DNA from: an uncultured Bacteroidales bacterium
GTDB taxonomy: Bacteria; Bacteroidota; Bacteroidia; Bacteroidales; Bacteroidaceae
Length of the DNA stretch: 51,405 nt
Direction: 5' to 3'
Assembly: GCA_902773055.1 (NCBI GenBank)
Contig: CACYCZ010000024.1
Span: 1-51,405, forward strand
In this document: in pieces, positions 1 through 51,405 of the stretch
How positions within the stretch are numbered: position 1 is the stretch's first letter
Layout of the letters: each line of letters begins with the position of its first letter
Program-made: the position numbers and the translations under genes
Notes under the pieces: generated by a model
Told to the model about the DNA's origin: nothing
What the model saw: the letters and a program-made list of their open reading frames with translations, nothing else
Database searches by the model: none

Positions 1-347
1 AGGGCGACGATGGGGATGTTGGAATATTCAGATTTGATTTCCATCGCTGTCGAAAAGATATCTTTCTGTTCCATGTTGGGCATGAAGATGATGAGTTCGT
101 AGTGATGGTTCCGTAATTCTTCTAATGCTTCGGTGGATGTTGTTACTTGGGTGAATCGGGGTGGGGAGGATAGCCCGAGGGAAGTATATTCGTCAAATAT
201 CTGTCCTTCGATACGTCCGTCTTCTTCCATGATGAAACTGTCGTATCGTGTGGCCACGATAAGGATGTTGTAGATATGGATGCTCATCATGTTATTGAAT
301 GCCGTGTCTTTCAAGACGAGCTTGTTCAAATCAGGAAGCTTGCTCAT
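1..347 (-). CDS. PEP/pyruvate-binding domain protein, N-terminal fragment
   Basis: The gene runs off the left edge, so only about the first 115 residues are present, starting MSKLPDLNKLV at 347. The visible part reads as a receiver-like alpha/beta fold: a hydrophobic strand YNILIVAT, then an acidic stretch (MEEDGR), then ELIIFMPN, where a response regulator would carry its phospho-acceptor region. From memory, large Bacteroides proteins annotated as PEP/pyruvate-binding (pyruvate phosphate dikinase-like) begin this way, and I call it on that resemblance. The catalytic part lies outside the window, so function is not shown here. A -7-like TAAATTTG lies upstream at 372-379 on the minus strand. 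Confidence 0.55.
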   Translation of the reverse strand, partial: MSKLPDLNKLVLKDTAFNNMMSIHIYNILIVATRYDSFIMEEDGRIEGQIFDEYTSLGLSSPPRFTQVTTSTEALEELRNHHYELIIFMPNMEQKDIFSTAMEIKSEYSNIPIVA

Positions 348-408
348 ATTGTTGTCGTTGTATTTTTTTTGCAAATTTATGGATTATAATTTATAACGTG
401 ATGGTTAC

Positions 409-446
409 AAATAAAAAAGAGCAACTTTAATTGCTCTTTTTTATTT
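409..446 (-). terminator. Rho-independent terminator after serine palmitoyltransferase
   Basis: A near-perfect inverted repeat (AAAAAAGAGCAA at 413-424, TTGCTCTTTTTT at 431-442, extended by AAAT/ATTT) has a 6-nt loop. It begins 10 bases past the spt stop codon and separates spt from the next minus-strand gene. Its A/T-rich arms would supply a U-tract in either direction. Confidence 0.85.
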
Positions 447-456
447 GTCTGAACAT

Positions 457-1644
457 TTATTTCAAAATATCAAGCTGCTTGAATACATCAATTAAGATGT
501 CAACTCCCTGATCAACCTGCTCGCGTGTATGTGTGGCCATCAGACTGAATCTGATCAGTGTGTCTTGGGCAGCACAGGCTGGCGGAACAACGGGGTTGAT
601 GAATATGCCCTTTTCAAAAGCCAGTTTTGTTGCCTCAAATGTCTTGACGGCATCACGTACATAGAGAGGTATGATTGGTGATTCGGTGTCGCCTATTTCA
701 AAGCCTGCTTCGCGGAAACGCTTCAAGGCATAGTTGGTGACGTTCCAAAGTTTATTTATGCGTTCTGGCTCAGCCTGTATGATATGGAGGGCTTCAAGTG
801 CTGCTGCTGTTGCTGCCGGAGTATTTGATGCAGAGAAGATATATGAGCGGGTGGTGTGACGCAACCAGTTGATGATATCTTTGTCGGCAGCGATGCATCC
901 TCCGATTGATGCCAGACTCTTGGAGAATGTACACATGATGAGGTCAACCTCGTCGCTTAATCCGAAGTGGTCACATACACCGCGTCCCTGTTTGCCAAAG
1001 ACGCCGATGCCGTGGGCTTCGTCAACCATGATGCTGGCATTGTATTTATGTTTCAAGCGAACAATTTCGGGCAAATTAGCCAGGTCTCCTTCCATGGAGA
1101 AAACACCGTCGACGACGATCAGTTTGACTGCATCCGGGTTGCACTTCTGGAGTTGCTTTTCCAAGTCCTCCATGTCGTTGTGCTTGAATTTCAGTTGTTT
1201 TGCAAAAGACAAACGCCTTCCGTCAACAATAGAGGCATGATCTCTTTCGTCAGTAATGATATAGTCTTCTCTGCCACAGATAGTAGCTAAAACGCCCTCG
1301 TTCACAGTAAATCCGGTTGAAAAGCACAGGGCCTCGTCCTTGTGGAGGAATTCAGCCAGTTCTTTTTCCAGTTTTACATGTAAATCAAGGGTTCCGTTAA
1401 GAAAGCGCGAACCGGCACATCCGGAACCATATTGGCGCAGTGCTTTTACGCCTGCTTCAATGACGCGTTCGTCGTTGATAAGACCAGTGTAGGCATTTGA
1501 ACCAAACATTAGAATGTCGTGACCGTCCATTGTAACCTTGGTCCCAACTTTTCCCGTAATTTCACGGAAATATGGGTATACACCCATTTCCATGTATTTT
1601 TGCGGTTCACGATATTCCTTATATTTATCTTGTAGTAAACCCAT
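457..1644 (-). CDS. spt: Serine palmitoyltransferase (sphingolipid synthesis)
   Basis: This PLP enzyme of the alpha-oxoamine synthase family condenses serine with a long-chain acyl-CoA to give 3-ketosphinganine, the first step of Bacteroidetes sphingolipid synthesis. The protein is 395 residues. Visible motifs are the N-terminal YPYFREITG, GSNAYTGL, SGCAGSRFLNGT, the His of DERDHASIVDG that stacks on PLP, DEAHGIGVFG, and TFSKSLASIGG with the PLP lysine near residue 240. It matches the known Bacteroides thetaiotaomicron enzyme (BT_0870) closely along its length as I recall that sequence. I chose MGLLQDKYKEY at 1644 over an upstream in-frame start at 1680 because the family begins there. It is monocistronic, with its own terminator. 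Confidence 0.93.
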   Translation of the reverse strand: MGLLQDKYKEYREPQKYMEMGVYPYFREITGKVGTKVTMDGHDILMFGSNAYTGLINDERVIEAGVKALRQYGSGCAGSRFLNGTLDLHVKLEKELAEFLHKDEALCFSTGFTVNEGVLATICGREDYIITDERDHASIVDGRRLSFAKQLKFKHNDMEDLEKQLQKCNPDAVKLIVVDGVFSMEGDLANLPEIVRLKHKYNASIMVDEAHGIGVFGKQGRGVCDHFGLSDEVDLIMCTFSKSLASIGGCIAADKDIINWLRHTTRSYIFSASNTPAATAAALEALHIIQAEPERINKLWNVTNYALKRFREAGFEIGDTESPIIPLYVRDAVKTFEATKLAFEKGIFINPVVPPACAAQDTLIRFSLMATHTREQVDQGVDILIDVFKQLDILK

Positions 1645-1687
1645 AGTTGTTTGTAATATTGTTATTCTTTTGCCGTGCAAAAGTACA

Positions 1688-1695
1688 CAAAGTTA
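1688..1695 (-). promoter_or_regulatory. -7 promoter element for spt
   Basis: TAACTTTG (read on the minus strand) fits the Bacteroidetes TAnnTTTG consensus and lies about 40 bases upstream of the chosen spt start. Confidence 0.5.
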
Positions 1696-1986
1696 AAGGA
1701 ATGACAAAATTAAACTCTCTCTTTATTATATTTTTTGCTATTTTTATGCAGGTTGCAGATGGGATAAGTGGAAAAAAAAGAATGTTGGCTTTTTAATGAT
1801 GCGTATTTAAGATAGCGCAGACGGAAATAAAAGAATGTCCTGCCGGCCTATGCAGAATATTGGGATGTAAAAAACAATATCAGTCTTTTCTTCTTGCTGA
1901 TGACGCGAATCTTCCCTGTATTTCTTTTAATAAATTTAACAGAAATTAAACTTTTTATATACGCCTGTATATAGTCTGAAAAATTC

Positions 1987-2066
1987 TCTGGCCTTGCAGT
2001 TTTTACTGGCAGGCCTGCGCGTTGAAACCGGCAGGCCTGTCAGCGAAAACGCGCAGGCCTGCAAAA
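1987..2066. repeat. Array of GCAGGCCTGC palindromes at 22-bp spacing (locus A)
   Basis: Three copies of a 10-bp palindrome (2009-2018 GCAGGCCTGC, 2031-2040 GCAGGCCTGT, 2053-2062 GCAGGCCTGC) start exactly 22 bp apart. A decayed fourth copy (1987-1996) keeps the GGCCT core in register. The 12-bp spacers are GCGTTGAAACCG and CAGCGAAAACGC. The array lies in the divergent region between spt and the lipid kinase. The same element occurs at 39106-39171. A C-tract/G-tract hairpin (2070-2100) follows. There is no coding content, and function is unknown. Confidence 0.85.
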
Positions 2067-2234
2067 ATCACCCCCCTGCAGAGTCTTCTGAAGAGGGGGT
2101 ATATTCTCAAGATTAATGCCTGCCAAGAATGTTAATTATTGTTAAATCTTTCAGATCTGACAGACTGAAGATAAATTGTCAGTACAGACAGGTTGTCATT
2201 CCCGATGCTTATCGTAAGATTTTGCTGTTGAAAG

Positions 2235-2264
2235 TTGTCAATAGTGGAAAAATGTGTAATTTTG
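2235..2264 (+). promoter_or_regulatory. Promoter of the lipid kinase gene
   Basis: A -33-like TTG (2235-2237) and TAATTTTG (2257-2264) are 19 bp apart, as in Bacteroidetes promoters. The ATG follows 18 bases later. Confidence 0.55.
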
Positions 2265-2282
2265 TAAATAGTTGTAAGAAAT

Positions 2283-3302
2283 ATGAACGCCAAGAGAAAA
2301 CTGCTGTTTATTGTCAATCCTATTTCTGGTGGAACAAAGAAGAAAATCGTGCTGGATGCAATAGAGTTGAATATTGATTCAGCAAAGTATGATTGGGAAA
2401 TTTCTTATACATCTTATAAGGGGCATGCCAAAGAGTTGTCTTTGAAAGCCGTGGAGGACAAGTATGATGTTGTTGCGGCAATAGGTGGTGACGGGACAGT
2501 AAATGAAATTGCCAGCACCTTGATAAATACAGATACAGCTTTGGCGATTATTCCTTGTGGCTCAGGCAATGGGCTGGCGCGCCATCTGCATATCCCGTTG
2601 CAGTATACCAAGGCTGTTGAACTGATTAATAGGTTTGATGTCAAGGCGATAGATTACGGAACAATTAATGAAAGACCCTTTTTCTGCACATGCGGAATGG
2701 GATTTGACGCTTATATCAGTGCCAAGTTCGATAAGTCCCTGAAGCGCGGGGCCTTGGCCTATGTAGAGAATGCCGTCAGAGAAGTAATTAATTATAAGCC
2801 TGAAACATATACGCTTATTAATGAAGACGGAACCGAAATGACATATAAGGCTTTCTGTGTTACCTTTGCCAATGCAAGCCAATACGGAAATAATGTCTAT
2901 ATCGCCCCGAAAGCCTCAATGGAGGATGGATTAATAGACGTAACCGTAATTGAACCTTTCAATTATGCAGAGGCTCCAATCCTGGCTATACAGTTTATGA
3001 ATGGTATATTGCCCAGCAAGAGTACCGTAAAGATGTTCCAGGCGAGAAAACTGACTATACATCGAGAAAAGGAAGATTATTTGCATTGTGACGGAGAACC
3101 CTTTCACGGAGGGAAAGAGGTAGTGGTAGAGGCTCATCCTCATAGTTTGAAAGTCGTTATTAACAAAAATGCAAAGATTAAACCAATCACACTGATTCAA
3201 TCCTTGTCAATTATTTTCAGAAATAAATTGTATGCCAATACTATATTGGGGCAGACAATTAGTAATAGTAGTAAAGAAATTTTGGAGAAAATAAAAATAT
3301 GA
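2283..3302 (+). CDS. Diacylglycerol kinase-family lipid kinase
   Basis: This 339-residue protein belongs to the DAGK catalytic superfamily (YegS/BmrU/DgkB type), which phosphorylates diacylglycerol or related lipids, probably at the membrane surface. It shows LLFIVNPISGG at residues 6-16, the nucleotide-binding GGDGTVNE near residues 67-74, PCGSGNGLARHL near 94-105, and the C-terminal beta-sandwich with DGLIDVTVIEPF and HCDGEPF. Length is slightly above the usual ~300. The actual lipid substrate cannot be read from the sequence; with spt upstream (divergent), a sphingoid-base kinase role is possible but unproven. It is convergent with the next gene, and both stops lie in one hairpin. Confidence 0.85.
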   Translation: MNAKRKLLFIVNPISGGTKKKIVLDAIELNIDSAKYDWEISYTSYKGHAKELSLKAVEDKYDVVAAIGGDGTVNEIASTLINTDTALAIIPCGSGNGLARHLHIPLQYTKAVELINRFDVKAIDYGTINERPFFCTCGMGFDAYISAKFDKSLKRGALAYVENAVREVINYKPETYTLINEDGTEMTYKAFCVTFANASQYGNNVYIAPKASMEDGLIDVTVIEPFNYAEAPILAIQFMNGILPSKSTVKMFQARKLTIHREKEDYLHCDGEPFHGGKEVVVEAHPHSLKVVINKNAKIKPITLIQSLSIIFRNKLYANTILGQTISNSSKEILEKIKI

Positions 3303-3327
3303 CAAGAAGTTTTACTTCTTGTCATAT
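3297..3327. terminator. Bidirectional terminator containing both stop codons
   Basis: The perfect inverted repeat ATATGACAAGAAG (3297-3309) and CTTCTTGTCATAT (3315-3327) has a 5-nt loop. The stop codon of the lipid kinase (3300-3302) sits in the left arm; the stop of the convergent DUF4468 gene (3312-3314) overlaps the loop. Confidence 0.75.
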
Positions 3328-3962
3328 TTGTCAGCTGAGGCGAAAATATCGTTTGCCCGCTTGATTGTTTCCCGACGGAATTTACCAGATTCTTTTCTGA
3401 ATTTAGTCTTCTGCTTGTTGAAAGCAACATCATCGGTAATCCATTCTTCTGCCTTGAAATATCCGCTCTGTACTTCGTGCTGTTCTTCGTAGCGGTATTG
3501 GATATTGTTGATTGTAATATTACATGAACCATTCTGGCAGTCAATGGTCAGCAGATAATAGAATTCAGTGAAATCGGTTTCCCATTTGCTCCGCTTGAAG
3601 TACATTGTTTCTTGCAGGCTGCATATAATTTTCCCCTGTTTCTGCTCCTTGACAGTTATTTGGGATAATTCCGGGTGACCGGAGTTCTCAACGAGTTGCT
3701 CAGCAAACGACAACATGAGATCATAAACTTGCTCCTTGCTTTTGCCAGGGATATTTACAGTATGTTCAAAGGTGACAAGGCCGTCTTTGACAGGAACTTT
3801 TCCGAGCCAATAGTTCTGTTTGTCCAATTTGTTTTTGGTGTCAATTCTTTCTTGACGCTTATCGTGTCCTTCTCGGAGCAGATTCGACGAGTTTGTGCTT
3901 TGGCCGAAATTCTTGACAGAAATTAATGTCAGGAAGCACAGAATGAGTATAGATTTATTCAT
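3312..3962 (-). CDS. Exported DUF4468-type protein
   Basis: The protein has 216 residues from MNKSILILCFLTLISV at 3962; the first ~20 residues form a signal peptide ending near KNFGQ, which is why I prefer this start to one 63 bases upstream. The mature part (WLGKVPVKDGLVTFEHTVNIPGKSKEQVYDLML) matches my memory of DUF4468, a Bacteroidetes envelope domain with a TATA-binding-protein-like fold. A second half alternates beta strands (YYLLTIDCQNGSCNITINNIQYRY) and ends in a basic helix rich in Lys/Arg. No catalytic motif is visible and function is unknown. It is convergent with the lipid kinase. Confidence 0.75.
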   Translation of the reverse strand: MNKSILILCFLTLISVKNFGQSTNSSNLLREGHDKRQERIDTKNKLDKQNYWLGKVPVKDGLVTFEHTVNIPGKSKEQVYDLMLSFAEQLVENSGHPELSQITVKEQKQGKIICSLQETMYFKRSKWETDFTEFYYLLTIDCQNGSCNITINNIQYRYEEQHEVQSGYFKAEEWITDDVAFNKQKTKFRKESGKFRRETIKRANDIFASADKYDKK

Positions 3963-4045
3963 GATGTGAAAGTATTGATTCTTATTTAGTGCAAATTTAG
4001 ATATTTTTGTTTTGATATAAATCAAAGAGATGTAAATAATTCTGT

Positions 4046-5347
4046 TCAGTTTTTGGGTAGAGTATGATGTGAACTGGACTGTTTTTTTGCAGGTTTAATG
4101 GCCTTCTCGTGTCTCTTGCGTGGTCGCTGGTGTTTTTTGCCTGCGTCATCCTTCTTGGCAGAATACATCGGCCTGCTTCTCCTATGGGCTTTGTGCTGTT
4201 TGTATTCAGGAGTCTTGCCAAGCGCTTCAGGAACAGATTCTTTGGTAATGTCGTATTTTAAGGTTTTTTCAATGTTGCTGAATCGTATCTGGTCAGTTTC
4301 GCTGACCAGTGTAATAGCCTTGCCATAGCGGTTGGCTCTTGCTGTACGGCCAATACGATGGACGTAGTTTTCAACATTTTGTGGCACGTCGAAATTAATG
4401 ACAATCTCAATATCATCAATATCAATGCCCCGTGACAACAGGTCGGTGGAAACAATGATATCAACGTGGTTGGCCTTGAAGGCTCTCATGACTTCATCAC
4501 GCTGCCTCTGCTCAAGGTCAGAATGCATTTCTGCAACATTCAGATGTTTCTTTTTTAGAATATCTGTTATTTCGTGTACCTTTTTTTTCTTGGATGCAAA
4601 TATAATAGAGCGTTTGATTTCTTTATCCTTGAAAATGTGCCGTACAATGTCAATTTTCTGTTTTTCGTAGCAGATGTAGGCGCATTGTTCTATTTTGTCT
4701 GCTGGTTTTGAAAGCGACAGCTCAACGGAAATGGGATTTGAGAGGATGTCCTTGGAGAGTTTTTTTATTTCAGCAGGCATGGTGGCAGAGAAAAGTACGG
4801 TCTGTCTGTCAGTAGGGAGTGCAGAGATAATTTTCTTTATGTCGTCAATGAATCCCATATCCATCATGCGGTCGGCCTCATCAAGAACAAAGATAGACAC
4901 ATGACTGAGGTCGACATTGCCGAGAGTCATATGCGTCAGCAGTCGTCCTGGTGTGGCTATCAGTATGTCTGCTCCGAGTTGCATGCTTTTGCGTTCTTGC
5001 TCATATCTGCCGGCGTCATTGCCGCCGTAAACAGCTAAGCCTGATACAGGGAGAAAATAAGAGAAAGCTTCTAATTGCTGGTCTATTTGTTGAGCTAATT
5101 CACGGGTTGGCGCCATTATTACACAATTAATGACATCAGAGCGGAATTCTCCGGAATTGAGCCTGTCAATTATAGGGAGCAGATAAGCAGCTGTCTTCCC
5201 AGTTCCGGTTTGAGCTATGCCTATAAGGTCTTTTCCGTCAAGTAGATGTGGAATGGCTAATTCTTGTATTGGGGTACACTCCTTGAAATGCATGGCATCC
5301 AAGGCATCCATGAGGTTTTCGCTAAATCTAAATTCATTGAAATCCAT
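4046..5347 (-). CDS. DEAD-box ATP-dependent RNA helicase
   Basis: This RhlE/DbpA-like RNA helicase has 433 residues. The full motif series is present: Q motif (FKECTPIQELAI), Walker A AQTGTGKT, PTRELAQQ, GG, TPGRLL, DEADRMMDMGF, SAT, and the C-terminal RecA lobe with STDLLSRGIDID and HRIGRTARA. The last ~60 residues are a very basic tail (PRKRHEKAIKPAKKQ) typical of non-specific RNA binding. It unwinds short RNA duplexes, in ribosome assembly or RNA decay. It follows lptG by 9 bp and is probably the last gene of the lon-tgt-lptG transcript. Confidence 0.92.
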   Translation of the reverse strand: MDFNEFRFSENLMDALDAMHFKECTPIQELAIPHLLDGKDLIGIAQTGTGKTAAYLLPIIDRLNSGEFRSDVINCVIMAPTRELAQQIDQQLEAFSYFLPVSGLAVYGGNDAGRYEQERKSMQLGADILIATPGRLLTHMTLGNVDLSHVSIFVLDEADRMMDMGFIDDIKKIISALPTDRQTVLFSATMPAEIKKLSKDILSNPISVELSLSKPADKIEQCAYICYEKQKIDIVRHIFKDKEIKRSIIFASKKKKVHEITDILKKKHLNVAEMHSDLEQRQRDEVMRAFKANHVDIIVSTDLLSRGIDIDDIEIVINFDVPQNVENYVHRIGRTARANRYGKAITLVSETDQIRFSNIEKTLKYDITKESVPEALGKTPEYKQHKAHRRSRPMYSAKKDDAGKKHQRPRKRHEKAIKPAKKQSSSHHTLPKN

Positions 5348-5356
5348 GTAGCTGAA

Positions 5357-6469
5357 TTATTGGGGTGTTCGTTTGTAAAGATAGAAACTGATGCCTATAA
5401 AAATTATGTTTGGAATCCAGCTGGCTAGCATAGCAGGCCAAGTTGCTTTTATGGCGAATGTTGAAGATATGGAAGATAGTAGAATATATGTGAAACTTAA
5501 AAATAAACCTATGCCCAAAGACAAGCCCATACCGCCTTTTTTCTTTTCGCAAGAAAGAGATACGCCAATGAAAGTCAAAATGAAGGCTGCAAATGCAGAC
5601 GCATAGCGCCTGTGATATTCCACTTCAAACATGCTGACATTAGCAGCTCCGCGTTCCTTTTGTTTTTCTATATATTCTTTAATTTGGGGTGTTGTCATTG
5701 TCTCTTGCTGTTTTCTGGTATATAGTAAGTCTGCAGGTTCCATCTGGATGATAGTGTCCATCAGTGAGCCTTTGGAGATATGTTCAGTCATACCTTTGAT
5801 TTCTCGGATGTTGTAATTGTATATTTTCCATTTGTATCTCATGTCCGAGATTGTGTCATATTGTATTCTTGAGGCAGTCAGATGGGATATGAGTTTCTTC
5901 TTGTGAAATTTATCCAGACTGAAGTTATAGCCACTCTTGGTATTAATATTAAAGTTCTGAATAAAAGCGACTATTCCTGGGCTGACCTGTAATTGTATGT
6001 TGTTGACTTCGGTTATCTGCTTCTTCTTGAGATATGTGTTTTCAAAATCTATGCGCCGCTCATTACACTGAGGAATAATGTAAGACCCCAATATAAAACT
6101 GGATATTGCTATGAGTGCAGCAGATATCATATAAGGTTTTAGGAGTCTCTTGAAACTCATTCCATTGGAACGCATAGCAATGATTTCAGAATTATCAGCA
6201 AGTTTTGTCGTAAATAAAATTACAGAAATGAATACGAAAAGCGAACTCAGCAGGTTGATAATATAAGGTATATAATTGAGATAGTATATACCGATTTGTG
6301 ACCACGGGGCATGACTTGAAGTGAATTTGTCAATGCGTTCGTTAAAATCAAAAACAATGACAATGGCAATGATGAGCAATAATGAGAAGATGAAGGTACC
6401 TATAAATTTTTTAATAATGTACCAGTCTATTTTCTTTAGAGTTAATATCTGGATTATATTTCTGACCAC
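5357..6469 (-). CDS. LptF/LptG-family LPS export permease
   Basis: This inner-membrane protein of the YjgP/YjgQ family forms the channel of the LptB2FG ABC transporter, which extracts lipopolysaccharide towards the outer membrane. Of 370 residues, the N-terminal IIKKFIGTFIFSLLLIIAIVIVF and two further helices are followed by a periplasmic beta-jellyroll (about residues 120-265), then three helices at the C-terminus. The start is slightly upstream of where the family usually begins (KKIDWYIIKKF), so translation could begin a little later. Only one LptF/G homolog is visible; its partner must lie elsewhere. It sits 30 bp after tgt. Confidence 0.85.
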   Translation of the reverse strand: MVRNIIQILTLKKIDWYIIKKFIGTFIFSLLLIIAIVIVFDFNERIDKFTSSHAPWSQIGIYYLNYIPYIINLLSSLFVFISVILFTTKLADNSEIIAMRSNGMSFKRLLKPYMISAALIAISSFILGSYIIPQCNERRIDFENTYLKKKQITEVNNIQLQVSPGIVAFIQNFNINTKSGYNFSLDKFHKKKLISHLTASRIQYDTISDMRYKWKIYNYNIREIKGMTEHISKGSLMDTIIQMEPADLLYTRKQQETMTTPQIKEYIEKQKERGAANVSMFEVEYHRRYASAFAAFILTFIGVSLSCEKKKGGMGLSLGIGLFLSFTYILLSSISSTFAIKATWPAMLASWIPNIIFIGISFYLYKRTPQ

Positions 6470-6499
6470 AGTGTCCTTGTTTTATGTATGTATCTGCTG

Positions 6500-7630
6500 T
6501 TATAATCTATTGCTTAATAGTGGTAAGATTTCTTTCTTCCAGTTAAGGAATGTGCCCTCCAAAATATGTTTTCGGGCCTCTCCTACAAGCCAAAGGTAGA
6601 ATGCAAGGTTATGGATAGATGCAATCTGCATTGCCAAAAGTTCTTTGGCTTTGAACAAGTGATGCAGATATGCTTTTGAATAGATAGTGTCTACAGAACA
6701 TGTTCCGTTTTCGTCAATGGGGGAAAAATCCTCTTCCCATTTCTTGTTTCTCATATTCATGATACCTTGAGAAGTAAACAACATGGCATTGCGTCCATTA
6801 CGTGTAGGCATTACACAGTCAAACATATCTACACCTCTTTCAATAGCCTCTAAAATGTTAACAGGAGTACCGACGCCCATGAGATATCTGGCCTTATTCT
6901 GAGGTAATATATCGTTGACAATGTCAATCATTTCGTACATTTTTTCAGTTGGTTCACCAACCGCAAGTCCTCCGATTGCATAGCCGTCTGCATCAAATTG
7001 TGTGACAAAGTGAGCACTTTCTTGCCGCAAATCTTTGTATACACATCCCTGTACAATGGGGAAAAGCGACTGGGTGTATCCATATAGAGGAGTTGTTTCC
7101 TTAAATCGTGCCATACATCGTTCTAACCAACGATGTGTAAGGTCTAAGCTCTTACGTGAATAATTGTAGTCTGCTGTACCAGGCGGGCATTCATCGAAAG
7201 CCATCATAATGTCCGCGCCGATAGCACGTTCAATGTCTATGACTTTTTCGGGAGTAAAAAAGTGCTTGCTTCCGTCTATGTGTGATCTAAATTCGCAACC
7301 TTCAGTAGTCAGTTTCCTGATACCGGTTAGCGAAAACACTTGAAATCCACCGCTGTCTGTCAATATAGGTTGAGTGAATCCATTGAATTGATGCAGTCCG
7401 CCGACTTTTTTCAGAATTTCAATTCCCGGGCGCAGGTAAAGATGATAAGTATTGCCCAAAATGATTTGAGCCTTGATGTCATCCATTAGTTCGTACACGT
7501 GAACGCCCTTGACCGAACCAGCTGTACCGACAGGCATGAATATCGGTGTTTCTATTATGCCATGGTCAGTTTCTATTAGCCCAGCGCGTGCCCTGCTATT
7601 TTGGTCCGTCTTAATTAGGGAGAATTCCAT
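6500..7630 (-). CDS. tgt: Queuine/preQ1 tRNA-guanine transglycosylase
   Basis: Tgt exchanges guanine 34 for preQ1 in GUN-anticodon tRNAs, a step in queuosine synthesis. The 376-residue protein shows TPIFMPVGTAGSVKGV, LTDSGGFQVFSL, AFDECPPG, GGLAVGEP and MFDCVMPTRNGRNAM with the catalytic Asp. The zinc-binding region is unusual. Where the enteric enzyme has CxCxxC, this one aligns as GTCSVD, keeping one of three cysteines, while the downstream His (ASIHNLAFY) remains. I recall the same loss in other Bacteroidetes. It lies between lon and lptG, with gaps of about 30 bp. Confidence 0.93.
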   Translation of the reverse strand: MEFSLIKTDQNSRARAGLIETDHGIIETPIFMPVGTAGSVKGVHVYELMDDIKAQIILGNTYHLYLRPGIEILKKVGGLHQFNGFTQPILTDSGGFQVFSLTGIRKLTTEGCEFRSHIDGSKHFFTPEKVIDIERAIGADIMMAFDECPPGTADYNYSRKSLDLTHRWLERCMARFKETTPLYGYTQSLFPIVQGCVYKDLRQESAHFVTQFDADGYAIGGLAVGEPTEKMYEMIDIVNDILPQNKARYLMGVGTPVNILEAIERGVDMFDCVMPTRNGRNAMLFTSQGIMNMRNKKWEEDFSPIDENGTCSVDTIYSKAYLHHLFKAKELLAMQIASIHNLAFYLWLVGEARKHILEGTFLNWKKEILPLLSNRL

Positions 7631-7658
7631 GGGAATCTGATAGGTCTAGGTTGTTCTC

Positions 7659-10118
7659 TTATGCATGTTTCTTTATCTCTTCCTCGGGAATTTTGTATTC
7701 AACGGGGTTTGAAACTTTTTCTTTGAGCAGTGCCAGTTGGAAGACGTCATTTACAGTGTCTACATAGTTAAATGTTAAATTTTCCAGATAAATCTGGTTG
7801 ATTTCTTCAATATCCTTTTTGTTTTCAGTACTTAGGATGATTGATGTAATACCGGCGCGTTTTGCTGCCAGAATTTTTTCTTTTATTCCACCGACAGGTA
7901 GCACCTTACCTCTTAGGGTAATTTCACCAGTCATGGCAGTTTTTTCTCTTACTTTGCGTTGGGTTAGAGCAGATGCTATAGATGTCGCTATGGTGATACC
8001 TGCTGACGGTCCATCTTTGGGGACAGCACCTTCTGGTACATGGATATGGATATTCCAATTGTCAAAAATCTTGTAATCGATATTTAATTCATCAGCATGA
8101 GCTTTAATGTATTCCAAAGCCAAGGTTGCCGATTCTTTCATGACATCACCGAGATTCCCCGTCAGTGTCAGACGATTTCCCTTACCTTGGCTCAGGCTTG
8201 TTTCTATATATAAAATTTCTCCACCAACGGAAGTCCATGCCAATCCTGTAACTACACCGGCAAAGTCATTACCTTGATATTTATCGCGTATGTAGGGTGG
8301 CTGTCCAAGCAATGAAATCACATCGGCAGGTTTGATAGTATTGCTTGATGTTTCATCGCCTTTTACTGTTTTGTATGCTACTTTACGGAAGATTTTGTTA
8401 ATCATTTTGTCAAGTTGCCGAACACCGCTTTCCCTTGTGTATTGTTCAATAATCTTTTCGATTGCAGCCTTGCTGATATTTAGTTTCTTGACCTTTTCCA
8501 AACCATTGTTTTCTTTGTTCTTGGGAACAAGATACTTTTTGGCAATTTCCAATTTCTCTTCTGTGATATATCCGCTTACCTCAATGAGTTCCATTCTGTC
8601 AAGCAAAGGTGTAGGGATAGTGCTCAAGGAATTGGCAGTTGCAATAAATAGGACGTGTGATAAGTCATAGTCGATGTCCAAATAGTTATCATGGAAGGCA
8701 ACATTTTGCTCTGGGTCCAATACTTCGAGTAAAGCCGATGATGGATCTCCATTGATGTTTTGGGTTGAAACCTTGTCTATTTCATCCAATACAAAAACGG
8801 GATTGCTGGAACCACATTTTGCTAGATTTTTGATGATGCGACCCGGCATAGCTCCTACGTATGTCTTCCTGTGGCCTCTGATTTCACTTTCATCATGGAC
8901 ACCGCCAAGGGAGATGCGTACATATTTTCGTTTCAGCGCCTTGGCAATTGATTTCCCAAGGCTTGTTTTGCCAACACCGGGAGGGCCGTATAGGCATAGT
9001 ATAGGCGACTTTAGGTTGCCCTTCAGACTGATGACAGCAAGATATTCTAATATACGCTCCTTTACCTTTTCTAATCCATAATGATCAACGTTCAGGATAT
9101 GTTCGGCATTTTTCAGATCTAAATTATCAGTTGTGAATGTATTCCAAGGTAGTGATAAAATAGTTTGGAGATAATTTAGTTGAACATTATAATCGGGTGT
9201 CTGAGGATTGATGCGTTCTAATTTCCTAATTTCTCTGTCAAAGACGCTTTTTACTTCTTCTGGAAGATGTGCATTGGCAGCTTTCTGATTCAACTCTGTG
9301 ACATCTTGGTCTGCAGGGAGTTCTCCGAGCTCATCTTGTATACTCTTGATTTGCTGCTGTAGAAAAAATTCGCGTTGCTGTTGGTCTAGTTCTTCACGAG
9401 TCTTATCTTGTATTTGTGCCCTGATGGAGGCATATTGCATTTCCTTATTGAGGTATGTAAGTAGCTTGTATCCTCTCTTCTTGACATTCCCGATTTTGAG
9501 TAATTCCATTTTTTCTTTTGTCGGGATGTTGGCATTGGTCGAGATAAAATTTATCTGCAGCATGTTATGCATGTTGTCAGAGATAGAACCGAAGAATTTC
9601 GCCATGTCATTATTCGGTTCGTTTAGCTTGATAATCTTTGCCCAGGTTGTCTTGCATTCATCTGATATGATTTTCAGATCTTTGTCTCCTTCATTGATTT
9701 TTTCCTCAAGCTGTTCTATTTCGCCAATGTATTTTGTAGTTTTGGCTACAAGTGTTGTGAGTTTGAAACGGCTATGTCCTTGTAACAGAACGGTAATTCT
9801 ATTATCAAAGGCATCCCATATGCGTATGATTTTGGCTGCTGTACCTATTCCGTATAAGTCTTGCTTGTCGGGAAAATCTACGTTTGCGTCCTTTTGGCAT
9901 ACGACGCCAACAAAGCCATCATTTTCTCGGGCCATGTCTATGGCTTTAAGCGAAAATGGGCGTTCTATGACAACTGGTATCATCGCTCCAGGAAACAATA
10001 CCATATTGCGTAGGGGTAATATAGGAATAGGGGTTGATATGTTGGTATTGAAAAAACTGTTTACATCACCGTCAAAATCCGCAATCAATGATATAGATGT
10101 GGAATCGTTATTATTCAT
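7659..10118 (-). CDS. lon: ATP-dependent protease Lon
   Basis: This cytoplasmic AAA+ serine protease of 819 residues degrades misfolded and regulatory proteins. It has the N-terminal LAN substrate domain ([18 protein letters not shown]), a coiled-coil linker ([24 protein letters not shown]), Walker [10 protein letters not shown], Walker [10 protein letters not shown], sensor residues, and the protease domain with the Ser-Lys dyad in [14 protein letters not shown] and [14 protein letters not shown]. The N-terminus carries a ~30-residue extension before the LAN domain. It is the first gene of the probable lon-tgt-lptG-helicase operon. Confidence 0.96.
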
Positions 10119-10174
10119 TCTTGTTATTTTATGTAGAACAAAATTTTATATTTTGGAAATCACTGTTTGTTATG

Positions 10175-10182
10175 CAAAATTA
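10175..10182 (-). promoter_or_regulatory. -7 promoter element for lon
   Basis: TAATTTTG on the minus strand lies about 57 bases upstream of the lon start. I see no heat-shock-specific element that I can support. The rest of 10183-10440 holds no gene or repeat I recognise. Confidence 0.4.
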
Positions 10183-10449
10183 ATCAATTCTGTTCATACT
10201 GTTTATATAGACTATTATTAAAAAGTGTATCAATGAGGTATAACAACAAAATCAGTGCCAGAAACAAATATCTTTCAGTGGAGCGAAAAGATAAAGCGAA
10301 AGGTTCATATTGTTTTTCAGATAGAATCTGATCCTGCTTCAGAGAAATGGGAGGGGGCTTGGTTCAGCATATCTTGAAATGTTGTATCCTTATACAAATT
10401 GCCTGTAGGAGTATATCGGCTTCCTTAATTAGAACAATATGATAGAAAA

Positions 10450-10500
10450 AGACGGAAACCAGTCCTCATGAGTTGCAATCATGACGACTGGTTTCCGTCT
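10450..10500 (-). terminator. Rho-independent terminator after htpG
   Basis: The 15-bp perfect inverted repeat AGACGGAAACCAGTC (10450-10464) pairs with GACTGGTTTCCGTCT (10486-10500). A smaller CATGA/TCATG stem lies in the loop. On the minus strand the stem is followed by TTTTTC. It lies 52 bases past the htpG stop. Confidence 0.85.
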
Positions 10501-10552
10501 TATAGGATAGCCTTATGGCTTTGGTAACAGTCTTGTGCTTATAATTGGATAT

Positions 10553-12601
10553 TTATTTGATCAAACTGATACTTCTGTTAATAAATTTGACAAGAGCTTC
10601 TCCTTTCAACAGTCCATTTTGCAAAAGGGCAAGGTCAATGAGCTGATGAATGGTTTGGTCACCGGATGCAAATTGAGATAGAATCTCCTTCTTTTTTTTC
10701 TCTTCATTTGTGATATCGGTGTTGCATTTTGTCAATTCATCTTTTTCTTCTTGGCTGATTTCTTCTGGTTTTTTCTTGTTTTGTTGTTCGCGTAGTGCTG
10801 CTTGGCGTGCTTTCAGCCCCTTAATCTCAGATTCTACGGGTTTAAGCTGTTCTGTAGTGGCTTGCTTGCAACGCTTCAGGATACTCTTTATCAGCGGATG
10901 ATCGCTGTTTAATGTTACATTGAACATATCGGGCATCTCTCCGTAGAATGCCATGCCTTGTTGAATGTGGCTTAATTCTTTCATTCTCCTCATGTATTCG
11001 CTCTGAGTAATTGTAAGTGGAGAATTGTTTTCACCCATAGCTTGAGTATCAAAATGAAACTCCGTCTTATTCATTGGAGGCATTTGAGAATGGAATGTTT
11101 CAGTAAGCTTTTCTGTATCTTCGTTGTCAAGTGTGTTGATTGGCGAATCGTTCTTAGGAATAAGTCGGTCAATGATATCACCGTCAACACGTGTGAAACG
11201 ACTTTTTTCAAACTTACTTTCTAACATGCCAAGAAGGGGAGTGTCAAGTTGGCCATCCATAAGTAATACGCTATATCCCTTGTTCTTGGCAGCCTCAATA
11301 TAGCTATATTGTTCTTCGGTATTGTTAGCGTAGAGGTATACTATTGTTTTGTCTTTATCTTCTTGATTGGTCTGGATCAGTTTTCGGTATTCATCGTATG
11401 TGAAATACTTTCCGTCAGTATCTTTAAATAAAGCGTATTTTTTTGCTTTGTCGTAGAAACCGTCTTCTGACAACAATCCATATTCAATAAATAGTTTGAG
11501 ATCATCCCATTTATCCTCAAATCCCTTTCGATCTTCCTTGAAGATACTTTCAAGACGGTCACTGACTTTTTTGGTAATGTAGCTGGAAATTTTCTTGACG
11601 TTGGCATCACTTTGTAAATAACTGCGACTGACGTTAAGGGGTATATCTGGAGAATCAATAACACCATGGAGCAGGGTCAGAAAGTCAGGGACAATATTTT
11701 CCACAGAGTCTGTTACGAAGACTTGATTGCAGAATAATTGTATTTTGCCTTTTTGTAACTCAATGGAGTTCTTGATTTTGGGGAAATAGAGTACACCGGT
11801 GAGTTTAAACGGGTAGTCCACGTTAAGGTGAATCCAGAACAGTGGTTCATCGAAAGAAGGATATAAATCGCGATAGAACTTTTTATAGTCTTCGTCCTTG
11901 AGCTCTGACGGTTTGTTTGTCCAGATGGGCTGAAGGGTATTGATAATATTATCTTCTTCGGTCTCGATTTCCTTGCCCTCTTTCCATTCGGTCTTTTTCC
12001 CACATGCAATGGGGATGGGGAGGAAGTGGCAATATTTACGCAGAAGTTCTAGTATTTTATACTTTTCAAGGAATTCTTTGCAGTCATCATCAATGTATAA
12101 GATGACATCGGTACCTCGGTCATCTTTTTCAACTTCTTCGATTTCATATGAAGGAGTACCGTCACATGTCCATTTGACAGCTTTGGAATTTTCTTTGTAA
12201 CTCTTGGTTATCAGTTCAACTTTTTTGCTGACCATGAAAGCGGAATAGAAACCCAGTCCGAAATGTCCGATAATAGTCTGATCCTTATATTTATCAAGGA
12301 AGTCATTGGCACCGCTGAATGCAATTTGGTTGATGTATTTGTCAACTTCTTCGGCAGTCATGCCAATACCTCGGTCACTGATGGTAAGCGTTCCTTTATC
12401 TTTGTCAATATGGACTTTAATGGTTAAGTCTCCCAGTTCGCCCTTGACTTCATTGCCTCCTGCATAGCTTTTGAGTTTTTGCGTGGCATCAACGGCATTG
12501 GAAACTATTTCACGAAGGAATATTTCGTGGTCACTGTATAAGAATTTTTTTATGACGGGGAAAATGTTGTCTGTCGTTACCCCAATATTACCTTTTTGCA
12601 T
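10553..12601 (-). CDS. htpG: Molecular chaperone HtpG (Hsp90 family)
   Basis: The protein is 682 residues, somewhat longer than E. coli HtpG. The GHKL ATPase domain carries LREIVSNAVDATQKL (the Asn/Asp that bind Mg-ATP), SDRGIGMT and GHFGLGFYSAFMV. The middle domain has the catalytic Arg region LNVSRSYLQSD. The C-terminal part is a dimerisation domain containing a long charged helix (KPVESEIKGLKARQAALREQ), an insertion typical of Bacteroidetes. It sits 67 bp downstream of the beta-galactosidase on the same strand; the gene content gives no reason to think the two are functionally linked. Confidence 0.95.
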   Translation of the reverse strand: MQKGNIGVTTDNIFPVIKKFLYSDHEIFLREIVSNAVDATQKLKSYAGGNEVKGELGDLTIKVHIDKDKGTLTISDRGIGMTAEEVDKYINQIAFSGANDFLDKYKDQTIIGHFGLGFYSAFMVSKKVELITKSYKENSKAVKWTCDGTPSYEIEEVEKDDRGTDVILYIDDDCKEFLEKYKILELLRKYCHFLPIPIACGKKTEWKEGKEIETEEDNIINTLQPIWTNKPSELKDEDYKKFYRDLYPSFDEPLFWIHLNVDYPFKLTGVLYFPKIKNSIELQKGKIQLFCNQVFVTDSVENIVPDFLTLLHGVIDSPDIPLNVSRSYLQSDANVKKISSYITKKVSDRLESIFKEDRKGFEDKWDDLKLFIEYGLLSEDGFYDKAKKYALFKDTDGKYFTYDEYRKLIQTNQEDKDKTIVYLYANNTEEQYSYIEAAKNKGYSVLLMDGQLDTPLLGMLESKFEKSRFTRVDGDIIDRLIPKNDSPINTLDNEDTEKLTETFHSQMPPMNKTEFHFDTQAMGENNSPLTITQSEYMRRMKELSHIQQGMAFYGEMPDMFNVTLNSDHPLIKSILKRCKQATTEQLKPVESEIKGLKARQAALREQQNKKKPEEISQEEKDELTKCNTDITNEEKKKKEILSQFASGDQTIHQLIDLALLQNGLLKGEALVKFINRSISLIK

Positions 12602-12668
12602 ATCAAAATGAGTTTTATTTTATAACAATCTGTACAAATATTGTGCCAAAAGGTACATTGTTTATGAT

Positions 12669-15600
12669 CTAGCGAATTGGTTGAATGAGGATGTTCATTT
12701 TATGCAGGGTAGCCTTGACCTTGTCGCGTTTCAGGGGTTGAGGACCACAGCTGGCGCCTCCGAGTCCTGTTACAGCAGCATCCAGATGCAGGAAATTTGT
12801 GTTGCTTTCCTTTAATTTATATGGATGTGATGCAGTAATCATTTCGACGTCAGAGTAGGGCAGGTATTCAATGCTCATACTGTCTTGACAGGTAAAGAGA
12901 GCGCCCTTGCCTTCTGTATTACTTATCATACACCACTTCACTTCTTCACGATTGCCCATATCCTGAGGCTTGCACCACGGAACAATCATGTCTTTGATAT
13001 CGGTTTTGTAAACGCCGATGAACTGACTTGTCTTCCTGTCGGGATAGTTGTCTTGAGGGCCTCTACCATAGTATGTAATATGAGAGAGGGCTTTGTTGGT
13101 TGGTAATACCCAACCGATGCGTCCAATATCCATGTTATGATTGTTGGAGTCAAATACAGTGTTCAGGCTGATGGAGCCGTCGGGGTAAACTCTCCATGTA
13201 GCATGTACAGAGAGGGCAAAAGCGTCTTGGGGAGTCCTGACATTCTTGTCAGTGATAAGTTTGTGGTGGGCATCGTTGATACGGCCGTCGATTCTGGTTT
13301 TGTGGTTTGCTTTGGCAATGAAGTCAAAGTTTAGTGAAAAAGAACCGTCCTCATTGTCTGCTGTAGAAAAATTGACAATTTTATTCCGTAGTTTGTGCAG
13401 ACCGTTCTCAAACCATTTGGCGTAGCACCATTTGTCATTGTTGACAAAGGCGCGGTATGTATCAAGTCGGATGTCGTGCCCTTCAGGAATAATGGTTGTG
13501 TTGTTGTATTCAAGATAATTGATTACGCCGAGTTTTTTGTTGAATTTGACGCAGAAGTCTGTACCTCTGACGATAATATTGTTACTGTTCTCTGTTGTAA
13601 TGCTGAGACGGTTGGGCGTATTCTTGACGGCATCTTGCAGCCTTGTCTTACCGGCCTGTTGGATATTCAACTGTGCATCAGCTTGTATATATCCTTTTCC
13701 AGCCCAGGGCATGTCTTTGCTGAGACAGAAACTGATATTTATGTCATAACGCAAATTTTTCTTCAGCAATGCATGGCTATAGGGTATTTTTATAGCCTGT
13801 ATTTTTCGCGGTTTAATTATAGGCAGGTTTATATAGCCGTTTTCTACAGCCTTGCCTTCTTCAAGCAGGGTCCAATGCAGAATGTAGGCGGAAAGATCGC
13901 TGAAATAGTTTTTATTGCAGATGCTGAAATAACCTTGAGGTATGTCAATGCTTGCGATGCTGATATTTTGGTAGATGTGTTTAAGCTCAAAGTATTGTGG
14001 TTTGGGGCGCAAGTCTGCAAAAAGTAGTCCGTTCATGACAAATTGTCCATCGTTAGGTACATCTCCAAAGTCGCCGCCGTACCCAATATATCGTACTTTT
14101 GAAATACTGTCATAGTTGTATATTCCTTGGTCAATCCAGTCCCAGATACAGCCTCCGCATATATTGTTGTTTGACTCAATGATGTTCCAATAGTCTTCCA
14201 AATTGCCGACGGCTTGTCCCATGGAATGGCCGTATTCGCAGAAGAAATACGGATATTTGAACTGGCCGTTTTGGTTGGCAATATTTGTGACGCGTTCTAC
14301 GGATGGATACATGCAGGAGCCGACATCAGAAATGTCGTTGTTTCTTTCATAATGTATGGGGCGGCTGTCGTCATAGGCTCGCAATGCGTTGTAGGCTGCT
14401 TGAAAGTTCTTCCCAGGTCCGGATTCATTGCCTAAAGACCACATGATGATACTGGGATTGTTTACATACGCATGTGCCATTTCCAGTGTGCGGGCAACAA
14501 TGGCGTTTTGCCATTCAATGGGATGGGAGAGGGATGCTTCTCCGTAGGCATATTGATGTGCTTCGTTGTTGGCTTCTGATACGACATAAAGTCCGTATTT
14601 GTCACAGAGGTAATACCAATAAGGAACATCGGGATAATGGGATGTCCGTACACAATTTATATTGCAGCGTTTCATCAGCATTACCTCTTCTGTCATCTGT
14701 TCTCGACTGACGACGTGTCCTGTCTCAGGGTTCGTTTCATGCCGGTTTACGCCTTTCAGCTTGACTGGCTTCCCATTGATACAAAAGAAGTTGCCGCCAC
14801 GGTCATATTCGTCCATATCTTTTGTAAAGGGAATAATGCCGGTTTTTCGTATGCCCAGATAGGTTGATATTGTCTGGATGGTGCGTTGCTTGTTGTCTTT
14901 CAGTTGCGCAACAAGGGTATACCGCCATGGTGTTTCTGCACTCCAGAACTTTGCTTCTTCAATCATGCCGATGATTTCTTGGGAGCAGGAGGATTTTCGT
15001 TTTATGTTGGATATTTCCTGCGGTTTAATGGTCCAGTTGCTTGCTGGAGTATTGGTGTCACTATACAGTTCGTTCTGGTATAGGTCGTATGTGATGCTAT
15101 AGTTGGAAATATCCTTAGGACTGTTATTCTGAATTGTAGGGATGATTTTTACGATGCAGTCCTCGTATTCATCATCCGAATCAATGATGATTTGCAAATC
15201 TCGGATGCATATTTTGGGCGTGGCTTCCAGGGATACGGTTCGGAATATTCCTGGCAGGCGAAACATGTCCTGTGCTTCCAGTTGAGAACCATCACTGTTG
15301 CGATAGACTGCCACGGCAACAGTGTTTTCTCCCTTGTGCAGGTAGTCGGTGATATTGAAGCGGGCCGCATTTCTGGAATTTTTTGAGAATCCTACATATT
15401 TCCCGTTTATCCAGAGGTAAAAGAAGGAGTCAACGCCATCAAAGCAGATATGAATGTCCTTGTTGTGCCATTTCTCCGGAATGGTGAACTGGCGTCGATA
15501 GGAGCCTACCTCATTTCTGTGTTTATACATTGTCCAATCCTGAGGTGGCGTGCGCATTACTCCTTGGCGCCAGTCATCGGTTTTTACTTCATGCCAGAAG

Positions 15601-16022
15601 GGAACGTTGACATTGACATATATGGGAGTGCCATATTTTTGCGTGCCGTCTTTTTGAATTCCATAGACATTCCAGTTCATGGGAACATCGACGTCATCCC
15701 AGCCTGAAGTGTCATATTGAGGATTTTCAAATCCTATGGGGCGTTCTTCCGGTATGGGAACCCAGCAAAATTTCCATTTCCCGTCAAGACTTTTCCAGTA
15801 TATGCTGTTTTCCGGCAGGACTTTGCGTGCCTGTTCTTGATTTTCAAACGAGAAGAACCAAGCCCGGGGCTGTTCTTTGTTTAGTGCAATGTCTTCGGGA
15901 TTATCCCATTCTTTTCCTGTCGGGGATGTTGTGTGCCCGTATCGGTATCCGGCTATTGTTTCGGCATTCATGAAACTGCAGGATACAGCCAGAAGAAATG
16001 CAGTAAAGATATATTTTTTCAT
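12669..16022 (-). CDS. Secreted GH2 beta-galactosidase
   Basis: This LacZ-like glycoside hydrolase family 2 enzyme has 1117 residues and a cleavable signal peptide (MKKYIFTAFLLAVSCSFMNAE), so it acts in the periplasm or outside. The order is: jellyroll sugar-binding domain (SYRRQFTIPEKW, FDGVDSFFYLWINGKYVGFSKNSR), Ig-like domain, TIM barrel with KGVNRHE, the acid/base Glu in IMWSLGNESGPG (near residue 530) and the nucleophile Glu in FFCEYGHSMG (near 596), then a Bgal small-chain domain with YYGRGPQDNYPDR and near the end a glycine-rich GLGGASCGP motif. It cleaves beta-galactosides; the true glycan is unknown. No SusC/SusD pair is nearby. Confidence 0.92.
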   Translation of the reverse strand: MKKYIFTAFLLAVSCSFMNAETIAGYRYGHTTSPTGKEWDNPEDIALNKEQPRAWFFSFENQEQARKVLPENSIYWKSLDGKWKFCWVPIPEERPIGFENPQYDTSGWDDVDVPMNWNVYGIQKDGTQKYGTPIYVNVNVPFWHEVKTDDWRQGVMRTPPQDWTMYKHRNEVGSYRRQFTIPEKWHNKDIHICFDGVDSFFYLWINGKYVGFSKNSRNAARFNITDYLHKGENTVAVAVYRNSDGSQLEAQDMFRLPGIFRTVSLEATPKICIRDLQIIIDSDDEYEDCIVKIIPTIQNNSPKDISNYSITYDLYQNELYSDTNTPASNWTIKPQEISNIKRKSSCSQEIIGMIEEAKFWSAETPWRYTLVAQLKDNKQRTIQTISTYLGIRKTGIIPFTKDMDEYDRGGNFFCINGKPVKLKGVNRHETNPETGHVVSREQMTEEVMLMKRCNINCVRTSHYPDVPYWYYLCDKYGLYVVSEANNEAHQYAYGEASLSHPIEWQNAIVARTLEMAHAYVNNPSIIMWSLGNESGPGKNFQAAYNALRAYDDSRPIHYERNNDISDVGSCMYPSVERVTNIANQNGQFKYPYFFCEYGHSMGQAVGNLEDYWNIIESNNNICGGCIWDWIDQGIYNYDSISKVRYIGYGGDFGDVPNDGQFVMNGLLFADLRPKPQYFELKHIYQNISIASIDIPQGYFSICNKNYFSDLSAYILHWTLLEEGKAVENGYINLPIIKPRKIQAIKIPYSHALLKKNLRYDINISFCLSKDMPWAGKGYIQADAQLNIQQAGKTRLQDAVKNTPNRLSITTENSNNIIVRGTDFCVKFNKKLGVINYLEYNNTTIIPEGHDIRLDTYRAFVNNDKWCYAKWFENGLHKLRNKIVNFSTADNEDGSFSLNFDFIAKANHKTRIDGRINDAHHKLITDKNVRTPQDAFALSVHATWRVYPDGSISLNTVFDSNNHNMDIGRIGWVLPTNKALSHITYYGRGPQDNYPDRKTSQFIGVYKTDIKDMIVPWCKPQDMGNREEVKWCMISNTEGKGALFTCQDSMSIEYLPYSDVEMITASHPYKLKESNTNFLHLDAAVTGLGGASCGPQPLKRDKVKATLHKMNILIQPIR

Positions 16023-16054
16023 AAGGTGTTGTATGAGAAGAATGACATATTTTA

Positions 16055-16062
16055 CAAAAATA
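16055..16062 (-). promoter_or_regulatory. -7 promoter element for the beta-galactosidase
   Basis: TATTTTTG on the minus strand lies 33 bases before the ATG, in the short divergent region shared with the GNAT gene. Confidence 0.35.
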
Positions 16063-16107
16063 CAATTTCTTGTTGCAATACGGAAATATTTGGACTAAAA
16101 TGTTTTG

Positions 16108-16115
16108 TACCTTTG
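16108..16115 (+). promoter_or_regulatory. -7 promoter element for the orphan GNAT gene
   Basis: TACCTTTG lies 19 bases before the ATG at 16135. A -33-like TTTG (16089-16092) is closer than usual. Confidence 0.4.
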
Positions 16116-16134
16116 TATAGATAAACGCTTATAT

Positions 16135-16689
16135 ATGGATCCACGTCTGTTCAGTGTCGTCATTGCCGATGAGAGCCACTTGTGCTATATTCCTGATATT
16201 CTTTCTGCAATGGAGGAAGCTGCAAGGGTAAAAGGCAACAGTATTGTTGTGAGGGCTTCGGAATATTTGGCTTGCAAAATGAGAGAGGGGAAGGCCGTGA
16301 TTGCCGTGAAGGAGGGCGTTTTTGTCGGTTTTTGCTATGTCGAGACGTGGCAGGGTGAACAATATGTTGCCAATTCCGGCTTGATTGTATGCCCGGAGTT
16401 TCGAGGGTTAGGTGTAGCTGGACGCATCAAGCGCAGGATTTTTGAACTTTGCCGGCAACGTTATCCTAATGCCCGTATATTCAGTATTACTAAGAGTCCT
16501 GCTGTTAGGAAGATGAATGCTGCATTGGGCTTTAAGGAGGTGCCTTATGGCGAGTTGACCACAGACGCCTGTTTCTGGCAGGGCTGTTCAACCTGCAGGC
16601 ATTATTCTCAGCTGCTGGCTAATGGGATGAAGGACTGCGAGTGTATAGGAATGCTGTATTTGCCACCTTCAGAGGCAAATGACTTGTAA
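16135..16689 (+). CDS. GNAT acyltransferase, paralog of the arginine-operon acylglutamate synthase
   Basis: This 184-residue GNAT protein starts MDPRLFSVVIADES. It has the acyl-CoA-binding loop CPEFRGLGVAGRIKRR (R/Q-x-x-G-x-G/A motif) and is clearly homologous over its whole length to the GNAT protein at 39829: SGKAV/EGKAV, VETW, SGLIV, ARIFSITKS, MNAALGF. Both end in a cysteine-rich signature, here FWQGCSTCRHY...CECIGMLY, which might bind a metal. The paralog probably acylates glutamate; the substrate of this copy is unknown. It stands alone, convergent with the Na/Pi cotransporter (15-bp gap), so context does not help. An in-frame non-ATG start 30 bases upstream is less likely. Confidence 0.75.
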   Translation: MDPRLFSVVIADESHLCYIPDILSAMEEAARVKGNSIVVRASEYLACKMREGKAVIAVKEGVFVGFCYVETWQGEQYVANSGLIVCPEFRGLGVAGRIKRRIFELCRQRYPNARIFSITKSPAVRKMNAALGFKEVPYGELTTDACFWQGCSTCRHYSQLLANGMKDCECIGMLYLPPSEANDL

Positions 16690-16704
16690 CACAGGCAGTG
16701 TATC

Positions 16705-18429
16705 TTAGTGAGCACCCATTCGGGCTTCTACGACGTTGACAACATAATCACCCAGTTTTTCGCATTCGTTTATCAGGTCCATATAGATGGTTCCGATCGC
16801 ATAGGTGTATTCGTGGTTGTTGACGTCAATGATATTTTGTTGTTTGAGCTGGGCGCGGTAATTGTTTATTTCGTTCTCAGTGTTGAGTGTCAGGTTGAGG
16901 TCAAAAGCTTCTTTGCGTCCGGTCATCAGCTTGTTCATCAGTGTAAGGGCGTCATCTGTCAAGGACATCATCTGGTGCATATGCTGATATTGGGATGCGG
17001 TGAAATGTTCTTTTCTGTCAAGAAATTTCCTGTTGATGGCACGTGCCATATTGTAACATGCGTCACCAATACTTTCCAACTCGGAAATTTCACGCAGCAT
17101 GGCACGTATCTTTGCCTTGGTTTCATCGGAGAGGTGTGCATCGCTGACCTGGTCCAGGTAATTGGCTATTTCATACTCCATGTTGTCTGAGATGCTCTCA
17201 TATTTTTCAATGCGGGAATAGAGCTTGGTAAACTCAGTTTCCTGATTATCCTTTTTCTTCTCGCTTGATGATGATGAAAGGGTAAGCAGTTCGCGCACCA
17301 TTGTAAACATGCGCTGCATGCGGTTGGAGAAGTCCTTTATCTCTTTGTGGGCTTCCAGGACAGACAATTCCGGAGTCTTCATGATACCTGAGGTGATGAA
17401 GTGAAGGCGGAAGTCCTCCTCTTCTTCGTTCTTGGCCTTGATGACCCAGCATACAAAACGCTCTATATAGGGAACAAACCATATCTGAAACAGGATGTTG
17501 CTCATGTTGAAAGCAGAATGGAATGTTGCCAAAACCACGGATGCTTTTATGGTGAAGTTGGGCATGTCGGTTGACATGGCAGGGTCAAAATGGGCCAGTT
17601 GGCATACCAATGAGAAGAAGGGCTTGAGCAGCACCATAACCCATATTACACCTGAGACATTGATGCTCAAGTGGGCAAAGGCGGCCCGGCGTGCTTGCAC
17701 ATTGGCATTGAGGGCCACGATGTTGGCCGTGATGGTTGTTCCGATATTTTCACCGAGTACGAGCATAATGCCCTGTTCAATATGCAGAACTCCTGTGGAA
17801 CAAAGCATCATCGTAATGGCCATCATGGCGGCTGAGGACTGTACGCTGAGAGTCAGTATTGTTCCTATCAGCAGAAAGAAGAGGGAGTTGAGCAGTGTTG
17901 TATCATTGAAGTGACAAAAGAATGCGCTGATGGTGGCATGAGTTTCGGGATTTTCTACAAGAGAGAAGCCTGTTTCCTTCAATGTGCTGAGACCGAGGAA
18001 AAGAAAGGCTATACCAAACAGGAAATCGCCCACAATGCGCCGTTTTTTCATGTAAATCAAGACGATACCTATGAAGAATGCGGGATAGACAAAGTTGCTT
18101 ATATTGAACCCCATGCCGAGCGACATGATCCATGCAGTCAATGTGGTACCGATATTGGCTCCCATGATGACGGAGATAGCCTGTATAAGGGTGAGCAGGC
18201 CGGCATTGACAAATGATACCGTCATGAGGGTTGTGGCTGTGGATGATTGTACGGCGGCTGTGACGAACATACCCGTGAGGGCTCCCGTAACGCGGTTGGT
18301 TGTCATGGCCCCAAGTATGTGGCGCAGTTGCGGACCGGCAAGTTTCTGTAATGCCTCACTCATGGATTTCATACCAAACATGAGTAGGGCAAGAGAGCCT
18401 AAAAGCTTAAAAATAATCCAAATAGACAT
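16705..18429 (-). CDS. Na+/phosphate cotransporter with PhoU-like tail
   Basis: This NptA/YjbB-family inner-membrane transporter has 574 residues. The family's duplicated QSS repeats are present (AAVQSSTATTLMTVSFVNAG and SVQSSAAMMAITMMLCSTG), each followed by a conserved glycine-rich GANIGTT / GENIGTT segment. About nine hydrophobic segments fill residues 1-320. The cytoplasmic C-terminal ~220 residues are helical with two PhoU-like bundles (LREISELESIGDACYNMARAI; ECEKLGDYVVNVVEAR). It imports, or may export, inorganic phosphate with sodium. Start is MSIWIIFKLLGSL. It is not part of a pst cluster. Confidence 0.9.
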   Translation of the reverse strand: MSIWIIFKLLGSLALLMFGMKSMSEALQKLAGPQLRHILGAMTTNRVTGALTGMFVTAAVQSSTATTLMTVSFVNAGLLTLIQAISVIMGANIGTTLTAWIMSLGMGFNISNFVYPAFFIGIVLIYMKKRRIVGDFLFGIAFLFLGLSTLKETGFSLVENPETHATISAFFCHFNDTTLLNSLFFLLIGTILTLSVQSSAAMMAITMMLCSTGVLHIEQGIMLVLGENIGTTITANIVALNANVQARRAAFAHLSINVSGVIWVMVLLKPFFSLVCQLAHFDPAMSTDMPNFTIKASVVLATFHSAFNMSNILFQIWFVPYIERFVCWVIKAKNEEEEDFRLHFITSGIMKTPELSVLEAHKEIKDFSNRMQRMFTMVRELLTLSSSSSEKKKDNQETEFTKLYSRIEKYESISDNMEYEIANYLDQVSDAHLSDETKAKIRAMLREISELESIGDACYNMARAINRKFLDRKEHFTASQYQHMHQMMSLTDDALTLMNKLMTGRKEAFDLNLTLNTENEINNYRAQLKQQNIIDVNNHEYTYAIGTIYMDLINECEKLGDYVVNVVEARMGAH

Positions 18430-18483
18430 ATTCTGTTTAAGAAATTATTTAATTGTTGGAATTTACTATGGGGTTATCTCATA

Positions 18484-18491
18484 CAAAGATA
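18484..18491 (-). promoter_or_regulatory. -7 promoter element for the Na/Pi cotransporter
   Basis: TATCTTTG on the minus strand lies 54 bases before the ATG. Confidence 0.45.
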
Positions 18492-18754
18492 ATAAAATGT
18501 ATCAAAATATTTGCAGCTGTGCTAATAAAAATACGCGGAAATGTTGTAGGTTTTCTGTAGCAGGGCCGTAATAGCATTTCCCCGACGGATTCAACACAAG
18601 GATGCCGACTGAATGGGGCTTGGTAACGGGATGTTTTGTAATTGGCTATGCATCTGGCGTATTCAGATATATTGTTACGAAATCTTGTTATATCCATGTT
18701 GGCAAAGTATGTGTCCTGGGTGAAAAATGGTATCGTATGCCCAGAAAGTTTATG

Positions 18755-18846
18755 TTTCCCGCTGGTGAACGTATATTCACTGTCGGGAAACATACGTTCA
18801 GCGACGGCAAACTTACATTCACCATCGCTGAACATAAACATTCTCC
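18755..18846. repeat. Array of TTC...GAA palindromes at 21-bp spacing (locus C)
   Basis: Degenerate units begin at 18755, 18776, 18797 and 18818 (exactly 21 bp apart). A weaker one starts near 18839, and perhaps one at 18734. Each unit has an inverted TTC...GAA pair (for example TTCACTGTCGGGAA at 18776-18789) followed by an AT-rich CATA-type segment. Because 21 is divisible by three, all frames read as a seven-residue pseudo-repeat, which makes spurious open frames. The array lies between the 3' end of the sialidase-like gene and the 5' end of the Na/Pi gene. The rest of the 505-bp gap (18492-18730) holds nothing I recognise. Confidence 0.75.
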
Positions 18847-18934
18847 CCGTGAAAATATTGTTGTATCGCTGTAGAATAGTTTTTCTCCAGGGGAGTACAA
18901 AAAAAATATATGGGTTGGTCTGAAACTGCTTGCG

Positions 18935-19972
18935 CTAAAAGGCAAGCAGTGTTTTCAGTGGAATTTTGGCCAGGTATATATCTGGGCGTCTGCTCTCATG
19001 GGCAGAATAATAACTCATCCATAAATACTTGCCGTCAAGAATCATGCCAGGATAGCTGGTGTCACCTCCTGAAGGTAAGACCAGAATGTGCTGAAAGGTG
19101 CCGGAGCGCAGATTACCCTTGAATACGGAAGTGGTGCACCAACGTGGGTTGAGATGGCTTCTTGTACCTGCGATAATGCAGGTGTCGTTCAGTACGACAA
19201 AATCGGGACCTCCTAACCTGAAGGGTATGTCCTTAAAATGCCAGTCTTTGTAAGGGGCAGGGCATGTTCCCCAAAGCCCGTTGTTGTTTTTGCCGTCACG
19301 TCTGAGCATTAATCCCATTTGACCGTCAGGCAGGAAACGGATGGTTGCTTCTGTGGGAATATCTGAAATATTGAATTCATGAATCTTTTTGTAATTCAAT
19401 CCGTCGCGTGTACTCATCAGCCACAGGCCATTCTTGCCGTCCTTGTATCTGAAGTAGTTGACGGTGTAGCCTGTTCCTTCTTGCCAGGTTGTGCGCCATA
19501 TCCAGTCTGACAGATGCTCGTTTTGTCCTTCCAGGGTGCATGCCTGTGCAGCAGTGAAGTTGATGCCGTCCCGGCTGTAGCTGACGTGGGGAATGTGTGT
19601 CACAAGTTTCCTGTCTTTGTATATGGAAACACCGATAGAAACCATCAGTTCGCCAGAAGGGGTAATACTGAGCTGCGGGTCGCGAAAGTCTTGTCCCTCT
19701 GCTCCAAGAAGACATATGGATTTCCATTTTTTACCGTTTGAGGAAGTTATAATGCGGATCTTTCCTTCAGCCTTGCCGTCGGCATCAAAAACATGGCCCT
19801 TGCCTTCGCGGAAAGCACAATAGAATTTGTTTCTGTATTTGACAAGTGAGGTAAAAGAGTTGTATTCACTGTTAGCCCATATCTTGTTGACGGTGTAATT
19901 TATCTCTTTTGCGTGGGAGGGTATGCTGACTGACAGCAGAATGAAAATGAGAAAAGCTATTGTCCTGTTCAT
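18935..19972 (-). CDS. Exported sialidase-fold (BNR) protein
   Basis: The protein has 345 residues with a signal peptide (MNRTIAFLIFILLSVSIPSHA). The mature part has a beta-propeller character: repeated short strands, Ser/Asp-box-like turns (SSNGKKWKSICLL, SYSRDGINFT, STRDGLNYKK) about 50-60 residues apart, FREGKGH near the N-terminus where sialidases carry the first arginine, and GGDTSYPGMI near the C-terminus. That supports a sialidase/neuraminidase superfamily fold. I cannot confirm the full Arg triad and Tyr/Glu nucleophile, so calling it an active sialidase is inference. It may be the distal gene of the trmD-to-YolD group (65-bp gap). Confidence 0.65.
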   Translation of the reverse strand: MNRTIAFLIFILLSVSIPSHAKEINYTVNKIWANSEYNSFTSLVKYRNKFYCAFREGKGHVFDADGKAEGKIRIITSSNGKKWKSICLLGAEGQDFRDPQLSITPSGELMVSIGVSIYKDRKLVTHIPHVSYSRDGINFTAAQACTLEGQNEHLSDWIWRTTWQEGTGYTVNYFRYKDGKNGLWLMSTRDGLNYKKIHEFNISDIPTEATIRFLPDGQMGLMLRRDGKNNNGLWGTCPAPYKDWHFKDIPFRLGGPDFVVLNDTCIIAGTRSHLNPRWCTTSVFKGNLRSGTFQHILVLPSGGDTSYPGMILDGKYLWMSYYSAHESRRPDIYLAKIPLKTLLAF

Positions 19973-20037
19973 GAATATATGTGTTTTATGATTTACTTGA
20001 TATAATAGTCGTAGAGAGGAAATATGGTTTGTTGCCC

Positions 20038-20229
20038 TTACTGCTGAAGATGCTTGGCCGCCGATGTCTGGAGCTCTTCAGTATCAGATATGGAAAATGC
20101 CGCGACATTGGGCTCGAAAGAATGAAACACTGCAGCCCTCTGGTTTAACGGCATGCGTGGATGCAGAGTGTTGTTGTCAAGGGGATTGCTTAATCCGATA
20201 ATGTCATCATATTCATTAATGTCCGTCAT
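20038..20229 (-). CDS. YolD-like small protein
   Basis: This 63-residue protein starts MTDINEYDDIIGLSNPL. The pattern YDDII-L-(about 12)-HPRMPLNQRAAVFHSF matches my memory of short YolD-like proteins in gut anaerobes (YDDIIxLPHHxSxxxPxMxxxxRAAQFAPFA), where they often lie near Y-family DNA polymerases or SOS genes. The biochemical role is unknown. Here it follows the EamA exporter by 27 bp on the same strand, and no polymerase is in the window. The second half is shorter than usual. Confidence 0.6.
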   Translation of the reverse strand: MTDINEYDDIIGLSNPLDNNTLHPRMPLNQRAAVFHSFEPNVAAFSISDTEELQTSAAKHLQQ

Positions 20230-20256
20230 GAATTTCGCAGAAAGGAAGATGCTGTT

Positions 20257-21159
20257 TTATGTTTTTTTCAAACTGACAATGTATACACCAGTCAAACAAA
20301 GTATGGTAGCTATTATGTTCTGTCCGGTTAATGTGGCAACACCGATAATGATACTGCTTATGGCAGCTACGACAGGTTGCATATAATTGTACATGGACAC
20401 GACAGGAGCCGTTACACGTTTTTGCCCGATAATCAGCAGTAGGTAGGCCAATCCAGTGGCAAAAAGGATGATATAGCCTAATTGGCACCAGCCTGTCAGA
20501 CTGAGAAGGTGCCACGGAGTGTTGATCATGTCAGGGAGGGTCAATGGTGTCATGACAATAGCCGAAAACAGGAAAAGCCATTTCATCAAGGTTATGACAT
20601 GATATTTGCTTAGTACATTGGTGAAAAGCAATAGATAAAGGGCACCGAAAATCTGGGATGCAATCATAAGGGAATTACCCAACAGGGGGTTGGAAGCATC
20701 CCGGTTTCCAGATTCTGTAAGAACAAAGAGCAAGGCTCCAATAAATCCAATGGTGATACCTAAGGTCTGGGTAGCGGAGATTTTTTCTTTAAGTAAAATT
20801 CTGCCGAGGACAATAGTAAAAATAGGAGCCATACTGCAGATTACGCTTCCGTCAAGAGGGCTGGTGTAGCTAAGTCCCATAATGATGCAGGACTGGTTGC
20901 CCGTATTGATCAGCATGGATGCAAGGAAAAGCTTCTTTAAGTCTGAAAATGAAACTTTTTCTCGGGGGGCGTAGCGTGCAGGGATGATGAAGGCTATTGC
21001 CCAAAAGAGAATACAGCCTCCAACCATCTTTATGCCACAGAGAGCCCATCCAGAGAGGATACACCCTATCAGGAGAGTCTTGCAAATGGTTGCATATAGA
21101 CCCCAGATAAGGTTGGCACCGAACAGGGCAATATGTCCTTCTATCTGTTTGTTTCTCAT
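20257..21159 (-). CDS. EamA/DMT-family exporter
   Basis: This drug/metabolite transporter has 300 residues and ten predicted membrane helices in two EamA repeats. The first repeat starts HIALFGANLIWGLYATICK; the second starts LLGNSLMIASQIFGALYLLL. The conserved GLSYTSPLDGSVICSMAPIFTIVLGRILLKEK segment closes the first repeat and NYMQPVVAAISSIIIG the second. Such proteins export amino acids, nucleotides or other metabolites; the substrate cannot be told. It lies 30 bp after the acid phosphatase gene and probably shares its transcript. Confidence 0.88.
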   Translation of the reverse strand: MRNKQIEGHIALFGANLIWGLYATICKTLLIGCILSGWALCGIKMVGGCILFWAIAFIIPARYAPREKVSFSDLKKLFLASMLINTGNQSCIIMGLSYTSPLDGSVICSMAPIFTIVLGRILLKEKISATQTLGITIGFIGALLFVLTESGNRDASNPLLGNSLMIASQIFGALYLLLFTNVLSKYHVITLMKWLFLFSAIVMTPLTLPDMINTPWHLLSLTGWCQLGYIILFATGLAYLLLIIGQKRVTAPVVSMYNYMQPVVAAISSIIIGVATLTGQNIIATILCLTGVYIVSLKKT

Positions 21160-21189
21160 TAATTGATAAAAAGTAGTAGGAGAGAGAGG

Positions 21190-21936
21190 TTATTTGCCTT
21201 TTCTCTTATTCTTGAATTCCCTGACGGCCTTCTTATAGCTTTTTTGCCATTGGCGCACTCCTACGAGTCTGGCAAATGCAGTGCCGGCAGCGAGGCGTGC
21301 GGCGTCAATGTCTGACTGATAGTGAAATCCTACAATAGTGCGGCTTTGTCCCAACTCGTAGCCTGTTTTGTATATGTCGTTCTGATGCTCGACATCAATA
21401 GAGGCTAAGAGAAGAGCTGTTGTCCAATAGCGTATTGTGTGTCCGGAAGGGTATGAGGTCCAGTCGTCAGCATGCTCCTGGTTGGGGACAGGAGTGGGCT
21501 CGCCAAAATATTGGTATGGACGTTGGCGGTGGTAGATATCTTTAGCTTTTGTGATACACAGCCGGGCTGTGGTATAGGTGCGAAATATCAAATCAGACAA
21601 TATAGGGTAATTCTCGGGGGTAAGGTCACACTGCATGGCCTCACCGAAGCGTTTCATGATATATCTGAGGGTAATAGATGTATCAGCAACAGCGACATGA
21701 CCGCGAGATGTCTGACGGATTTTTTTACCGGCTGCATACACACAACTGTCATTAATAAAGATAGGGTCTTTGACTGAGGGCGCCGGTGGGAGATATGTCG
21801 TGACGTCAGGCATTTCCTGTACAGACAGGAAATAGCGTGCTTTTTCAACAGAGTTGCTGCTTTGGGCAGAAAGGAGAAGGGCAGGTTGCAGAAAACAGAT
21901 TAAGATTATAAAACGGGAAATTGAATACAATTTCAT
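21190..21936 (-). CDS. Class A-type acid phosphatase (PAP2 superfamily)
   Basis: The protein is 248 residues with a signal peptide (MKLYSISRFIILICFLQPALLLSAQ). The vanadium-haloperoxidase/PAP2 signature of class A nonspecific acid phosphatases is complete: KDIYHRQRP, then YPSGHTI, then SRTIVGFHYQSD. The His of the last motif forms the phospho-enzyme intermediate and the His of PSGH is the acid. It probably removes phosphate from organic phosphomonoesters in the periplasm. The neighbours upstream are another phosphatase and a phosphoesterase, which suggests phosphate scavenging. Confidence 0.9.
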   Translation of the reverse strand: MKLYSISRFIILICFLQPALLLSAQSSNSVEKARYFLSVQEMPDVTTYLPPAPSVKDPIFINDSCVYAAGKKIRQTSRGHVAVADTSITLRYIMKRFGEAMQCDLTPENYPILSDLIFRTYTTARLCITKAKDIYHRQRPYQYFGEPTPVPNQEHADDWTSYPSGHTIRYWTTALLLASIDVEHQNDIYKTGYELGQSRTIVGFHYQSDIDAARLAAGTAFARLVGVRQWQKSYKKAVREFKNKRKGK

Positions 21937-21960
21937 GGTGAATGATGTATTTTATAAAAG

Positions 21961-22743
21961 TTACAAATGTTTTTGTATGATATCAAGAAGCATATGAAGA
22001 TTGGCCGGATTATTGGCAGCCAAAATACCACTGTGTTTTTCAAATGTAAGTTTTTTACCTTCCAAATCCGTAATGATACCACCGGCTTCTGTCACGATCA
22101 ATGAAGCGGCAGAGAAATCCCATAGGCTCAGGAGATACTCAAAATATAATTCACAACGTCCGGCCGCTAGGTAACAAAGCTCAGGCGCGCAGGCTCCAAA
22201 GCGTCGTATGTCATTACACTGTTTGAAGGTGTCTGTTATAATGCTTGCACATATATCGGCATACTCTTTATGGTATACAGACAAAGCCGTACACATGATG
22301 CTGTCTTGAAAATTTCTGTCAGAAACATGTATGGGTGTGTTATTTATGAAAGCACCACGGTTTTTCTCCGCAGTGTACATTTCATCAGTGGATGGTATAT
22401 AGATTACTCCGAGAAGTATGTCTGTCTGATGTTTTAACCCGACACATATCGCGCATTGGTCAAATCCCCTGCTGTAGTTGGATGTTCCGTCTATGGGGTC
22501 AATAATCCAAGTGTACTTCTGAGAATTGTCTTGTAGATCCTTTTCTTCACAGAAAAACCCACTCTCAGGTAGCAATCGGGACAGTTCTTTGCACAGAAAG
22601 TCTTGTACAGCGAGGTCAGTAGAGGTGACAATGTTAGAAAAACCGCCTTTTTGCGTAACTTCAAAAGAGTTTGACCGCATGAGAGATGCAGCTTTTCTCA
22701 CGATACTGACAGTGGTCGGGAGTAATTGTTTTGAATATATCAT
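21961..22743 (-). CDS. Inositol monophosphatase-family phosphatase
   Basis: This 260-residue protein is a lithium-sensitive Mg2+ phosphatase of the SuhB/IMPase/CysQ type. Metal-binding motifs are FFCEEKDL (Glu), WIIDPIDGTSNYSRG (DPxDG) and LWDFSAASLIVTEAGG (the WD...A...EAGG motif). IMPases generally hydrolyse inositol-1-phosphate or related sugar phosphates, whereas CysQ uses 3'-phosphoadenosine 5'-phosphate. The sequence here looks closer to SuhB but I cannot exclude other substrates. No signal peptide, so cytoplasmic. It lies 14 bp after the metallophosphoesterase and 24 bp before the acid phosphatase. Confidence 0.87.
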   Translation of the reverse strand: MIYSKQLLPTTVSIVRKAASLMRSNSFEVTQKGGFSNIVTSTDLAVQDFLCKELSRLLPESGFFCEEKDLQDNSQKYTWIIDPIDGTSNYSRGFDQCAICVGLKHQTDILLGVIYIPSTDEMYTAEKNRGAFINNTPIHVSDRNFQDSIMCTALSVYHKEYADICASIITDTFKQCNDIRRFGACAPELCYLAAGRCELYFEYLLSLWDFSAASLIVTEAGGIITDLEGKKLTFEKHSGILAANNPANLHMLLDIIQKHL

Positions 22744-22757
22744 CTTAAATTTGGAAA

Positions 22758-23748
22758 TTAGTTAAACGTGACGACGAAACCATCGCCCTTGTAGTTTGCA
22801 CCGACACAATATTGAATGGCTGTTGGTGAAAACCTTTCAATGAAGAAATGGTGACAATGTCCGCTCAGAATACCTTTTAATGCTGTTTGCTCCTTGAGCC
22901 ATGCTGTAAAATCCAGCGTAGTCTTATCTGCTTTTTGGGATACAGATATTCTCCTCCATTCTGCCTGAGGTTCAACTGTTGAATAGGTTGGCTCGCGTAG
23001 TTCGTTGAATTGGTCGGTAAATTCGTTGGGAGCTCCGCATAAAGCTACGTTGGGACGTGCTTTTGACATATTGAACTTGCAGTGCTTAGGAGTGTAGAAT
23101 GGTATATGGCACAAAAGAATGACAGGCAAATCCTTTTTCATTTCTTTTTCAACAAAGGCAAATTGCTCTTCTGTAACGTAGAAATAGGAATTATCAATAC
23201 TTACGAAGTTTATGCCGTTCTGTTCGTAGGCGTAGTAGTCAATATTATGAGGATAGACGGATTGCACTTGCTTGAAGCTGTTGGCTTTATAGGCGGCGTC
23301 ATGATGTGCTTCCTGAAGATAAATGTTAAATTCATGGTTTCCTACTGCGGTTATCCAATTTTCATGCTTGAAATATGATGCCGTGAGGTCCAGATTCGCT
23401 TCGGTAATGAAGTCGTAGATATCTCCAGTATGGATTAGTTGGAGTTGGTTTTCTTTGGCATACTGAATAGATGCTGTCAAAAAATATTCTGCCCAAGGAG
23501 AGTTCGTATATCTGCGTGCAGCGAGATATCTTTTCAGTTCGTCGTCTCTCTTGTCAACTCTTACGAGATGAGTATCAGATATGTGCAGAGCCTTAAAGGG
23601 AGTCTTTAGTCCTACTGGAATTTCTATTTCTTTCAGGTTCATTGCATTAAATGCAGTTTCCCGCGTTACTTCTGCATGAACATAGCTCGGAAGTTGTTCG
23701 GCGGCTAATATGCCGGTAATTCCAGAAAGTGATTTAAGGAATGTTCTT

Positions 23749-23756
<8 letters not shown>
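22758..23756 (-). CDS. Exported calcineurin-like metallophosphoesterase
   Basis: The protein is 332 residues from [12 protein letters not shown], a Tat-like or Sec export signal (RRTFLK) leading to a hydrophobic stretch. The metallophosphoesterase motifs are in order: LHISDTHLV (DxH), HTGDIYDF (GDxxD variant), AVGNHEF (GNHE), LCHIPFY (H) and SGHCHHFF (GHxH). They bind two metal ions. The substrate is unknown. The start overlaps the end of trmD by 8 bp; a start two codons earlier exists, but MNRRTF is the usual beginning of such signals. Confidence 0.85.
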
Positions 23757-26539
<2,783 letters not shown>

Positions 26540-26628
26540 AGACCTCCCGCCCTCGGGGGATACATGAAACACTCCCTGTTCGGACATCCTGGGCCAAAGC
26601 CTCAAGGTTTCGGAATTACATAAAGATG

Positions 26629-28635
26629 TCAGGCTTGTGTTTCTTGTTTTTCTGTTTCCTGAAGTTTCAGCATTTGGTCGCGATACATGGCTGCTTCTAT
26701 GAAGTCAAACTGTTTTGCTGCGTTTTCCATTTTGCGCCGAAGTGATTCAACGGTCTCCTTGGAGGGAATGTGATATGGAGTTTCAGTGTGTTCTTGGGCA
26801 GATGTCATGCTGTCGGGGTAATCTGTTTCATGATAATCTGCAGCGATGAGCTCGCGACTGATATCCTTGCGTATTTGTGTGGGGATGATATGGTGTTCTT
26901 CATTATATTTCATTTGTTTGGCGCGGCGGCGGTTGGTTTCTTCAATTGTTTTCTGCATGCTTTCGGTAATATTGTCGGCATACATGATGACCCTGCCGTG
27001 CACATTGCGCGCAGCCCGGCCTGCAGTCTGCGTCAGCGACCGATGGCTTCGGAGAAAACCTTCTTTGTCGGCGTCAAGGATGGCTACCAGAGAGACTTCC
27101 GGGAGGTCAAGTCCTTCGCGTAGCAGGTTGACGCCGACGAGTACTTGGATGATACCTTGGCGAAGGTCGCCGAGAATCTTGACTCGTTCCAAGGTGTCAA
27201 CGTCACTGTGGATGTAGCTTGTGCGGATGCCGTTATCCAAGAAATATTGTGTAAGATCCTCTGCCATACGTTTTGTCAGCGTAGTAACCAATACGCGTTC
27301 ATCGCGTTCCCGGCATACTTCTACTTCCTCCATGAGGTCATCGAGCTGGTGCATTGTGGGGCGTATGGTGATTTCGGGATCCAGAAGTCCGGTGGGACGG
27401 ATAACCTGGTCAACGACTATTCCTTCACTCCGGCTCAGTTCAAACTCAGCAGGTGTGGCACTGATAAATATTGTTTGGTGCACCATGTTCCAGAACTCTT
27501 CTTCTTTAAGGGGGCGGTTGTCTAATGCGGCAGGCAGACGCCAACCGTATTCTACTAATGACACCTTGCGTGAACGGTCTCCTCCGTACATTGCCCTAAG
27601 TTGAGGCACTGTTACGTGGCTTTCATCGATGACAAGCAAAAAGTCTTTAGGAAAAAAATCCAGGAGACAGTAAGGGCGTGTCCCAGGTTGTCGCCCGTCA
27701 AAGTAACGGCTGTAATTCTCTATGCCGCTGCAGTGTCCTAACTCGCGAATCATTTCTACGTCGTATGTCACGCGTTCGTGCAGACGGTTGGCTTCATGCG
27801 TTTTTCCTTCATCCCGAAGTTGACTTTCTCTGATAAAAAGGTCATCTTCGATTTGTTTTGTAGCAGTGTGTATGGTTTCTTGTGTAGTTAGGAACAGGTT
27901 GGCAGGATATATTCTATATTCGTCAAAATCAGCTATCTTTCTGCCTGTAATGCTGTCAACGATATCAATGCTGTCGATGATGTCATCCCAGAAAGAAACT
28001 CTGATGACATCATCAGAATAAGCCAAAAAAATTCTTACACTGTCACCTTTTACAGAAAAATTTCCTCGTTGAGGAGCCGCATCGTTTCGTACGTATTGTG
28101 AGCCTACCAGTTTTTTTAGCAGGGTGTTCATTGACATCACGCATTCCCTCTTTAGGGAAATAACGTTCTCATAGAAGGCGCTGGGATTCCCCATACCATA
28201 TATACAGCTTATGGATGCAATGACAATGACATCTTTGCGTCCGGACAGCAGTGACGACGTGGCTGCCAGTCGGAGTTTGTCAATATCCTCGTTGATGGCG
28301 AGATCCTTTTCTATATATGTATCGGTAGAGGCGATATATGCCTCAGGTTGATAATAGTCGTAGTAGGATACGTAGTACTCTACGGCATTATGAGGAAAAA
28401 AGCCCTTGAATTCGGTATATAATTGAGCCGCCAGCGTCTTGTTGTGGCTTAGAATCAGGGTAGGCTTATTGATATTCTTAATTACATTGGCAATTGTAAA
28501 TGTTTTCCCCGAACCTGTAACACCAAGTAGTGTTTGTGCGGGTACGCCATCCAGTATACCACGGGTCAGTTCTTTAATCGCCTGTGGCTGATCTCCCTTG
28601 GGCTGGTAATCTGAAATCAGTTCAAATGTAGGCAT
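26629..28635 (-). CDS. uvrB: Excinuclease ABC subunit B
   Basis: UvrB verifies DNA damage and positions UvrC during nucleotide excision repair. From MPTFELISDYQPKGDQP it has 668 residues; a start six codons upstream is possible but lies over the promoter. Visible parts are Walker A GVTGSGKTFTIAN, the beta-hairpin region YYVSYYDYYQPEAYI, VIDESHVT, ATPAEFEL, GVNLLREGLDLPEV, QTAGRAARN and the C-terminal UVR motif (MENAAKQFDFIEAAMYRDQM) that contacts UvrC. The gap to convergent ligA (26540-26628) holds only a weak C-rich/G-rich hairpin. Confidence 0.95.
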   Translation of the reverse strand: MPTFELISDYQPKGDQPQAIKELTRGILDGVPAQTLLGVTGSGKTFTIANVIKNINKPTLILSHNKTLAAQLYTEFKGFFPHNAVEYYVSYYDYYQPEAYIASTDTYIEKDLAINEDIDKLRLAATSSLLSGRKDVIVIASISCIYGMGNPSAFYENVISLKRECVMSMNTLLKKLVGSQYVRNDAAPQRGNFSVKGDSVRIFLAYSDDVIRVSFWDDIIDSIDIVDSITGRKIADFDEYRIYPANLFLTTQETIHTATKQIEDDLFIRESQLRDEGKTHEANRLHERVTYDVEMIRELGHCSGIENYSRYFDGRQPGTRPYCLLDFFPKDFLLVIDESHVTVPQLRAMYGGDRSRKVSLVEYGWRLPAALDNRPLKEEEFWNMVHQTIFISATPAEFELSRSEGIVVDQVIRPTGLLDPEITIRPTMHQLDDLMEEVEVCRERDERVLVTTLTKRMAEDLTQYFLDNGIRTSYIHSDVDTLERVKILGDLRQGIIQVLVGVNLLREGLDLPEVSLVAILDADKEGFLRSHRSLTQTAGRAARNVHGRVIMYADNITESMQKTIEETNRRRAKQMKYNEEHHIIPTQIRKDISRELIAADYHETDYPDSMTSAQEHTETPYHIPSKETVESLRRKMENAAKQFDFIEAAMYRDQMLKLQETEKQETQA

Positions 28636-28641
28636 AATATG

Positions 28642-28649
28642 CAAAAGTA
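28642..28649 (-). promoter_or_regulatory. -7 promoter element for uvrB
   Basis: TACTTTTG on the minus strand ends only six bases before the uvrB ATG, so the 5' leader would be a few bases long at most. Confidence 0.45.
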
Positions 28650-28693
28650 GCAAAAATTACGGATTTCATTTAATTAAATCAAAATAAAGTAGC

Positions 28694-28701
28694 TACATTT
28701 G
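28694..28701 (+). promoter_or_regulatory. -7 promoter element for the histidine kinase
   Basis: TACATTTG lies 21 bases before the ATG at 28723, divergent from uvrB. Confidence 0.4.
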
Positions 28702-28722
28702 TGATTTGAAAAACGATTAAAG

Positions 28723-29880
28723 ATGCAGTGGACTCAGCGAAACCGTAATGTCAAATACCTCTTGATTCTCGTTGCCATATGTATAGCGACTTTTTTTCTG
28801 GTCTATTCCCATATTCTTGTCAAAGGGCTAAAAGATGAGGCTTCAGCTAAAATGACAGTTTGGGCTGATGCTATGTCAGCTTTGGACCGGGCTGATGAAG
28901 ATACAGACCTTGATCTCGTTCTTAGTGTTATTAAGAACAACAATACGATTCCTATTATTGTCCTCAACGGTAAAGGTGAAATAGAGCAGTACCGTAACCT
29001 TTCTCTTCGTCATGCCCAGAGTCATGCAGATACAATTGCCTATCTGCAGGACAGAGTAAAGGGTATGCGCCAATATGGCTATGCTATCACTAGTCCTACC
29101 AGCGACAGCACGTCTTACATGGAAATACTGTATGAAGATTCCCGCATACTCAAGCAACTTGCATATTTCCCTTATATCCAATTAGCCATCTTGCTGGTAT
29201 TTGTATTGATTATCATTGTGACCCTGTTGTCACTTAAGCGGGCAGAGCAGAACAGTGTATGGGTTGGTCTGACAAAGGAGACTGCCCACCAGTTGGGCAC
29301 CCCGATATCCTCTCTGATGGCATGGAGTGAGGTGCTGAAGGAATCCTATCCTGATGATCAAATCATTCCAGAGATTGACAAAGATGTCAAACGGCTGCAG
29401 CTTATTGCTGACCGTTTCTCCAAGGTCGGTTCGGCTCCGGAGATGATTGATACTGATGTGAAAGATGTAATCTGGCATGTCGTAAATTATATTACCAAGC
29501 GCTTTGTAAAGGTCAGCATAACCTGTAATCTTCCTGCTACTGATGTCCATACCTTACTGTGCGCATCGTTGTTTGAATGGGTTATAGAGAATCTGTGCAA
29601 GAATGCCATCGATGCCATGGAAGGAAGTGGGCATATAACCATAACAATGCACGAACTGACGGATAAAATAAGCATAGATATAACAGACTCGGGAAAGGGT
29701 ATTCCGAAGAATCGTTTTAATATGGTGTTTGCTCCCGGTTATACAACGAAGAATCGTGGGTGGGGGCTGGGCCTGTCGTTGTCAAAGCGCATCATAGAGG
29801 ACTATCATCATGGTACTATTTATGTTAAGTCTTCTGAGCCTGGTAAGGGAACGACATTCCGTATAGATTTGAGGAAATGA
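28723..29880 (+). CDS. Membrane sensor histidine kinase (orphan)
   Basis: The protein is 385 residues. Membrane helices are at about residues 11-30 (YLLILVAICIATFFLVYS) and 147-168 (IQLAILLVFVLIIIVTLLSL); between them is a ~115-residue periplasmic sensor region. The cytoplasmic part has an H-box with the phospho-acceptor His (TKETAHQLGTPISSLMAW), N-box ENLCKNAIDAM, G1 DSGKGIP, F-box MVFAPGYTT and G2 GWGLGLSLSKRI. The QLGTPISSL H-box is a form I associate with Bacteroidetes kinases. No response regulator is adjacent, so its partner and signal are unknown. Confidence 0.88.
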   Translation: MQWTQRNRNVKYLLILVAICIATFFLVYSHILVKGLKDEASAKMTVWADAMSALDRADEDTDLDLVLSVIKNNNTIPIIVLNGKGEIEQYRNLSLRHAQSHADTIAYLQDRVKGMRQYGYAITSPTSDSTSYMEILYEDSRILKQLAYFPYIQLAILLVFVLIIIVTLLSLKRAEQNSVWVGLTKETAHQLGTPISSLMAWSEVLKESYPDDQIIPEIDKDVKRLQLIADRFSKVGSAPEMIDTDVKDVIWHVVNYITKRFVKVSITCNLPATDVHTLLCASLFEWVIENLCKNAIDAMEGSGHITITMHELTDKISIDITDSGKGIPKNRFNMVFAPGYTTKNRGWGLGLSLSKRIIEDYHHGTIYVKSSEPGKGTTFRIDLRK

Positions 29881-29887
29881 AAAAAAT

Positions 29888-29919
29888 ACTCTCTCACAGT
29901 TTTAGAGAAGTGAGAGAGT
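29888..29919 (-). terminator. Rho-independent terminator after the phosphoesterase operon
   Basis: The 10-bp perfect inverted repeat ACTCTCTCAC/GTGAGAGAGT has a 12-nt loop. On the minus strand it is followed by a T-run (ATTTTTT). It begins 26 bases past the phosphoesterase stop and may also slow transcripts from the kinase. Confidence 0.75.
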
Positions 29920-29945
29920 GAAATGGATAAGAGTTTTAGTCTGTG

Positions 29946-31295
29946 TCAGACTTTTCTGGGATTGTAGGTGTATTCTGCTTCTACTGATTGTGTCAGAATA
30001 TTGTGTACAATTATTTTCAGTTTTTTGTTTTCTATTTTGCCTTCAATGACAGTTGGGAACACTTCTGCTTTTCCGTTAGAGGTTGCAGCTGGCATATGAG
30101 GACCGCCGCCAACGATTTGTGCCCATTTCCTGTCCTTGGTCGGTTCGTCGTAGCGGAATTTATGCTGGTGCGCGGTGATTATAATCTGGCAGCCTGCTTT
30201 TTCAAGAATAGGCGTCCATAGCTGGGCGCATGTACGTTGCCATACCGCGAAATCAGGTGAATGTGTGTCATCAACGTCTGCCGGCATGATATCACCAGGG
30301 TTCATTTTGGGGTTCGGGTCGTATAGTGGAATGTGACAGAAGGTTACAAGGAATGGGGCTGATGCTATTTCCGATTGTTTGAGGGCGGATTCCAGCCATA
30401 CTTTCTGTGCTTCGCGATAGGCATGACTGTTATACATGCCCATTAAACGTGGATTGGTATCAACCTTGTCTTCAGCTGTATCCAGACCGATGAGTGCTAT
30501 ATCGCCCATGCGTACAGCGAAGTTGCGGCCCAGGTCCCAGTCGCGCGACAGGCGTTCTTCAGGCTGCCTGAACATCCAGACGCGTTCCATGTGCCAGTTT
30601 GCTTTGCCGCGACCGTCGTGGTTTCCGGGTGCAAACATGTAAGGTATGTCCGAAGCATAGTCCTTGCGTTTTATTTTAGGGGTAAGGAATATTGTTTTTT
30701 GCTCTTCCACACTGTCGACGTTGTTGTTGGCGTCACCGTTCCAGATAACGCACGATGGATTGATTTCTGCAACCTTGTCAAGACACAATTCAAAGGGAGT
30801 CCACTTCATATGTGTGTCATTGATTACACAGAAATGTGCTTTGGCTTTCTTCCCCGCTGTCGTGAAGGAATAGACCTTAGGATCTGTTTCAGTGCCGGTG
30901 AGTTCCTTGTCGCGATAGCCGTTATAGCGTATGCCGTGAGCTCCTATCTGGTAATAATACTTTGTGGCGGGTTTGAGTCCTGTCAGCCGTATACGCATGA
31001 CTTCGTCGTTTACATCGTTGATGCGGTAACCTCCACACATCACCCTCTTGGAGTTGCTCATGTCCGGTGAAAGACTATAGTCAACAAAGCCATTGGCCAA
31101 TCTGCTTACACTGAAAGCTATTCCCATGCTTGTTTCTGCATAGTTTTGCAGCATAGGTGCTGAATCGATAAGCTTTGTATTGCCAGTTGTGTCTTGTTTT
31201 TCAGGAATTTGAAGATGGATGGATTTATCCATTGCCGTTGCCGTTGAAGTGGCGGCAATCAAGGCTGTACTTTTAAGAAAATCTCTTCTGTTCAT
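29946..31295 (-). CDS. Exported purple-acid-phosphatase-like metallophosphoesterase
   Basis: The protein has 449 residues. The N-terminus MNRRDFLKSTALIAATSTATA is a Tat-like export signal. About residues 45-145 form a fibronectin-III-like domain (MRIRLTGLKPATKYYYQIG), as in purple acid phosphatases. The phosphoesterase domain follows with VINDTHMKW, WNGDANNN, APGNHDGRG, VTFCHIPLYD and ITAHQHKFRY. The first metal motif reads NDTH where most have GDxH/SDxH. The substrate is unknown. It is the last gene of a three-gene operon behind GH43 and the PanE-like reductase. Confidence 0.82.
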   Translation of the reverse strand: MNRRDFLKSTALIAATSTATAMDKSIHLQIPEKQDTTGNTKLIDSAPMLQNYAETSMGIAFSVSRLANGFVDYSLSPDMSNSKRVMCGGYRINDVNDEVMRIRLTGLKPATKYYYQIGAHGIRYNGYRDKELTGTETDPKVYSFTTAGKKAKAHFCVINDTHMKWTPFELCLDKVAEINPSCVIWNGDANNNVDSVEEQKTIFLTPKIKRKDYASDIPYMFAPGNHDGRGKANWHMERVWMFRQPEERLSRDWDLGRNFAVRMGDIALIGLDTAEDKVDTNPRLMGMYNSHAYREAQKVWLESALKQSEIASAPFLVTFCHIPLYDPNPKMNPGDIMPADVDDTHSPDFAVWQRTCAQLWTPILEKAGCQIIITAHQHKFRYDEPTKDRKWAQIVGGGPHMPAATSNGKAEVFPTVIEGKIENKKLKIIVHNILTQSVEAEYTYNPRKV

Positions 31296-31307
31296 GTTTT
31301 ATGATAG

Positions 31308-32219
31308 CTAATATTCTTTTGATTCTATATATAGAAGCTCTGCTTCCAGCATCTTGAGTTTTTTCATTATGTATCCGCTTTTGGCAGCTTCTTCAATGGG
31401 ACGGGTGTATATATAATGAATTTCCATCGGTCTGTGGAAGTCAAAGTCTAATTTCATGCTTGGGGAATACGAAGGCATCTTAATGGTATTCTCAATCATT
31501 TTGTCGGCAAATGTTGTCTCAATGTTTTGGACACCGCAAGCATGGGCTCCTTCGATAACTTCAATCATCATATCTCTGACCAGTTCCAGCGTGGCAGGAT
31601 TTTTCAGAAGCAGGTCGGTGCGGGTGTTCAGAGCCACAGTTAAGCCGTTGAAGGGCATATTCCATACTGCCTTTTTCCACCTTGCCTCATTGTAATCCAT
31701 GAGGTTCGCCTCGATGCCGGCTTCCTTAAAATCATTGATTACGCCATTTACCAGCGTGTGGTCGTGGCAGGAATAGTTGCCGATGTTGATTGAACCGTAG
31801 CTTTGGTGGTTGACAACTCCGGGTTCTGTTTTTGCACTGCATATAAATGCCAGACCTGCGGCCAAAGATAATTGAGGGAAACACTGTTGGATATCGCTCT
31901 CCAGGCCGATGCCGTTTTGTATAAGTATTACTAAAGTGTTGTCGTGAAGTATCGGGGGAAGCAGTTCCTTCAGGTAGTGGTTATTGACGGACTTCAGGCA
32001 TACCAACACGACATCGCACTGCGGCATCTGCCTTGAGGTGTTGTATATGTTAGGGGCGTCTAAATGGAAACTCCCTGCGCAGGAGTTTATCTGAAGTCCG
32101 TTTTGGGCGACATAGTCATAGTCTCTGTGCAGCAAAAAGTGGACATCCTTACTGGCGTGGGCCAGTTTCCCTCCGTAATAGCCGCCGATAGCTCCTGTTC
32201 CAATGATGCCGTACCTCAT
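31308..32219 (-). CDS. 2-dehydropantoate 2-reductase family protein
   Basis: This 303-residue PanE/ApbA-family NADPH-dependent ketopantoate reductase has the Rossmann motif GIIGTGAIGGYYGGKLA at its N-terminus, VLVCLKSVNN, LIQNGIGLE, and a C-terminal helical domain with the catalytic-lysine region EARWKKAVWNMPFNGLTV and PSMKLDFDFHRPMEI. True PanE makes pantoate for coenzyme A. Several paralogs with other substrates exist, and its neighbours (GH43, phosphoesterase) do not suggest pantothenate synthesis, so I leave the symbol open. It is 2 bp from the GH43 stop and 12 bp before the next gene. Confidence 0.82.
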   Translation of the reverse strand: MRYGIIGTGAIGGYYGGKLAHASKDVHFLLHRDYDYVAQNGLQINSCAGSFHLDAPNIYNTSRQMPQCDVVLVCLKSVNNHYLKELLPPILHDNTLVILIQNGIGLESDIQQCFPQLSLAAGLAFICSAKTEPGVVNHQSYGSINIGNYSCHDHTLVNGVINDFKEAGIEANLMDYNEARWKKAVWNMPFNGLTVALNTRTDLLLKNPATLELVRDMMIEVIEGAHACGVQNIETTFADKMIENTIKMPSYSPSMKLDFDFHRPMEIHYIYTRPIEEAAKSGYIMKKLKMLEAELLYIESKEY

Positions 32220-32221
32220 GT

Positions 32222-33139
32222 CTATTTGTTTTTCATCATGAGTTTTCCATGCTTGATTTTCATTGTCGTAAAATACGTCCTGCGCGGATGTATCTTTGAA
32301 GCTGAATAATGAGCGTGGAAAGCCACTCTTTGTTTGTTATTCTTGTCGCGGAAAAGCGTATGGTGCCCTGTGCCATCCATATTGTAGGCATGCTGTAGAA
32401 CTGGGTTGGCTGTATTTTTCTCCCATGGGCCATATATGTTTTTTGATGTAGCGTATCCTATTCCGTAAGCCTTGCTCTCATACGTGTTGGCTGAATAGGT
32501 CAGGTAATAGATACCGTGGTCTTTGACGACACACGGACCTTCATTCACGACCGCATGAGGAAACAGGGGATCTTTTTCCCAAGCCTGGCTTACGCTGATA
32601 CAGTGGCGCATTGTCTCGGGCTTGATTGACAGGAAGTCATCGCTCAGTTCCGCCATGTAGATATTGTTTCCGTGGTCGAAATAGACGAAAAAAAGATATG
32701 CCTTGCCGTCATCATCAATGAACGGAGAACTGTCGATACTTCTGTTTTCCAACATGGGCTTGTTGCCAATCTGCTTGAAAGGGCCGAGGGGGCTCTTGGC
32801 GGTTGCAACATACATATGTTCGTTGGCTGAGTAATACATATAATATGTATCTCCCTGTTTCATGATTTCAGGTGCCCAGAACCAATGGTCTTCTGTAGTG
32901 TTTTGTTTGTCCAGCGCCAACTGAGACTGCAGCGTCCATTCCTGCAAATCGGGTGAAGTGTAGACTTCTATGCCGTTTGCAGAATGTGTGCCGTAGGCAT
33001 AGTATGTGCCGTTGTCCAGCAGGATAAACGGGTCGGCAATTTTCAGGTTGCTTTGGGGGTAATCATCTGTGCACCATGTTGAATTTGAAACAAGTAGGCA
33101 GACAGATATGGAAATGAGTCTTAATAATGTGTGCGGCAT
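32222..33139 (-). CDS. Secreted GH43-family glycosidase
   Basis: The protein has 305 residues from MPHTLLRLISISVCLLV, a signal peptide; an in-frame start 26 codons upstream lacks export features and covers the promoter. It is a five-bladed beta-propeller of glycoside hydrolase family 43 with the three carboxylates in place: IADPFILLDNGTYY (base Asp), RSIDSSPFIDDDGKAYLFF (pKa-modulating Asp) and VVNEGPCVVKD (acid Glu). WFWAPEIM is also typical. GH43 enzymes mostly remove alpha-arabinose or beta-xylose from plant glycans. The first gene of the operon with the PanE-like reductase and phosphoesterase. Confidence 0.87.
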   Translation of the reverse strand: MPHTLLRLISISVCLLVSNSTWCTDDYPQSNLKIADPFILLDNGTYYAYGTHSANGIEVYTSPDLQEWTLQSQLALDKQNTTEDHWFWAPEIMKQGDTYYMYYSANEHMYVATAKSPLGPFKQIGNKPMLENRSIDSSPFIDDDGKAYLFFVYFDHGNNIYMAELSDDFLSIKPETMRHCISVSQAWEKDPLFPHAVVNEGPCVVKDHGIYYLTYSANTYESKAYGIGYATSKNIYGPWEKNTANPVLQHAYNMDGTGHHTLFRDKNNKQRVAFHAHYSASKIHPRRTYFTTMKIKHGKLMMKNK

Positions 33140-33170
33140 GTATGGAGCAGAATATTTGTTTTTACTTATA

Positions 33171-33178
33171 CAAAGGTA
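33171..33178 (-). promoter_or_regulatory. -7 promoter element for the GH43 operon
   Basis: TACCTTTG on the minus strand lies 31 bases before the ATG at 33139. Confidence 0.45.
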
Positions 33179-33232
33179 ATGATTTTGCGTGTAATAGATG
33201 TTATATTTTTTCCGCACCGACAGTTTTTTTTG

Positions 33233-33240
33233 TAAGTTTG
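33233..33240 (+). promoter_or_regulatory. -7 promoter element for the sirtuin gene
   Basis: TAAGTTTG lies 21 bases before the GTG start at 33262, after a T-tract in place of a clear -33 element. Confidence 0.4.
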
Positions 33241-33261
33241 CATATATATAATTAATGTAAG

Positions 33262-33963
33262 GTGAAGAAGATTGTAGTTTTGTCAGGGGCCGGTATGAGC
33301 GTGGAAAGTGGTTTCAGTACCTTCCGCGGTGCCAACGGCATGTGGAACAGTTACAGGGTGGAAGACGTGGCCTCTCATGATGGATGGCTCAGAGATCCAG
33401 ACTTGGTCAATAATTTTTATAATGACCTGCGCAGGCAACTCGTTGCAGCAAAGCCCAACAGGGGACATTGCCTTTTGGCTGAACTGGAAAAAAATTATGA
33501 TGTCAGTATCATAACGCAGAATGTGGACAATCTGCACGAAAGGGCAGGGAGCAGCAGGGTGCTGCATCTTCACGGCGAGCTTATGAAGGTGACATCCAGC
33601 AGGAACGTTGACGATCCTCGCTGCATCGTTGAATTAAGTGAGGATAATTGTGAGGTCAGGCATGGAGACCTTGCAGCTGACGGCAGCCTGCTCCGGCCGT
33701 ATATCGTTTTTTTCCAAGAGGCTGTTCCCAATATCGTTACAGCGGCCGAGTATGTAAAGGAGGCCGATGTGTTTGTTATTATCGGGACGTCGCTCAATGT
33801 GTATCCAGCTGCAGGTTTGCTGCATTATTGTACTCCTGGGACACCTGTTTATCTGATAGACCCCGATCCGGTTCCAACTCCCGGTAATTTTAATGTGGTA
33901 TACATCAAGGCGACGGCATCGGAGGGAATCCGAATCTTGACCGACAGATATCTTCGCCCCTGA
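33262..33963 (+). CDS. cobB: Sirtuin-family NAD-dependent protein deacylase, divergent
   Basis: Sir2-family proteins remove acyl groups from lysine using NAD+. This one has 233 residues and a GTG start, since no ATG precedes the conserved KKIVVLSGAGMSVESG. It has the NAD loop GAGMSVESGFSTFRG, TQNVDNLHERAG, the catalytic His104 in LHLHGEL, IIGTSLNVYPAAGLL and LIDPDP. It has no CxxC zinc pairs, as in other Bacteroides homologs I recall. Two motifs differ from close relatives: Y53NDL56 in place of YxxR (the Tyr/Arg pair of desuccinylases) and RPYIVFFQE in place of RPxIVWFGE. It may have altered specificity or activity. Confidence 0.85.
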   Translation: MKKIVVLSGAGMSVESGFSTFRGANGMWNSYRVEDVASHDGWLRDPDLVNNFYNDLRRQLVAAKPNRGHCLLAELEKNYDVSIITQNVDNLHERAGSSRVLHLHGELMKVTSSRNVDDPRCIVELSEDNCEVRHGDLAADGSLLRPYIVFFQEAVPNIVTAAEYVKEADVFVIIGTSLNVYPAAGLLHYCTPGTPVYLIDPDPVPTPGNFNVVYIKATASEGIRILTDRYLRP

Positions 33964-34015
33964 TTTCGGATTGTGCCGATATCTTGCCGCTCTGAAATGT
34001 CATACTGTTTTTTGC

Positions 34016-34073
34016 GTCTTTGTTGCTTTGGCTCTGGAATTGACGAACCTTCCAAGATATGAGCAACAAAGAC
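34016..34073 (+). terminator. Possible terminator after the sirtuin gene
   Basis: The 12-bp perfect inverted repeat GTCTTTGTTGCT (34016-34027) pairs with AGCAACAAAGAC (34062-34073) across a 34-nt loop. It is followed by an AT-rich tract ending in eight Ts. The loop is long for a terminator. Confidence 0.4.
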
Positions 34074-34147
34074 TTTAATTAAAATTTTTTTTCAATTATA
34101 TATCATCCGTTTAATGGGTGTTATATAAATTCTTTCTTGAAATTCTT

Positions 34148-34177
34148 TTTGTGGCTGACTGGTTTTCTGTAATTTTG
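34148..34177 (+). promoter_or_regulatory. Promoter of the HU-SPOR/FHA gene cluster
   Basis: TTTG (34148-34151) and TAATTTTG (34170-34177) are 18 bp apart, a strong Bacteroidetes promoter match. The ATG at 34182 is only four bases after the -7 element, so the mRNA is probably leaderless. Confidence 0.6.
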
Positions 34178-34181
34178 TAGT

Positions 34182-35234
34182 ATGATTGAACTGAATAGAC
34201 ATATAGTCTTGTTGCTTCTGGATAATGAGTGCGTAATTCTTCCCGGTATGGGGGGATTCGTGACTTATGCAGAGCGGGCACGCTATGACGATGATACTCA
34301 GACGTGGTATCCACCGTTTCGTTCTGTCGGATTTAACAGCCACCTGAAAGTAAACGACGGCTTGCTGGTTCAATCTGTGATGCAGGTCTACGATGTTGAC
34401 TATGCCGAGGCTACACGTATGCTGGAGGAAGCCGTGGATGATGTCAGGAAACGCATTCTGTCAGGTGGGGAGTGGGTGATAGATTCTGTCGGCACACTGT
34501 CTCAGGGTCCCGACGGCGCTTATCTGTTTTCTCTTTGCGGCGAAGGCGGCATAGCCTCTCCGGCCCATTATGGACTTGATTCCCTGGAGTTGTCAGCCCA
34601 CATGACCGTTGCGGAGGACAAGGCTGAGCCGGAGTCACCTGTGATGGAGGCAGAGTCGTTGTCTGGCGAGGAAACCTATGTATATGAAGACGACACCCCA
34701 TCTTTATGGTCGCGTTACGGCAAGCGCATCTTGAAGTATGCAGCCATATTTGCCGGCGTGATATTCCTGTTTCTGGCAACGTCAGTCCCTGTGTCCAACG
34801 TCAGGACAGCGGGAGTAGATGTCTCTCAGGGAGCCATGTATGTATTTCCTGTCGGAAGTGCCTGGCAGAACATACGTCGTGATATAAACCGTATGCAGGC
34901 TGCAAGCAACCCCGTGACGCCGGTTGCCGAGGACACCATGGCTTCAGAGCCTGCCTGGGAGGCGACACCTGTGGCTGAGCATATTGCTGATTCAGTACTT
35001 CCCCGTTATACTATCGTCTTGGCGAGCAGGGTAAAGCGCTCCAATGCCGAAAACCTTGTTGCTGAACTTTCCCGGAAAGGTTTGCCCGACGGGGAGGTTA
35101 TGGTAAAAGGCAAGATGACACGTGTGGTTTATTCTTCCTATGCTTCAGAGTCGGAGGCTTATAATGCCCTTCATGAATTGAGGCTCCGTCAATCTGGGTT
35201 TGAAGAGGCTTGGGTAATGCCTGTGCCTGACTGA
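34182..35234 (+). CDS. HU-domain membrane protein with SPOR domain
   Basis: The protein has 350 residues. Residues 1-130 match the Bacteroidetes HU-CCDC81 pair of DNA-binding-like domains as I recall them (LNRHIVLLLLDNECVILPGMGGF; DGLLVQSVMQVYDVDYAEATRML). An acidic linker follows, then one membrane helix at about 184-204 (LKYAAIFAGVIFLFLATSVPV), then a periplasmic segment ending in a SPOR domain (about 272-347, RYTIVLASRVKRSNAENLVAEL). SPOR domains bind peptidoglycan stripped of stem peptides at division sites. The protein could link DNA or cytoplasm to the septal wall; that is inference. It is followed 24 bp later by the FHA gene. Confidence 0.8.
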   Translation: MIELNRHIVLLLLDNECVILPGMGGFVTYAERARYDDDTQTWYPPFRSVGFNSHLKVNDGLLVQSVMQVYDVDYAEATRMLEEAVDDVRKRILSGGEWVIDSVGTLSQGPDGAYLFSLCGEGGIASPAHYGLDSLELSAHMTVAEDKAEPESPVMEAESLSGEETYVYEDDTPSLWSRYGKRILKYAAIFAGVIFLFLATSVPVSNVRTAGVDVSQGAMYVFPVGSAWQNIRRDINRMQAASNPVTPVAEDTMASEPAWEATPVAEHIADSVLPRYTIVLASRVKRSNAENLVAELSRKGLPDGEVMVKGKMTRVVYSSYASESEAYNALHELRLRQSGFEEAWVMPVPD

Positions 35235-35258
35235 TAACCCCTAATACCCATTTCTTGT

Positions 35259-35741
35259 ATGAAAAAGGTCAGATGTCGACGTTGCGATGCTCTTATTTCC
35301 TTTGACGAGACGGCTTACCCCGAAGGCCGGGTCTTGATATTCAGGTGTCCTGACTGTGGAAAGGAATTTAAGGTTAAGCTGGTTCCTAAGGCTGTCGGTG
35401 ATGCTCCGGTTGTCGGTACGCTGACCGTCGTGGAGAATACGTTTCATGAACGGCAGACCATTTCTCTGCGGATGGGTGAGAATGTCATCGGCAGATATGT
35501 AAAAGGCTCCCATGCAAATGCTTCATTCCGTACGCTTGACCCCAGTGTCGATACCACTCACTGCATTGTTGATGTCAGGGAGGACAGGAAGGGCAAGTTG
35601 CGTTTTGTCCTCAGAGATGCTCCGAGCAATACGGGTACGTTCTATCAGGATGAAATTCTCAAGGACGTCGACCGTATATATATGGAAAACGGAGCCATCA
35701 TAACGATAGGTGCCACGACTCTGATTGCCAACATTCCTTGA
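35259..35741 (+). CDS. Zinc-ribbon and FHA domain protein
   Basis: The protein has 160 residues. Residues 1-45 hold a zinc ribbon with two CxxC pairs (CRRCDAL, then CPDCGKEF), like the MJ0042 type. Residues 60-158 form a forkhead-associated domain: VIGRYVKGSHANASFRTLDPSVDTTHCIV with the GR and the S/T-x-x-H phosphothreonine-binding residues, then the N/G turn APSNTGTFYQD and ENGAIITIGATTLI. FHA domains read phosphothreonine on partner proteins; no Ser/Thr kinase is in the window. It lies between the HU-SPOR gene and a secreted protein gene. Confidence 0.82.
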   Translation: MKKVRCRRCDALISFDETAYPEGRVLIFRCPDCGKEFKVKLVPKAVGDAPVVGTLTVVENTFHERQTISLRMGENVIGRYVKGSHANASFRTLDPSVDTTHCIVDVREDRKGKLRFVLRDAPSNTGTFYQDEILKDVDRIYMENGAIITIGATTLIANIP

Positions 35742-35761
35742 TATTGAAAAATTATCCTGTC

Positions 35762-36256
35762 ATGAAATTTCTTGTTTCCTTTGCCTTTGTATTGGCTTGT
35801 TGCCTTGATATGGTTGCACGGTCGGCCGACAGCCTGCAGTGGCGTATGTTTGAGGGCGAATTCTATAATAAGGAATATAATATTTCGTTGTCCCTGAATC
35901 TGTATGATACGGTCCTCGTTGCCAGAAACTATGAGTTCTTGGGCAAGATGAACGGCTATATGAGAGGGACGATACACGAGACGTGGTTTCTTACTTCGTA
36001 TACAATTTCCGGCAATAGCGCCGTCCTGAGTTTTTCCAATGAGATGGGCTCCGAGAGTCAGGATGTGAAGGTCACTGTGCCCGATTCTCTTCATATGTCT
36101 TATGAGACTGTAGGGGGCAATGTTATCAGGAAAGCGGTCAATGGCAAATGGGTCAAGCTGCCGTCCAGGATGACATTCCTGCGCCGCGGGCCGGATGTGC
36201 GCGAGAAGGCTGTGCTAATGCCTGCTGATGAACCCCGCCGCTTTCGGATGTATTGA
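35762..36256 (+). CDS. Secreted protein of unknown function
   Basis: The protein has 164 residues from MKFLVSFAFVLACCLDMVA, a signal peptide. I do not recognise the family. The mature part is rich in beta strands (EYNISLSLNLYDTVLVA, GYMRGTIHETWFLTSYTI, NSAVLSFSNEMG, QDVKVTVPDSLHMSYETV), which suggests a small barrel or sandwich of about 140 residues, and it ends in an Arg-rich tail. No cysteine remains in the mature part. The in-frame TTG upstream at 35738 overlaps the FHA stop but would hide the signal peptide. Third gene of the plus-strand cluster, closed by a terminator. Confidence 0.7.
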   Translation: MKFLVSFAFVLACCLDMVARSADSLQWRMFEGEFYNKEYNISLSLNLYDTVLVARNYEFLGKMNGYMRGTIHETWFLTSYTISGNSAVLSFSNEMGSESQDVKVTVPDSLHMSYETVGGNVIRKAVNGKWVKLPSRMTFLRRGPDVREKAVLMPADEPRRFRMY

Positions 36257-36279
36257 TTATTGATAGAAATATATTAAGT

Positions 36280-36318
36280 AAGAAGGCTGCCAATCTTTCA
36301 TAGGTTGGCAGCCTTCTT
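36280..36318. terminator. Bidirectional terminator between convergent genes
   Basis: The 14-bp perfect inverted repeat AAGAAGGCTGCCAA (36280-36293) and TTGGCAGCCTTCTT (36305-36318) has an 11-nt loop. It lies between the secreted-protein gene and the convergent fucosidase, whose stop is 5 bases away. Confidence 0.85.
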
Positions 36319-36323
36319 ATTGT

Positions 36324-37670
36324 TTATTTGGTCTCAATGGAGACAATGTTGTCGGTTGCATCTGTCAAGGCCGGGAGGTATATCGTCATTCCGTTTTTCT
36401 CTTTCTTGTATTTCAGCGGTGTCTGGTTGTCATAGAGATATACCGACTTGACGGTCTCTTTCAGTGCTGGCAGCGTAATCTGTGAGGTGCTGTTGTCCAG
36501 AATATGGAGGTATATCTTTTTGTCTTTCCTGAGGGCGATACCCCATTCAGCCTTGGGCAGGTCTGCAGCCGTGGTGCCGTAGATGGTTTCACCGTAATGC
36601 GACATCCATTTGCCTATGCCCTTCAGACGGTCCAGTGCCAATGCTGGCAGTTCGCCGTCGGGCTGTGGGCCTATGTTGAGCAGTAGGTTAGCATTCTTGC
36701 CGGCTGCCTCGATAATCAGTCTGACGCATTCCCTAACCGACTTGTAGTTCCTGTCGGCTATCTTGAATCCCCACATGCCGTTCATGGTCTGGCACATTTC
36801 GAGGGGGATATTTTCGGTCACTTTTTGTCCTGCCGACAGTCCGGCCTTGTTTTCGCCCGGCAGGTCACGTTCAAAGATCTGGAAATCCTCGCCCTCTATG
36901 GCCTCGTGATGGTGGTTGTTGCCTACCAGACAGCCAGGTTGCAACTTGTGTATCAAGGCGTAGAGCTCCTTGAACCGCCAGTCAAACGGCGTGGCATCGT
37001 TGTGGTGGTCCCATTCTCCGTCAAACCAGATCGCTCCGATGGAACCATATCTGGTCAGCAGTTCGGTGATTTGGTTTTTCATGAAGGTGAAGTAGCTGTC
37101 GTAGTCACCCTGTTGTGTCCTGACGGGTGTCCGCTCCTTGTTGTCCTGCCAGGCTATGTTGGTCCTGCCCAGCGGGTAATCAGGGCGTTTCCAGTCCATC
37201 AGGGAGTAGTAGAGGTGAATCTTCAGCCCGTGTTTGTGGCAGGCTGCGGCGAGTTCGCCCAGGATGTCACGCTTGAAGGGTGTTGCCTCGATGATGTTGA
37301 AGTCAGAATAATGGGTGTCAAACATCGAGAAACCATCGTGGTGGCGTGAGGTGAGGGTGATGTATTTTGCTCCGGCATCCTTGAAGGCCTTGACCCATTC
37401 GTTGGCGTCAAACCTGCTGGGGTAGAATCCCCACGAAGCCTTGCCGTATTCCTCACGGTCCAGCTTGCCGGTGTGCTGATACCATTCACCTTGACCGTAC
37501 ATGCTGTATATGCCCCAGTGCAGGAAGATGCCGAATTTCTCTTCGGCAAAGGCCTTGCGGGCATAGGCATTCGGCGTGATGGTGGTTTGTTGTTGTTCTC
37601 CTGATGCCCAGGTCGGGATTAACCCTCCGAGGAGCATCACCAGTGTTGATAGTACTGTCAGATGTTTCAT
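36324..37670 (-). CDS. Secreted GH29 alpha-L-fucosidase
   Basis: This 448-residue glycoside hydrolase family 29 enzyme removes alpha-linked L-fucose from glycans, including host mucin-type and plant glycans. It has a signal peptide (MKHLTVLSTLVMLLGGLIPTWA) and a TIM barrel with KFGIFLHWGIYS, TLTSRHHDGFSMFDT, KIHLYYSLMDW and the nucleophile Asp in AIWFDGEWDH (near residue 216). A C-terminal beta-sandwich starts near residue 355. Subfamily cannot be settled by eye. It lies 38 bp after dacB on the same strand and may share its transcript, though the two functions are unrelated. Confidence 0.9.
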   Translation of the reverse strand: MKHLTVLSTLVMLLGGLIPTWASGEQQQTTITPNAYARKAFAEEKFGIFLHWGIYSMYGQGEWYQHTGKLDREEYGKASWGFYPSRFDANEWVKAFKDAGAKYITLTSRHHDGFSMFDTHYSDFNIIEATPFKRDILGELAAACHKHGLKIHLYYSLMDWKRPDYPLGRTNIAWQDNKERTPVRTQQGDYDSYFTFMKNQITELLTRYGSIGAIWFDGEWDHHNDATPFDWRFKELYALIHKLQPGCLVGNNHHHEAIEGEDFQIFERDLPGENKAGLSAGQKVTENIPLEMCQTMNGMWGFKIADRNYKSVRECVRLIIEAAGKNANLLLNIGPQPDGELPALALDRLKGIGKWMSHYGETIYGTTAADLPKAEWGIALRKDKKIYLHILDNSTSQITLPALKETVKSVYLYDNQTPLKYKKEKNGMTIYLPALTDATDNIVSIETK

Positions 37671-37708
37671 AATTCAATATGGTTGATTTGTGTGTTTGTT
37701 TCAGTCTG

Positions 37709-38947
37709 TCATTGGCACAGGAAGTGCAGAATCTCGTCCTGCATTCTTCTGGCATTGTTGCCGTCGCCAGTCGTGACCCCGTCGTTCATGATGGAGAAGA
37801 TAAGCAAGTGTCCCTCGCGGCTGTATGCGTATCCGGCCAGTGCGTATGTACCTGTCAGCGAGCCTGTCTTGGCATATACTTTCCCTTCGGCGGCTGTTCC
37901 GTGCATGCGGTTGCCGAGGGTGCCGTCGATACCGCCTATGGGCAGTGCGCTCCTGAACTCATCGTAGAAACGGCATTCCTTCCAGATGTGTTTCAGCAGG
38001 GCCACCTCGGTTTCGGGTGTTATGTAGTTGTAGGGCGACAACCCGCTGCCGTCAACGAGATGATACGTCTTGCGGTCGACGCCCAGGGAGTCAATCATCC
38101 TGTTGACATAGCCGAGTGAGGTGGCTGTGGGCGGATATGCTGTTTCGGTCAGGGTGCCCAGCTGGTACAGGAAAGACTCCGCATACCTGTTGTCGCTGGT
38201 CTTCAGGCAATGGGGGAGCAGGTCGCTCAGGCGGCGGCACTTTTCAGCCATCAGGCGCTTCCTTGCAGGGCAGATGCTGTCACCGATGCTCCCACTGAAG
38301 CCTATGCCGGCTTGTCTCAGCCGTGTCGGCAGTTCCGTCATCAGCATGGTGTCCTTGTCCATCACCAGGGGATGGAGCAGGGGAAAATCGTCTCCCGTGT
38401 CATCCCAGCACCAACCGTTTCCGCCAAGAGTCCTGCTCTTCATGGAGACATCGGCATAGAGGTTGCCCGTGATGCTGTCTATCCCTTGATTCTTCAGGGT
38501 TGCCACCAGACTGTCCAGGTCATTGCTGCTGAATGCCGGGTCGAAGCTGCCTTTGACAAAGAGGTCGCCCTTGAGGATATGTATGCGGCGGCCGGCAACG
38601 TGCTTCCGCCTGATTTTTCCCGTGGAATATAGGGAGGTGCGGAAACAGTAGCTGCCTGAAAGATATTTTAATGCAGCTGCGCATGTAAACAGCTTGGTCG
38701 TTGATGCCGGACGGTGAGATTTCTGTTCCTCGTGCCTGTAGATTACACTGTCGTCAGTAGCATCGTAAACCATTATGCCGCATGAGGCCTGTCTCATGAC
38801 GGGGTGGTGGAGCAGCAGGCTGTCAATGCCCTGCCTGGCGGTAGCCCAGCGGTTTTCTCCAGCCCGGACAGGGAGTATGCCTGCAGCCAGAAGGAGGTAC
38901 AGGCAGTATCTGGAATATTGTTTGAGTATGTTTGCTGATGTTAACAT
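37709..38947 (-). CDS. dacB: D-Ala-D-Ala carboxypeptidase/endopeptidase, PBP4 type
   Basis: This S13-family penicillin-binding protein trims peptidoglycan stem peptides in the periplasm. It has 412 residues with a signal sequence (YCLYLLLAAGILPVRAG). The three active-site motifs are complete: Ser82-x-x-Lys in PASTTKLFTCAAAL, SDN in LKTSDNRYAESFLYQLG and KTG in AKTGSLTGTYALAGYA. It is shorter than typical DacB (about 460-480), mainly through reduced inserted domains between SxxK and SDN. The start MLTSANILK is set by a promoter element immediately upstream. Confidence 0.9.
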   Translation of the reverse strand: MLTSANILKQYSRYCLYLLLAAGILPVRAGENRWATARQGIDSLLLHHPVMRQASCGIMVYDATDDSVIYRHEEQKSHRPASTTKLFTCAAALKYLSGSYCFRTSLYSTGKIRRKHVAGRRIHILKGDLFVKGSFDPAFSSNDLDSLVATLKNQGIDSITGNLYADVSMKSRTLGGNGWCWDDTGDDFPLLHPLVMDKDTMLMTELPTRLRQAGIGFSGSIGDSICPARKRLMAEKCRRLSDLLPHCLKTSDNRYAESFLYQLGTLTETAYPPTATSLGYVNRMIDSLGVDRKTYHLVDGSGLSPYNYITPETEVALLKHIWKECRFYDEFRSALPIGGIDGTLGNRMHGTAAEGKVYAKTGSLTGTYALAGYAYSREGHLLIFSIMNDGVTTGDGNNARRMQDEILHFLCQ

Positions 38948-38951
38948 GATA

Positions 38952-38959
38952 CAAAGATA
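38952..38959 (-). promoter_or_regulatory. -7 promoter element for dacB
   Basis: TATCTTTG on the minus strand ends four bases before the dacB ATG, which would give a leaderless transcript. Confidence 0.45.
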
Positions 38960-39105
38960 GTGAATTGTCGGATGGCTTATTCTGTTTGATGGGAAAAAGT
39001 TTCAAAAGTCCGAGCTGGACAGTATGTTTTTTTTACATCTGTTAACACACCTGAGAGTCTTCTTTCAGACCCTGTTCAGAAGGCCGTGTAGAGGGGGCAA
39101 ATTTT

Positions 39106-39171
39106 GCAGGCCTGCTGGTTTTTGCTGGCAGGCCTGCCAGTCTTAACTCGTAGGCCTGCCAGCAAAAACGC
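39106..39171. repeat. Array of GCAGGCCTGC palindromes at 22-bp spacing (locus B)
   Basis: Palindromes at 39106-39115 (GCAGGCCTGC), 39128-39137 (GCAGGCCTGC) and 39150-39159 (GTAGGCCTGC) start exactly 22 bp apart. The 12-bp spacers are TGGTTTTTGCTG and CAGTCTTAACTC. The trailing 12 bp, CAGCAAAAACGC, differs at one position from a locus A spacer and is close to an inverted copy of the first spacer here. It is the same family as 1987-2066. It lies about 160 bp upstream of dacB. Confidence 0.88.
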
Positions 39172-39337
39172 TCTGGGCAGCGAAATAAAACAGCCTTCAG
39201 AAACTCGTCGGGAAGTATGGTTTTATGGCTAAAATATAAATGATAATTAATATTGTTTAACAAAAATTTGCAATTCTGCCACTTGTTGTACTGCCATCGG
39301 AGCGATGCCTTTTGGGGTGTTTTTATATGGAGGATAA

Positions 39338-39544
39338 TACATAGACAAACCCTTTCAGACATCCTCATTGCTTTCAAGTATAGATGACCTTGAAACTACT
39401 GGCATAGGTAGCGTAAAGGCCGATGCGACAACCAAGCCTGCAGGCTGTCACGCCCTTCAGGGCAGGGGTCTGACAGAGCCTGAGAAGGGCCTCGATATCA
39501 TCTGTGACAACGACGGCACCGCTCGGAAGGTGATGAGACCATAG
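39338..39544 (+). pseudogene. Decayed C-terminal tail of a surface/secreted protein
   Basis: The frame is open for 68 codons with no ATG in a plausible place. It begins after a stop at 39335-39337 and ends at TAG 39542-39544. It encodes SSIDDLETTGIGSVKADATT, then ALQGRGLTEPEKGLDIIC, DNDGTARKVMRP. This follows the pattern of C-terminal segments on secreted Bacteroidetes proteins that I recall (YNLQGQRV-x-x-P-x-KGIYI-x-x-DGT-x-RKV), with several consensus residues changed. The rest of the gene is missing, so I read it as a remnant left by deletion. A smaller chance is a chance resemblance. Confidence 0.5.
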
Positions 39545-39582
39545 AAAACGATGAATATTTATCAGGCTGGGTGCTGATTCAA

Positions 39583-39637
39583 TATTGCTATAGTCTCCGA
39601 AAGTTATGATGCCAAGTTTTCGGGGACTATAGCAATA
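39583..39637. repeat. Long inverted repeat (hairpin) before the arginine operon
   Basis: TATTGCTATAGTC (39583-39595) pairs with GACTATAGCAATA (39625-39637), and CCGAAA (39597-39602) with TTTCGG (39618-39623). That gives 19 base pairs with one internal mismatch and a 15-nt loop. It lies 39 bp after the stop of the decayed gene tail. It lacks a T-run, so it is not a classic terminator. The remaining AT-rich stretch 39638-39775 holds only candidate operator sites. Confidence 0.6.
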
Positions 39638-39677
39638 CAATAGTTATTATAAATGTAATGCCAACCGACTATAAGTT

Positions 39678-39763
39678 TGAATAAATATTTGCTTTTTCTG
39701 TAATATTTTCTATGTATTGCGATGTGTTTATGCGAAAAATACCGAATAATGAATTAATATTTT
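39678..39763 (+). promoter_or_regulatory. Possible ArgR operators upstream of the arginine operon
   Basis: TGAATAAATATTTG (39678-39691) and TGAATTAATATTTT (39750-39763) each match 12 of 14 positions of the enterobacterial ARG box TGAATWWWWATTCA. A less complete copy lies at 39552-39564. The region is AT-rich, so chance matches are possible, and the Bacteroidetes ArgR consensus may differ. Confidence 0.3.
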
Positions 39764-39775
39764 ATTTTCAGATGT

Positions 39776-39805
39776 GTTGTATATGCGATAATATTTGTAT
39801 CTTTG
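39776..39805 (+). promoter_or_regulatory. Promoter of the arginine operon
   Basis: GTTG (39776-39779) and TATCTTTG (39798-39805) have 18-bp spacing. The first gene starts at 39829, giving a leader of about 20 bases with no room for an attenuator. Confidence 0.5.
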
Positions 39806-39828
39806 TGGCCTAATTAAGATTTGGAAAA

Positions 39829-40398
39829 ATGGATGTAGAAGTTGTATATGCAACAGAAGAGCATTGCAAGTATGCTGAGCAGGTATGTCAGATGATATAT
39901 GAATCAGCATTGAAGCGTGGTACAGGCATAGCCAAGCGTTCGCCGGAATATATCTCCAACAAAATGTCGAGTGGCAAGGCTGTAGTGGCTTTGGATGGCG
40001 AGAGGTTGGTAGGATTCAGTTATGTGGAGACTTGGGGACACGGAAGGTTTGTGGCCACGTCGGGACTGATAGTCGACCCCGATTACCGTGGGCAGGGATT
40101 GGCCCGGCGTATCAAGGAAAAGACGTTTGAACTGGCCAGAAGGCGATATCCGCAGGCTAAGATTTTCAGTATAACAACATCGCTGCCGGTCATGAAACTC
40201 AACACGAAGCTGGGGTACAAGCCTGTGACATTCTCGGAACTGACCGACGACGAGACGTTCTGGAAAGGTTGTGAGGGATGTTGCAACTATGATGTGCTGC
40301 AGCGTAACAATTTGGTGAGATGCATCTGTACCGGTATGCTGTATGATCCCGAAGACCCCGACAATGCCGAACGGGAGAAAGCAATATTTGAAAACTAA
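39829..40398 (+). CDS. Probable N-acylglutamate synthase (GNAT family)
   Basis: The protein has 189 residues. It has the acyl-CoA loop DPDYRGQGLARRIKEK and conserved VETWGHGRFVATSGLIV. The C-terminal part carries FWKGCEGCCNYDVL and CICTGMLYD, a cysteine cluster shared with its paralog at 16135. As the first gene of an operon that contains every other arginine step but no classical argA or argJ, it most likely acylates glutamate. From memory, the homolog in B. thetaiotaomicron (BT3761) was assigned this role by fitness data. The acyl donor is probably succinyl-CoA, given the ArgF' type downstream. It lies 27 bp before argG. Confidence 0.8.
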   Translation: MDVEVVYATEEHCKYAEQVCQMIYESALKRGTGIAKRSPEYISNKMSSGKAVVALDGERLVGFSYVETWGHGRFVATSGLIVDPDYRGQGLARRIKEKTFELARRRYPQAKIFSITTSLPVMKLNTKLGYKPVTFSELTDDETFWKGCEGCCNYDVLQRNNLVRCICTGMLYDPEDPDNAEREKAIFEN

Positions 40399-40425
40399 AA
40401 AAATAATCATAGATATCATAGATTT

Positions 40426-41625
40426 ATGGCAAAGAAAGTTGTAGTCGCATATAGCGGAGGCTTGGATACTTCCTACACGGTGATGTATCTTGCAAAGGAA
40501 AAGGGATATGATGTGTATGCAGCATGTGCCAACACGGGAGGTTTTTCTCCGGAACAGTTGAAGAAGAATGAGGAAAACGCCTACAGGCTGGGCGCAAAGG
40601 AATATGTCACGTTGGACGTAACTCAGGAGTATTATGAGAAGAGTCTGAAATACATGATATTCGGCAATGTCCTGCGCAACAATTGTTATCCTATCTCGGT
40701 ATCGTCAGAGCGTATCTTCCAGGCTATTGCCATAGCGAAGTATGCAAGGCAGATAGGTGCCGATGCCATAGCCCACGGCAGTACGGGAGCCGGTAATGAC
40801 CAGATACGTTTTGACATGACCTTCCTCGTGATGGCCCCAGGAGTGGAAATCATTACGCTTACCCGCGACAAGGCGCTGAGCCGCAAGGAAGAAGTAGACT
40901 TTCTTAACGCCCATGGTTTCAATGCCGATTTTGCCAAACTGAAATATTCATACAATGTCGGTATATGGGGGACAAGCATCTGTGGCGGGGAAATCCTTGA
41001 CCCCACGCAGGGACTGCCCGAAGAGGCATATCTGAAACACGTTACACGGACTGAGCCGTCGCTGCTGAAAATAGAATTCTGCAAAGGCGAAATCGTGGCT
41101 GTCAACGGGGAGAAGTTTGACGACAAGGTCAAGGCTATCCAAAAGATAGAAGAAATAGGTGCTGCCTATGCCATAGGGCGCGACTGCAACGTGGGCGATA
41201 CGATAATAGGAATCAAGGGTCGCGTGGCCTTTGAGGCAGCGGCACCGAAACTGATTATTGAGGCTCATCGCCTGCTGGAGAAAAGTACCCTGAGCAAATG
41301 GCAGCAATATTGGAAAGACCAGATAGCCAACTGGTATGGTGCCTTCCTGCACGAAAGCCAGTATCTGGAACCCGTCATGCCCGATATGGAGGCCATGCTG
41401 ACCAGTTCGCAACGCAATGTGAATGGTACTGCCATACTGGAATTGCGCCCGTACGGCTTCCAGACCGTAGGCGTGGACAGCAATGACGACCTGACCAAGA
41501 GCAAACTGGGAGAATATGGTGAGATGCAGCACGGCTGGACTTCAGAGGAGGCCAAAGGCTTTATCAAGGTGCTCAGTACACCGCTGCGCGTATATTATGG
41601 TATTCATCCTGATGAAGAAAGGTAA
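40426..41625 (+). CDS. argG: Argininosuccinate synthase
   Basis: ArgG joins citrulline and aspartate with ATP to make argininosuccinate. The protein is 399 residues, with the N-type ATP pyrophosphatase P-loop at its start (VVVAYSGGLDTSYTVM), ANTGG, AHGSTGAGNDQIRFDM (citrulline/aspartate binding) and KYSYNVGIWGTSICGGEILDP. It is placed second in the operon rather than near argH. Its stop codon directly abuts the argC start, so the two are translationally coupled. Confidence 0.95.
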   Translation: MAKKVVVAYSGGLDTSYTVMYLAKEKGYDVYAACANTGGFSPEQLKKNEENAYRLGAKEYVTLDVTQEYYEKSLKYMIFGNVLRNNCYPISVSSERIFQAIAIAKYARQIGADAIAHGSTGAGNDQIRFDMTFLVMAPGVEIITLTRDKALSRKEEVDFLNAHGFNADFAKLKYSYNVGIWGTSICGGEILDPTQGLPEEAYLKHVTRTEPSLLKIEFCKGEIVAVNGEKFDDKVKAIQKIEEIGAAYAIGRDCNVGDTIIGIKGRVAFEAAAPKLIIEAHRLLEKSTLSKWQQYWKDQIANWYGAFLHESQYLEPVMPDMEAMLTSSQRNVNGTAILELRPYGFQTVGVDSNDDLTKSKLGEYGEMQHGWTSEEAKGFIKVLSTPLRVYYGIHPDEER

Positions 41626-42591
41626 ATGGTCAGAGTAGGTATTTTAGGTGCTGCCGGCTATACCGGAGGTGAGCTGATACGTCTGCTGCTCAACCACCCC
41701 GAGGTGGAAATCGTCTTTGCCAACAGTGGGAGCAATGCAGGAAACAGTGTCAGTGAGGTGCACGAAGGACTTGTAGGGGAGACATCGCTAAGGTTTACCG
41801 ACCAGATGCCCTTTGAACAGACAGACGTGGTGTTCTTCTGCTTCGGACACGGCAAGAGTGAGGCATTCCTGAAGGAGCATGATATTCCATCGGGCGTTAA
41901 AATCATTGATTTGGCGCAGGATTTCAGGATAGCCGGAGGCCACGACTATGTCTACGGTCTGCCCGAGATACACCGTGAGAGCATCAGGCAGTGTCAGCAC
42001 CTGGCCAACCCGGGATGCTTTGCAACATGTATACAGCTGGCTTTGCTGCCGGCATGGAAAAACCGCCTGATAGAGGGCGATATCCATGTAAACGGGATAA
42101 CCGGAAGTACGGGAGCAGGGCAGAAGCCAGGAGCTACAACCCACTACAGCTGGCGCAACGACAATATATCGGTATATAAGACATTTACCCACCAACACCT
42201 GCTGGAAATCAACCAGACGATGAGAGAACTGGATGCCGGCTATCAAGGGCGTATCCTGTTTATCCCCCAGCGCGGTTGCTTTGCCCGCGGTATCTATGTG
42301 ACAGCATACGCCAAGTGTGATGCTCCGTTGGAGAAAGTGCGCGAGGCTTACAACGATTACTATGCCGGTGCCGCCTTTACGCATGTGGTAACGAAGAGTC
42401 CCGACATGAAGCAGGTGGTCAATACCAATAAGGCTGTTGTCTATGTGGATAAGTATGAGGACCAGTTGCTGATGATTGCCTGCATAGACAATCTGCTGAA
42501 AGGGGCAGTAGGGCAGGCCGTGCAGAATATGAACCTGATGTTTAACCTCGACGAGGCAACAGGCCTCCGGCTGAAGGCTTCGGCATTTTAG
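41626..42591 (+). CDS. argC: N-acyl-gamma-glutamyl-phosphate reductase
   Basis: ArgC reduces the acylglutamyl phosphate to the semialdehyde with NADPH. It has 321 residues, with the Rossmann motif VGILGAAGYTGGELIRLLL, the catalytic cysteine in ANPGCFATCIQLALLP, GSTGAGQKP and the His-containing HYSWRNDN region. In this pathway the acyl group is probably succinyl. It starts immediately after the argG stop. Confidence 0.95.
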   Translation: MVRVGILGAAGYTGGELIRLLLNHPEVEIVFANSGSNAGNSVSEVHEGLVGETSLRFTDQMPFEQTDVVFFCFGHGKSEAFLKEHDIPSGVKIIDLAQDFRIAGGHDYVYGLPEIHRESIRQCQHLANPGCFATCIQLALLPAWKNRLIEGDIHVNGITGSTGAGQKPGATTHYSWRNDNISVYKTFTHQHLLEINQTMRELDAGYQGRILFIPQRGCFARGIYVTAYAKCDAPLEKVREAYNDYYAGAAFTHVVTKSPDMKQVVNTNKAVVYVDKYEDQLLMIACIDNLLKGAVGQAVQNMNLMFNLDEATGLRLKASAF

Positions 42592-42646
42592 TTTCAGACA
42601 AGATTTCAGAGGCAATACCCCTCTGACAGAGATATATAAAACAGAT

Positions 42647-43777
42647 ATGGAATTATTTGACGTTTATCCGTTGTTCCCCGTAAATATTGTCAGGGGTAAG
42701 GGATGTCGCGTATGGGACGACAAGGATACGGAATACCTGGACCTCTACGGAGGACATGCCGTAATCAGCATAGGACACTGTCATCCTCACTATGTCGGGA
42801 TGATGACAGCCCAGCTCAACAGACTGGGTTTCTACAGTAACAGCGTAGTCAACCGGCTTCAGGTTGAACTGGCCGACAGGCTGGGACGGGCCTGCGGGTA
42901 TGAGGACTATCGCCTGTTCCTGATAAACTCGGGGGCTGAAGCTAACGAAAATGCCATGAAACTGGCCAGTTTCCATACAGGACGCAAAAGAATCCTTGCT
43001 CTGGAGCAGGCTTTCCACGGCCGCACCAGCCTCGCCGTTGAAGCTACTGACAACCCTAAGATTGTAGCCCCGGTCAATGACTGCGGGCATGTGGCCTTCT
43101 TGCCGATAAACGACTTGGAGGCATGGGAGAAGGAACTGCGCAAGGGCGATGTAGCGTGTTGCATGGTAGAATGTATTCAGGGCGTCGGCGGCATCCGTAT
43201 GGTGACGGCAGAGTTCATGCAGGGGCTGCGCCGCCTGTGTGACGAGACAGGAAGCATTCTGATATGCGACGAGATACAGTGTGGCTACGGACGTTCAGGA
43301 CGTTTCTTTGCCCACCAGCACCTCGGCGTTAAGCCCGACGTGATAACGGTAGCCAAAGGCATCGGAAACGGCTTTCCGATGGGAGCGGTGCTGATATCGC
43401 CTCGTTTTGAAGCCGTTTATGGGCGTCTGGGAACTACTTTCGGCGGCAATCATCTGGCGTGTACGGCAGCTCTGGCAGTATTGGACGTGATGGAAAGTGA
43501 AAACCTCGTGCAAAATGCTGCTAAGACAGGCGAATATCTGATGCAGGCAATACGCAGCCTGAACCTGCCGCTTGTCCGTGACGTCAGGGGCAGGGGACTC
43601 ATGATAGGCATAGAACTGAATGAGCCCTATAAGGAATATCGCCAGCGGCTGCTGTTTGAGGAGCATTGCTTCACAGGTTGCAGCGGAACCAGTACGCTGA
43701 GGATACTGCCACCGTTGTGCATTACACAGGAGGAAGCGGATATGTTTATCGGAAAACTTAAAAACGTGTTGAAATGA
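42647..43777 (+). CDS. argD: N-acylornithine aminotransferase
   Basis: ArgD is a PLP-dependent class III aminotransferase that converts the N-acylglutamate semialdehyde to N-acylornithine with glutamate. Its 376 residues include LDLYGGHAVISIGHCHP, INSGAEANENAMKLA, FHGRTSLAVEAT, ILICDEIQCGYGRSG (Asp on the pyridine nitrogen) and ITVAKGIGNGFPMGA with the PLP lysine, then TTFGGNHLACTAALAVL. Slightly short for the family. The argC-argD gap of 55 bp is the largest inside the operon. Its last four bases overlap argF' (ATGA). Confidence 0.94.
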   Translation: MELFDVYPLFPVNIVRGKGCRVWDDKDTEYLDLYGGHAVISIGHCHPHYVGMMTAQLNRLGFYSNSVVNRLQVELADRLGRACGYEDYRLFLINSGAEANENAMKLASFHTGRKRILALEQAFHGRTSLAVEATDNPKIVAPVNDCGHVAFLPINDLEAWEKELRKGDVACCMVECIQGVGGIRMVTAEFMQGLRRLCDETGSILICDEIQCGYGRSGRFFAHQHLGVKPDVITVAKGIGNGFPMGAVLISPRFEAVYGRLGTTFGGNHLACTAALAVLDVMESENLVQNAAKTGEYLMQAIRSLNLPLVRDVRGRGLMIGIELNEPYKEYRQRLLFEEHCFTGCSGTSTLRILPPLCITQEEADMFIGKLKNVLK

Positions 43778-44745
43778 AAGTCTTTCAAAATGTTCAGGAT
43801 ATAGGTAATCTCCATGAAGCTCTCAAAGAAGCCTTGGAGGTAAAGAAGAACAGGTTTGCCTATCAGCATCTGGGTAAAAACAAGACCCTGCTGATGGTGT
43901 TTTTCAACAACAGCCTCCGTACCCGGCTGAGTACCCAGAAGGCCGCCCTGAACCTAGGCATGAATGTGATAGTCCTTGATGTCAACGCAGGTGCATGGAA
44001 ACTGGAGACAGAACGGGGAGTCATTATGGACGGTGACAAGAGTGAGCACCTCCTGGAGGCTATTCCCGTCATGGGCTCGTATTGTGATCTTATCGGCGTG
44101 CGCTCGTTTGCACGCTTTGAAAGCAGGGAAGACGATTATAATGAGGTTATCTTGCAGCAGTTTGTCAAATATAGCGGCAAGCCCGTATTCTTTATGGAAA
44201 GTGCTACGGTGCATCCGTTGCAGAGTTTCGCCGACCTGATAACCATTGAAGAATACAAAAACAAACCGCGTCCCAAGGTTGTCATGACCTGGGCACCTCA
44301 TCCTAAAGCTCTGCCGCAGGCTGTTCCCAACAGCTTCGCCCAGTGGATGAATGCCGCCGATGTGGATTTTGTGATTACTCACCCTGAGGGCTATGAACTT
44401 GACCCGGAATTTGCCGGAAACGCAAGGGTAGAGTATGACCAGATGAAGGCGTTTGAAGGGGCTGACTTTATTTATGCCAAGAACTGGAGTTGTCCCGGCG
44501 TCGTCCGTCGGGCGGATTATGGCAAAGTGCTGGGAGACTATCATGATTATTTGGACTGGACGGTAAGCGCCCGCCAAATGGCTGTGACCAACGATGCTCA
44601 CTTCATGCATTGCTTGCCCGTGAGGCGCAATATGATTGTTACAGACGAGGTCATCGAAGGACCGCGCTCGCTGGTCATCCCAGAGGCAGCTAACAGGGAA
44701 ATATCCGCTCAGGTTGTCATAAAACGCTTTCTGGAGGAAATGTAG
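43774..44745 (+). CDS. argF': N-succinylornithine (acylornithine) transcarbamylase
   Basis: This 323-residue enzyme transfers a carbamoyl group to N-acylornithine to give N-acylcitrulline. It is close over its whole length to the B. fragilis N-succinylornithine transcarbamylase as I recall it: FFNNSLRTRLSTQKAALNLG (carbamoyl phosphate site), GAWKLETERGVIMDGDK, MESATVHPLQSFADL and FMHCLPVRRNM. The specificity residue is at position 90: Pro in the B. fragilis enzyme, Glu in acetylornithine enzymes, and Ser here (DGDKSEHLL). Ser is compatible with succinyl use. It overlaps argD by 4 bp. Confidence 0.92.
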   Translation: MKVFQNVQDIGNLHEALKEALEVKKNRFAYQHLGKNKTLLMVFFNNSLRTRLSTQKAALNLGMNVIVLDVNAGAWKLETERGVIMDGDKSEHLLEAIPVMGSYCDLIGVRSFARFESREDDYNEVILQQFVKYSGKPVFFMESATVHPLQSFADLITIEEYKNKPRPKVVMTWAPHPKALPQAVPNSFAQWMNAADVDFVITHPEGYELDPEFAGNARVEYDQMKAFEGADFIYAKNWSCPGVVRRADYGKVLGDYHDYLDWTVSARQMAVTNDAHFMHCLPVRRNMIVTDEVIEGPRSLVIPEAANREISAQVVIKRFLEEM

Positions 44746-44748
44746 GAT

Positions 44749-45519
44749 ATGGCCGTAACAGTAGTAAAGATAGGAGGCAATGTCATTGATAATGCCGAGG
44801 CGCTTGAGCGCTTCGTGAAGGACTTTGCAGAACTGCCGTCTCCCAAGATTCTCATACATGGGGGAGGCAAACTCGCAACGGCCTTGAGCACCAAACTGGG
44901 TATTGAGACGCATATGATTGACGGCAGGCGCATTACCGACAAGGAAACGCTTGATGTCGTCACGATGGTGTATGCTGGATTGGTCAATAAGAATATTGTG
45001 GCCAAACTGCAGCGGGAAGGATGTAATGCCATCGGTTTGTCGGGAGCAGATGCCGATGTCATTCCTGCTGCCCGTCGTAGTCCGCATCCTGTGGATTATG
45101 GGTATGTAGGAGATATCAATGCCAGTCAAGTCAATGTGGATGTCTTGAAGATGTTGCTTCTGGCAGGAATCACACCCGTCTTCTGTGCTCTGACTCATGA
45201 CGGCAAAGGCAGTATGCTGAACAGTAATGCTGACAGTGTGGCATCGGCTGTTGCTGTCGCTGCAACGGCATTAGGCGAGGTTGACTTGGTCTTTTGTCTT
45301 GAACTGGCCGGTGTCATGCTGGATATTGATAATCCAGACAGTATGATATCGGAAATTGACGAATCGAGCTATACCCGGCTGAGAAACGATGGCGTAATTA
45401 CCAAGGGTATGATACCCAAGATAGACAATGCTTTCAAAGCTATCCATCAGGGAGTGAGCCGTGTAATCATCAAACATGCAGAGAATCTGGTGCGGGATAT
45501 CGGAACGATAATTCATTAA
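44749..45519 (+). CDS. argB: N-acylglutamate kinase
   Basis: ArgB phosphorylates the gamma-carboxylate of N-acylglutamate. The 256-residue protein is an amino acid kinase: TVVKIGGNVIDN (catalytic Lys), ILIHGGGKLATALSTKLG, the substrate-binding region MIDGRRITDKETLDVVTMVYAG, and LNSNADSVASAVAVAATALGEVDLVFCLELAGV. It lacks the N-terminal helix that makes hexameric, strongly arginine-inhibited kinases in other bacteria, so feedback control may lie elsewhere. It starts 3 bp after the argF' stop. Confidence 0.93.
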   Translation: MAVTVVKIGGNVIDNAEALERFVKDFAELPSPKILIHGGGKLATALSTKLGIETHMIDGRRITDKETLDVVTMVYAGLVNKNIVAKLQREGCNAIGLSGADADVIPAARRSPHPVDYGYVGDINASQVNVDVLKMLLLAGITPVFCALTHDGKGSMLNSNADSVASAVAVAATALGEVDLVFCLELAGVMLDIDNPDSMISEIDESSYTRLRNDGVITKGMIPKIDNAFKAIHQGVSRVIIKHAENLVRDIGTIIH

Positions 45520-45537
45520 GTTAAATAAATATAAGCC

Positions 45538-46608
45538 ATGATGACTGCTCAAGATGCCATAAGTCTGTTGGAACAGATGATAGCCATCCCCTCTGTAAGC
45601 CGTTCGGAGGAACAGGTTGCAAATTTTCTTTACGGCTATCTGCAAAAACAGGGAGTAGATGTGCATCGTCATTATAATAATATATGGGCAATGGGCAACC
45701 ATTATGATCCCTCTCGCAAGACGTTGTTGCTCAATTCTCATATCGACACCGTCAAACCATCGGCAGCCTATACAAACAATCCCTATTTACCCGTCAACGA
45801 TGATGATAGACTTTATGGCCTGGGGAGCAATGATGCCGGTGCATCGGTTGTGTCCTTACTGACGGCTTTCTGCAATCTTTACGATGTGGAGTTACCCTTT
45901 AATATTATCTTGCTTCTTGGTGCAGAAGAGGAAGTTATGGGTGAACACGGTATGAGGGCAATGGTTCCGTTCTTCCAAGAGCAGAATATTGCTATAGATA
46001 TGGCTTTGGTGGGAGAGCCTACGGGACTTGACGCCGCTGTGGGAGAGCGTGGCCTTGTTGTTCTGGATTGCGTTGCAAACGGTATTCAGGGTCATGCTGC
46101 CCGTAATGAAGGAATCAATGCAATTTACAAGGCTCTTGAGGATATTGAGACTATCAGGCACTATCATTTTGACAGGACATCATCTCTGTTGGGAGATATA
46201 AAAATGACAACGACAATGATAGAGGCCGGTATGCAACATAACGTTGTGCCGGACAAATGCCATTTTGTTGTTGATATCCGCACGACAGATGCCTATACCA
46301 ATGAGGAAGTTGTGGCGATGCTCCAAACTGATTTGCAGTCGGATGTTACACCGCGCTCAATGCGTATTCGCGCATCGGCCATATCAGAAACGCATCCGCT
46401 TGTGCAGGCAGCTATCGTGCTTGGGCGCAAGACCTATGTGTCACCTACGACATCTGATATGGCACTGATGCCGTTCCCGTCGTTAAAGTTGGGAGTAGGC
46501 CAGTCATTTCGTTCTCATTCTGCCAACGAATATGTGCTCAAGTCAGAAATTGCAGAAGGGGTAGATTTTTATAACCAATACATTAATAAATTGTCGGATA
46601 TAATATGA
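45538..46608 (+). CDS. argE: N-acylornithine/N-acylcitrulline deacylase, M20 family
   Basis: This 356-residue zinc-dependent M20 peptidase has LLNSHIDTVKP (metal His/Asp), LYGLGSNDAGASVVSLL (bridging Asp), LGAEEEVMGEHGM (catalytic Glu and metal Glu) and VGEPTGLDAAVGERG, with a lid domain between. Since ArgF' acts on an acylated ornithine, this enzyme most likely releases citrulline from N-succinylcitrulline. ATG codons at 45538 and 45541 are both possible starts. Its stop overlaps the argH start (ATGA). Confidence 0.88.
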   Translation: MMTAQDAISLLEQMIAIPSVSRSEEQVANFLYGYLQKQGVDVHRHYNNIWAMGNHYDPSRKTLLLNSHIDTVKPSAAYTNNPYLPVNDDDRLYGLGSNDAGASVVSLLTAFCNLYDVELPFNIILLLGAEEEVMGEHGMRAMVPFFQEQNIAIDMALVGEPTGLDAAVGERGLVVLDCVANGIQGHAARNEGINAIYKALEDIETIRHYHFDRTSSLLGDIKMTTTMIEAGMQHNVVPDKCHFVVDIRTTDAYTNEEVVAMLQTDLQSDVTPRSMRIRASAISETHPLVQAAIVLGRKTYVSPTTSDMALMPFPSLKLGVGQSFRSHSANEYVLKSEIAEGVDFYNQYINKLSDII

Positions 46609-47906
46609 AGAAACTTTGGGATAAAGGTTATGACGAAAACCAGCAGGTAGACAGTTTCACTGTAGGCAATGACAGGGAACTGGACCTTCGTCTGGCTAAA
46701 TATGACATACAGGGCTCTATGGCTCATATCAAGATGCTTGAGAGTGTCGGTTTGTTGGAAAAGAATGAATTGGACGTCTTGCTGCAGGCTTTGCAGGAGA
46801 TACTGGAGACTGCGGAGAATGGAACTTTTGTTATTGAAGACGGTATTGAGGACGTGCATTCTCAAGTGGAGTTTCTGCTGACTGAGAAACTGGGGCCGGT
46901 TGGCAAGAAAATTCATTCAGGCCGGTCGCGTAACGATCAAGTGCTTGTAGACCTCAAACTGTTCATGCGCGAAGAACTGCAGACGATTGCCACTAAGGTC
47001 AGAAATCTTTTTGACGTGCTACAGGATGCCAGCGAGCGTTACAAAGATATCCTGATGCCGGGTTACACTCATATGCAGATAGCTATGCCTTCATCTTTCG
47101 GCTTATGGTTTGGAGCCTATGCAGAGTCTCTGGTGGATGACATGCAGATGATTGTTGCAGCCTATAATGTGGCCAACCAGAATCCCTTAGGCTCGGCTGC
47201 CGGTTACGGTTCTTCTTTCCCTCTCAATAGGCAGATGACTACTGATTTGCTCCATTTCAAGACGATGAACTACAATGTTGTCGCAGCTCAGATGAGCAGG
47301 GGCAAGACCGAACGTGTGGCAGCATATGCGATGGCTTCTGTAGCATCTACTTTAGGTAAATTTGCAATGGATGCCTGTCTATTTATATGTCAGAATTTTG
47401 GCTTTATATCTCTCCCCAAGGAACTGACAACGGGCTCAAGCATAATGCCTCACAAGAAGAATCCAGATGTCTTTGAGATAATACGTGGGAAATGTAATCG
47501 TCTTCAGGCTGTTCCAAATGAAGTATCCCTGCTTACAACCAACCTGCCTTCCGGTTATCAGCGTGACCTCCAACTGCTGAAGGACATTATTTTCCCTGCA
47601 ACAGCGGAGTTAGAGCAATGCTTGGATATGGCGGTATTTATGGTTAAAAACATTCGTGTGAACAGGAACATCTTAGATGATGAGAAGTATAACTATCTGT
47701 TTACGGTAGAGGATGTCAACAAGATGGTTCTTTCCGGTGTTCCATTCCGTGATGCTTATAAGGAGATAGGATGCCAGGTACAAAGTGGGGTATATCATCC
47801 TAATCGTGAGTTGAATCATACTCATGAAGGAAGTATCGGCAATCTATGCACAGCGCAGATCAAAGCCAAAATGGATGCAGTCTATGCTCAGATAGTAAAA
47901 GCCTGA
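46605..47906 (+). CDS. argH: Argininosuccinate lyase
   Basis: ArgH cleaves argininosuccinate to arginine and fumarate. It has 433 residues with the fumarase/aspartase superfamily regions IHSGRSRNDQVLVDLKLFMR, MPGYTHMQIAMPSSFGLW and TGSSIMPHKKNPDVFEIIRGK, which contains the flexible catalytic loop. It is the last gene of the arginine operon, overlaps argE by 4 bp, and is followed by a terminator at 48138. Confidence 0.95.
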   Translation: MKKLWDKGYDENQQVDSFTVGNDRELDLRLAKYDIQGSMAHIKMLESVGLLEKNELDVLLQALQEILETAENGTFVIEDGIEDVHSQVEFLLTEKLGPVGKKIHSGRSRNDQVLVDLKLFMREELQTIATKVRNLFDVLQDASERYKDILMPGYTHMQIAMPSSFGLWFGAYAESLVDDMQMIVAAYNVANQNPLGSAAGYGSSFPLNRQMTTDLLHFKTMNYNVVAAQMSRGKTERVAAYAMASVASTLGKFAMDACLFICQNFGFISLPKELTTGSSIMPHKKNPDVFEIIRGKCNRLQAVPNEVSLLTTNLPSGYQRDLQLLKDIIFPATAELEQCLDMAVFMVKNIRVNRNILDDEKYNYLFTVEDVNKMVLSGVPFRDAYKEIGCQVQSGVYHPNRELNHTHEGSIGNLCTAQIKAKMDAVYAQIVKA

Positions 47907-48137
47907 GTTTTTCATCATAATACGTTATTAGGGATTCAAGTATATATGCAGTTCATCTGCCGTGCTTAGTCTTCTTGACCTATCTACTGCTGATGGGAAC
48001 TACGCTGCATTTGCAAATCAGTTAGAGACAGAGTTTTCCGTTGAGACAGTTCACCTGAGGGAAGGCGGAACATTACATCGCGCATATCATCAGTATGATT
48101 GAGTTGCAGAAATCTATTAAGAAATAAAAGGACTTGC

Positions 48138-48172
48138 CTCTCAATAATTGTTGAGGGATTTTTTCTTTTTTT
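48138..48172 (+). terminator. Rho-independent terminator of the arginine operon
   Basis: CTCTCAA (48138-48144) pairs with TTGAGGG (48151-48157, one G-T pair), with a 6-nt loop, followed by a T-rich run (about 12 Ts in 14 bases). The 230 bp between argH and this site hold an unexplained open stretch (47932-48102). Confidence 0.7.
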
Positions 48173-48186
48173 ACTGATAGAAATGG

Positions 48187-48194
48187 TAACTTTG
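48187..48194 (+). promoter_or_regulatory. -7 promoter element for the RelA/SpoT homolog
   Basis: TAACTTTG lies 51 bases before the ATG, right after the arginine operon terminator. Confidence 0.45.
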
Positions 48195-48245
48195 CTTACT
48201 CTCTAAGCATAAATAATTAAAGTTTAGAGTTTAAAGATTTGGGTT

Positions 48246-50141
48246 ATGATGCAGAATAATGACATGATAAAGGACAGGTCTTCACTCGCTGGCACGATTG
48301 TTCTGGAGAAGGCGCAGATTGTCTTCAAGGAAATGGAAAAGAGGGTGTCCGCTGAGGACATGGTAAGAATCCAGGCTGCCTTTGAATTGGCTCGGGAGGC
48401 TCATGCAGAGCAGAAGCGTAAGTCGGGTGAACCATACATCATTCATCCTATTGCTGTGGCTACTATTGTGGCTATTGAGTTGAAGTTGGGTGCAAACCCT
48501 GTAATTGCAGCGTTTCTGCACGATGTAGTGGAGGATACCGATTATACCATTGATGACATCCGTCAGCGTTTTGGTGATGATGTGGCTTTTCTGGTCAGCG
48601 TCGTGACCAAGAAGAGTACAGGAAACTATGAGATTTCCAAACAGGTAGACAACTACAAGCAGATGCTCAATTCCATCCACTATGATATCCGTGCCTTGTT
48701 GGTAAAACTTGCCGACCGCTTGCATAATATGCGTACTTTGAGTAATATGCGTCCTGACAAACAGATGAAGATTGCCGGCGAGACCGACTTTTTCTATGCA
48801 CCTCTGGCCAATCGTCTCGGTCTGTATAATGTGAAGATTGAACTGGAGAATCTGAGTTTCCGCTACCGTTGTCCTCATGACTATGAGCTGATTGCAGGAC
48901 TCATCCAAAAGGATAGAGACAGCCAGAAGGAACGCCTGAAGATTTTCACCGAGAAGATCCGCGAGGTACTCGACAGCGATGGTATTGATGCGCAAATCAG
49001 TATTGTTTATCGTGCACCATACAGTATTTGGCGTAAGATGCGCAAAACGGGTGATGACTTTAACCACATTCCGTTCCGCCATGTTGTGAAGATCGTCTTT
49101 TCTTGTGCTGATAAAGATAAAGAGAAGGATACGGCACTGCGTATATATTCGCGTCTGACCGACTTCTTTAATGAAAAACCTTGTGGGATTATCAACTACA
49201 TAGATTCCCCTAAAGAGAATGGTTACCAGTCGTTCCATGTGCAGTTGCTCAGCAACTATGGTTGTTGGGAAGAGGTACATATCAGCAGTGAGCGTATGGA
49301 CCGTTCCTCTCAACTCGGAGTAGTGGCAGAACGTAGCGAGGATAATGTGCGCCGTTGGATTGACAAATTCCGCACGGTGTTGAAGGATATGGAGTTCCAC
49401 CAAAAGGAAGGCGACTTCATTGAGAATGTTGTTACGACGTTTTACAATGACGACATCCTTGTTTTTACTCCCCAAGGAAAATCAGTTAACTTGCCTAAGC
49501 GAGCCACTGCACTTGATTTCGCCTTTGAAATTCACAGTCACATTGGTGAACATGCCCATTATGCCCGCATCAACGGACAACTGGCATCCGTCAAGACAGA
49601 ACTGCATCGTGGCGATGTTGTGGAGATTGTTACGAATGCCGACATCGTGCCCAAGCCGGACTGGACGGAGCATGTGCTGACCTACAAAGCCAAGGGTTTC
49701 CTGAAACGGTACTTTGCCAAGCAGGAGAAGAACAACTTCTATTTTTGTCCTAATTGTCACCCCATACCGGGTGAGGAGATGGTTGGTTTCAAGGAAGCCG
49801 ACGGCAGTATCACCGTTCATAAACGAAACTGTCCTGTAGCTATCGGTCAGGCTTCCCAGCAAGGCGACTCTATTGTTTCTGTTGACTATGCCGATAATCC
49901 TGCCACGCTCTATCCTGTCTGTATTCAGATTCTGGCCGTTGACCGTTTCCATCTGTTGTGCGATATGATCAACTGCATCACCAACGACCTACACCTCTCT
50001 ATGAACCTGCTCAGCACAAGCACTACCGACAGCATTGTGTCGTGTACCATCAACTTCGGTGTCCATTCCTTTGGCGAGTTGCAGACCATCATTGCTCAAG
50101 TGTCTGCTATTGACGGAGTAGAGGAAGTCAAGAGGATATAA
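48246..50141 (+). CDS. RelA/SpoT homolog, probable (p)ppGpp hydrolase with degenerate synthetase
   Basis: The protein has 631 residues, about 100 shorter than bifunctional SpoT. The HD hydrolase domain is intact: YIIHPIAVATIV, the HD at 92-93 in LHDVVEDTDY, and VKLADRLHNMRTL. The synthetase domain is recognisable (SIWRKM, GYQSFH, E343 in EVHI), but the Mg-binding Asp of the DLxAxR motif aligns with Phe277 (PFRHVVKIV), and the arginine of the VQIRT motif is Ser. A TGS domain (about 402-465), a shortened helical region, a Cys-rich ZFD (CPNCHP...RNCP) and an ACT domain follow. I infer a ppGpp hydrolase without synthesis. ATG codons at 48246 and 48249 are both possible starts. Confidence 0.88.
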   Translation: MMQNNDMIKDRSSLAGTIVLEKAQIVFKEMEKRVSAEDMVRIQAAFELAREAHAEQKRKSGEPYIIHPIAVATIVAIELKLGANPVIAAFLHDVVEDTDYTIDDIRQRFGDDVAFLVSVVTKKSTGNYEISKQVDNYKQMLNSIHYDIRALLVKLADRLHNMRTLSNMRPDKQMKIAGETDFFYAPLANRLGLYNVKIELENLSFRYRCPHDYELIAGLIQKDRDSQKERLKIFTEKIREVLDSDGIDAQISIVYRAPYSIWRKMRKTGDDFNHIPFRHVVKIVFSCADKDKEKDTALRIYSRLTDFFNEKPCGIINYIDSPKENGYQSFHVQLLSNYGCWEEVHISSERMDRSSQLGVVAERSEDNVRRWIDKFRTVLKDMEFHQKEGDFIENVVTTFYNDDILVFTPQGKSVNLPKRATALDFAFEIHSHIGEHAHYARINGQLASVKTELHRGDVVEIVTNADIVPKPDWTEHVLTYKAKGFLKRYFAKQEKNNFYFCPNCHPIPGEEMVGFKEADGSITVHKRNCPVAIGQASQQGDSIVSVDYADNPATLYPVCIQILAVDRFHLLCDMINCITNDLHLSMNLLSTSTTDSIVSCTINFGVHSFGELQTIIAQVSAIDGVEEVKRI

Positions 50142-50338
50142 CAGATGGAAGAGGAGATAAAGCAGCGATGAGGCCCCGGTCAATGACACCTTTTGATAAA
50201 GCGTGGTGTCTGTAGGAAAAACAAATGCTGGCGGACTTTTCGAGACATGCAGTCTTCGGGGCTGTTTGCACGTTTGGAAGAACGGTCTTATTTTGCTTAT
50301 ATTCTCATAAACAGGACAAATATTAGTCCAAAAATGTG

Positions 50339-50346
50339 TAACTTTG
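50339..50346 (+). promoter_or_regulatory. -7 promoter element for nagB
   Basis: TAACTTTG lies 33 bases before the nagB ATG. The rest of 50142-50338 holds only a short GACACC/GGTGTC inverted repeat (50185-50210). Confidence 0.45.
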
Positions 50347-50379
50347 TAGCATATAATGTGAACAGATAAAACTATCAAT

Positions 50380-51168
50380 ATGAGACTTATTATTCAGAAA
50401 GACTATGACGGTATGTCAAAATGGGCCGCCGAGTATGTAATTGACAAAATCAATGCTTTTAATCCCACGAAGGATAAACCTTTTGTTTTAGGTTTGGCAA
50501 CGGGGTCTTCTCCGGAGGGTTTTTACAGAGAAGTCGTAAAGGCTTACAAGGCAGGACGGATTTCCTTTAAGAATGTTGTTACATTCAATATGGATGAATA
50601 TGTCGGCTTGCCCGTTGAGCATCCAGAGAGTTATCATTCCTTCATGTATCGCAATTTGTTTGACCACGTGGATTGTCCGAAAGAAAATATCCATATCCTG
50701 AATGGTCTTGCGGAGGATTTAGATGCAGAATGTGCAAACTATGAAAAACAGATTCAGTCCTATGGCGGTATTCATCTTTTTCTCGGAGGAGTAGGCCCGG
50801 ACGGTCATATTGCATTCAATGAGCCGGGTACGTCTTTTGAGAGCCTTACCCATAAGCAGGCTTTGACTAAGGACACCCTGATAGCTAATTCGCGTTTCTT
50901 TGACTATGATATCAACAAGGTGCCGAAATTTGCATTGTCAGTCGGCGTCAAGACAGTCATGTCAGCACAGGAAGTCCTAATTGTTGCAAATGGTCATAAC
51001 AAGGCCAGGGCCCTACGTGAGGCGGTAGAAGGTGCAGTAAGCCATATGTATACTATTACTTGTCTTCAGTTCCATCCGAAAGGAATTATCGTTTGTGACG
51101 AGGCTGCCGCTGACGAACTGACGGTAAAGACCTACAAGTACTTCAAGGAAATGGAAGGGATAGATTAA
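50380..51168 (+). CDS. nagB: Glucosamine-6-phosphate deaminase
   Basis: NagB converts glucosamine-6-phosphate to fructose-6-phosphate and ammonia, feeding amino sugars into glycolysis. The 262-residue protein has [15 protein letters not shown] (phosphate loop), [10 protein letters not shown] with the catalytic Asp, and [21 protein letters not shown] with the His and Glu of the ring-opening relay. Length is that of the E. coli enzyme. It is monocistronic with its own promoter and terminator. Amino-sugar use fits a bacterium with host-glycan glycosidases such as the fucosidase here. Confidence 0.95.
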
Positions 51169-51186
51169 GATACAGAAATTGATGTA

Positions 51187-51220
51187 AAAAAAGAGAAGTC
51201 CTTAGGGACTTCTCTTTTTT
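51187..51220 (+). terminator. Rho-independent terminator after nagB
   Basis: The perfect 15-bp inverted repeat AAAAAAGAGAAGTCC (51187-51201) pairs with GGACTTCTCTTTTTT (51206-51220) with a 4-nt loop, 18 bases past the stop. Beyond it, 51222-51405 holds no gene. TAATTTTG at 51382-51389 may be the promoter of the next gene outside the window. Confidence 0.88.
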
Positions 51221-51405
51221 TATTGTGTCATTTTGCTTCTGCATGAATTCTTCACCTGATTAAATTAGGTCAAAACAGACCGAAACAAACCTTATATCGA
51301 ATCACGTAAAACGCGGTATTACAATTAACTCCGCTTAACAGACCTTATTCTTTGTCTATTGTAGATTTGCACCGATTAGAGTAATTTTGTACCGCCATTG
51401 TACCT

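Follow-up and report, generated by a model that had tools for sequence, protein, structure and literature searches.

What do evenly spaced palindromes between two genes of an uncultured Bacteroidales bacterium belong to, and what might act on them? The preliminary description of the window (the whole stretch of DNA analyzed here, 51,405 nucleotides) had placed palindromes at 2009, 2031, and 2053, with a decayed one at 1987, at an exact 22-bp step, and these positions were borne out: GCAGGCCTGC was exact at 2009 and 2053 and carried one mismatch at 2031, while the palindrome at 1987 was decayed with GGCC still in register. The genes on either side of this array encode a class I/II aminotransferase (named spt earlier) and a DAGK/YegS lipid kinase. 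Genes for a D-Ala-D-Ala carboxypeptidase (S13) and an acetyltransferase flank a second array, with palindromes at 39106, 39128, and 39150. Matches to the palindrome with at most one mismatch numbered 8 in the window, compared to 1.14 expected in window shuffles, and 6 of the 8 fell in the two arrays. For the pair pattern AGGCCTG-N15-AGGCCTG with at most two mismatches, 10 matches were observed in the window against 0.27 expected. Across the whole source genome (a draft of 2,615,603 bases in 153 contigs, 95% complete), the exact pair pattern gave 113 + 105 matches and its reversed control 0 + 0, so that the arrays are not a product of chance, as had been argued from the window.

A sequence-only profile (R1), built from 26 copies of the element, gave at least 150 matches on both strands of the source genome (150 of 651 candidates scored), which collapsed by hand to at least 81 places. 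The recurrence at 39106, taken earlier as a sign of a dispersed family, is thus one instance of many. Aligned by position, the 78 of 81 places complete enough to profile share one order: a TTAACA-N4-TTAACA box, about 30 bp of random sequence, the leader, a C5/G5 hairpin of the type CCCCCTTCAGAAGGCACTGTAGAGGGGG, then AAATTTT and dyads at 0, 22, 44, and 66. Beyond the fourth dyad, an A/T tail leads into some 22 bp of random sequence, and TTAA boxes in inverted orientation, phased at 10 to 11 bp, close the element, whose total length is about 225 bp. Window copy 1 accordingly occupies roughly 1924 to 2148, about three times the length of the palindrome array first noticed. The two window copies contain the following features.

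1924 to 1957, minus strand: inverted outer boxes at the far end of copy 1, with TTAA repeats phased at 10 to 11 bp
1987 to 1996, minus strand: decayed dyad P4 of copy 1, GGCC in register (from its register with P1 to P3)
2009 to 2018, minus strand: dyad P3 of copy 1 (palindrome match)
2031 to 2040, minus strand: dyad P2 of copy 1, one mismatch (palindrome match)
2053 to 2062, minus strand: dyad P1 of copy 1, GCAGGCCTGC, in an element reading on the minus strand (palindrome match)
2070 to 2098, minus strand: leader hairpin of copy 1 (family alignment and folding)
2099 to 2129, minus strand: spacer of copy 1, fixed in length and random in sequence between copies (copy-identity comparison)
2130 to 2148, minus strand: outer box of copy 1, TTAACA-N4-TTAACA type (family alignment and box count)
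39032 to 39047, plus strand: outer box of copy 2, TTTACA-N4-TTAACA (by eye, from family box positions)
39070 to 39098, plus strand: leader hairpin of copy 2, with a weaker 5' arm
39106 to 39115, plus strand: dyad P1 of copy 2 (palindrome match)
39128 to 39137, plus strand: dyad P2 of copy 2 (palindrome match)
39150 to 39159, plus strand: dyad P3 of copy 2, one mismatch (palindrome match)
39172 to 39181, plus strand: decayed dyad P4 of copy 2, with a TGGGCA core (from its register)
39245 to 39262, plus strand: possible far-end box of copy 2, weak (by eye)

The 22-bp step is kept genome-wide: of the 78 copies, 73 carried GGCC exactly in register at all of the first three dyads and 39 at the fourth, where another 16 had GGGC. 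None of the 78 had GGCC at the next 22-bp position outward on either side, and from -170 to +260 no conservation was seen beyond the element in the aligned copies. Further out, the only motif was TAnnTTTG, which we take to be promoter-like and which belongs to the neighboring genes. Mean identity between copies was 0.75 for the array and 0.63 for the hairpin, compared to 0.40 to 0.42 for the boxes (0.32 when shuffled) and 0.29 for both random spacers (0.25 to 0.27 when shuffled; 0.265 for the 30-bp left spacer). This contrast indicates that modules and distances are kept while the intervening letters are not. The TTAACA-N4-TTAACA pattern occurred 80 times within 200 bp of arrays and 8 times outside that range, in loci that partly overlap and total about 0.47 Mb, and the boxes are therefore part of the element. 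The 12-bp spacers inside the array fall into recurrent types common to several loci. A CRISPR array was rejected on these grounds, since its spacers would be unique and about 30 bp long. The right end (+62 to +81) was seen in two subtypes, CTGCAAGGCCTGAGAATTTTTC and CGCTCTGGGCAGAGAAAAAA, and window copy 2 has the second.

The search proposed earlier, for the same palindrome in related genomes, found the exact array pattern in none of 18 other genomes of the same genus; in two other genera the step is kept with altered palindromes. Among 301 genomes of the family searched with R1 (E 1e-4, strict filters), only the source genome and G115, from another genus, matched. At the G115 loci, a leader hairpin similar to that of the source genome precedes GAGTGCGCACTC dyads joined by linkers of GGCC type, and the 27 arrays found with R1 (26 with four dyads, one with three) had a step of 22 in 80 of 80 cases. 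A scan of 365 kb of G115 by the dyad alone recovered 22 arrays in which all steps were likewise 22; these held 2 to 7 dyads each (four in 15 of the 22), and the leader adjoined about 12 of them as judged by eye. The leader-arm pattern, searched in 399 genomes, gave counts of 15 in the source genome and 34 in G115, with 8 as the next highest; because the reversed control reached 22 in one genome, we used these two high counts only. Positions common to the source genome and G115 were considered and rejected: 2 of 29 G115 loci, some of which overlap, share a flanking gene (about 74% identity), and about two such genes are expected by rough reckoning.

In a third genus, G218 carries dyads of the form GAAGGCCTTC, separated by 12-bp spacers that vary. 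Its steps equaled 22 in 64 of 65 cases in 357 kb (18 to 26 allowed) and in 55 of 55 on two contigs (19 to 25 allowed), the two sets having one array in common. The G218 pair pattern gave 240 matches, compared to 1 for its control, and none in 12 other genomes of its genus. This genome was found by searching for the AGGCCT core, and it therefore shares that core with the source genome by ascertainment. Three AGGCCT with free gaps of 10 to 25 matched 26 of 399 family genomes, with counts of 121 in G218, 94 in the source genome, 44 in G116, and 30 in G093; the reversed control matched some 50 of the 399 by eye, with up to 19 per strand, and for this reason only counts of at least 30 were used. 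The stretches of G093 and G116 hold too few arrays for statistics, and some other genomes had steps of 20 to 24. At the level of the order, 10 of 393 genomes matched, the source genome included, and the rest mostly lacked the 22-bp step. Loci in named Prevotella and Paraprevotella, among the matches listed, were found with the 22-bp pattern itself, so their period proves nothing; their names support reading the family as the GTDB Bacteroidaceae. All genomes except that of Escherichia coli are drafts, with G115 84% and G218 56% complete. Three palindrome families in three genera have one geometry, with an exact 22-bp step and mostly three to four dyads in intergenic DNA. Two further observations concern other palindromes. 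The reversed core TCCGGA, itself a palindrome, occurred 8 to 19 times per strand in five genomes of one genus (G096, G275, G294, G310, and G324), where other palindrome arrays may exist. Arrays of CAAAGTGTAGGCCTGCACTTAC type with a 22-bp step were seen outside Bacteroidales, in a metagenome-assembled genome labelled Streptococcaceae (Nc350_bin195).

The intergenic location described for the first array extended to the family. Coding potential exceeded the random median in only 6 of 55 arrays of the source genome, 0 of 19 in G115, and 0 of 53 in G218. Gene calls were crude open reading frames (ORFs); 19 of 78 source-genome arrays overlapped some ORF of at least 90 codons, and ORFs of at least 100 codons contained 20 of 30 G218 arrays, which coding potential contradicts. 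Coding potential was preferred, and on its basis we consider the arrays intergenic despite these overlaps. In the source genome, the arrays form a family of about 80 intergenic elements, specific to the species and fixed in architecture. Elements appeared enriched between divergent genes at first sight (38 of 71), and this candidate was dropped because the enrichment was gone against a background of long intergenic regions (24 of 50 elements, compared to 11 of 34 gaps of at least 150 bp and 8 of 15 of at least 250 bp; 4 of 21 in G115).

The copies are also more evenly placed than chance would have it in both the source genome and G218. The 29 within-contig gaps of the source genome had a minimum of 5,270 bp, which none of 5,000 simulations reached (p<0.001), and no gap was below 5 kb, compared to 7.6 expected by random placement. 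With gene-like candidate sites, the expected number dropped only to 6.2 to 7.2 (p 0 to 0.0003). In G218, the 18 gaps on eight fully listed contigs had a minimum of 3,694 (p 0.0004 to 0.0008), with one below 5 kb against 7.4 to 8.0 expected; these gaps rest on the exact pattern, and degenerate arrays that it missed would shrink them. Two long G218 contigs gave a minimum gap of 3,563 (pooled p 0.007), and on one of them alone the minimum was unremarkable (p 0.20) and the gaps were even (CV p 0.005). Ten gaps in G115 ranged from 4.6 to 21.7 kb. In the source genome, 8 of the 29 gaps measured 9.1 to 10.7 kb, a possible preferred distance.

The explanation that we favor, tentatively, is that each array presents its dyads in a fixed geometry to a putative dimeric DNA-binding protein. 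Each element would form one nucleoprotein site, in which three to four extended dyads of about 18 bp (ACTGGCAGGCCTGCCAGT type), set at an exact 22-bp step, would align dimers of one protein along much the same side of the helix. The leader, able to form a hairpin, would adjoin this site, and phased TTAACA boxes would bound it at both ends. With 11 bp per turn, as in underwound DNA, a step of 22 bp makes two turns. The protein would bind the dyads and change along with them, the copies would have spread by a copying process, and the array, rather than being inert, may act on the surrounding DNA as a domain boundary, insulator, or regulator. That the copies must have spread follows from the lack of elements in the sampled sister genomes. 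Several observations weigh against a dyad-binding protein. Turnover of the palindrome is partial, with AGGCCT in both the source genome and G218 and GGCC-type linkers in G115, the number of dyads varies in G115, where the leader stands next to only about half of the arrays found by dyad, and the minimum gap on one long G218 contig is no larger than expected.

The preliminary description had allowed for either a repeated protein-binding site or a transcript folding into serial hairpins, and of these the former fits better. In the latter case, a transcribed leader and array would fold as a short and a long hairpin that stabilize, terminate, or regulate transcripts. The fold of window copy 1 as RNA is strong (-64 kcal/mol, z -6.65), the RNAalifold consensus contains the long hairpin with both-sided change in 5 of 23 pairs, and spacers S1 and S3 of the consensus complement each other (0.73, compared to 0.42 when slid). 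Covariation of the arms within copies was nevertheless weak, at 0.729 against 0.713 when shuffled (z 2.5 for the spacers and 2.0 for the whole stem), and the covariation term was -0.18. The central spacer is found in both orientations, the two random spacers of the source genome showed no clear pairing with each other, and in the window no Rfam family reached its gathering threshold. Nor did the spacers on the two sides of the central G218 dyad pair with each other: their interior columns gave 0.36, about chance (63 triples). There, the dyad continues into the three outermost bases at each spacer end, and the spacer middles vary. Since the G218 dyads extend into the spacer edges while the middles are unpaired, binding at dyads is favored over a long hairpin, and we regard an RNA element as very doubtful.

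The period itself could have another source, as in a minisatellite, where slippage or repair duplication of about 22 bp would make the arrays and the palindromes would be kept by chance or by folding. With the main motifs removed, a 22-bp period was present in 26 of 32 unrelated G218 arrays of at least three copies and in 14 of 44 in G115; among G218 intergenic tandem repeats without the two main motifs, it was found in 39 of 64 unit families. The period of the dyads may thus reflect a repeat-making process, which also counts against the dyad-protein reading, and the varying array length in G115 would suit duplication. Repeats of 22, 23, and 41 nucleotides are reported for Porphyromonas gingivalis (PMC4596501). 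The sister genome G014 had period 22 in 2 of 14 tandem arrays, and 150 kb of E. coli K-12 contained one array of period 14 to 40, with period 21. In the source genome, however, period 22 is present only through the element, the four positions with random spacers are unlike the products of tandem duplication, and the leader and boxes lie outside the repeat. We consider a minisatellite origin improbable.

A further rival is a non-autonomous mobile element, a MITE or REP akin to the published BrickBuilt and PINSR repeats, mobilized in trans by a transposase that is now lost or unrecognized. The geometry would then be what the transposase binds, and the even spacing would result from target immunity, a point that also counts against the dyad-protein reading. 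Consistent with this rival, the inverted TTAACA boxes at both ends are terminal inverted repeats, albeit short and degenerate ones, about 80 copies occur in one species against none of the exact array in the genus genomes, and a like leader hairpin is present in the distant genus of G115. Moreover, four of five syntenic intergenic regions were 333 to 441 bp longer than in the sister G014. This extra length exceeds the element, though, one of the five regions was only 86 bp longer, and no clean joint was found. Target duplications of 3 to 9 bp around 77 elements were not above shuffled pairing, save for a marginal case at 5 bp (6 of 77 at the best boundary, compared to at most 5 in 20 shuffles), where the boundary lies inside the boxes. 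The internal spacers share no sequence between copies. The Y1 transposase PF01797, the sole transposase family searched for, was not found in the genome, and a RAYT/REP origin was rejected on 0 matches in the 95%-complete draft; a control search matched 5 of 14 known genomes. Elements at three loci (L107, L128, and L153) have a similar right flank of about 250 to 300 bp, the only sign of copied flanks, which perhaps reflects duplicated genes. On balance, we rate a mobile origin as possible and somewhat unlikely.

Several known systems resemble the dyad arrays in part. REP, REPIN, and BIME sequences are dispersed intergenic palindromes of species-specific sequence; unlike them, the present element has a 22-bp array of four dyads, a leader, and end boxes, and no RAYT gene was found. 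The parS, matS, Noc, and SlmA sites are genome-wide palindromes for a dimer, and to our knowledge they are single sites without 22-bp arrays or a leader hairpin. Searches of open-licence papers turned up no account of dyad arrays with an exact 22-bp step, or of how such arrays are spaced; the closest published systems among the results were BrickBuilt (PMC4596501) and PINSR (PMC4755523). BrickBuilt, a MITE of P. gingivalis, is reported to have 1 to 22.8 similar 23-nt units without spacers in 19 copies; its ends are IS5-like (GAGACCTTTGCA), and direct repeats flank some copies (PMC4596501). As described there, it is likewise intergenic and species-limited, with a leader, short tandem units, a tail, inverted ends, long predicted stem-loops, and a period of about two turns. 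In contrast to that description, the element here has four positions, variable 12-bp spacers, a 22-bp step, about 80 copies, and TTAACA ends, and the IS5-like end GAGACCTTTGCA occurred near the 77 elements (at most two mismatches) 4 times, with 4.0 expected. PINSR of Prevotella intermedia and Prevotella nigrescens is a 188-bp intergenic repeat with 177 to 184 copies, limited to a few related species and reported without terminal inverted repeats and with function unknown (PMC4755523). By description alone, it is similar as an intergenic repeat of limited species range and differs in that the present element has inverted TTAACA ends.

The dyad-protein reading can be extended beyond one genome. 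Some Prevotella-like Bacteroidaceae might mark their chromosome with same-face dyad arrays, placed more evenly than at random, at gaps of about 4 to 45 kb. A dimeric protein that evolves fast would bind them, and each species would have its own palindrome around a GGCC-type core, with the 22-bp step kept in all. We consider this broader proposal unlikely as it stands, and our confidence in both it and the preferred reading is slightly lowered by the AGGCCT core common to the source genome and G218 and by the variable number of dyads in G115. Species-specific intergenic repeats are usually dismissed as decayed mobile DNA. The geometry common to three genera, together with the over-dispersion in two of them, is hard to obtain from decay alone, and points to a shared nucleoprotein or repeat-making machine. 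If the proposal is true, these bacteria would have a chromosome-domain or insulator system whose geometry is inherited more faithfully than its sequence. The approximately 80 known sites make questions about chromosome domains in Bacteroidales testable.
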